Shown piece after piece: positions 1-37,680 of a stretch of DNA of 37,680 nucleotides. The position numbers and the translations under genes are program-made. The notes under the pieces are model-generated. The model did no database searches, was not told the DNA's origin, and saw only the letters and a program-made list of their open reading frames with translations. The first letter of the stretch is position 1, and every line of letters starts with the position of its first letter. Source of the stretch: an uncultured bacterium (GTDB lineage: Bacteria > Planctomycetota > Phycisphaerae > Phycisphaerales > SM1A02); the NCBI GenBank assembly GCA_903927725.1, contig CAIYOC010000006.1, positions 1 through 37,680 on the forward strand. The letters run 5' to 3'.

Positions 1-267
1 CCAGAGCGAGCCATCCGGATGGAAGGCCATGGCCACCGGTGCCACGACCATGGGTTCGCAGGCGACGAGCTCGACACGGAAGCCCTCGGCCACGCGCATG
101 GTGGCCAACGCCTGCTCGGGCGAGAGTGCAGGACTGTCGACGGCGAGCCATTCGGCAGGCAGTGGCGGCTGCGGCTCGCCGCGCTGATCGCCCTGCTGGG
201 CGAACGCGATCGATGCCACCATCAACGCAACCGTCAGGGTCGGGATCGATGCGCGCCGAACGTGCAT
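1..267 (-). CDS. Membrane-bound dehydrogenase-type secreted protein (TIGR02604-like), N-terminal fragment
   Basis: This gene runs off the left edge, so only its first 89 codons are visible, and the ORF track missed it. The translation starts with a signal peptide (MHVRRASIPTLTVALMVASI then AFAQQ). It continues with 'LSPEQALATMRVAEGFRVEL' and 'PVAMAFHPDGSLW'. That run is the hallmark opening of the Pirellula/Verrucomicrobium putative membrane-bound dehydrogenase family, a sorbosone dehydrogenase-like beta-propeller often followed by HEAT repeats and a cytochrome c domain. The substrate is unknown in this family. The start is chosen because TACACT lies 6 nt upstream with TCGACC 17 nt further up. 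There is no Shine-Dalgarno. The catalytic part lies outside the window, so only family membership is supported. Confidence 0.85.
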   Translation of the reverse strand, partial: MHVRRASIPTLTVALMVASIAFAQQGDQRGEPQPPLPAEWLAVDSPALSPEQALATMRVAEGFRVELVACEPMVVAPVAMAFHPDGSLW

Positions 268-273
268 CCTGCG

Positions 274-302
274 AGTGTAGATCGCACCCGTGCGGCGGTC
301 GA
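274..302 (-). promoter_or_regulatory. Leaderless-type promoter of the TIGR02604-like gene
   Basis: On the minus strand TCGACC and TACACT are separated by 17 nt. TACACT ends 6 nt before the ATG at 267, so transcription would begin at or next to the start codon. The geometry is seen directly; promoter activity is inferred. Confidence 0.55.
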
Positions 303-345
303 TCGATCGAAGGCGGACGCTGCGATCGCGCCGACGGACCGTCGC

Positions 346-633
346 TCAGCGACCTGACTTCTCGCGCCGATGCCACTCGCGAGACCACTGGCGCCACATC
401 GGCATGACGACCTCTTCCTGCATGGTGTGCATCCACTGCGTGCCGAAGCGCACATCCATCATGGCGAAGAACATGCGCTCCTGCGTGGTCTGGCCCGTGC
501 CGATCCACCACGGCGGCAGCTTGCGGCGTTGATCGCCCCACCAGCCATTGCCGGCCTGGGCGACCTGCACGATCGATGCACTTGGGCACGCAACGGCCAG
601 CAGGCCGCAGAGCACGAGATGGACTGGCTTCAT
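346..633 (-). CDS. Small secreted Trp/Met-rich protein of unknown function
   Basis: A 95-residue protein that I do not recognise. Residues 1 to about 27 form a signal peptide (MKPVHLVLCGLLAVACPSAS, cleavage near VAQA-G). The mature part is about 68 residues. It holds eight tryptophans, including 'GWWGD' and 'PPWWIG', and several methionines ('MHTMQEEVVMPMW'), and ends in a basic tail. The ORF track starts 28 codons earlier, but the ATG at 633 has GGAGG 7 nt upstream. Its ATG also overlaps the TGA of the upstream HTH gene as ATGA, so translation of the two is probably coupled. The context suggests a product expressed together with, or sensed through, the HTH/TPR protein. The Trp/Met-rich mature part might bind a membrane, metal or cell-wall surface; that is speculation. 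Confidence 0.65.
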   Translation of the reverse strand: MKPVHLVLCGLLAVACPSASIVQVAQAGNGWWGDQRRKLPPWWIGTGQTTQERMFFAMMDVRFGTQWMHTMQEEVVMPMWRQWSREWHRREKSGR

Positions 634-1862
634 GAGGCTTCCTCCAGGACCTGGGCGCGCTCGAGGATGCGCCAACCCGTGGGTCGGAACGATGGGAACC
701 GGCTCATGGTGCCACACAGCACCTTGAGGTCACTTCGGTCAAGCAGCCATTCGGCCGATGGGTCATCGGCGTGTGCGGCATGCTCGATGCTGAAGCAGCG
801 TTCGCGCAGGGACCAGTTGTCGGTCGCTTCAGCAATCTCGCTGATCATGTTGGTGAAGATCGCCAGCGCACGATGGAGTGCCGGGCCATCGAGCGAACGT
901 GCCGCGATGTTGCATGCGCACACCGCCCACCAGCCATGGCTCTCGAGGAGATCGCCGCGTGGTGCCGGATCCTGCGCAAGCGCCCCGGCGATGCCAGCTT
1001 CGAGTTCAGCCATGGCATCGGACGGATCCCGCAGGCCCAAGCATGCCTCGCACTCGAGGATCGCACCGTGGCAGGTGCGCGCGACCGCCGCGTAGCTCGC
1101 ATCGTCGAAGGCGCGGGCCAGCGATGAGTAGGCGGCATGCGCCGCACGCAGGTCGCCGAGTGCGCTCTCGGCGTGGAAGCCCGCCTGCGATGCATCGCGC
1201 TCGATCGAGCGGCGGGCGCTCTGGCCGCGCACAAGGAAGGCGAACGCTTGGGCCACGCGCTCGAACCGATCCGTGGGTGGATGGTCGGTGAAGTGATGCA
1301 CGAGCTCGTGCGCGATGCTGCGGCTCTCAACGAGGTGCCAGAGCGCATAGTGCGCGCTCGCCAGGTTGACCCGCAGCATGAGCCGTGTGCGCGGCAGCAC
1401 ATCAGGCTGCACAAGGCCCTGCTGCACGGCCGAGAGGCTGCGCATGAACTGCCCCAGGCCGTCATGCGCGCCGCACTGGCGATTGAGGGCGATCGCCCGC
1501 TCGTTGCCGGATGCAGCCGCACCGAGCATGAGCGATGCCAGCTCGAGCATGTCGTGGTAGCGACCATCCCGGTGCGCCTGCCGCGATTGGGCATCGAGTT
1601 CATGGAACGGCGTGCGTGCACCGGGCAGACGAGCACCGTTGCCGGGCCGCCAGAGCGCCTCGGCCACATCGCCCACGGGCCACTCCAACGCATCGGCAAT
1701 GGCCACGACGAGGTCGAGCTTGGGGTTGCCGCTTTCAGGAACCACCTTGGCCACCTCACGGCCGAGCCGCTCGGCGGTCTGGGTCTTGGACCAGCCGCGA
1801 TAGGCCTGCGCAAGGCTGACGAAACGATGCATGGTGCTCTTTCGCTCTAGGACCTGGTCCAT
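630..1862 (-). CDS. XRE-like HTH regulator with TPR-like C-terminal region
   Basis: A 410-residue cytoplasmic protein. Residues about 15-70 read as a Cro/C1-type helix-turn-helix ('GWSKTQTAERLG', then 'NPKLDLVVAIADALEWPVGD'), with the usual spacing between the recognition helix and the final helix. The rest, about residues 85-400, is a run of amphipathic helices resembling TPR units, for example 'ARTPFHELDAQSRQAHRDGR'. This layout recalls regulators whose TPR part binds a peptide or partner protein (Rgg/PlcR-like), though no ligand can be read from the sequence. The start at 1862 has a good GGAGG 6 nt upstream; a second Met lies 10 codons in. It is divergent from gmk and overlaps the next minus-strand gene by ATGA. 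It may regulate that small secreted protein. Confidence 0.75.
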   Translation of the reverse strand: MDQVLERKSTMHRFVSLAQAYRGWSKTQTAERLGREVAKVVPESGNPKLDLVVAIADALEWPVGDVAEALWRPGNGARLPGARTPFHELDAQSRQAHRDGRYHDMLELASLMLGAAASGNERAIALNRQCGAHDGLGQFMRSLSAVQQGLVQPDVLPRTRLMLRVNLASAHYALWHLVESRSIAHELVHHFTDHPPTDRFERVAQAFAFLVRGQSARRSIERDASQAGFHAESALGDLRAAHAAYSSLARAFDDASYAAVARTCHGAILECEACLGLRDPSDAMAELEAGIAGALAQDPAPRGDLLESHGWWAVCACNIAARSLDGPALHRALAIFTNMISEIAEATDNWSLRERCFSIEHAAHADDPSAEWLLDRSDLKVLCGTMSRFPSFRPTGWRILERAQVLEEAS

Positions 1863-1933
1863 GCTGTGCCTCCGGATGGGATATTCCCCCCGATCCCAAA
1901 GGCCCTGAGCGACGCAGTCCAGTCACGGATCTG

Positions 1934-1939
1934 TAGATT
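1934..1939 (+). promoter_or_regulatory. -10-like TAGATT before gmk
   Basis: TAGATT ends 7 nt before the ATG at 1947, the same position seen at many starts in this window. No convincing -35 is visible. It supports the internal ATG over the longer ORF. Confidence 0.45.
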
Positions 1940-1946
1940 TGTCCCG

Positions 1947-2546
1947 ATGTCCCCGGATCCAGCCCACCCAGGCCTCCTGCTCGTGATCGCCGGCCCCAGC
2001 GGCGTGGGCAAGTCCACGATCGTGCATGGCCTCATGCGCGAGTTCAACGCCGCCTTCAGCGTGAGCGCCACGACCCGAGCACCGTCGCCCGGCGAGCGTG
2101 ACGGCGTCGACTATTTCTTCATCGACCGGTCGACCTTCCAGCGCTGGATCGATGAGGACCGCTTCCTTGAGCATGCCCAGGTCTTCGGCCGCGACTGGTA
2201 CGGCACGCCGCGTGATGCGGTGCAGCGCCAGCTCGACGACGGTCGCCTGGTGATCCTCGACATCGATGTGCAGGGCGCCGAGAACGTGCGCCGTGCGATG
2301 CCAGGCATGCTGGGCATCTTCATCCTTCCGCCGGACGAGGATGAATTGCTGCGACGGCTCCGCGTGCGCGGCCGCGAGGACGAGGCCGCGATTCAGCGCC
2401 GCTTCGCCGAGAGCCGCAGCGAGATCGCGCGCGCCAAGACAGCAACGACGTTCGATGCCTTCGTCGTCAATGACGACCTGGCGCACTGCACCGAGGCGGT
2501 CGCCTCGATCGTGCGCACGCGGCTCAGCGTGGCCAGTGCGCCGTGA
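1947..2546 (+). CDS. gmk: Guanylate kinase
   Basis: A 199-residue enzyme that phosphorylates GMP to GDP with ATP in purine nucleotide synthesis, in the cytoplasm. The P-loop GPSGVGKST sits at residues 16-24. It is followed by 'SATTRAPSPGERDGVDYFF', the GMP-binding region with the classical R..R.GE..G.DY pattern. Next come the lid region ('YGTPRDAV') and 'LDIDVQGAENV', the Walker B-like strand of the family. The length is normal. The ORF track begins 27 codons earlier, but the ATG at 1947 gives the standard N-terminus and has TAGATT 7 nt upstream, suggesting a leaderless mRNA. Its 3' end overlaps tmk tail to tail by 23 nt, so two nucleoside monophosphate kinases are convergent here. Confidence 0.97.
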   Translation: MSPDPAHPGLLLVIAGPSGVGKSTIVHGLMREFNAAFSVSATTRAPSPGERDGVDYFFIDRSTFQRWIDEDRFLEHAQVFGRDWYGTPRDAVQRQLDDGRLVILDIDVQGAENVRRAMPGMLGIFILPPDEDELLRRLRVRGREDEAAIQRRFAESRSEIARAKTATTFDAFVVNDDLAHCTEAVASIVRTRLSVASAP

Positions 2547-3165
2547 CGCCGGCGATCACCTGCGCGAACACCGCATCAGGATCCTTCGAGGCATCGACGA
2601 CGAGGTGGCGATCGGGCCGCTCGCGTGCCTGCTGCAGGTAGCCCGCACGGACGCGTCGGTGGAACTCGGCGCCTTTCTGCTCCATGCGGTCGAGGAGCGG
2701 CGACAACCGGCCCGCCGCCACGCGCTCGTCGACATCGAAGACCACGGTCAGATCGGGCCAGCGGCCGCCGATCGCCACGTCGCCGACCGAGAGGATCTCG
2801 GCGGGTGAGAGGCCGCCTGCAGTGCCTTGGTACGCGAGCGTGCTGCTGATGAAGCGGTCGCTCAGCACCATGTGGCCGGCGGCCAGCGCGGGCTTGATGC
2901 GTTCGACCATCAGCTGCGCACGGCTGGCCATGTAGAGCAGCATCTCGCAGCGCACATCCATCTCCACGTTGGCAGGATCGAGCAGGATCTCGCGGATCTT
3001 CTCGCCGATCGGCGTTCCACCGGGTTCGCGCACGTCCGTCACGGTGGTGCCGTCGTCACGCACCGCCTGCACGAACCGACGGATCTGCGTGCTCTTGCCG
3101 CTGCCGTCCGGGCCGTCGAAGACGATGAAGCGTCCTTGGAGCGCGTGCGACCATCCTGGTCTCAT
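2524..3165 (-). CDS. tmk: Thymidylate kinase
   Basis: A 213-residue enzyme making dTDP from dTMP and ATP. The P-loop DGPDGSGKST is at residues 17-26. 'REPGGTPIGEKIREILL' follows, and the DR[YF] motif with its substrate region appears as 'SDRFISSTLAYQG'. The last lid-region features are 'RLSPLLDRME' and 'FHRRVRAGYL'. The track's 80 N-terminal residues are Arg/Ser-rich shadow translation. The ATG at 3165 is chosen for family length and because TCGACC-17 nt-TAGCAT lies 7 nt before it. Its 3' end overlaps the end of gmk by 23 nt. It is divergent from a small membrane protein gene whose own -10-like element lies only 30 nt away. Confidence 0.96.
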   Translation of the reverse strand: MRPGWSHALQGRFIVFDGPDGSGKSTQIRRFVQAVRDDGTTVTDVREPGGTPIGEKIREILLDPANVEMDVRCEMLLYMASRAQLMVERIKPALAAGHMVLSDRFISSTLAYQGTAGGLSPAEILSVGDVAIGGRWPDLTVVFDVDERVAAGRLSPLLDRMEQKGAEFHRRVRAGYLQQARERPDRHLVVDASKDPDAVFAQVIAGVTAHWPR

Positions 3166-3172
3166 GCGCGCG

Positions 3173-3201
3173 ATGCTACGGCGGCATGGATCGGCGGTCG
3201 A
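3173..3201 (-). promoter_or_regulatory. Leaderless-type promoter of tmk
   Basis: TCGACC and TAGCAT are 17 nt apart on the minus strand, with TAGCAT 7 nt before the ATG. It is one of the best -35/-10 pairs of the window and repeats the TCGACC seen at 297-302. Confidence 0.6.
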
Positions 3202-3207
3202 TCGCCG

Positions 3208-3213
3208 TACCAT
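3208..3213 (+). promoter_or_regulatory. -10-like TACCAT before the membrane zinc-ribbon gene
   Basis: TACCAT ends 7 nt before the ATG at 3221. It lies back to back with the tmk promoter, so the divergent pair shares about 55 nt of control region. Confidence 0.45.
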
Positions 3214-3220
3214 CCGGCAC

Positions 3221-3700
3221 ATGCAGGTGACCGCACGAGCCGCCGACCGCTCGCGACTGGGCGATGCCGAGGTCAGCCTCGACGAGCGCCCTGCACGGCT
3301 TCGCCTGGGCGAACCCGGCCGGGAACGCGAGCACTTCCTAGATTGGGAACAGGCGGTCGACGATGGTGGCCACCTGCGCAAGTGCGTCCTCTGCGGCTGC
3401 GACACGCTCTACCGCAGCCGATCGGCGCCACGACTCACGATCATCGTCCTGGTGCTTGCGATCTCGGTCGTCGCCGTGGGGCTGGCCGGCTACGGCACGC
3501 CATCGATCCTCGTCGCCACGTTGCTCACCGTCGCCGCCATCGATGTCGTGCTGTGGTTGCGATCCGAGTGGCGGCTGACCTGCTACCGCTGCCGGAGCAC
3601 GTTCCGAGGCATGCCGATCGCGCGGTACCACCGGGGCTGGGATGCACGAACGCAGCGCCGCATCGACAGCGCGGGTCAGCCTTCGCCGGGCTCGTCCTGA
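3221..3700 (+). CDS. Two-TM membrane protein with a split zinc-ribbon
   Basis: A 159-residue protein of unknown function. An acidic and basic N-terminal region (1-48) leads to the first Cys knuckle 'KCVLCGCDTLYR'. Two hydrophobic segments follow, 'LTIIVLVLAISVVAVGLAGY' and 'ILVATLLTVAAIDVVLWL', joined by a very short turn. A second knuckle, 'TCYRCRSTFRG', comes next. The two CxxC pairs look like the two halves of one zinc ribbon brought together by a membrane hairpin. From memory, similar proteins occur in other planctomycetes as hypotheticals. The ATG at 3221 is preferred over the longer track ORF because TACCAT lies 7 nt upstream. The 3' end overlaps the convergent YggS gene by 25 nt. Confidence 0.75.
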   Translation: MQVTARAADRSRLGDAEVSLDERPARLRLGEPGREREHFLDWEQAVDDGGHLRKCVLCGCDTLYRSRSAPRLTIIVLVLAISVVAVGLAGYGTPSILVATLLTVAAIDVVLWLRSEWRLTCYRCRSTFRGMPIARYHRGWDARTQRRIDSAGQPSPGSS

Positions 3701-4470
3701 ACGGCCGGCGCGCCGAAGAGCCCGCCACCGATGCGGACCATGTTCGAGCCGCACTCGATCGCGACCTCGAAGTCGTTGGACATGCCCATCGAGAGCAGGT
3801 CGAACGCGTCGCCGCCCACACCAGCCGAGCGAATGTCCTGGAAGAGCTCGCGGCAGCGCTCGAAGACATCGCGCACGACCGCCGTGTCCTGCGTGTTGGG
3901 TGCCATGCACATGAGGCCTCGCGGCCGCACGTTGACCATCGTGTCGATCTGCTCGATCACGTGGCGCACCGCGGGCGGATGCAGGCCGTGCTTGCTCGCC
4001 TCGCCGCTCACGTTCACCTCGATGAGGATGTCGACCGGATCCTCGCGTCGCGCGGCGGCGTTCTGGATGTCCTCGGCCAGGCGCATGCTGTCCACACTGT
4101 GGATGAGCCGCGCGCACTCGATGGCCTTCTTGACCTTGTTGCGCTGGAGCGAGCCGATCATGTGCCAGCGCACAGGAGCGGGCTCGGCGCCGGTGAGCTC
4201 GCGTCGGCGCGCCTGGAACTCCTCGACCTGCGCCACGCGCTGCTGGAGCTGCTGCACGCGGTTCTCGCCGAAGTGCACGTGACCCGCCTGGACGAGCTCG
4301 CGGATCTGTTCCATGCTGGCGGTCTTGCTGACTGCAACGAGCACGACCTGCGATGCCTTGCGCCCGGACCGGGCGGCGGCTTCGCCGATGCGCTTGTTGA
4401 TCTCGTCGTAGCGGCTTCGCAGAGCGTCGCCGGTGAGTGGTGCCGTGTCCGTGGCCAAGGTGGTGGTCAT
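3676..4470 (-). CDS. YggS/PROSC family PLP homeostasis protein
   Basis: A 264-residue PLP-binding protein of fold type III. Members buffer free pyridoxal phosphate and influence amino-acid and B6 homeostasis; no catalytic reaction is established. All family signatures are present. The PLP lysine is in 'VAVSKTASMEQIRELVQAG' (Lys about 49), then 'FGENRVQQ', 'WHMIGSLQRNKVKKAI', 'IHSVDS', 'EVNVSGEASKHGL' and 'LSMGMSNDFEVAIECGSNMV', which ends in the phosphate-binding GGGLFG. The length is slightly longer than usual because of a short N-terminal extension. The track begins 37 codons upstream. The ATG at 4470 has GGAGAG about 10 nt ahead; a GTG four codons after the upstream TACGCT motif would be an alternative. 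Convergent with the membrane protein gene. Confidence 0.95.
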   Translation of the reverse strand: MTTTLATDTAPLTGDALRSRYDEINKRIGEAAARSGRKASQVVLVAVSKTASMEQIRELVQAGHVHFGENRVQQLQQRVAQVEEFQARRRELTGAEPAPVRWHMIGSLQRNKVKKAIECARLIHSVDSMRLAEDIQNAAARREDPVDILIEVNVSGEASKHGLHPPAVRHVIEQIDTMVNVRPRGLMCMAPNTQDTAVVRDVFERCRELFQDIRSAGVGGDAFDLLSMGMSNDFEVAIECGSNMVRIGGGLFGAPAVQDEPGEG

Positions 4471-4535
4471 CCTTCCGTGCTCTCCATGCACTTCATGTCT
4501 GCCGTAGCGTAGCGGACGATCGGCCGCGCCCATGG

Positions 4536-4565
4536 TTCCGGATCGCGTCTCCCGCGGAGTAGAGT
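4536..4565 (+). promoter_or_regulatory. -35/-10-like pair before gpmI
   Basis: TTCCGG and TAGAGT are 18 nt apart. TAGAGT ends 6 nt before the ATG at 4572, and no Shine-Dalgarno is present. The -10 placement is the stronger evidence. Confidence 0.45.
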
Positions 4566-4571
4566 TGGCGC

Positions 4572-6185
4572 ATGGCTTCACCGACCGTGAACACGCCGAT
4601 CGTCCTGGTGATCCGTGATGGCTGGGGCCACAACCCGCACGCCGAGCAGGACCCCAGCAACGCCGTGCTCCGGGCCCAGTGCCCCTTCGATGCCTCCATG
4701 CGCCGGGAGTGGCCGAGCACCCTGGTCCGCACGAGCGGCGAGGACGTGGGCCTGCCCGAGACGCCCGAAGGGCCGGTCATGGGCAACAGCGAGGTCGGCC
4801 ACCAGAACATCGGCGCCGGCCGGATCGTGGACCAGGAGCTCATGCGGATCACGCGAGCGATCCGCGACGGACGCTTCGCCGCAAATGCCGGCCTGCAGTC
4901 GGCCTTCGATCACGCCACGGCGACCAGTGGCTGCGTGCACGTGCTCGGGCTCTGCAGCGATGGCCTCGTCCACAGCGACCTCGGGCATCTCGAAGCGATC
5001 CTCGAGCTCGCCCGCGCGCGTGCTTTCCCTGGCCAGCGCGTGATCGTGCACGCGATCACCGATGGCCGAGACACTGGTCCGACCACTGGGCTTCGCTTCA
5101 TCGAGCGGGTGCAACGCGCTGTCGATGGCTGCGGCGCGCGGATCGGCAGCATCATGGGACGCTTCTGGGCGATGGACCGCGACCACCGCTGGGAACGGGT
5201 CGAGCGCGCGTGGCGATGCCTGGTCGGTCCGCAGGAACAGGGAGCGACCGATGCCCGCACGGCGCTCGAGCACGCCTATGCGAATCCCGAGGGCCCCACG
5301 CGCCACGGCGACGAGTTCGTCCCGCCCACGCACCTGCTTGGCCCCGGCGAGGGCTTCGTGCATGATGGCGACGCGGTGATCTTCTTCAACTTCCGTGGCG
5401 ACCGGCCGCGTGAATTGACCAAGGCCTTCGTGCTCGATGAAGGGGCGTTCCGCGCGCTGCCCGGCGGCGGATTCGATCGCGGCCATGTTCCGGCGAACCT
5501 GCGCTTCGTCACGTTGGCGAACTACGAGGAAGGCCTCCCGGTCACGGTGGCGTTCGAGCGGCCCGCGCGCATGGAGTCGATCCTCGGGCAGGTGATCAGC
5601 GATGCGGGTCTCACGCAGTTCCGCTGTGCGGAGACCGAGAAGTTCCCGCACGTCACGTTCTTCTTCAACGACTACCGCGAGGAACCATTCCCCGGCGAGC
5701 GTCGCGTGATCGTGCCGAGCCCCAAGGATGTGCCAACCTACGACCTGAAGCCCGAGATGAGCGCGCATGGCGTGCGGGATGCCGTGCTCGCGCGCCTGGC
5801 CGCCCCAGACTGCGAACCCTTCATCATCGTGAACTTCGCCAACGGCGACATGGTCGGACACACCGGCAACCTCGATGCCGCCACGCGCGCGTGCGAGATC
5901 GTCGATGCATGCGTGGGCGAACTCGCGCGCGCGACGATGGCGCGAGGCGGGAGCCTCGTGATCACGGCCGACCACGGCAATGCCGAGCAGATGATCGATC
6001 CGGTGACCGGCGACCCGCAGACCGCGCACACCAACTTCACCGTGCCGCTGTCGATCATGGGCGAGGCGTTCCGCGGGCGGCACCTGCGTAACGATGGCAG
6101 GCTCGCCGACATCGCCCCCACGATGCTCGCGATGGCCGGGATGGCGAAGCCTGCAGCGATGACAGGCCGGAGCCTGCTCGCGTGA
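4572..6185 (+). CDS. gpmI: Cofactor-independent phosphoglycerate mutase
   Basis: A 537-residue two-domain glycolytic enzyme of the alkaline phosphatase superfamily that interconverts 3- and 2-phosphoglycerate using two Mn ions and a phosphoserine intermediate. The metal-binding 'VIRDGWG' has Asp16. The nucleophile is Ser73 in 'VMGNSEVGHQNIGAGRIV'. Substrate-binding segments 'ITDGRDT', 'GRFWAMDRDHRWERV' and 'NFRGDRPREL' follow. The phosphatase domain closes with 'TEKFPHVTFFFN', 'VPSPK', 'NFANGDMVGHTG', 'ITADHGNAE' and 'AHT'. All expected catalytic residues appear intact. It is a little longer than the usual 510-515 residues. Its stop codon abuts the stop codon of the convergent der gene with no gap. 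The start has TAGAGT 6 nt upstream, implying a leaderless mRNA. Confidence 0.97.
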   Translation: MASPTVNTPIVLVIRDGWGHNPHAEQDPSNAVLRAQCPFDASMRREWPSTLVRTSGEDVGLPETPEGPVMGNSEVGHQNIGAGRIVDQELMRITRAIRDGRFAANAGLQSAFDHATATSGCVHVLGLCSDGLVHSDLGHLEAILELARARAFPGQRVIVHAITDGRDTGPTTGLRFIERVQRAVDGCGARIGSIMGRFWAMDRDHRWERVERAWRCLVGPQEQGATDARTALEHAYANPEGPTRHGDEFVPPTHLLGPGEGFVHDGDAVIFFNFRGDRPRELTKAFVLDEGAFRALPGGGFDRGHVPANLRFVTLANYEEGLPVTVAFERPARMESILGQVISDAGLTQFRCAETEKFPHVTFFFNDYREEPFPGERRVIVPSPKDVPTYDLKPEMSAHGVRDAVLARLAAPDCEPFIIVNFANGDMVGHTGNLDAATRACEIVDACVGELARATMARGGSLVITADHGNAEQMIDPVTGDPQTAHTNFTVPLSIMGEAFRGRHLRNDGRLADIAPTMLAMAGMAKPAAMTGRSLLA

Positions 6186-7616
6186 TCACTGCTCCGAACG
6201 GCCGCCCGAGGATGGCTGGGCATCGCCGGGATTCTCGCGGCGCTTGCGCGCGCTGAAGCGCAGGCGGATCGGCACCTCGGCGTACGGCAGTTCCTCGCGC
6301 ATGCGGTTGAGCAGGTAGCGCTCGTAGTTGCCCTCGAAGAGGTCGGGCTTGTTCACCACGAGCGCGATCGTCGGCGGGAAGACCTCGATCTGCGTGATGT
6401 AGTAGATCTTGGCGATCGTGCCCAGGCGCGAGCTCGGCCCGCGCTCGGTGAGGATCTTCTGCACGAGCGCGTTCAGGCGGCCGGTCGTCTCGCGGTGGCC
6501 CGCCTGCTGGAAGAGGTTGAACGCCATCGTGATGGCATCCTGCACGCCCTCGCCCGTCAGCGCGCTCACGCACGCGACCGGGGCGAAGTCCAGCCCCGGC
6601 AACTCCTGCCCGAGGTACTCGATGAAGTCCTCGACCTTGGCCTTCTTCGGCATCAGGTCCCACTTGTTGAGCACGATCAGCGTGGGCTTGGCCTGCTCGA
6701 TGAGCTCCATCGCCAGGTGCTTCTCGACCTGGCTGATCTTGTCGGTCGCATCGAGGACCAGCAGGCAGACGTCGGCGCGGCGGATCGACTGGTCGGTGCG
6801 GACGTTGGAATAGAACTCGACGTCGTCCGCCCACGACTTGCGCTTGCGCACGCCGGCGGTGTCGATGGCCACGAAGGTCCGTCCACCGACCTCGAACCGC
6901 ACGTCGATCGCATCGCGGGTCGTGCCGGCGATCTCGCTGACGATCACCCGGTCCTCGCCCGCGAGCGCATTCGTGAAGGAACTCTTGCCCGCGTTGCGGC
7001 GGCCGACGATGGCGACCTTCATCTCGGTCGGCACCGGCTTGGCGGGGGCATCGCCCACGCGCTCCCAGATCGCCTCGCGCAGGCGGCGCAGGCCCGACCC
7101 GTTGTTGGCGCTGACCATGTGCGGCTCGCCGAAGCCCAGGCGCATCGCGTCGAAGGCGTGCGCCTCCCACGACGGGCCGTCGACCTTGTTCACGACCAGC
7201 ATCGCCTTGGCGGCCTGGCCGCTGCGGCGCAGCATCGTGGCGATCGTCTCGTCGAGCGCGGTGACGCCGCTCTGCGCATCGACCGTGAAGAGGATCACGT
7301 CGGCCTCCTCGGTGGCGGCGCGGATCTGCTCCTCGATGTGCGGCGTAAGCGCGGCCAGGTCCATGCCGGCGTCGTCGATGCGGCGGCCGTCGGCGGTGTA
7401 GACGCCGTAACCGCCAGTGTCCATGAATTCGACGGTGCGCGGCAGCGCATCCTCGGGGCCCTCGATCGGGGGATCGAGGGTCAGTTCAGCGGTGATGCGG
7501 TCCCGGGTGACGCCCGGGGTCGGATCGACGATCGACACGCGACGGCCGACGATCCGGTTGAGCAGGCTGCTCTTGCCGACGTTGGGGCGTCCGATGATGG
7601 CGACGACGGGCAGCAT
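6186..7616 (-). CDS. der: Ribosome biogenesis GTPase Der (EngA)
   Basis: A 476-residue protein with two tandem GTPase domains and a C-terminal KH-like domain, acting in 50S subunit maturation. Domain 1 has P-loop GRPNVGKSS (9-17), 'DPTPGVTRDR', 'DTGGYG' and 'NKVDG'. Domain 2 has 'VGRRNAGKSSFTNALAGEDR', 'SEIAGTTRDAID', 'DTAGVRKRK' and 'LNKWDL'. The KH part includes 'TTGRLNALVQKIL' and ends in 'IPIRLRFSARKRREN'-like sequence (here VPIRLRFS). The second P-loop reads GRRNAGKSS where most Der proteins have GRPNVGKSS; the GxxxxGKS core is kept. Domain 1 has an extra stretch after the G2 region ('PPIEGPEDALPR'). The ATG at 7616 gives the normal N-terminus; TAGCAT lies 11 nt upstream. Divergent from the PSP1 gene. 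Confidence 0.97.
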   Translation of the reverse strand: MLPVVAIIGRPNVGKSSLLNRIVGRRVSIVDPTPGVTRDRITAELTLDPPIEGPEDALPRTVEFMDTGGYGVYTADGRRIDDAGMDLAALTPHIEEQIRAATEEADVILFTVDAQSGVTALDETIATMLRRSGQAAKAMLVVNKVDGPSWEAHAFDAMRLGFGEPHMVSANNGSGLRRLREAIWERVGDAPAKPVPTEMKVAIVGRRNAGKSSFTNALAGEDRVIVSEIAGTTRDAIDVRFEVGGRTFVAIDTAGVRKRKSWADDVEFYSNVRTDQSIRRADVCLLVLDATDKISQVEKHLAMELIEQAKPTLIVLNKWDLMPKKAKVEDFIEYLGQELPGLDFAPVACVSALTGEGVQDAITMAFNLFQQAGHRETTGRLNALVQKILTERGPSSRLGTIAKIYYITQIEVFPPTIALVVNKPDLFEGNYERYLLNRMREELPYAEVPIRLRFSARKRRENPGDAQPSSGGRSEQ

Positions 7617-7683
7617 GGAACCGCGCAATGCTAGCGGGAGCGGCGATGCACGGCGGACGCGTCCATGCGACACTCCGCGGGCC

Positions 7684-8772
7684 GTGTCGATCTTCCCGCT
7701 GCCCATCTTCGAACGCGATGCCGATCCGGCTCATCGCGACGTCGACGCCGCGGCCTATACGGAACTCAAGGCGCCCAGCTCGATCGTGGTCCGTTTCGGC
7801 GCCATGCGCATGATCGGCGAGTTCCCGTACCGAGGCGAGGCGAAGCCCGGGTGCGGCTCCAAGCTGGTCGTCCGCACGCACCGCGGCACCGAGCTCGGCG
7901 AGATGCTGACCACCACCTGCGGCAATGGTGGCTGCGGCAAGAGCGTCTCGCGCGACCAGGTGCGCAGCTACATCGAGGCCTCCGGCGGCAAGGACTATCC
8001 CTTCCACGCCGATGGCGAGGTGCTGCGCGTGGCGACGATGGATGACCTGGCTGCGTGGGAACGGATCTCGATGGACTGGGGTGCGCGCACGCTCGCCGCG
8101 AAGCAGGCAGCGATCGCGCTGGGGATCCACGTGCGGCTCGTGCAGATCGAGCCGATCCTGGGCGATGAGCAGGTGTTCGTATGGGTGCATCCGACCGTCG
8201 AGGGCGAGATCGACCTGGCGCCGATGAAGTCCGCGCTCGCACCAGCGATCGGTCGCGCGGCGCACTGGCAGGTGATCGGCGCGCGTGATGAGGCGCGCCT
8301 GGTCGCCGACCGCGAGAAGTGCGGACAGAGCGTCTGCTGCTCGACGTTCCTCAAGGTGCTCAAGCCCGTGAGCATCAAGCACGCGAAGGTCCAGGGGCAC
8401 ACGCTCGATCCGCTGAAGATCTCAGGTCGATGCGGACGGCTCATGTGCTGCCTGCGCTACGAGGACCAGACCTATGCGGAACTCGCGGCGAAGCTCCCCA
8501 AGCGTGGCACGGTGGTCGGCACGGCTGAAGGCGTGGGCTCGGTCGTCGAGACGCGCACGCTCGTTCAGCTCGTCCTCGTCCGACTTCACGCCAGCGGGCA
8601 GGACATTGCGGTGGCGGTCGAGGAGCTCGTGCCGGTCGATCAAGCGCCCGCAACGCCTGCAGCGCCGCCAGCCCCGCGCCCGCGTGGCAAGGGTGGTGAC
8701 GGGAAGGGTGGCGATGGAAAGGGTGGCGATGGCAAGGGCGGCGATGGCAAGCGCCCGCGAGACCGCCGCTAG
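7684..8772 (+). CDS. ricT: PSP1 domain protein, RicT/YaaT-like
   Basis: A 362-residue cytoplasmic protein of the family whose Bacillus member (RicT/YaaT) works in the Fe-S-containing Y-complex that affects RNase Y and phosphorelay. The PSP1 core starts near residue 33 ('SIVVRFGAMRMIGEF') and includes 'RTHRGTELGEML'. The cysteine clusters 'KCGQSVCCSTFL' (about 212-222) and 'SGRCGRLMCCLRYE' (about 247-260) are those tied to cluster binding in the family. An extra 'CGNGGCGK' sits at 79-86. The C-terminus is a Pro/Ala linker and four GKGGD repeats ending in a basic tail. The start is uncertain: GTG at 7684 is in frame just after the divergent region; ATG at 7804 would cut into the domain. It lies 12 bp before the signal peptidase gene, probably co-transcribed. 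Confidence 0.88.
   Translation: MSIFPLPIFERDADPAHRDVDAAAYTELKAPSSIVVRFGAMRMIGEFPYRGEAKPGCGSKLVVRTHRGTELGEMLTTTCGNGGCGKSVSRDQVRSYIEASGGKDYPFHADGEVLRVATMDDLAAWERISMDWGARTLAAKQAAIALGIHVRLVQIEPILGDEQVFVWVHPTVEGEIDLAPMKSALAPAIGRAAHWQVIGARDEARLVADREKCGQSVCCSTFLKVLKPVSIKHAKVQGHTLDPLKISGRCGRLMCCLRYEDQTYAELAAKLPKRGTVVGTAEGVGSVVETRTLVQLVLVRLHASGQDIAVAVEELVPVDQAPATPAAPPAPRPRGKGGDGKGGDGKGGDGKGGDGKRPRDRR
8686..8751 (+). repeat. 15-bp tandem repeat encoding GKGGD units
   Basis: Four 15-bp units plus a partial fifth encode (GKGGD)4-GK at the end of the RicT-like protein. The units differ at a few third positions (GGT/GGC, GAC/GAT), so this is an old expansion under protein-level selection rather than a fresh slippage product. 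The result is a flexible, charged tail. Confidence 0.9.
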
Positions 8773-8784
8773 CATCGCGCTCCC

Positions 8785-10368
8785 ATGGAGCACGAGCCCC
8801 GCAAGGCCACGACCCTCGACACCATCAGCCTGCTGCTGATCTCGTTCGCGCTCGCGATGACCTTCCGCGGATTCGTGATCGAGGGCTACGTGATCCCCAC
8901 CGGAAGCATGGCGCCCACGCTGATGGGCGAGCACCTGCGGCTGCGCAGCCCTGACACGGGCTACAGCTACCCGGCCGATGCAGCTCCGGTGATCGAATCG
9001 GCGCGCGCGGGGCGCGACTTCCAGCGCCCGATCGGCGATCCGATGGTCAGCCACACGGCGCCCACGCGGAGCGAGGCCAACATCCGTCTCGCACAGGATG
9101 CGCGCGTGGGCGACCGCATCCTGGTCACGAAGTTTCTCTGGCCGATCCAGCAGCCGCAGCGCTGGGACGTGGTCGTCTTCAAGAATCCGTGCGATCCGGT
9201 CGGCGATGCGACGTACTACATCAAGCGCCTCGTCGGCATGCCGGGCGAGCGGTTCGCGCTCGCTGACGGCGATGCCTTCACCGGCGCGCCCGACATGCCC
9301 GTGACCGGCATGCGCATCCAGCGCAAGCCTGAATCCGTGCAGCGCGCCGTCTTGCAGCCGGTCTGGAACAGCGACTACGCACCGATCGACCCGAGCGCGA
9401 TGCGGCAGCGCATGCGCGGCTCGTGGAGCGGCCCGCCGATGCGCGGGCAGGGGTGGTACACGAGCGATCCGCGCGCCTTCGTGTGGGGCGCGACCGGGCC
9501 GGCGCGGCTTGAATGGGTCTCGACCGACATCCAGCTCGATGACTGGAATGCCTACAACTCCACGCGCCCCGAGATCCCCCTCTTTGCCGTCGGTGACCTG
9601 CGCGTGGCGGCACACTGCACGCCGGCGTCGAGCGGCCTGTTCACGACGAGCCTGTCGATCGGCACGCGCTCGCACGTGATGAAGTTCGACGTCTCGGGCA
9701 GCAAGGCCACGCTCTCGGTCGTGCACGCCGAGAGCGGCGAGGTGAAGGCCACGGCGAGCGCGCCCATCGCACTGCCGGACGGCGCGTTCGAGCTCGAGTT
9801 CTGGCACATCGACCAACGCCTGCAGCTCTTCATCGATGGCGAGAGCGTGCTCACGCTCGACTACGAGTGGGATCCGCAGCAGCGGCTGCTCGCGAGCCAC
9901 AACGGCCGCACGATCGACCAGGTCCTGCAGAACCCATCGGCGCAGAAGCCCACGCCGACCACGCTCGCGTGGGAGTTCGGCGGCGGGCCCGTGACGCTGC
10001 GACGCATCCGCGTGGACCGCGACCTGTACTACCGGCCGGCGTTCCTCAATCCGGGCGACCAGTACCCGATGAACGGCGAGCCGATTCCCGGCCTGGCGTT
10101 CGGCGTCGACGTGAACCAGCCGCCGGTGATCGGCGACGGCGAATACGTGATGCTCGGCGACAACTCCGGTGCGAGCCGCGACAGCCGGCTCTGGGGCCGG
10201 CCGCACCCGCTCGTGTCGGTGCAGCTGGGCAACAGCAGCCCGTTCATCGTTCCCGAGGACCTCATGATCGGCAAGGCCTGGTGCGTCTACTTCCCGGCAC
10301 CGATGCGCCTGTCGCCCGGCAGCACGCCGTTCATTCCCGACTTCGGCGAACTTCGGTTCATTCGGTGA
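8785..10368 (+). CDS. lepB: Signal peptidase I with large inserted beta-rich domain
   Basis: A 527-residue membrane peptidase of family S26 that removes signal peptides from exported proteins. One N-terminal membrane segment (about 12-30, 'ISLLLISFALAMTFRGFVI') precedes the nucleophile Ser41 in 'VIPTGSMAPTL'. The general base is Lys147 in 'YYIKRLVGMPGE'. The final box is 'VMLGDNSGASRDSRLWG' (455-471). Between the Lys and the last box lie about 300 residues, against a few tens in small family members. Residues about 265-410 look like a jelly-roll/LamG-type sandwich ('GAFELEFWHIDQRLQLFIDG' is typical). A second insert separates Ser41 from the Lys. Catalytic residues are intact. It starts 12 bp after ricT; the TAG stop of ricT is part of a TAGCAT motif 9 nt before this ATG. 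Confidence 0.93.
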   Translation: MEHEPRKATTLDTISLLLISFALAMTFRGFVIEGYVIPTGSMAPTLMGEHLRLRSPDTGYSYPADAAPVIESARAGRDFQRPIGDPMVSHTAPTRSEANIRLAQDARVGDRILVTKFLWPIQQPQRWDVVVFKNPCDPVGDATYYIKRLVGMPGERFALADGDAFTGAPDMPVTGMRIQRKPESVQRAVLQPVWNSDYAPIDPSAMRQRMRGSWSGPPMRGQGWYTSDPRAFVWGATGPARLEWVSTDIQLDDWNAYNSTRPEIPLFAVGDLRVAAHCTPASSGLFTTSLSIGTRSHVMKFDVSGSKATLSVVHAESGEVKATASAPIALPDGAFELEFWHIDQRLQLFIDGESVLTLDYEWDPQQRLLASHNGRTIDQVLQNPSAQKPTPTTLAWEFGGGPVTLRRIRVDRDLYYRPAFLNPGDQYPMNGEPIPGLAFGVDVNQPPVIGDGEYVMLGDNSGASRDSRLWGRPHPLVSVQLGNSSPFIVPEDLMIGKAWCVYFPAPMRLSPGSTPFIPDFGELRFIR

Positions 10369-10492
10369 GGGGCGGAAGCGGATACGCACCGACAGTGGAA
10401 CGCGAGCGGCTCTGCGCAGACTGGTATGACCGAGGTACTGTGCGGGACACAAACCTCTGGAGGCGTAGTCTCAACCTCAGGATGAAGTTTCC
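10369..10492. other. Gap between lepB and the GT61 gene
   Basis: These 124 bases hold no gene I can support. They contain the 8-bp palindrome CTGCGCAG, a TAGTCT motif at 10465-10470 and a four-codon mini-ORF (ATG AAG TTT CCG TGA) whose TGA overlaps the GTG start of the next gene. No clear terminator with a T-run is visible. The G+C drop of the following gene begins about here. Confidence 0.4.
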
Positions 10493-11701
10493 GTGAGCAC
10501 ACCATCATGGCTCAAATCGATCGGTCGCAGCCTGGGCCGCTTCAATGCCGGTGCACGGCGAATTCTGCCGCGCACGATTCAGCGCAGCGTCTTCGGACTA
10601 CCTTCGGATTATGTGGAAAGCACACCAGAGGAGTGCGAGCGAATGGGCTGGAGCTGCACGTCGCTCGATGAGCGCCGATCAGCCGAGACCATCGAGCCCT
10701 GTACGGTAGGCCAGCGATCACATGCCCTTGAGTCTTCGGTACGTGCCGGGCGCATTCACCCTGCCACCTTCATGGCACTTGTGCCAAGAGGCGAGAATCT
10801 TGGTCGAGCCGGTGCGTGCATCACGCCGCAAGGTCGATTGCTCGTCGATGTCTCGGCTCATCTTGGGCTCCGCACGCCAACAGACCACCGAGCTTTCACC
10901 GGATACATGTTCGCGCCCCCGGCGCGACATGTCTGTGGTCGAGTGGCCGTTCTTGCCGCAGCCAGTGCCGGGAACTACTACCACTGGCTGTTCGATGCGC
11001 TCCCTAGGCTCAGGATCATCGAACGAGCGGGGATTCCGCTTGACTCGATCGACGCTTTCATCGTTCCACAATCGCCCTTGCGAGCCATGAACGAAACACT
11101 TTCATCGTTGGGCATTGGCGCGGATCGATTGGTGCAGACCCGACACATGTCACGCGTGTGGGCAGATGAGTTGCTCATCCCGTCGCTGCCGGGGTACTCG
11201 GGCAATCCGACGGGGGAGTCCATCCAAGCGCTTCGCCGTTGGTTCACAGAGGTGCCCCGCAGCCAGCCTGCTGGGCCCAAGCGGATCCTGGTCGAACGCG
11301 TCGGCCGACGCGTGGTCACCAACGGAGCCGAACTGCGACAGGTTGCGCGCCAACATGGATTCGAGTGCGTGAACATGGATGGCATGCCCTTCATGCATCA
11401 AGTTTCGCTCTTCGCAGATGCCGAAGCTGTCATCGGTGTTCACGGCGCTGCCCTGTCAAATCTTGCCTTCTGCGCTCCTGCTACCCGTGTTCTTGAACTT
11501 CTATCTCCGGCCTATGCGAACGGCTGCTTTGCCGCACTCTGTGCCGAGGCAGGACACCAGTACCACTACCTACTCGGAAAAGGTGTCGTTGCTGATCACC
11601 CGCACGCTCGTTGGAAGGACATCGAGATCGATCCGGCGTTGGTGGGTGCGGCAATCCGCAGGTTGCTGGAGACATCTGACTCCCGTTCCGACAGGCCTTG
11701 A
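10493..11701 (+). CDS. GT61-family (DUF563) glycosyltransferase
   Basis: A 402-residue putative glycosyltransferase. Family signatures are 'NYYHWLFDALPRLRIIERAG' (from residue 161), where the HW.D/PR pattern is typical, and 'VIGVHGAALSNLAFC' near residue 315, the GxHGAxLxNxxF nucleotide-sugar motif. A basic N-terminal region of about 35 residues lacks a convincing signal peptide. GT61 enzymes in bacteria are often linked to surface polysaccharides, so a role in envelope glycan or glycoprotein decoration is inferred. The start is GTG with AGGA about 10 nt upstream. Base composition is clearly less GC-rich than neighbours (one line I counted is about 52% GC), with many A/T-ending codons, which points to recent acquisition. 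No glycan gene cluster surrounds it. Confidence 0.85.
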   Translation: MSTPSWLKSIGRSLGRFNAGARRILPRTIQRSVFGLPSDYVESTPEECERMGWSCTSLDERRSAETIEPCTVGQRSHALESSVRAGRIHPATFMALVPRGENLGRAGACITPQGRLLVDVSAHLGLRTPTDHRAFTGYMFAPPARHVCGRVAVLAAASAGNYYHWLFDALPRLRIIERAGIPLDSIDAFIVPQSPLRAMNETLSSLGIGADRLVQTRHMSRVWADELLIPSLPGYSGNPTGESIQALRRWFTEVPRSQPAGPKRILVERVGRRVVTNGAELRQVARQHGFECVNMDGMPFMHQVSLFADAEAVIGVHGAALSNLAFCAPATRVLELLSPAYANGCFAALCAEAGHQYHYLLGKGVVADHPHARWKDIEIDPALVGAAIRRLLETSDSRSDRP

Positions 11702-11726
11702 TCAAGTGGCCTGCAGTGCTTCCGCA

Positions 11727-13646
11727 TCACTCCCCGCGCACGCTCCTGACCAGGGCCTGCACGCGATCGGTCCATGACGCGGCCATCGCCTCGAGATCGA
11801 TGGGCATCTTCGGCGTGATGCTGCCCAGTGGTGGCATGGTCTCCACGGTCGCGGCGTCGGCGCCCGAGACGAACGGCGTGGCACCGACCGCATCGCGCTC
11901 CTCGGCGAGTTGCTCAAGCACGTCGATCGTCACGCCGCCATCGTCGACGAGCTCGCCCGCCGGCAGGCGATCGGCTTCGCGCGTGACGGTGGGGCTCATC
12001 ACGGCCAGCACGAACGCCACGCCGTTGGCACCGAGCCTCTGGCCGGCCGCGGTTCGGGCCGAAGCGAGCTCGGGCGCCTGCTTCGGCGGCGACCAGCGGC
12101 GCACGATCACGTCGACATCCCACGCCAGGGACTTCGGCAGCTTCAGTCCTCCATCGAGCAGAGCGGTCAGCGACTCGGCCAGCGACGTGCGGGCCGTGGC
12201 ATCCATCCGCGGATCGGCAAGGATCCCCGGCATGGACTCGGCGAGGTCGTCCAGCAACAGGCTCGCGAGCAGCGATCCTGCAAGGCAGCATGAGTCGCGC
12301 GCCTGCACGACCATGCGCACGCAGCCCTGCACGACACGGGGCAGGTCCTGGCCCACGTCGTGCTGCGCGCGAAGCAGCACGGCACGGGCAGCACCACGCG
12401 CGAGCGCGACATGATCGAGTGCCAAGGTCGGCCGTCCACGCTCGCGACCGGCAACCTCGCAGCGGCCTGCGACCCATCCACGCTGCATCGCACCGTCCAC
12501 CACGCGCGAAAGCTGCTCGAGCGGCCGCAGCACGCGCTTGGCGTCCTCGGCATGGCCGACGGAGCGAAGGAGCTCGAGGGCGACCTGCTCATCCTCGGGG
12601 ATCGCGGCGATCGCACGGCCCGCCTGGGCATAGAAGATCATCGCGTCGACGAAGTCGCTTGGCCGAGCCTTGACCTCGGCGATGGTGCGGAGCCTGCCGG
12701 TGATCTCCTGGAGCGCGGAGCGATTGCGCTGCATCGACTCCCACATCGAGTCCCATGAGGGCATGAGCGTGCGTGCAAGCGAACCGTCGGGAAGCCCCTC
12801 GAGTTCCTTGGTCAGGCCATCGAGGATCGCCCGGCCCTTGGCGGGATCGGGCTCCGAGAATGCCTCGGCGGCTCGGGTGTAGAACCCATCCATCACCTCG
12901 AGCTCGCGCTTGATGGACTCATCATCGGCGATCTCGACTGGGGTCTGCGGGTCCACGATCGCCAGGGCCTCCTTCGCCGATTCGGCATCCTTGAGGCTGG
13001 CGCGCATGAGTTCCATCTCGCCCCGCATCGCTTCGGCGCAGCCGAGGGCAGCAGGATCGGTCATTGAGCCGAGGGTCTCGGCCAGCTCGCCGGCGGCTGC
13101 CGGCGTGATCAGGCCAAGGTCCATCAGGTCCTCGGTGCACGCTGCGGCCTGCATGGTGATGCCCGAACCCACCAGGGAACTGATGACCACCCGGTCACCG
13201 ACGAGGTCGCGCGCGAGCTCGGTCTGCAACGTGATCAGGCGCAAGGCCTCACGGCCATCACCGCGGCTCATGGCCCACTGCGCCGCCGCGCCAAGCAGTC
13301 GGGCACCCTGACGCTGCTGCGCCAGATGCGGCAACAGCATGCCGAGGCCCGCGGAGCGATCGAGCTCGAAGTCGCACCGATCCGCCGCGGCACCCCGCGC
13401 CAGCGCATCGATCGTCGGGCGCAGCGACTCCATCATCCTTCCGGCGCGGTCGAGCCACGCAGGATCCCAGGTCCGCCACTGCGACGGATCCACGAGCTCG
13501 GTCTGGATGAAGAGCTGGTCCTCGTCGCTGAACCGCAGCTCACTCGCACGCCGGTACCACGTGGCGGCATTCGATTCATCCGGGGGAGGAACCGCCGCAT
13601 CCTGCGCGGCGATCACGGCCATGGTCAAGGCGACGGCGCAGAGCAT
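11727..13646 (-). CDS. Secreted helical protein of unknown function
   Basis: A 639-residue exported protein. The signal peptide is short (MLCAVALTMAVIAAQDA). 'ESNAATWYRRASELRF' follows, then long amphipathic helices such as 'LAQQRQGARLLGAAAQWAMS' and 'ALRLITLQTELARDLVGDRV'. The last is the kind of repeat found in a large family of planctomycete hypothetical proteins in which 'RG...A....l.l...la..l....lIs.LVg.ai' recurs. No catalytic motif is visible. A C-terminal region from about 400 holds paired cysteines ('SCCLAG'). The start is supported by TAGCCT placed 6 nt before the ATG. It lies 26 bp after the convergent GT61 gene ends and 26 bp downstream of the metalloprotease gene on the same strand, so the two may form an operon. 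Confidence 0.75.
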   Translation of the reverse strand: MLCAVALTMAVIAAQDAAVPPPDESNAATWYRRASELRFSDEDQLFIQTELVDPSQWRTWDPAWLDRAGRMMESLRPTIDALARGAAADRCDFELDRSAGLGMLLPHLAQQRQGARLLGAAAQWAMSRGDGREALRLITLQTELARDLVGDRVVISSLVGSGITMQAAACTEDLMDLGLITPAAAGELAETLGSMTDPAALGCAEAMRGEMELMRASLKDAESAKEALAIVDPQTPVEIADDESIKRELEVMDGFYTRAAEAFSEPDPAKGRAILDGLTKELEGLPDGSLARTLMPSWDSMWESMQRNRSALQEITGRLRTIAEVKARPSDFVDAMIFYAQAGRAIAAIPEDEQVALELLRSVGHAEDAKRVLRPLEQLSRVVDGAMQRGWVAGRCEVAGRERGRPTLALDHVALARGAARAVLLRAQHDVGQDLPRVVQGCVRMVVQARDSCCLAGSLLASLLLDDLAESMPGILADPRMDATARTSLAESLTALLDGGLKLPKSLAWDVDVIVRRWSPPKQAPELASARTAAGQRLGANGVAFVLAVMSPTVTREADRLPAGELVDDGGVTIDVLEQLAEERDAVGATPFVSGADAATVETMPPLGSITPKMPIDLEAMAASWTDRVQALVRSVRGE

Positions 13647-13652
13647 GCGCGC

Positions 13653-13658
13653 AGGCTA
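13653..13658 (-). promoter_or_regulatory. -10-like TAGCCT before the secreted helical protein
   Basis: TAGCCT ends 6 nt before the ATG at 13646. A matching -35 is not clear. It sits in the 26-bp gap after the metalloprotease gene. Confidence 0.4.
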
Positions 13659-13672
13659 CGCGGCGGGAATGC

Positions 13673-16255
13673 TCAGCCGGTCCAGTTTCCCAAGAGCACG
13701 CCCAGGTCGGCGCCATCGGTCGTTCCGTCGGCATTCAGGTCACCGGCCACGGTGGCCCAACCACCGAGCAGCACGCCCAGGTCGGCGCCGTTCACGAGTC
13801 CATCGCCATTGAAGTCGCCGATGATCGCCTCGCATGCATCGATGATCCCGTTGGCGTTCGCATCGCCACCGGACTGCGCGATCTGGCATCGATCGGCCAC
13901 GCCGTTCTGGTCGCAGTCGGATCCGAACCGCCAGACGCGTGCGGCACCGGTGATCGAGGTCGACTCGACCGATTCGCTCGCACCGAGGATCGCCAGGTCA
14001 CGCACGATGGCCACGCTCTCGCCCACGCTCACGCGACCGACCTCGACGGGCGCGCTGCCGAGCGGCCACTCATACGCACGCACGCCCGAAGCCAGGGTGG
14101 CGAAATCCTGCTGCGCCACGAGCACGCGACCCGCAGTCATCGCCACGCCGTTGCCGAAGCGCGCACCCTGCGCCGTCGGGCCGCTGAGCACCGGACCCGC
14201 TTGCCACGCACCACCAACGCGGCGCCACGTGAAGACCGCGCCCTGACGCTCACCCTGCTGCGGAGCACCGGCGGCGACGAGCGAACCGTTGCAGGCGACC
14301 GCATGACCGAGCCGTGCATCAGGGTCGGCGATCGGTTCGAGATCGCTGCCGATGCGTTCCGGGGCGGACCACGTCGATCCATCGCGCATCGACACCCACA
14401 CCTGGCCGGCACCCGCCGAGGCGTATGGCGCACCGATGACGAGCATGGGGCCATCGATGGCCAGCGACCAGCCGAAATAGCCGAGCTCGCTCGCCGTCGA
14501 GGGCACGAGCCGCTGCCTGAACACGTACTGGCCATTGACCTGCTGTTCGTAGATGTGGACCGCACCGCCGCCCGCTGGATCGCTGCCCTCGCCGGGCGCG
14601 CCGACCGCCAGCCACGGACCGGCCAGCACCACGCTGCTGCCGAAGCGACCCGCGAAAGCCAGCGTGGTCGACTGCAGCACCTGCACCTGTGACCACGCCG
14701 TGCCCGTGCGTCGGAACACATACGCCGCACCGGCGCTGTTGAGCCCGTTCACGTCACGACCGAGTGCACCGACCACGGCCCAGTCGCCCGCGAGCGCCAC
14801 AGCGCTGCCGAACTGGTCATTGCTGACTGCCGCACCGTGGCGCAGCGTTGCCTGCCGCGCCGGCCTGTCGTTCGTGATCGTCCAGACCTCAGCCAGGCCG
14901 ACATCGACCGTGGGCGAGTTCTCACCAGGCGAGCCGACGATGAAGCCGACGCCATCGGTCGCCACGACGCGACCAAAGAGATCGCCGCTGGTGCTCTGCC
15001 CGCCGGGGGCATTCATGAGGAAGCCCGATGAGCAGGCTGCCACGCCGCCTGCGCACGAACCCTGCGCCGGGAGGTCGCACGAATCGAGCCGGCCGTTGCC
15101 GTCGCAATCGCTTGCCCGGCCCTGCGCGATGTCCTGCACATCGACCCGGCCGTTCCCATCGCAATCGCCGAGCAACGTGTCGGGTACCGCGCAGCGGTAG
15201 GACGAGATCGCCGCGAGCGTCTCGCCGATCGTGCGTGCGTTGTGCGCACCCTGCGTCGATGCCGAAGGCTCCACGCCCGTCGCCGCCCCCTGGAAGCTCA
15301 CGTTGGGATTCGAGAAGTGGTCGATGCGCGCACCCGGCGCATACGCCATGACCGTGCGGTACGTGGTGCCGTTGGTGCCCGAGAATCGCCATCCGACGCT
15401 GTAGGAGAAGATGCCGCCGCCCGTACAGCCGCCACCATCGCCCGAAGCGTGGCAGCACCCCATGTTGTGACCGAGTTCGTGGGCGAAGGTCTGGCTCGCC
15501 AGGCACGACTGCGCCGTCACGCTGAAGCCCGTCCCCGATGCACCCGGGTCGTTGTACGGCATGAGGTAGCCGATGCCGCAGTACTCGCCGCTCGTGCGGA
15601 TCATGGCGACCAGGTCCGCGCCACAGGCGTTGCGCAGGTCGTGCACGTCATCGAGGATGCCGTCGCCCTGCGCCGCAAGGCTCGAGAGATCGCTGCCGAA
15701 ATCCTGCTCGACGTAGTTGATCTCCATGCGCAGCACGTTGCGCAATCGCGCCGCAAGCCCCGAGTTGATGTACGCCGTGTTCGAGGAGGCCACCGCGAGA
15801 TCACACAGCGCGTTGAGCTGGTTCGCGCCACCTGCCTGCGTGCGCGCAGCGGGCGTGGTCAGGATCAGCACATCGACGCGTGGACTGTCGGGGCAGCCGC
15901 CGGCGAGCGAGCCGTTCTGTGGTTTGGCACCGGCAAGCGCGGTGCCGTCGACTGACCCCGCGCACGAGCGCGATCCATCTTCCGGGATCGGCATCCACTC
16001 GATGGGTGCGTCCGCACGACCGAGGGCCTGGCGCCGCTCGCCACTGGGCAGGAGCGCGGCACCCGCGACCAAACCATCGCGCTCGACGAGCGTGAGCGTG
16101 ATCGAGCGCTCCGCATGCTTGGCCCAGCGGTAACGCGCCACGCCCGGTTCGGCGTGCTCGGCCACGGCCTCGAAGGCAACTCCATCCACCACGCACGCAG
16201 GCGGCAGGTCAGTGAGCGCAGCGAGGCCAAGCAGCAAGACGGGGATCGTGGGCAT
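13673..16255 (-). CDS. Secreted reprolysin-like zinc metalloprotease with FG-GAP and dockerin-like modules
   Basis: An 860-residue exported protein. A signal peptide (1-20) and a propeptide-like region lead to a metzincin domain of about 125-350. Its zinc site 'FAHELGHNMGCCHA' gives HExxHxxGxxH with His259, Glu260, His263 and His269, and a Met-turn 'TVMAYAPG' (Met303). This resembles the M12B-like proteases in which the third ligand is His. Next are two planctomycete 'GDCDGNGRVD.QD / DCDGNGRLDSCD' repeats (about 360-400). A string of integrin-like FG-GAP repeats follows ('LFGRVVATDG', 'QFGSAVALAGDW', 'RFGSSVVLAGPW', 'YFGWSLAIDGP'), likely a beta-propeller. Finally there are another DC.QNG repeat and two dockerin-like Ca loops ('GDFNGDGLVNGADLGVLLGG', 'GDLNADGTTDGADLGVLLGN'). 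TATCGT sits 6 nt before the ATG. Confidence 0.92.
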   Translation of the reverse strand: MPTIPVLLLGLAALTDLPPACVVDGVAFEAVAEHAEPGVARYRWAKHAERSITLTLVERDGLVAGAALLPSGERRQALGRADAPIEWMPIPEDGSRSCAGSVDGTALAGAKPQNGSLAGGCPDSPRVDVLILTTPAARTQAGGANQLNALCDLAVASSNTAYINSGLAARLRNVLRMEINYVEQDFGSDLSSLAAQGDGILDDVHDLRNACGADLVAMIRTSGEYCGIGYLMPYNDPGASGTGFSVTAQSCLASQTFAHELGHNMGCCHASGDGGGCTGGGIFSYSVGWRFSGTNGTTYRTVMAYAPGARIDHFSNPNVSFQGAATGVEPSASTQGAHNARTIGETLAAISSYRCAVPDTLLGDCDGNGRVDVQDIAQGRASDCDGNGRLDSCDLPAQGSCAGGVAACSSGFLMNAPGGQSTSGDLFGRVVATDGVGFIVGSPGENSPTVDVGLAEVWTITNDRPARQATLRHGAAVSNDQFGSAVALAGDWAVVGALGRDVNGLNSAGAAYVFRRTGTAWSQVQVLQSTTLAFAGRFGSSVVLAGPWLAVGAPGEGSDPAGGGAVHIYEQQVNGQYVFRQRLVPSTASELGYFGWSLAIDGPMLVIGAPYASAGAGQVWVSMRDGSTWSAPERIGSDLEPIADPDARLGHAVACNGSLVAAGAPQQGERQGAVFTWRRVGGAWQAGPVLSGPTAQGARFGNGVAMTAGRVLVAQQDFATLASGVRAYEWPLGSAPVEVGRVSVGESVAIVRDLAILGASESVESTSITGAARVWRFGSDCDQNGVADRCQIAQSGGDANANGIIDACEAIIGDFNGDGLVNGADLGVLLGGWATVAGDLNADGTTDGADLGVLLGNWTG

Positions 16256-16261
16256 CGGTCA

Positions 16262-16290
16262 ACGATAGACCCGGAACAGGGGTGAGCGAA
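16262..16290 (-). promoter_or_regulatory. Leaderless-type promoter of the metalloprotease gene
   Basis: TTCGCT and TATCGT are 17 nt apart on the minus strand, with TATCGT 6 nt before the ATG at 16255. No Shine-Dalgarno is present. Confidence 0.5.
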
Positions 16291-16296
16291 ATGCCG

Positions 16297-16313
16297 CGTG
16301 CCCGTTCGGCACG
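16297..16313 (-). terminator. Possible hairpin terminator after the DUF1501 gene
   Basis: CGTGCC and GGCACG form a perfect 6-bp stem with a 5-nt loop. A second inverted repeat, CCCGC-GT-GCGGG, lies at 16342-16353. Both are between the DUF1501 stop and the metalloprotease promoter. Neither has a real T-run (only 'CATTTC' follows the first), so termination strength is doubtful. Confidence 0.3.
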
Positions 16314-16374
16314 AGATGCCGTGAGGATCCGGACCGGATGTCCCGCGTGCGGGCACCGGTACCGATCCGCCGGA

Positions 16375-17826
16375 TCACGCCATGATGTCTCGGACGACCG
16401 ATCCGTGCACATCGGTGAGCCGGTAATCGCGGCCCGCGTGACGATAGGTCAGCTGCTCGTGATCCATGCCCATGAGCGCGAGGATCGTGGCGTGCATGTC
16501 GTGCACGTGGACCTTGTCGCGCTCGGCGTACCAGCCGTAGTCGTCGGTCGCGCCGTAGGAGAAGCCCGGCTTCACACCGCCACCGGCCATGAACCACGTG
16601 AAGCCATGCGGATTGTGATCGCGCCCATCCTCGCCGCCCTGCGATGCAGGCGTGCGGCCGAACTCACCGCCCCACACCACCAGCGTCTCCTCAAGCATGC
16701 CACGGCTCTTGAGGTCGCGGATCAGGCCAGCGATCGGCAAGTCGACCTCGCTCGCGTTCTGCGTGTGGCCCTTGCGCAGGTCACCGTGCTGGTCCCACTT
16801 GTAGGAATGCGTGCACTGGATGAACCGCACGCCGGCCTCGGCGAACCGGCGCGCGAGCAGGCACTGCCGGCCGAAGTCCTCGGTGTTCTTCTCGTCGATG
16901 CCGTAGAGCTTGAGCGTGGCGGCCGACTCGCCCTTGGTGTCGGTGACCCACGGCGCCGCGGCCTGCATGCGGAACGCGAGCTCGAACGCCTCGATCCGGC
17001 CCTCGAGTGCCGATCCGCCGCCACTGCGCTCCATGTGTTCACGGTTGAGCTGCTGCAGCAAGTCGAGCTGCGCACGCTGCACATCACCGGGCACGCCGGC
17101 CATCATGTGGTCGAACTGCGCCTGGCTCGAGGGGATTCCGGTCTTGCCGAACGGCGTGCCGTGGTACGCGGCCGGCAGGAACGCGCTCGAATAGTTGTTC
17201 ACGCCGCCGTGGCCGAGCGTGGGGCTGATCGTGATGAAGCCGGGCAGGTCCTGGTTCTCGCTGCCGAGCCCGTAGGTGATCCACGAGCCCATGCTCGGGC
17301 GCACGAAGTTCTCGCTGCCGGTGTGGATCTTGAGCAGCGCCGCCCCGTGCGCGGGGTTCGATCCGTGCAGGCTCTTCACGAAGCAGAGTTCGTCGACGAC
17401 CTGCGCGACCTTGGGGAAGAGCTCGCTGACCCACGCGCCGCTCTGGCCATGCTGGCGGAACGCCCATGGGCTCCCCAGCAGGTTGCCGGTCTCGGCGAAC
17501 TGCACGCGCGGCTTGGCCTGCGGGAACGGCTTGCCGTGATCGCGCTGCAGGAGCGGCTTGTAGTCGAAGGTGTCGACCTGTGACGGACCGCCGTGCATGA
17601 AGAGGAAGATCACGCGCTTGGCGCGTGCAGGGCTGTGCGGCAGGCGAGGCGCCAAGGGGCCGACACGCGACGGATCCACGAGCTCAGGCCGGCCATCGGC
17701 CCACGCACCGCGTCGCAGCAGTTCGTCGCCGAGGAGCCCCAGCAGCGCCACCTGCCCGAACCCGCTCGCGCAGGACTGAAGCATGGCGCGCCTGGTGACG
17801 GCACTCTGGCGATGGCCGCAGAACAT
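16375..17826 (-). CDS. DUF1501 protein (exported sulfatase-like fold)
   Basis: A 483-residue member of DUF1501, a planctomycete/verrucomicrobial family related to the alkaline phosphatase/sulfatase superfamily. Its biochemical role is unproven. The N-terminus has a Tat-like 'TRRAMLQSCASGFGQVALLG' export signal. The core contains 'RVIFLFMHGGPSQVDTFDYK', 'ENQDLPGFITI', 'QCLLARRFAEAGVRFIQ', 'VVWGGEFGRTP' and 'GRDHNPHGFTWFMAGGG', all diagnostic for the family. The track ORF begins 106 codons early. The ATG at 17826 is chosen since TACCCT lies 6 nt upstream and the family usually starts just before the twin-Arg region. It lies 68 bp downstream of the PSD1 gene, the standard two-gene arrangement in this phylum. 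Confidence 0.93.
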   Translation of the reverse strand: MFCGHRQSAVTRRAMLQSCASGFGQVALLGLLGDELLRRGAWADGRPELVDPSRVGPLAPRLPHSPARAKRVIFLFMHGGPSQVDTFDYKPLLQRDHGKPFPQAKPRVQFAETGNLLGSPWAFRQHGQSGAWVSELFPKVAQVVDELCFVKSLHGSNPAHGAALLKIHTGSENFVRPSMGSWITYGLGSENQDLPGFITISPTLGHGGVNNYSSAFLPAAYHGTPFGKTGIPSSQAQFDHMMAGVPGDVQRAQLDLLQQLNREHMERSGGGSALEGRIEAFELAFRMQAAAPWVTDTKGESAATLKLYGIDEKNTEDFGRQCLLARRFAEAGVRFIQCTHSYKWDQHGDLRKGHTQNASEVDLPIAGLIRDLKSRGMLEETLVVWGGEFGRTPASQGGEDGRDHNPHGFTWFMAGGGVKPGFSYGATDDYGWYAERDKVHVHDMHATILALMGMDHEQLTYRHAGRDYRLTDVHGSVVRDIMA

Positions 17827-17832
17827 GCAGGG

Positions 17833-17861
17833 AGGGTAGCCGCGCTCGGCGCCGCGTCGAG
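17833..17861 (-). promoter_or_regulatory. Leaderless-type promoter of the DUF1501 gene
   Basis: CTCGAC and TACCCT are 17 nt apart, with TACCCT 6 nt before the ATG at 17826. It suggests this gene can be transcribed separately from the upstream PSD1 gene. Confidence 0.5.
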
Positions 17862-17894
17862 GGCGAACCACCGAATCCCCGCCGGAAGGCACGA

Positions 17895-20888
17895 TCACTC
17901 GATCGTGATGAACTCGCTGCTGGCCAGCAGCACCTGCGCGTACAGCCCCCACGCGGCGTCCTCGCCGAGCGTGGCCTGGCTCGCGACGAAGGCGAGTGCG
18001 GCATTCGCTTCGCTCGCCGTCGGCTCGCGGCCGAGCGCCATGCGGTACGCCTCGTGGACCATGGCATGGCCCTGGTGCTCGGCCTGCTGCGCCGGCACAC
18101 ATGCCGCCGCGGCAAGCACGCGTTCGCGCAGGCGCTTTGCCCACGCACGGCTCTCCTCGTGCACGAACGGGCTGTTGAGCATGAAGAGCGCCTGCGGCGC
18201 GATCACCGTCTGCGCGCGCGCATCGACGGTCACGCTCGCGTCGGTGTAGTCGAAGATCCCGAAGAAGCCGAAGAGCGCGTTGCGGATCACCGGCAGGTAG
18301 AGGCTCCTGCGCGGCGCCCCGTACTGTGCTCCATTGGCGCTCTGGTCATTCGTCACGTACTCGAAGTTGCCGCCCGTCAGCAGCGACCCGCCCATCGTGC
18401 GGTCGAGCGATCCGCTGACCGCCAGCACGCTGTCGCGGATCGCCTCGGCTTCGAGCCGGCGCGGCGTCCACCGCCAGAGCAGCCGATTGTCGGGATCGAT
18501 CGCGCTGGCGATGGCATCAGGCGTCGAGGATCTCGTGTACGCCTCGGTCAGCATGATCTGGCGATGCAATCGCTTGAGATCCCAGCCGTGTCGGATGAAG
18601 TCGCGCGCGAGCCAGTCCAGGAGCTCGGGATGCGAGGGCCTGCCGCCGCGCGTGCCGAAGTCGCTTGGGGTCTCGACGATGCCGCGGCCGAAGTGCCAGT
18701 GCCAGACGCGGTTCACGAAGACGCGTGCGGTCAGCGGGTGCTCGTCATCCACGAGCCACTGCGCGAGCTCGAGCCTGCCGCTGGATCGTTCGGGAATTGC
18801 CGGGAGATCCGTGCCTTTGGAGAGCGGCCGCGGAGCACCACGCGCCACCTTCGGCCCCGGTGCCACGGTGTGATCGCCACGCACATGCACCGCAAGGTCA
18901 CCGGGCTTCTCCTGGTCGGTCACGGCCAGCACCATGACCGGCGACGGCGGCATCGACTGCGTCAAGCGATCGCGTTCGGTGGCCAGTCGGGCCAGCAGCT
19001 GTCGATCGTTGGCCTCGCGTGATGCCTCGAGGGCAGCCGAAACGGCGAAGGGGCCCGTCGGCCCGAGCAGCGCAACGCGATCCGAGTCGGGCGAGGGATC
19101 ATCGAGTCGCTCGCGCGGTTCGACGGCCTCACCATCGGCGAAGAGTGTGGACCAGGCACCTGCGGCCGCCTGTGCCCGCGACGCAAGATCCGCGGCCAAC
19201 ACCTCGCGATCGCGCATCGGGCCATGCAGTTCACCGCGCCACTCTGCAAGCCATGGCTCACGGTCGAGCGCATCGCGCACCTGCACGATGAGCGCCGCCG
19301 GCACGCCGAGCTCCGCACCGAACGCAGCCGCTGACGCGGTCCGTTGATCCGACTGGCCGACCGGTACGAGTTCCACACGGTCGATGTGCGGGAAGGGACC
19401 ATCACGCACGAGCGCGATCTCGTGTTCGCCCGCCGTCAGCTCAAGGCGCGCCGCCACCTGCCACTGCTGGCCCTGCGGATGGAACGAGCCGGTGTCCGCA
19501 CCAAGGGCATCCTGCGCCGCTGGCATTCCATCGAGCTCGACCTGCACCGGACGCGCCTCATCACTCGCGGCACGCACGCGGAGTTCGTGCGGACCATCGA
19601 CCTCGGCACGCAGTCGCCACGCCACGCGTCCCACGCCGGACCCACCGGTGCGCACGACGCCGATGCCAACGCCCCAATGGTCACGATCGATGACGAGGCC
19701 CTGCAGCGTGGCCTGGTCCTCGGCTTCGCGCGATGGCGCGGCGGCCGGAAGATCCGCCGCAGCGTGAAGGATCGGCACGGCCCGCGCCACCCACGCTGCC
19801 TGCAGGCGCGCATCGGCTCGCTGCGTCGCGCCCTTGAGTGCCCTGGCCGTTCGCTCGGTGGCGGCGACGTGCTCGGCACGCGCTGCCACGGCATCGTTCG
19901 CTGCTGCCTCGCGCTCGAGCGCTCGGGCCACGGTCGCGACGCTCGCCATCGTGCGCGTGCTGTGGAGGACTCCTGCGAGCGCGAAGTACTGGTCCTGTGA
20001 GACCGGATCGAACTTGTGGTCGTGGCAGCGAGCGCAGCCGATGGTCTGGCCCATGAACGCGCGGCCGATCACATCGACCTGCTCATCGACCATGTCGAAG
20101 ACGAGCTTCTCCTTGTCGGGCTCGGCGAGCACCTTGGGGCCCAGCACCAGGAACCCTGTGGCCGTGATGCAATCGGCGGCAGCGGGGGATGAGCGCGCAT
20201 CAGGCATCAGGTCGCCGGCAACCTGCATCGTGATGAAGCGATCGATCGGCAGGTTGTCGTTGAAGGCGCGAACGACCCAGTCACGCCAGCGGAAGGCGTT
20301 GCCGAACGCGGTGTTCTCGTCGAGACCGTTGCTGTCCGCGTAGCGCGCGACATCAAGCCAGTGACGAGCCCAACGCTCGCCGTACGCCGGGCTGGCGAGC
20401 AATCGGTCGATCACGCGGGACCAGGCATCGGGGCGCGTGTCTTCCTCGAAGGCACGAATCTCGTCGTAGGTCGGCGGCAAGCCGGTCAGGTCGAGCGTGG
20501 CCCGCCGAAGGAGCGTGCGCCGATCGGCCCGGCCCTGCGGGATCACGCCTTGCGCCTGCATGGCGTGGACCAGGAAACGATCGATGTCCCTGATCGAAGA
20601 CGTCGTGCCCGCAGGCTTGGGTGGGCGAGGATGGCCCATCGGCTGATACGCCCAGTGGTCACGCTCGATGAGGGCTGCCTTGGTTCTCCAGATGGCCGCC
20701 GCATCCGGCTCGGCCGGGGCCGAGGCATCGACCATGGCGTGGTCGGCATCCTTGGGCAATGTGGGTTCGTCGGGCAGGGGGCAGGCCAGGCCGCGGGGCG
20801 CGGGACCAACCGCGGCCAGCAGGCTGGCCCACAGCAGCGCACCCTGCAGGGAACGGCGAGCCGAGGGATTCGCCTTGGGCCATGGCAC
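17895..20888 (-). CDS. DUF1549/DUF1553 (PSD1) secreted protein with c-type heme motif
   Basis: A 997-residue exported protein. A basic start and hydrophobic stretch ('RRSLQGALLWASLLAAVGPA') form the export signal. DUF1549 (PSCyt2) spans about 98-300, with 'LLRRATLDLTGLPPT', 'YGERWARHWLDVARYADSNG', and the heme-binding CxxCH at 285-289 in 'IGCARCHDHKFDP'. A coiled segment and a carbohydrate-binding-like sandwich ('GPHELRVRAASDEARPVQVE') fill the middle. DUF1553 ends the protein, about 690-960, with 'VFVNRVWHWHFGRGIVETPS', 'WTPRRLEAEAIRDSVLAVSG' and 'FMLNSPFV'. The N-terminal PSCyt1 domain common in relatives is missing. The start is GTG, backed by TTGGTC-17 nt-TAGGAT ending 6 nt upstream; an ATG 5 nt downstream is out of frame. 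It pairs with DUF1501. Confidence 0.93.
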   Translation of the reverse strand: MPWPKANPSARRSLQGALLWASLLAAVGPAPRGLACPLPDEPTLPKDADHAMVDASAPAEPDAAAIWRTKAALIERDHWAYQPMGHPRPPKPAGTTSSIRDIDRFLVHAMQAQGVIPQGRADRRTLLRRATLDLTGLPPTYDEIRAFEEDTRPDAWSRVIDRLLASPAYGERWARHWLDVARYADSNGLDENTAFGNAFRWRDWVVRAFNDNLPIDRFITMQVAGDLMPDARSSPAAADCITATGFLVLGPKVLAEPDKEKLVFDMVDEQVDVIGRAFMGQTIGCARCHDHKFDPVSQDQYFALAGVLHSTRTMASVATVARALEREAAANDAVAARAEHVAATERTARALKGATQRADARLQAAWVARAVPILHAAADLPAAAPSREAEDQATLQGLVIDRDHWGVGIGVVRTGGSGVGRVAWRLRAEVDGPHELRVRAASDEARPVQVELDGMPAAQDALGADTGSFHPQGQQWQVAARLELTAGEHEIALVRDGPFPHIDRVELVPVGQSDQRTASAAAFGAELGVPAALIVQVRDALDREPWLAEWRGELHGPMRDREVLAADLASRAQAAAGAWSTLFADGEAVEPRERLDDPSPDSDRVALLGPTGPFAVSAALEASREANDRQLLARLATERDRLTQSMPPSPVMVLAVTDQEKPGDLAVHVRGDHTVAPGPKVARGAPRPLSKGTDLPAIPERSSGRLELAQWLVDDEHPLTARVFVNRVWHWHFGRGIVETPSDFGTRGGRPSHPELLDWLARDFIRHGWDLKRLHRQIMLTEAYTRSSTPDAIASAIDPDNRLLWRWTPRRLEAEAIRDSVLAVSGSLDRTMGGSLLTGGNFEYVTNDQSANGAQYGAPRRSLYLPVIRNALFGFFGIFDYTDASVTVDARAQTVIAPQALFMLNSPFVHEESRAWAKRLRERVLAAAACVPAQQAEHQGHAMVHEAYRMALGREPTASEANAALAFVASQATLGEDAAWGLYAQVLLASSEFITIE

Positions 20889-20894
20889 GGACGG

Positions 20895-20923
20895 ATCCTA
20901 TGGGTGATCCGCCGCGCGACCAA
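20895..20923 (-). promoter_or_regulatory. Leaderless-type promoter of the PSD1 gene
   Basis: TTGGTC and TAGGAT are 17 nt apart on the minus strand, with TAGGAT 6 nt before the GTG at 20888. AGGA within TAGGAT could also act as a weak ribosome site. Confidence 0.5.
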
Positions 20924-20945
20924 TGGTCGGGGTCGCGATTGATCT

Positions 20946-20962
20946 GTGCCAGATTCTGGCAC
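20946..20962. promoter_or_regulatory. 17-bp perfect palindrome, operator candidate
   Basis: GTGCCAGA-T-TCTGGCAC is two perfect 8-bp arms around one base. It lies 23 bp upstream of the PSD1 -35-like hexamer, in the divergent region before the sigma-factor locus. The size and symmetry fit a dimeric repressor or activator site. The regulator is unknown. Confidence 0.5.
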
Positions 20963-21071
20963 TTTCTAGTCAGGATGGCCCGCGGCGCCCCTTCTATGCG
21001 GGGCCGATCGGGATCCAGCCACTGGGCGTCACGCCCGGCGGGGGTTCTCGCCATTAGCCCTGTCGTCAGCC

Positions 21072-21107
21072 CTTTCGTCCGGGCTTTCGTCTGGGCTTTC
21101 GTCTGCC
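21072..21107 (+). repeat. Three tandem 12-bp repeats
   Basis: Units CTTTCGTCCGGG, CTTTCGTCTGGG and CTTTCGTCTGCC lie head to tail. A 12-bp period is a multiple of three and near one helical turn, so either coding or protein-binding constraint could maintain it. Confidence 0.7.
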
Positions 21108-21194
21108 CCGTCACGAGATCTGTCACGGTTGGCGCGGAACCCCGTTGGAACCCGCTCTGAACCGTTCACCACTCGCCCCCAACCACGAGGATCG

Positions 21195-21461
21195 ATGTCA
21201 CTGACTCCACTCTTTCGACCCACAACCTCACTTCCGACCCGCGTCACACTCGCCCTGCGCATGATCGCCACGTTCCGGGGGGCGTTCCTGGCAGGCCGAC
21301 ACGGGCAACCGGGCCTCTCACCCCGCGAGGGTGCCATGTACCTCGCGGCCGTCGAAGTCGTTCGTCTGTACATGTGCGGTGAACACGACTTCGCCGATGC
21401 CTCGTCGGCACAAACAAGCGATCGCCAGCCTCTGGCCGAGCCGGAGGGTGATGTCGCATAG
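21195..21461 (+). CDS. Small hypothetical protein upstream of the sigma factor
   Basis: An 88-residue ORF. The sequence from the ATG at 21195 has a basic, moderately hydrophobic middle ('TRVTLALRMIATFRGAFLAG'), then 'LSPREGAMYLAAVEVVRLYM' and an acidic tail. The track uses a TTG 22 codons upstream. The ATG has GAGG 4 nt ahead, which is closer than ideal. I recognise no domain. 115 bp separate it from the sigma factor on the same strand, so it could be co-transcribed with it and might be a small regulatory partner; that is only inferred from position. Confidence 0.45.
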   Translation: MSLTPLFRPTTSLPTRVTLALRMIATFRGAFLAGRHGQPGLSPREGAMYLAAVEVVRLYMCGEHDFADASSAQTSDRQPLAEPEGDVA

Positions 21462-21576
21462 CGGGGCAGCCGACGCTGGTGTCGCTCACTGTGTCATTCA
21501 CTGTCACACTCAAGGCCCCTCGGGGGAAAGAGTTTGAGGACGCGCCGTTCAACCCCTCAGCTGGAGGAAAGCCCAC
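21462..21576 (+). promoter_or_regulatory. Leader region of the sigma factor gene
   Basis: The 115 bases contain repeated CACTGT words ('CACTGTGTCATTCACTGTCA'), a CCCC-TC-GGGG inverted repeat near 21510-21525, and the strong GGAGGAA ribosome site. The repeats could be a control site; no clear -10/-35 pair was assigned. Confidence 0.35.
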
Positions 21577-22332
21577 ATGTCGAAACACCGCACCCGCCGC
21601 ACCGCGCGGCGCTCGATGTCGCTCGCCACCGATTCGATCCGCGCCGATCGCGCCCGGACCGCGGCACAGGCCAGCCTCGCCTCGGCCGGCTCGCTCAGCC
21701 TGCTCGACCTCTACACCTTCGCGCAGGATGCCGTCCATCACATGGTGGTCCTGAGCTGCCCCACGGTCACGCAGCTGCGCCAGCACATCGTCGAGCGTGT
21801 GCTCGACCGCATCGCGGGGCGTCTGCGCCGCGATGGTGAGCAGGGCCTGCGCTTCGCGACCGTCCCCGCCATGGAGTCCTACCTCAAGCAGTCGATCCGC
21901 ACGAACCTCATCGATGCCCGTCGCGCCGCCAAGCTCCGTGCCGAGGCCGCTCCCATGATCGATGACCAGGGCACTGCCATTCCCGTGGTGGAAATTCTCC
22001 CCGATCCACGCACCGCCACACCCGGCGCGGACATGATCGATCCAGCGCATCATGTGCTGCTCGTCCGCGTCCTCACGCGTGGGATCGATCTTCTCTCCCC
22101 GGATTGCCGCCAGGCGCTCTCGCTCTCGCTCGACGGCCGCGCAGCACCGCAGATCGGCGCCATCATGGGCCGTACGCCCGAGTCGGTTCGCCAACTGCTC
22201 TCGCGCGGCATCCGTTCGCTGCGCACGATCGTCACCGCCGAACTCGAGGCCGCCGGCATCCCAGTGGCTGACATCAACTTCGCACACCTTCAGTGCCTCG
22301 CTGAACTCACCGCCAAGCGCCTGGCAGCGTAG
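21577..22332 (+). CDS. ECF-like RNA polymerase sigma factor
   Basis: A 251-residue sigma-70 family protein. After a basic N-terminal extension of about 40 residues, region 2 spans about 42-125. Its most readable part is the 2.3/2.4 segment 'MESYLKQSIRTNLIDARRAA'. An acidic linker (about 126-160) leads to region 4 at about 165-220, with 'LLSPDCRQALSLSLDGRAAP' and the recognition helix 'TPESVRQLLSRGIRSLRTIV'. A further 30-residue C-terminal tail ('IPVADINFAHLQCLAELTAK') follows. Region 2 is divergent enough that the ECF group cannot be named. No anti-sigma factor is adjacent. The start has an excellent GGAGGAA 8 nt upstream. It ends 6 bp before the convergent WYL regulator. Ser/Thr kinases 6 kb downstream could be functional partners, since kinase-linked ECFs exist in this phylum. 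Confidence 0.85.
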   Translation: MSKHRTRRTARRSMSLATDSIRADRARTAAQASLASAGSLSLLDLYTFAQDAVHHMVVLSCPTVTQLRQHIVERVLDRIAGRLRRDGEQGLRFATVPAMESYLKQSIRTNLIDARRAAKLRAEAAPMIDDQGTAIPVVEILPDPRTATPGADMIDPAHHVLLVRVLTRGIDLLSPDCRQALSLSLDGRAAPQIGAIMGRTPESVRQLLSRGIRSLRTIVTAELEAAGIPVADINFAHLQCLAELTAKRLAA

Positions 22333-22338
22333 TCCCGT

Positions 22339-23535
22339 TCATCGCTCATGCCCCTCGGCGAGCATGCGCGCGCTGTGGGCAATCTCCTGGCGCCACGCCA
22401 CCGGCTTGATCAGGCGCACCTTGCCGCCAAGCGCCTGCACTCGCCGCTGCACCTCGATCCGGCTGTTGGTCCGGAACCGCACCCGCACCGTCATCCCGGT
22501 TCCCTGTCCATGCACGCTGACCTCCTGCTCGGGGTGCCAGAGCTCTCCGATGGCCAGCGTCAGGTCCACGGCGTCGTACTCAAGCTCGACCGCCTCGGTC
22601 GGTCCCTGCTGCACGAACCCGCCCACCGACACCTTCACGAGGTCCCGCAGCGACAGTCCATCAGGTACGCGGAACGAGCCATCGAGCACCTTGACCGACA
22701 TGATGCGCTGCATCGCCAGCGAGCGAAGCACCGGTCGCTTGCGAAGCGATTCGCTCCATGCCGCCACCGAGCCCGACTCGACCTCGGCATCCCCAAGGTT
22801 GCCGACCTTGTGCACGAGCAGATAGGCGCCGCCGGGTCGGAGCACGATGCCCAGGGGCAGCACCACCTGCTGAAGATCGAGCTGTCGCTTGCTCGCGTTC
22901 AGGTACTCGACGACCATTGGCTTGCTTTCGCGCGCGGCCATCAACGCATCACGCCAGACCGCCGCAGCCACCGCGTTCCACGCCGATTGGCGCACGCTGA
23001 ACTCATCGAGCGACCGACGAAGCGAACTCGTCGAGCCGGCCTCGAGCCCGTCGTCATCGTCGTCCCGTTCGATCCACTCATCGGCCGCGCCCTCGCTGCG
23101 CACACCCGGTGCGAAGTCGGCGATGAAGAGCACTTTGTTCAAGCGGACGGCCTCGGCCATGGCCCCGCCATGCATGCCGTGCTTGGCAACGGTCTTCACG
23201 CGCTTGAGCTCCGCGCCGAAGAGCGCCTCCATCTCCTCGTGCCACGGCGTGCCGCGCAGCGCCCAACCGAGCTTGCGCAGCACGACCAGGAGCTGTTCCG
23301 GGATCTGCGACTCGAGCGTCCCGTCGCGCCGCGGCTTGACCATCGTCCAGCCCTTGCCACGCACCGACTTGACCTGGTCACCTTGGGCGCGCAGGTCGTT
23401 GAGGTACCGCACCAGCGTGCGTCGGCTCAGGCCAAGCTCGACTTGGAGTTCGGCCATCGAGCGGTGCTTGCCCAGGTCGCGGGCATCGAGGAGCGCCTTG
23501 CGCAGTGCCGAGAGCTTTTCCGTCTTGAGGGCCAT
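22339..23535 (-). CDS. HTH-WYL domain transcriptional regulator
   Basis: A 398-residue DNA-binding regulator. An N-terminal winged helix about 20-65 ('MAELQVELGLSRRTLVRYLN') is followed by a middle region with an acidic linker 'WIERDDDDDG'. The WYL ligand-sensing domain is at about 200-290 ('SKPMVVEYLNASKR', 'VVLPLGIVLRPGGAYLLVHK'). The C-terminal WCX-like extension runs to the end ('MTVRVRFRTNSRIEVQRRVQ'). Members respond to nucleic-acid or nucleotide ligands in DNA damage, phage defence or metabolism. The ATG at 23535 has TAGCCT 6 nt upstream and TTGCAG 16 nt beyond it. It is divergent from the SprT-like gene. Confidence 0.88.
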   Translation of the reverse strand: MALKTEKLSALRKALLDARDLGKHRSMAELQVELGLSRRTLVRYLNDLRAQGDQVKSVRGKGWTMVKPRRDGTLESQIPEQLLVVLRKLGWALRGTPWHEEMEALFGAELKRVKTVAKHGMHGGAMAEAVRLNKVLFIADFAPGVRSEGAADEWIERDDDDDGLEAGSTSSLRRSLDEFSVRQSAWNAVAAAVWRDALMAARESKPMVVEYLNASKRQLDLQQVVLPLGIVLRPGGAYLLVHKVGNLGDAEVESGSVAAWSESLRKRPVLRSLAMQRIMSVKVLDGSFRVPDGLSLRDLVKVSVGGFVQQGPTEAVELEYDAVDLTLAIGELWHPEQEVSVHGQGTGMTVRVRFRTNSRIEVQRRVQALGGKVRLIKPVAWRQEIAHSARMLAEGHER

Positions 23536-23541
23536 CGCCCG

Positions 23542-23569
23542 AGGCTAGTGATCCCGGGCGCCGCTGCAA
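23542..23569 (-). promoter_or_regulatory. Leaderless-type promoter of the WYL regulator
   Basis: TTGCAG and TAGCCT are 16 nt apart on the minus strand, with TAGCCT 6 nt before the ATG. The -35 hexamer is close to the TTGACA consensus. Confidence 0.6.
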
Positions 23570-23590
23570 GCCCTTGCACCAGATTGCCGG

Positions 23591-23620
23591 TTCGACCGTG
23601 GAAGGCACCGCTCCTAGACT
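23591..23620 (+). promoter_or_regulatory. Leaderless-type promoter of the SprT-like gene
   Basis: TTCGAC and TAGACT are 18 nt apart, with TAGACT 6 nt before GTG 23627. This placement decides the start in favour of the GTG rather than the ATG 12 codons later. Confidence 0.55.
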
Positions 23621-23626
23621 CCGATC

Positions 23627-24292
23627 GTGTCACGCGGTGACGTTTCATCCGTTCCAGAGACCATGGTGGGCCGAGCCGTCCCCATCCTCCGTGCCGATTG
23701 GGAGCGTCTGGCCCAGGACCGCGTCAGCCACTGGTGGCGCGCGTGCGAACAGGCGCTGGGCAAGCCGCTTGGTCCGGAACCGAGCGTCGAATTGAGCACC
23801 CGGCTGCGCACGACCGCCGGCCTGGCCATGCCGGCCCGCCGCCACATCAAGCTCTCGTTCCACATGTTCCGGCACGAGGGACTGGAGCGCTTCGACAGCA
23901 CCATCGCCCACGAGGTGGTGCACGTGGCGTGCGATCTGCACCACAGGCGGCCATGCCATCACGATCACCGGTGGCAGCGACTCATGCGCCAGCTCGGCCT
24001 GCCGGCGGACCGTTGCCACGACTACGACAGCGTGCAGCGCAAGCCCGGCACCGAACTGGTCTGCCCCGGCTGCACGCGTCGGGTCCGGCTCGGGCCGATC
24101 CAGTGGAAGCGCTTCACGCTCGCCCAGGCGCGGTTCCAGTGCACGGCCTGCAACACCGAGCTCGGTCGGTCGGCCGTCGATCCGTTGGTGACTGGCTCCG
24201 CCAAGGAAGCCGAGTACAGCAGCCTGCACGCAGCCACCCAGCGCGCGCTGCAGCTCTGGAACACCTGGATCGACCGGGCGGCCGGGCGATAA
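23627..24292 (+). CDS. SprT-like zinc metalloprotease-fold protein
   Basis: A 221-residue protein of the SprT/Spartan-like family. The zinc motif HEVVH is at residues 95-99 ('STIAHEVVHVACDLHH'). The third ligand is in 'CHHDHRWQRLMRQLG' (His112 or 114), matching the H[GD]..[FW]...M pattern of the family. The C-terminal zinc ribbon has 'LVCPGCTRRVRLG' and 'FQCTACNTELG', also typical. Eukaryotic relatives degrade DNA-protein crosslinks; the function of bacterial ones is poorly known. There is no signal peptide, so it acts in the cytoplasm. It faces the divergent WYL regulator, with 91 bp between the starts, making co-regulation plausible. The GTG start follows from the TAGACT motif 6 nt upstream. 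Confidence 0.88.
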   Translation: MSRGDVSSVPETMVGRAVPILRADWERLAQDRVSHWWRACEQALGKPLGPEPSVELSTRLRTTAGLAMPARRHIKLSFHMFRHEGLERFDSTIAHEVVHVACDLHHRRPCHHDHRWQRLMRQLGLPADRCHDYDSVQRKPGTELVCPGCTRRVRLGPIQWKRFTLAQARFQCTACNTELGRSAVDPLVTGSAKEAEYSSLHAATQRALQLWNTWIDRAAGR

Positions 24293-24303
24293 AACCATCT
24301 CGG

Positions 24304-24324
24304 TGTGTCACATCGGGCGACACA
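24304..24324 (+). terminator. Weak hairpin after the SprT-like gene
   Basis: TGTGTC and GACACA can pair as a 6-bp stem with a 9-nt loop, 11 nt after the stop codon. No T-run follows, so it may equally be a regulatory repeat before secreted protein A. Confidence 0.25.
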
Positions 24325-24451
24325 GTCGGTGAGTCTGGTCCAAGGATCAGCCACGACTCGGGAGCCTGATTCACGGGAAATCGCGGAGTTCACTTGGGGC
24401 GCCCAGTCCTGAACCCGATGGTTGACCCGTCTGCTCGCTCAGGAGGCCCCC

Positions 24452-25681
24452 ATGCACCGAATGCTGTCGCTCATCGTCGCACTTTCTCTCAGCTCGGCGG
24501 TCATCGCCCAAGATGGCGGTCTGTCGGGGCCAACCTGGGGCGAGGGACCGTCGGAGACCGGCTCGGGCGGCAGTGCCGATGCGGGGACCGAACCCACCAC
24601 GGCGCAGAAGGTTGCTAGCCCGAGCTCCGACAGCGGCGGTTCGCCCGCGACCAAGATCAACGGTCGGACCTCCTCGTCAACCGCGCTCCTGGCGACCGAC
24701 ACCGTGGACCTCTATGAGATCCGCATCTCGTCACCGACTGCATTCGAGGTCAACACGAGCGGCTCGACCTTCGACACGGTGCTGTTCCTGTTCCGCAAGT
24801 CGATCAACGCCAACGGCGTGCCCGAGGCCTATCCCGTCGCGATGAACGACAACGCCGCCGTGGCCGGCAACACCAGCGGCTACTCCCAGATCAAGAACAT
24901 CGTGACCACGACCGGCGGATCATCGATCCCCAACTTGACGGCAGGCACGTACTACCTCGGTGTGGCCAGGAGCGGTGCGGTGCCTCTGCGGTGCGGCATC
25001 GATCCCACGTACGGAGCGCTCTTCACCTACACCGCGGGCTCAACGCAACTCGTGCTGCCGACGGGTAATCAAGGCAGCTTGAAGCTCTGTGAGTGGAATC
25101 TTGCCGCGGCCGGCGGCGAGTACTCGATCAATCTCGTCGGCGGCGTCACCGTGCCCCGCAGCTCCACCTGCGTTTCGGCGCCGGTCCTGGGCCAAGGCAC
25201 CTACTCCTTCGGCAATGCCGGGACCGCCGATGACTCGGAAGACCGCCGGATCGGCCTCTTCAACATCTGCGGCATCAGCGGCGGGTGGCTCGCCAACCCG
25301 ACGTGGTTCCGAGTGGCACCCTGCAACGGCCAACTCACGGTGCGCATCTGCCCAACCAACACCGCCGCGAACATCTATGGCTTCGTGCTATACCGAGGCT
25401 CCTGCGGCAACCTTGAGCCGATCGGCTGCGGGTCCTCGGCTTCAGCAACAGGGTGCGCCCGCGGCGCCGAAGGAACCTTCACGGTGGAACAGTGCGACGA
25501 CCTGTACGTGGCGTTCGGTCCGCTCGCGTTCACCTCTCCGGCAAGCGTCGTGACCAGCCCAGGGGCCATCGTGATCCAGTGCGCTCCTACCCCGGTCTGT
25601 CCAGCAACCGCGGACATCAACGGTGATGGCGCCGTGGGTGGAGATGACCTGGCCCTGCTCCTGGCCAGTTGGGGAACGTGA
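24452..25681 (+). CDS. Secreted PPC-like protein A with dockerin-like tail
   Basis: A 409-residue exported protein and first of four paralogues. A signal peptide (MHRMLSLIVALSLSSAVIAQ) is followed by the shared mature start 'DGGLSGPTWGEGP'. Domain 1, about 40-210, is a pre-peptidase C-terminal (PPC/DVUA0089)-like sandwich with 'DTVDLYEIRISSPTAFEVNT', 'FDTVLFLFRK' and 'IPNLTAGTYYLGVARSGAVP'. Domain 2, about 215-375, has 'GTYSFGNAG', 'NPTWFRVAPCNGQLTVRICP', 'YGFVLYRGSCGNLEPIGCG' and 'DDLYVAFGP', with paired cysteines. A single dockerin-like Ca loop, 'ADINGDGAVGGDDLALLLAS' then WGT, ends the protein. AGGAGG lies 5 nt before the ATG. It is separated from B by 129 bp and may be its own unit. Enzymatic residues are not evident; a binding or structural role is likely. 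Confidence 0.88.
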   Translation: MHRMLSLIVALSLSSAVIAQDGGLSGPTWGEGPSETGSGGSADAGTEPTTAQKVASPSSDSGGSPATKINGRTSSSTALLATDTVDLYEIRISSPTAFEVNTSGSTFDTVLFLFRKSINANGVPEAYPVAMNDNAAVAGNTSGYSQIKNIVTTTGGSSIPNLTAGTYYLGVARSGAVPLRCGIDPTYGALFTYTAGSTQLVLPTGNQGSLKLCEWNLAAAGGEYSINLVGGVTVPRSSTCVSAPVLGQGTYSFGNAGTADDSEDRRIGLFNICGISGGWLANPTWFRVAPCNGQLTVRICPTNTAANIYGFVLYRGSCGNLEPIGCGSSASATGCARGAEGTFTVEQCDDLYVAFGPLAFTSPASVVTSPGAIVIQCAPTPVCPATADINGDGAVGGDDLALLLASWGT

Positions 25682-25810
25682 TTATGGGCTGAAAGTGTGT
25701 AAATCCATGCATATTCAGTGCTTGTCCGTTTGAATCCGACCAATCCGCGGCGAGACTCTCCCACCCCCGAGGCCTGTGGCCCCGGATGGTGTCATTCCCG
25801 TGGAGGCTCC
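25682..25810 (+). promoter_or_regulatory. AT-richer gap between secreted genes A and B
   Basis: This 129-bp gap starts with an unusually AT-rich stretch ('AAAGTGTGTAAATCCATGCA'), the most AT-rich spot near the cassette. It is a good candidate promoter region for the B-C-kinase 1-D-kinase 2 set. Exact hexamers cannot be assigned. Confidence 0.35.
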
Positions 25811-27166
25811 ATGCGTTGTGCTGCACTCATCATGTCACTGCTCTGTGTCCTGCCCGCGTTCGCGCAGGACGGAGAACTCGCTGGCCCCACCTGGGGCGAG
25901 GGTCCGGAAGACAATGGCGCAGGAGGCACGAAGGATGCCGGTGCCACGGCACCCACGGCGCAGCAGGTTTCATCACCCTTGGCTTCGGCTTCGGGCAGCA
26001 CCCTGACACGCATCAACGGCAGGACCTATTCGGGACTGTTGCAACAGGACCTGATCGATCTCTACGAGATCTCCATCACGACCCCCGCTTCGTTCCTCGC
26101 CACGACCCAAGGGTCGACCTTCGACACCGCCATCTTCCTTTTTCGGAAGATCATCGGCAGCGATGGTGTGCCCGAAGCGCGGGCGATTGCGATGAACGAC
26201 AATTCGCCATCCGGCGGCGTAAGCACCTCGAAGCTCGTCGGCTCCAGCATCCCGGGGCTGACTGCGGGCACGTACTACATCGCCGTCGCCAAGAGCGGCG
26301 CCATGCCCATCGGCTTCAAGAACCCCGACAACGATCCACTCCCCTTGTTCACCTACAACCCAGGATCCACGGCCGTCGTGTTGCCGACCGGGACGCAGGC
26401 CACCTACACGCTCGCCGATTGGAGCAATCTCGGCGACGGCGGCGACTACCAGATCGAGTTCGGTGGAACGGTGGTGACACGATCGAGCGCCTGCTCAAGT
26501 GCCATCATTCTTGGTAGCGGTGTCTACTCTTTCGGAAACGCTGGCGCGAGTGACTCTTCGGCCAGCCGCATCGGCCTCGACGCGACCTGCAGCGACAACG
26601 GTGCGTGGATCGCCAATCCGAGCTGGTTCGAACTTGGCGCCTGCGACGGGGCCGTGCAGATCTCGGTCTGCCCGACGGTCACCACTGCGACCTACCAGAT
26701 GGTGGTCTATGAGGGTTCATGCGGCGACCTCGAGCCGGTTGCCTGCGGCACGCTCGGGGCCTGCAGTGGTGGCGGCACCGGCAGCACGGTCACGCTGAAT
26801 CCAGATCCGTGCAAGACCTATTACGTCGCCTTTGGTGCGCGTCGCGTCTCGGGTGCGTCGCCGACCAGCGCAGGCACGATCACCATCACCTGCACGCCGG
26901 ATGGACCGTCGTGCGGCGTGGCCGGGACTGGATCGTGCTTCACGCCGCACGCCGCACCGACCTGTGACTCGATCACGTGCTGCAGCGTGGTGTGCGCGAT
27001 CGACCCCTTCTGCTGCAACTCAAGCTGGGACAACCTCTGCGTGTCGCAGGCCTACACCTCCTGTGCGCCACCGCCCGCCTGCCCGCCGAGCGATCCTGAT
27101 CTCGACGGCAACGGCTTGATCGACGGTGGTGACCTCGCGATCCTCTTGTCGCAGTGGGGCACCTGA
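25811..27166 (+). CDS. Secreted PPC-like protein B with Cys-rich and dockerin-like modules
   Basis: A 451-residue exported paralogue of A. The signal peptide is MRCAALIMSLLCVLPAFAQ, then 'DGELAGPTWGEGP'. The PPC-like domain has 'IDLYEISITTPASFLATTQG', 'FDTAIFLFRK', 'AIAMNDN' and 'IPGLTAGTYYIAVAKSGAMP'. Domain 2 has 'GVYSFGNAG', 'NPSWFELGACDGAVQISVCP' and 'VVYEGSCGDLEPVACG'. Unlike A and C it then gains a nine-cysteine module, about 375-425 ('CFTPH', 'CDSITCCSVVCAIDPFCC', 'WDNLCV'), a motif I associate with secreted planctomycete proteins. It ends with 'DLDGNGLIDGGDLAILLSQW' and GT. GGAGG lies 5 nt before the ATG; the ORF track adds 31 spurious codons. Only 27 bp separate it from C. Confidence 0.88.
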   Translation: MRCAALIMSLLCVLPAFAQDGELAGPTWGEGPEDNGAGGTKDAGATAPTAQQVSSPLASASGSTLTRINGRTYSGLLQQDLIDLYEISITTPASFLATTQGSTFDTAIFLFRKIIGSDGVPEARAIAMNDNSPSGGVSTSKLVGSSIPGLTAGTYYIAVAKSGAMPIGFKNPDNDPLPLFTYNPGSTAVVLPTGTQATYTLADWSNLGDGGDYQIEFGGTVVTRSSACSSAIILGSGVYSFGNAGASDSSASRIGLDATCSDNGAWIANPSWFELGACDGAVQISVCPTVTTATYQMVVYEGSCGDLEPVACGTLGACSGGGTGSTVTLNPDPCKTYYVAFGARRVSGASPTSAGTITITCTPDGPSCGVAGTGSCFTPHAAPTCDSITCCSVVCAIDPFCCNSSWDNLCVSQAYTSCAPPPACPPSDPDLDGNGLIDGGDLAILLSQWGT

Positions 27167-27193
27167 ACCCAACGTCCGATTCCTGAGAACACC

Positions 27194-28369
27194 ATGACGA
27201 ACCGATTGCTCGTCCTCGCTTGCACGTTCGCAGCCACGCTCGGAGCACTGACCGCGGCCGATGACGGCGACCTGGCCGGCCCGACCTGGGGCGAAGGAAG
27301 CACCGACAAGGCCGGGTCGAGTCCCTCGACCGCCATGCGGACCAAGACCGTCGCGGCGAGCGATTCCAGCGGCGGAACGGTCACCAGCATCAGCGGCTCG
27401 ACCGGCACCACCTCGCTCGTGGGAACGCTGCCGGATTCCGTCGATCTGTACGAGATCTTCGTCGTCAGCCCCACGCAATTCGACGTGACCACGCAGGGTT
27501 CGTCCTTCAACACCCGGCTCTTCCTCTTCAAGAAGGTCGTCAATGCGGACGGGAGCATCGATGCCATCCCGCTTGCCGCCAACGACAATGTGTCGACGCT
27601 GGCAAACTGGTCGCGCCTGCACAACACATCGAGCACCGCTGTGCTCATTCCCGGGCTCACGGCGGGCGCGCACTATCTGGCCGTGACCAACAACGGTGCC
27701 GTTTCAACGACCTGCCCGCGTGCCCTGCAGCCGACGCCGCAGTTCAGCTTCACGTCGACGACGGCGATCCTGCAGCCGGTGAACTCGGGCGAGCTCTGCG
27801 ACTGGACCGGTTCGTCGACTGCTGCCGGCGCCTACACGATCAACATCATCGGAGGCGTGCTGCTGACGCGACCGGCGACGTGCGACGATGCACCGGTCCT
27901 TGGCACCGGCTCGTACGCCTACAGCACGGTCAACAACCAGGCGGAAGGCAGCGAGAACAACATCGGCCTGAACAACATCTGCGGGGTGCCTGCAACGATC
28001 CGGAGCCCGACCTGGTTCCGTCTCGATGCGTGCACCGGCTCGACGACCGTCCGGGTCCAGCCCTCGATCTCCGGCACGGCCGCCTATGGCTTCGTCGTCT
28101 ACACCGGAGCCTGCGGTTCGCTCACGCCGATCGCATGCAGTGACACGTTCGGCACGGCTGGCGAACTGACCTTTGCCAGCGATGCGTGCCAGACCTACTA
28201 CGTTGCCTACGGCCCACTGAAACCTGCGACCAGCACCCAATTCCCGGTGGTCGGTCCCGGCACGCTCATCATCGCCTGCACTCCATCGGCACCCGATGCC
28301 GACATCAATGGCGATGGCATCATCGATGGGAACGATCTTGCGCTGCTGCTGTCGCAGTGGGGCAGCTGA
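27194..28369 (+). CDS. Secreted PPC-like protein C with dockerin-like tail
   Basis: A 391-residue exported paralogue. The signal peptide is MTNRLLVLACTFAATLGALT, with mature start 'ADDGDLAGPTWGEG'. The PPC-like domain has 'DSVDLYEIFVVSPTQFDVTT', 'FNTRLFLFKK', 'AANDN' and 'IPGLTAGAHYLAVTNNGAV'. Domain 2 has 'GTGSYAYSTVNN', 'SPTWFRLDACTGSTTVRVQP', 'YGFVVYTGACGSLTPIACS' and 'YYVAYGPL'. It lacks the Cys-rich module and ends in 'ADINGDGIIDGNDLALLLSQ' then WGS. The gap to B is 27 bp and to kinase 1 is short, so it is very likely co-transcribed with B. The ribosome site is weak (GAGAA before the ATG), which fits translation from an upstream reading ribosome. Confidence 0.87.
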   Translation: MTNRLLVLACTFAATLGALTAADDGDLAGPTWGEGSTDKAGSSPSTAMRTKTVAASDSSGGTVTSISGSTGTTSLVGTLPDSVDLYEIFVVSPTQFDVTTQGSSFNTRLFLFKKVVNADGSIDAIPLAANDNVSTLANWSRLHNTSSTAVLIPGLTAGAHYLAVTNNGAVSTTCPRALQPTPQFSFTSTTAILQPVNSGELCDWTGSSTAAGAYTINIIGGVLLTRPATCDDAPVLGTGSYAYSTVNNQAEGSENNIGLNNICGVPATIRSPTWFRLDACTGSTTVRVQPSISGTAAYGFVVYTGACGSLTPIACSDTFGTAGELTFASDACQTYYVAYGPLKPATSTQFPVVGPGTLIIACTPSAPDADINGDGIIDGNDLALLLSQWGS

Positions 28370-28384
28370 TCCTCTGAGCGACCG

Positions 28385-28390
28385 TACGAT
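28385..28390 (+). promoter_or_regulatory. -10-like TACGAT before kinase 1
   Basis: TACGAT ends 6 nt before the GTG at 28397. Without a visible -35 it is tentative, but it picks 28397 over the GTG at 28391 and suggests separate leaderless expression of the kinase. Confidence 0.4.
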
Positions 28391-28396
28391 GTGGGC

Positions 28397-30907
28397 GTGA
28401 GCGCCTCCGTCGACGATCGCACCATCGACAGTTCCGATCCCGGCGAGCCGCGGGGGCCGGACTTCGGAGCCACCACGCCGCCGAGCGCACCCGACACCGG
28501 CGCCACACAACCGCCGCCTGCGGGTAGGTGGCAGGATGCGCCAGCCACCCCGCGCAAGCGCGCCGCAGAGTCGATGGTCGGCCAGACGGTCGGTCGCTAC
28601 CAAGTCCTGCAGCTGCTGGGTGAGGGTGGATTCGGTGCCGTCTACCTGGCCGAGCAGGTCGAACCTGTGCGCCGCAAGGTGGCGCTGAAGGTCATGCGCT
28701 CGGGCAGCGACCGGGAAGACCTGGTCGCACGTTTCGAGGCCGAGCGCCAGGCCATGGCGGTGATGAACCACCCGGGCGTTGCCAAGGTCTGGGATGCCGG
28801 GGCGCTGCCGGATGGCAAGCCCTTCTTCGCGATGGAGTTCGTGCCGGGCAAGCCGCTCGATGAGTTTGCCGATGCCGAGCGGCTCGACCTGCGCGCCCGC
28901 GCACGGCTCTTCCTGCAGGTGTGCGATGCGATCCAGCACGCGCACACCAAGGGCGTGGTGCACCGCGACCTCAAGCCCGGGAACATCCTCGTCTACCGCG
29001 ATGCCGAGACCTTCCACGTGAAGGTGATCGACTTCGGCATCGCGAAGGCCGTGAACACCACGCTGCATTCGCGCAGCTTCGAGACGCAGTTCGGCCACTT
29101 CGTGGGCACGCCGGCGTACATGAGCCCGGAGCAGGCCGACGGCAAGGCGGACATCGACACGCGCAGCGACGTCTACACGCTCGGCGTGATCGTGTACGAG
29201 CTCCTCACGGGCTGGTTGCCACTGGACCAGAAGACGCTGCAGGGCGTAGGTGTGAGCGAACTCAGCCGCGTCGTGCGCGAGTACCGGCCTCCGTCGCCGC
29301 AGCAACGCATCAGGCAGGTCGAGCGCGATGACCTTGGCCGCGCGAACACAATCGCTCATGCACGCGGCACCGATCCGGGCTCGCTGGCCAAGGCGCTCCG
29401 CGGCGACCTCGAGCGCATCATCTTCAAGGCGCTCGAAAAGGACCGGGAGGTGCGCTACCAGAGCGCGAGCGCGCTCGGCGACGACCTGCGCGCGTGGCTG
29501 GCTGGCGATCCGGTGAGCGCCGGCCCGCCCGGCACGGCGTACCGCGTGCGCAAGCTCGTCGCCAAGCACAAGGTCGCGGTCGCCGCGGCCGTGCTGGGGA
29601 TCTGCATGATCGTGGCGTCGTCGGTCGCCATGGCCTTCCTCTGGCGCACCGCCGTCACGCAGGAACAGCGCGCGCGGCAGACCCTGAGCACCTTCCTGCT
29701 CGCGCTACGCTCGGCTGACAGCCAGGGAACCGGCGACCAGGTCGCGCTGACGATCAAGGACCTGCTGGCACGCGTGGAGAATGCCGTGACCACTGAATTG
29801 AAGGACGACCCGCAGGTTGCGGCCGAGCTCTACGACACGGTGGGTCAGCTGTACCTGGCGTTCAGCGACTACGAGCCTGCACTGCGCAACTTGAAAGAAG
29901 CACAGGATCTTCGATCCCAGATCGTGGCGTCTGAACCAACGGTCGCTGCGCAGATCGCGCTGGCCCAGACCCAATGGAAAGTGGCACGATGCCAGTACTT
30001 CCTCAACGATCACGAGGCGAGCCTCGCAGGCTTTGCATCCGTCGTCGAGAGTTTCAACCGACTCCGGCCCGAAGCAGTCAATGACCTCGTCGAGGCGAGA
30101 ATGCACCTCGCTGCTGCTCAGTTGAAGCTCCAGAAGATCGACGACGCCGACCACAACGCGACCATGGCGCTCGACATGCTGCGCAAGAAGTTCGGCGAGG
30201 AGAGCGATGAATACGGCGCATCGCTGTTCGCGCGCTCGCGGCAGCTTGAGTCACTCGGCCGAGTCGATGAGGCGGCCGAGGCCTACAGCCGCGTCGCCGC
30301 GATCTTCGCCAAGGTTTCAGGGCCGGACGACTGGCGCGTGGGCCGTGCGCTGCGCCAACTGTCGGTCATCCAGCTCGAGCGCGGGGAACTGGCTGCGGCA
30401 CTTCCCAATCTGCAGCGCTCCGTGCGCCTGATGGAGGCACGCTTCGGCGAGAGCGACCCATTGGTCACAGCAGCCAAGCACGACCTGGCCGACACGATGC
30501 TCAAGCTGGGCACCAACCTCGACGAGGCGCGCGAGATGGCGCGACGAGCCCTCGCAGGCCGCAAGGCCAATGGCAAGAACCCAGTGAACACCGCCAAGAC
30601 CATGGTGCTCCTCTCGAAGATCGACGAAGCGCGATCGGATCTGGCTTCGGCCACACGCACCCAGCGGGATGCCGTGGACCTGCTGCGCACGGCCATGCCG
30701 CAGGGCGGCCCGGAGACCACCGCGGCTGTCGGGCGGTTGGGTCATCTCTTGATTCTGCAAGACCTTATGAATGATGCCGAGCCCTTGTTGCTCGAGGCGA
30801 TCAGTTCCGCCACGCGTGAGGGTGAGCCAGCCAAGGCCATCCTTGAGCAGGCCCAATCCGATCTGGCTCGCCTTCGAGCGCCTGGAGCAACTCGCGAAAC
30901 TCGATGA
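28397..30907 (+). CDS. Transmembrane Ser/Thr protein kinase with C-terminal TPRs (kinase 1)
   Basis: An 836-residue Hanks-type kinase. A Pro/Thr-rich N-terminal tail (1-60) precedes the kinase domain, about 66-370. The glycine loop is 'LGEGGFGAVYLAEQ', the ATP lysine is Lys98 in 'KVALKVM', the catalytic loop 'VVHRDLKPGN' has Asp191, and 'VIDFGIAKA' has Asp212. 'GTPAYMSPEQ' and 'DVYTLGVIVYELLTG' follow, so it should be active. One membrane helix lies at about 394-416 ('VAVAAAVLGICMIVASSVAM'), placing the C-terminal half outside the cytoplasm. That half consists of TPR-like helical pairs ('AAELYDTVGQLYLAFSDYEP'). It follows secreted protein C after a few tens of bases. The start is GTG at 28397, from the TACGAT 6 nt upstream; GTG at 28391 is an alternative. 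Confidence 0.93.
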   Translation: MSASVDDRTIDSSDPGEPRGPDFGATTPPSAPDTGATQPPPAGRWQDAPATPRKRAAESMVGQTVGRYQVLQLLGEGGFGAVYLAEQVEPVRRKVALKVMRSGSDREDLVARFEAERQAMAVMNHPGVAKVWDAGALPDGKPFFAMEFVPGKPLDEFADAERLDLRARARLFLQVCDAIQHAHTKGVVHRDLKPGNILVYRDAETFHVKVIDFGIAKAVNTTLHSRSFETQFGHFVGTPAYMSPEQADGKADIDTRSDVYTLGVIVYELLTGWLPLDQKTLQGVGVSELSRVVREYRPPSPQQRIRQVERDDLGRANTIAHARGTDPGSLAKALRGDLERIIFKALEKDREVRYQSASALGDDLRAWLAGDPVSAGPPGTAYRVRKLVAKHKVAVAAAVLGICMIVASSVAMAFLWRTAVTQEQRARQTLSTFLLALRSADSQGTGDQVALTIKDLLARVENAVTTELKDDPQVAAELYDTVGQLYLAFSDYEPALRNLKEAQDLRSQIVASEPTVAAQIALAQTQWKVARCQYFLNDHEASLAGFASVVESFNRLRPEAVNDLVEARMHLAAAQLKLQKIDDADHNATMALDMLRKKFGEESDEYGASLFARSRQLESLGRVDEAAEAYSRVAAIFAKVSGPDDWRVGRALRQLSVIQLERGELAAALPNLQRSVRLMEARFGESDPLVTAAKHDLADTMLKLGTNLDEAREMARRALAGRKANGKNPVNTAKTMVLLSKIDEARSDLASATRTQRDAVDLLRTAMPQGGPETTAAVGRLGHLLILQDLMNDAEPLLLEAISSATREGEPAKAILEQAQSDLARLRAPGATRETR

Positions 30908-30995
30908 AACCAAGCGATTTCCCGCTTCCGTTCAGGTGGGGATCGGACACACTCGGACCACCGGCGGGTCGTGCGTTCGGATGAAGGACCTCCTC

Positions 30996-32294
30996 ATGCG
31001 CACGACGATCTTGGCTGTTCTCTCCATCGCTCTCCTGGCACCGCGCGTCGCCGCCGATGTCGGTCCGACCTGGCAGGAGGATCCCGACGCAGGATCCGTG
31101 CCCAGCACCGGCCAGGGAGTGCGCGCCACCGGTGTGGGCACGGTCAACCGCGTCAATGGGACAACGACCACTGCATCGCCCTTCGCTGAAGGCCTCGTGG
31201 GCTTCGACCCGGTCGATCTGTACGAGATCGACATCAGCAGTCCCGCCACCTTCACCGTCGTGACCGGACCGGAGTTCGATTCGCGGCTATTCCTCTTCCG
31301 CAAGGAAGGATCATCGTGCAGTCCACTGGCGATTCCCGTTGCCGCCAACCATCGACGACTGCCTGGTTCGAACGGCTCGGAACTGAAGGCCATTCCCGGC
31401 CTTGCTGCGGGCACCTACTACCTGGCGATCTCCGGGGCCCCGGCGATCCCGCGCGGTTGGGTGAGTGCGGGCAGCGGGGGCTATTCGCTCGTCGATCTCT
31501 TTGCATTCCCTGCGGATGGGCTCGGCACGCAGTTCCCGTTGGTGGCGGGCGCATCCTTGGCGGAGTGGACCACACCGGCAGGCACGGCATCCGGCTCGTA
31601 CAGCCTCGCGGTGAATGGCATCACGCCCAAGGTCGCAGGGATCTGCTCGGACGCGGGTCGCGCCATGGCTGGCGTGAGTGCGTTCGATCTCACTGGTGGC
31701 AGCACCTCGCCCGAGACGTTGCCGATGGGCTGTGAACCCGGCGTCGCTGGCATGACCCGCACCATCTGGGTGCGGCACACAGCCACATGCGATGGCGAGC
31801 TGACGATCGGCGTTCAGCCAACCAGCCCGACGCAGAGTCCGCTGGCGGTCGCTGCGTGGCTGGGCTGCTGCGACCAGCGAATCCCAGTCGGCTGCGATGT
31901 CGCTCCCACGAATGCCGGTCAAGCCATGACTGTCTTCCCGGTCCGTGCTGGCGACAGCGTGCTCGTCGCGATCGGTGTGCGGATGACCTCCAGCACGCTG
32001 CCGCCGGCAGTGACCGGCGACCTCTTCATCGAGTGCGCCACGACCTCGGCCTGCGGTGACGAGCGGGCCGGCTCATGCTTCAGTCCGCACGACACGCCGT
32101 TCTGCAATGCCGGTGACTGCTGCAGCGCCGTCTGCGCACTGGATCCCTACTGCTGCGCCGTCATGTGGGACGACACCTGCGTCACGGGTGCCATGAGCGT
32201 CTGCATCGAGACGGCACCGAGCCCCGACATCAACGGTGACGGCAACGTGGATGGCAACGATCTCGCGCTGCTCCTCTCGGCGTGGGGCACCTGA
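30996..32294 (+). CDS. Secreted PPC-like protein D with Cys-rich and dockerin-like modules
   Basis: A 432-residue exported protein and the most divergent paralogue. The signal peptide is MRTTILAVLSIALLAPRVAA and the mature start is shortened to 'DVGPTWQEDP'. The PPC-like domain keeps 'DPVDLYEIDISSPATFTVVT', 'FDSRLFLFRK' and 'IPGLAAGTYYLAISGAPAIP'. Domain 2 is recognisable only by 'TIWVRHTATCDGELTIGVQP' and 'WLGCCDQRIPVGCD'. The nine-cysteine module of B is present ('CFSPH', 'CNAGDCCSAVCALDPYCC', 'WDDTCV'), then 'PDINGDGNVDGNDLALLLSA' and WGT. AAGGA lies 7 nt before the ATG at 30996; another in-frame ATG at 30981 has none. The gap from kinase 1 is 88 bp. Confidence 0.88.
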   Translation: MRTTILAVLSIALLAPRVAADVGPTWQEDPDAGSVPSTGQGVRATGVGTVNRVNGTTTTASPFAEGLVGFDPVDLYEIDISSPATFTVVTGPEFDSRLFLFRKEGSSCSPLAIPVAANHRRLPGSNGSELKAIPGLAAGTYYLAISGAPAIPRGWVSAGSGGYSLVDLFAFPADGLGTQFPLVAGASLAEWTTPAGTASGSYSLAVNGITPKVAGICSDAGRAMAGVSAFDLTGGSTSPETLPMGCEPGVAGMTRTIWVRHTATCDGELTIGVQPTSPTQSPLAVAAWLGCCDQRIPVGCDVAPTNAGQAMTVFPVRAGDSVLVAIGVRMTSSTLPPAVTGDLFIECATTSACGDERAGSCFSPHDTPFCNAGDCCSAVCALDPYCCAVMWDDTCVTGAMSVCIETAPSPDINGDGNVDGNDLALLLSAWGT

Positions 32295-32312
32295 CCGCCG
32301 ATCGGGCGGACC

Positions 32313-32318
32313 TACCAT
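32313..32318 (+). promoter_or_regulatory. -10-like TACCAT before kinase 2
   Basis: TACCAT ends 7 nt before the ATG at 32326 and itself contains the upstream ATG at 32317. The match to the window-wide pattern favours 32326 as start. Confidence 0.4.
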
Positions 32319-32325
32319 GGCGCCC

Positions 32326-34721
<2,396 letters not shown>

Positions 34722-34731
<10 letters not shown>

Positions 34732-35306
34732 GCGGCGCCCCAACGCAGCGCGGCCTTGGCCACGCGTGCACCGAAGAGGCGTGCCGTGTCGCGGTCGCCA
34801 ACCGGTGGCGTGAGATCAGGCCCCTTGTCGCCGTCGGACTGCGCCATCATCCCGGTCCAGGAACCAATGCGATTGATGCGTGTGTCGCCGGTGCCGCTGG
34901 GGAAGATCCCTTGGCTGACCCACACCATGCTGTGCTGGCACGCAAAGGTCATGATCGCATCGAGGCAATGCAGCTTGTCGCCCGAGAGGCTCGCACTGTT
35001 GGTGAAGCCAGCGGCAAGCTTGTCGCGCCAGCCTTGGCGGTGCCAGATGCCGCCGGTGTGATCCATGAACTGCTTGAAGTCGGCCGTCACGGTGCCCATG
35101 AAGGTGGGGCACCCGAAGATGATCGCCGTGGCCTCGTACAGGTGCTTCCAGCCGGCATCCTTCTCGTGATCACCGTGCGCCGGCAGGTCGCTGGTCGGCA
35201 CGAGCACGGAATCGATGCCCTCGACGCCGGCTGCGCCCGCATGGATGCACTCGGCGACGACCTTCGTGTGGCCGAACTTGCTGTGGTAGACGATCGCGAT
35301 CTTCAT
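34722..35306 (-). CDS. Flavodoxin/NAD(P)H-dependent FMN reductase-like protein
   Basis: A 194-residue flavodoxin-fold protein. The FMN phosphate loop is 'VYHSKFGHTKVVAE' (about 7-20). 'IIFGCPTFMGTVTADFKQFM' and 'KLAAGFTNSASLSGDK' match the WrbA/flavodoxin_2-type FMN and dimer region. It probably transfers electrons from NAD(P)H to a quinone or other acceptor in the cytoplasm; the exact substrate is unknown. The ATG at 35306 is preferred over a start 7 codons upstream because of the AGGAG before it. That ribosome site lies in the 3' arm of a perfect hairpin that ends 4 nt before the ATG, so initiation may be controlled by RNA folding. Its 3' end overlaps kinase 2 by 10 bp. Confidence 0.88.
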
Positions 35307-35310
35307 CGGT

Positions 35311-35327
35311 GTGCTCCTGTGGAGCAC
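35311..35327 (-). promoter_or_regulatory. Hairpin that sequesters the flavodoxin ribosome site
   Basis: GTGCTCC-ACA-GGAGCAC in the minus-strand RNA is a perfect 7-bp stem with a 3-nt loop. The GGAG of the 3' arm is the Shine-Dalgarno of the gene starting at 35306. It could be a simple translational switch or a remnant terminator. Confidence 0.5.
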
Positions 35328-35344
35328 TCAGTTCGCAGCCCACG

Positions 35345-35360
35345 CGGTGCGGATGCACCG
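35345..35360 (-). terminator. Hairpin after the ThuA-like gene
   Basis: CGGTGC-ATCC-GCACCG is a perfect 6-bp stem with a 4-nt loop, starting 3 nt after the ThuA-like gene ends. There is no T-run, so read-through into the flavodoxin gene is possible. Confidence 0.4.
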
Positions 35361-35363
35361 GAT

Positions 35364-36332
35364 TCAGCGAGGGGGTGCGGGCTGCGCGGCGGGTTGCGCG
35401 GCATCCGATGCACCAGCGCGACGGCCCGCCCACTCCACGCCACCCTTGAGGTGACTGCGGAAGAGCGGCTCGGCGAACGATTCCTTGGTGTGGCCACCGC
35501 CGGTGTACCAAGCGCGACCCTTGCCGACCTCGTGGCACCAGGTGGTCGGGTGGTCCCCATCCATGCCGCCGCCGGTGTAACTCGACTCATCGAGGCTCGC
35601 GAGGATCATCATGCCCTTCACCGAGCGCGGATTCGTCCGGTAGACGTACCACTCGTCGGTGCGCTTGAGCTCGGCCGGCCAGCCCGCCATGCTCGGATGG
35701 TCCTTCGACTCGTTGCGCACGACCGCTTCCTGGATCGCAGGATGGGTCTTGAAGTACGCACCGACGAGCCGGCCGTACCACGGCCAGTCGTACTCGGTGT
35801 CGCTGGCCGAATGCACGCCGACATAGCCGCCGCCATCCTCGATGAAGCGCTCGAAGGCCTTCTGCTGTGCATCGTCCAGGACATCGCCTGTCGTGTTCAG
35901 GAAGACGACCACGCGGAATCGCTCGAGGTTCGCAGGCGTGAACGCAGCGGAATCCTCGGTGGCCTCGACGACGCAGGTGGGCGCGAGCAGATCCTTCATG
36001 GCGGCGACGCCGGTCTCGATGCTGTCGTGCCGGAAGCCCGCGGTCTTCGAGAAGATGAGCACACCGGCCTTGGACGGCACGATGGGAACCTGCGACAGGG
36101 TGGGTACGCCCTGCATGCCGAACGTGGCGGGGTCAGCCGGCCCTGCAGTCCCTGCAGGGTGCGATGCGTCCAGCACCGCTGCGCCACTTGGCGCGCCGAC
36201 GACCGCCACGACGAAGCCCACTGCACCGATGGCCAGGGACGGCGGAAGCGCGACCATCAAGGCCTCGCGCACCGTTCCCCAGGCCCGCTGTGCAGCGCCC
36301 CACGCGATCCGTGACGTGAAGGCAGCGGCCAT
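35364..36332 (-). CDS. ThuA-like domain protein
   Basis: A 322-residue protein anchored or exported by a hydrophobic segment ('ALPPSLAIGAVGFVVAVVGA', about 27-46). The ThuA-like domain (glutamine amidotransferase-like fold, named from trehalose utilisation) runs from about 85 to 300. It contains 'KAGVLIFSKTAGFRHDSIET', 'RVVVFLNTTGDVLDDAQQKA', 'FIEDGGGYVGVHSASDTEYD', 'WPWYGRLVGAYFKTHP' and 'GKGRAWYTGGGHTKE'. These are family hallmarks; the substrate is unknown. The tail is Ala/Pro-rich. The start has three candidates. ATG 36410 overlaps the upstream TGA as ATGA, ATG 36257 has GAGG, and ATG 36332 has TACCCT exactly 6 nt upstream. I chose 36332 because it fits the leaderless pattern of the window. 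Confidence 0.85.
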   Translation of the reverse strand: MAAAFTSRIAWGAAQRAWGTVREALMVALPPSLAIGAVGFVVAVVGAPSGAAVLDASHPAGTAGPADPATFGMQGVPTLSQVPIVPSKAGVLIFSKTAGFRHDSIETGVAAMKDLLAPTCVVEATEDSAAFTPANLERFRVVVFLNTTGDVLDDAQQKAFERFIEDGGGYVGVHSASDTEYDWPWYGRLVGAYFKTHPAIQEAVVRNESKDHPSMAGWPAELKRTDEWYVYRTNPRSVKGMMILASLDESSYTGGGMDGDHPTTWCHEVGKGRAWYTGGGHTKESFAEPLFRSHLKGGVEWAGRRAGASDAAQPAAQPAPPR

Positions 36333-36338
36333 GGAACG

Positions 36339-36344
36339 AGGGTA
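36339..36344 (-). promoter_or_regulatory. -10-like TACCCT before the ThuA-like gene
   Basis: TACCCT ends 6 nt before the ATG at 36332; it is identical to the hexamer before the DUF1501 gene. No -35 at the expected spacing is obvious. Confidence 0.45.
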
Positions 36345-36406
36345 CGAGGCCCATGCGCACGCAGGGGCGTGCTGCAAGGTTGTCCACAGCGACGGGGTCC
36401 TTGGAA

Positions 36407-37680
36407 TCATGGCGCAGGAATCACGTTGACCGCCGTGATCGCGGGATCCTGCACGAGCTCAGCGAGTCGGGCCGGGAGTGCTCGACCAACCACCACGCGC
36501 GCCGCCTCGTTGATGCCCGGCTCCGAGAGCCGCGCTGCGAGTGCGCCAAGTGGGGAGTTCTCGGTCACCGCGATCGAGACCCAGACCGAGCCATCGGGCA
36601 TCGTGCTCGACGATGTTGACGGCCGTGCACCAAGGAGCGCCGCGCGGAAGAGCTCCGCACCCAACAGGTCCCATGCGCGATCGAGCTCAGCGGTCGTGAG
36701 CGGGCGCGCAACACGCGCACGCGTGGAAGTAATCGCCGCAGCCGCTTCGGCTGGCACGAGGTCACGATCGATGCCGCCGGTTGCGCCCATCGCCGATCGT
36801 CGCGTGCGCAGGGCACTGTCGATCATGCGCTGCAGGCTCGGCCAGGCTTCGATCCGCAGGAGTCCATCCTGCGCCGACCACGCCGCACTGCGACCACCTT
36901 GGTCCGTCCAGAGTTCACGGCCTGTCAGCTTCTGCAGCTCGCGCACCAACCGCTCGGTCGCTTGCGTGACGATGGATGGATCGGCACCAAGGCCCACCAG
37001 ATCACGAACGTCGTAGAGCGCGATGACGGGATCTTCGGCGGGAGCAATAGGTGCCGAGGGCTCTTCCGTGGGTTCGCTGCCATGGGATGCATCGCGAGGC
37101 TCGCCGGGCGCACGGCGAGGTGCATCAGCCGGAGCGTCCATCTTGGCATCGGTCAGTGCGTCCGACCTGCGTTGCGACGACTCCAGCTCCCGCGCGAGGC
37201 CGCGATCGGCCAGTGCCGAGGTACCCGCTGCGGGTTCACGAAGACCACCTGTCGACTGGCGCTTGAGTTCCGATTGCTCACGCGCGGCTGGTGCTGCAGG
37301 CTTCGCCGGGCGTGACGCCATCGAATCCATCTTGCCCTTCGCACCACCACCGAATCCGCCAGCAGCGCCTTGGGAACCACCGCCGCCTCCACCAATCATG
37401 CCACCGGGCATACCACCTGCGTCGCCACCGGCGAGTCGGCGGCTTCGGGAGAGCGACTCCGAGCGCTCCACAACGCGACCAGCAGCGGGTGCACTCGGCG
37501 CAACCACCGGCGCTGGTGCCGTGTTGGGCACCGCTGCAGATTGCGCAGGTGCTGCGCTTGTCGGAGCGGGAACAGCGCCCGCGACGATCGGTGCACTTTG
37601 CGCCGACTCGGGCGGAACACCGAAGGACTCGCGCCTGTTTTCGTCATCGCCCGCCGAGCCGAAGGTGCCGCGGGACATGC
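36407..37680 (-). CDS. Ala/Pro/Gly-rich protein with C-terminal 'YDVRDLVG' module, 5'-truncated
   Basis: The gene runs off the right edge; the visible 423 residues begin in low-complexity sequence, so the real start is probably outside. A long linker (about 1-215) is rich in Ala, Pro, Gly and Ser, with a Gly/Met stretch 'GGMPGGMIGGGGGGSQGAAG' and charged segments. The C-terminal domain starts at 'VIALYDVRDLVGLGADPSIV' and continues 'RLVRELQKLTGRELWTDQGG' and 'LLRIEAWPSLQRMIDSALRT'. This resembles a module of planctomycete envelope proteins in which a 'YDV.DLV' strand is followed by an 'I..iT..l....W...gg...' unit. The function is unknown. The upstream part may hold a membrane anchor or anti-sigma-like domain. 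It is followed by the ThuA-like gene, with only a stop/start overlap if the longer ThuA start is used. Confidence 0.65.
   Translation of the reverse strand, partial: MSRGTFGSAGDDENRRESFGVPPESAQSAPIVAGAVPAPTSAAPAQSAAVPNTAPAPVVAPSAPAAGRVVERSESLSRSRRLAGGDAGGMPGGMIGGGGGGSQGAAGGFGGGAKGKMDSMASRPAKPAAPAAREQSELKRQSTGGLREPAAGTSALADRGLARELESSQRRSDALTDAKMDAPADAPRRAPGEPRDASHGSEPTEEPSAPIAPAEDPVIALYDVRDLVGLGADPSIVTQATERLVRELQKLTGRELWTDQGGRSAAWSAQDGLLRIEAWPSLQRMIDSALRTRRSAMGATGGIDRDLVPAEAAAAITSTRARVARPLTTAELDRAWDLLGAELFRAALLGARPSTSSSTMPDGSVWVSIAVTENSPLGALAARLSEPGINEAARVVVGRALPARLAELVQDPAITAVNVIPAP

Follow-up and report, generated by a model that had tools for sequence, protein, structure and literature searches.

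A signal peptidase I with a predicted galectin-like cap, found throughout the Planctomycetota

The window analysed here, a stretch of 37,680 nucleotides from an uncultured Phycisphaerales bacterium of the SM1A02 lineage, carries a signal peptidase I gene (lepB, Table 1) whose product is probably a housekeeping enzyme bearing a phylum-wide, galectin-like cap that is docked on the catalytic core and acts generally, not on dockerin-tailed proteins in particular. Signal peptidase I (SPase I) is an essential export enzyme, and we know of no conserved motifs in its variable domain II and of no clear function for it. An entire phylum, whose cell envelopes are unusual, has at this domain II position a cap that is distinct, conserved and foldable, and in the SPase family surveyed here the cap usually sits in the sole SPase I detected, so that the purpose of domain II can be tested in the planctomycete enzyme. 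The literature that we searched, which took in few subscription papers, yielded no description of a SPase I of this sandwich type.

The reading frame, on the plus strand of the SM1A02-lineage contig, encodes 527 amino acids and matched both Pfam PF10502 (Peptidase_S26; E 1.2e-21, 77.8 bits, cut-off 22.9) and NCBIfam TIGR02227, signal peptidase I (1e-21, 77.5 bits, cut-off 47), and the closest solved sequences are the E. coli SPase I entries. The PF10502 match is split over three separated stretches, because extra sequence has been inserted between the boxes. Homologues, 32-99% identical along almost their entire length, were found in 80 loci, the best relatives kept from our genome collection, which look planctomycete; bins titled Bacteroidia, Limnohabitans or Chitinophaga (L005, L046, L055) hold a Phycisphaerae-type gene, and these record names are apparently wrong. 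Residues S41, K147, S464, D466 and R468 are invariant in 56 homologues, with Ser41 lying in IPTGSMAPT, Lys147 (codon 9223-9225) in YYIKR and the last box reading GDNSGASRDSR, which bears out an earlier note that had read this sequence as a signal peptidase I with an intact Ser41/Lys147 dyad and GDNS...RDSR box. The same 56 homologues also share G496, A498, V501, P504, R524 and I526 in the C-terminal core segment. By its family matches and conserved residues the product is an S26 type I signal peptidase, which would be expected from its sequence to cleave signal peptides and to have the topology proposed below. In the AlphaFold2 model, the helix at residues 10-30 is followed by a strand at 32-36 and then by Ser41, the anchor thus preceding the Ser box.

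Table 1. Coordinates of the signal peptidase I gene, its segments and its upstream neighbour in the window.
Feature	Position	Strand	Basis
Gene upstream of lepB, RicT/YaaT family (PSP1-type), with uncertain start codon	7417..8772	+	NCBIfam NF041131, E 2.8e-37
Signal peptidase I gene (lepB), full ORF, 527 aa	8785..10368	+	ORF, Pfam and NCBIfam matches
Single N-terminal membrane helix, residues 10-30	8812..8874	+	Predicted helix, hydrophobic sequence
Ser box, residues 34-48 (GYVIPTGSMAPTLMG), catalytic Ser41 at 8905-8907	8884..8928	+	Invariant in 56 homologues
Small insertion, residues 49-105, degenerate zinc-ribbon-like	8929..9099	+	SPDTGY ... DPM versus CPxCG ... CPMC elsewhere
Lys-box core segment, residues 106-165 (GDRILV ... 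RWDVVVFKNP ... YYIKRLVGMPGE)	9100..9279	+	Pfam stretch 106-161, invariant K147
Conserved connector, residues 166-230, includes RKPESVQRAV	9280..9474	+	RKPE.VQ motif kept in homologues
Predicted concanavalin-A/galectin-like beta-sandwich, SPase domain II position, residues about 231-418	9475..10038	+	AlphaFold2, Foldseek, phylum-wide profile A3
Last catalytic box, residues 448-475 (GDNSGASRDSRLWGR)	10126..10209	+	S464, D466, R468 invariant
C-terminal core segment, residues 495-527 (IGKAWCVYFPAP ... DFGELRFIR)	10267..10365	+	Invariant residues

Between Lys147 and the GDN box (458) we counted 311 residues, close to the 300 or so given earlier, and the insert is folded in the prediction. A full-length AlphaFold2 model built with the 56-sequence alignment was confident nearly throughout (mean pLDDT 91.8, pTM 0.89), with values of about 90-98 in the insert blocks and a set of beta strands over residues about 231-412; the insert modelled by itself reached a pLDDT of 85.6. 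The earlier note had named disorder, together with variability in close relatives, as what would speak against a specific binding role, and the insert shows neither, being confidently folded and conserved. In Foldseek searches the whole model retrieved E. coli SPase I (1t7d, E 5.5e-7, TM by target 0.52) and also concanavalin-like sandwiches such as laminarinases, alginate lyases, galectins and CBM66, and with the insert alone the top 47 matches were galectins (E about 1e-6, TM by target about 0.6), followed by GH16 glucanases. At the level of sequence the insert had no significant match to any Pfam family, and a known Pfam domain was rejected as its identity: no LamG family was listed for 32 insert sequences and 8 further ones at E values up to 1, Galectin PF00337 matched 3 of the 32 with a best E of 0.05, below significance, and a profile of the insert gave sub-threshold matches only (galectin, TFIID and others) against PDB sequences. 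The insert is thus predicted with high confidence to be a concanavalin-A/galectin-like sandwich of about 185 residues, and the LamG-like jelly roll proposed earlier is right as a fold; the likeness to LamG and galectins is one seen in fold, by Foldseek, and not in Pfam family matches.

The domain is not a peculiarity of this lineage. A Phycisphaerae profile of the insert matched 121 of the 150 genomes of the class and, once widened to other classes (A3), 285 of the 294 genomes from the Planctomycetota, or 273 of 280 when only good genomes are counted. A matching genome had one to three copies. When distant matches were sampled, 20 out of 20 lay within SPase I-like reading frames. A tree inferred from 173 core columns of a joint alignment separates 28 planctomycete SPases with the insert from 21 without it, by a branch that has support 99/94 and is present in all bootstrap trees, a result to be read as one cluster and not as a dated origin, since the columns come from the joint alignment and the sequences are planctomycete only, with no outgroup. 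At 10156-10188 the box reads GDNS, as it does consistently in insert-bearing planctomycete SPases (GDNT in some), and the insert together with the GDNS/GDNT box offers a candidate sequence marker for Planctomycetota, searched for within the phylum. Tandem insert-bearing SPase I genes occur in several Phycisphaerae and in other planctomycetes (G163:C17, G257:C6, G277:C2, L179, L188 and similar). The galectin-like cap is a general feature of the planctomycete export machinery and not an arrangement specific to a single group of secreted proteins.

The gene appears to be the organism's only SPase I. A single PF10502 gene is present in the genome, and the sole PF00717 match, considered as a second SPase, was rejected as it is LexA; the second, standard-size LepB for which the earlier note had suggested a search was not found in this assembly of 283 contigs, from which, at 93% completeness, such a gene could be missing. 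As the sole SPase I found in the genome, the enzyme presumably processes all Sec signal peptides. A survey of the SPase family gave a match in 59 of 61 genomes, with a clear standard-size enzyme besides in three only (G452, G415 and G221), a count from which fragments were left out, as was a weak second match (G444); because a standard-size second SPase occurs in these three genomes only, the large form is most likely the housekeeping enzyme of the family. Some planctomycetes do have both forms, and in those a division of labour is possible. The RicT gene is the upstream neighbour of lepB in 58 of the 80 related loci, several loci being without upstream DNA, and this adjacency looks like a stable housekeeping context. 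Elsewhere in the window, an 860-aa protein with a reprolysin-like M12B metallopeptidase domain and FG-GAP repeats is encoded at 13673-16255 on the minus strand, and a PSCyt2/PSD1 (DUF1549/DUF1553) protein at 17895-20888.

Across the phylum, the residues of the insert that are invariant or nearly so are Y257, N258, D271, D343, R412 and D413, with Y415/Y416 next. They precede the first long strand or stand at its start, occupy one tight turn, or lie where the last strand ends; the middle strands are poorly conserved, and conservation over the strands in general is low (mean top-residue frequency 0.26-0.46). The six leading residues may keep the sandwich together or fasten it to the catalytic core, and their placement suggests that the cap has a general function near the substrate cleft, whether structural or in docking; the cap-core interface, the burial of the invariant residues and the Ser-Lys distance are here deduced from sequence order and secondary structure. 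In the mechanism that we propose, one N-terminal membrane helix would anchor the Ser41/Lys147 enzyme so that its catalytic domain lies outside the cytoplasmic membrane, and the sandwich, as the variable domain II or cap, would most likely pack on the core through its edge invariants. This single helix and the position of the insert in the fold would put it on the outer face beside the active site, where it had been placed before. The cap would then act generally on preproteins bound for export, either because it frames or shields the substrate cleft or because it docks to the membrane, to the translocon or to another planctomycete envelope component. We hypothesise further, and tentatively, that domain II may have been replaced once, before the radiation of the phylum, by a galectin-like cap (accompanied in many lineages by a zinc ribbon between the Ser and Lys boxes), coupling cleavage to a planctomycete-specific component of the envelope or translocon and yielding a phylum-defining SPase I.

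Given that its closest folds are galectins, GH16 enzymes and other carbohydrate-active sandwiches, and that weak sub-threshold galectin matches were seen in sequence, the sandwich could instead be a working lectin which binds a glycan, a peptidoglycan fragment or a glycosylated preprotein, and so tethers the peptidase or selects glycoproteins. We consider this unlikely, since invariants at the domain edges and in one turn, together with variable strand faces, argue against a conserved sugar site, no aromatic or polar sugar-binding set appears to be kept on the little-conserved strands, and the same fold has many non-sugar roles. The free variation of the strand faces, and invariants that could form a purely structural network, would also be compatible with the insert being structural padding, an inherited fold merely stabilising the core; but 97% of the sampled genomes of a diverse phylum retain the domain although a short LepB form exists, which suggests that the domain is needed and makes padding a distinctly improbable account. 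A further reading is that of a specialised peptidase: the earlier note had suggested that the extra domain could select or hold unusual preproteins, dockerin-tailed ones for example, and at least 17 dockerin matches are indeed present in the genome, while the large cap is predicted in one domain assembly with the active site. This proposal did not survive the distribution, on which dockerin specificity was rejected: 18 of the 20 dockerin-free genomes of the class among those listed keep the insert, the domain is phylum-wide, it sits in the sole SPase I found in the genome, and a C-terminal dockerin is far from the signal peptide, leaving very little probability for such a role. An assembly or reading-frame artefact, whether a two-gene fusion or a chance open frame, might be suspected in a draft of 283 contigs but is refuted by conservation, the identical architecture recurring in 80 loci and in single-contig genomes, and has a negligible chance of being correct.

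In addition to the sandwich, the enzyme carries a second, smaller insertion, of about 50 residues, which separates the Ser box from the Lys box. Its counterpart in other planctomycete SPases with the sandwich has CPxCG...CPMC or similar, and two CxxC motifs were found in this segment in 18 of 127 sequences, a sample in which close relatives of the window are over-represented; distant planctomycete homologues with a CxxC...CxxC insertion include L155, L156, L172, L175 and L184. By its motifs, the CxxC-bearing insertion of other planctomycetes may bind zinc. The protein studied here has SPDTGY...DPM at the CxxC positions, so that its zinc-ribbon-like segment has lost the cysteines. Since some deep members are without the ribbon segment altogether, the feature common to the group is the sandwich and not the ribbon.

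Compared with galectins, LamG domains and GH16 enzymes, all concanavalin-A-like, the insert has a similar predicted fold but a sequence identity of about 10-17% without a significant Pfam match, it is embedded within a peptidase, and no conserved carbohydrate face is apparent in it. The short, standard-size planctomycete LepB belongs to the same catalytic family and phylum as the insert-bearing form, and sometimes to the same genome, but differs in having about 53 residues between Lys and GDN, in its box, which is mostly GDNR, and in lying on the other side of the tree. With E. coli LepB (PDB 1t7d, 1b12; S26A) the protein has in common the Ser/Lys dyad, boxes B-E and an N-terminal anchor, which in E. 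coli consists of two membrane helices and here of one. In E. coli LepB, too, the Lys box and the last box are separated by an additional beta domain, domain II, and it is this cap that the planctomycete insert represents in a large and conserved form: the Lys-to-last-box stretch is 127 residues in E. coli against 311 here, and the insert profile had no match to E. coli LepB. The two also differ in the box (GDNR in E. coli, GDNS here) and in the gap from Ser to Lys, 55 residues in E. coli LepB, which is without the insertion there, and 106 in the planctomycete protein. The S26-like SipA of Streptococcus pyogenes combines a core with a non-catalytic cap in the same position as in the planctomycete protein, but its cap is small and its catalytic residues are lost (PMC4049620).
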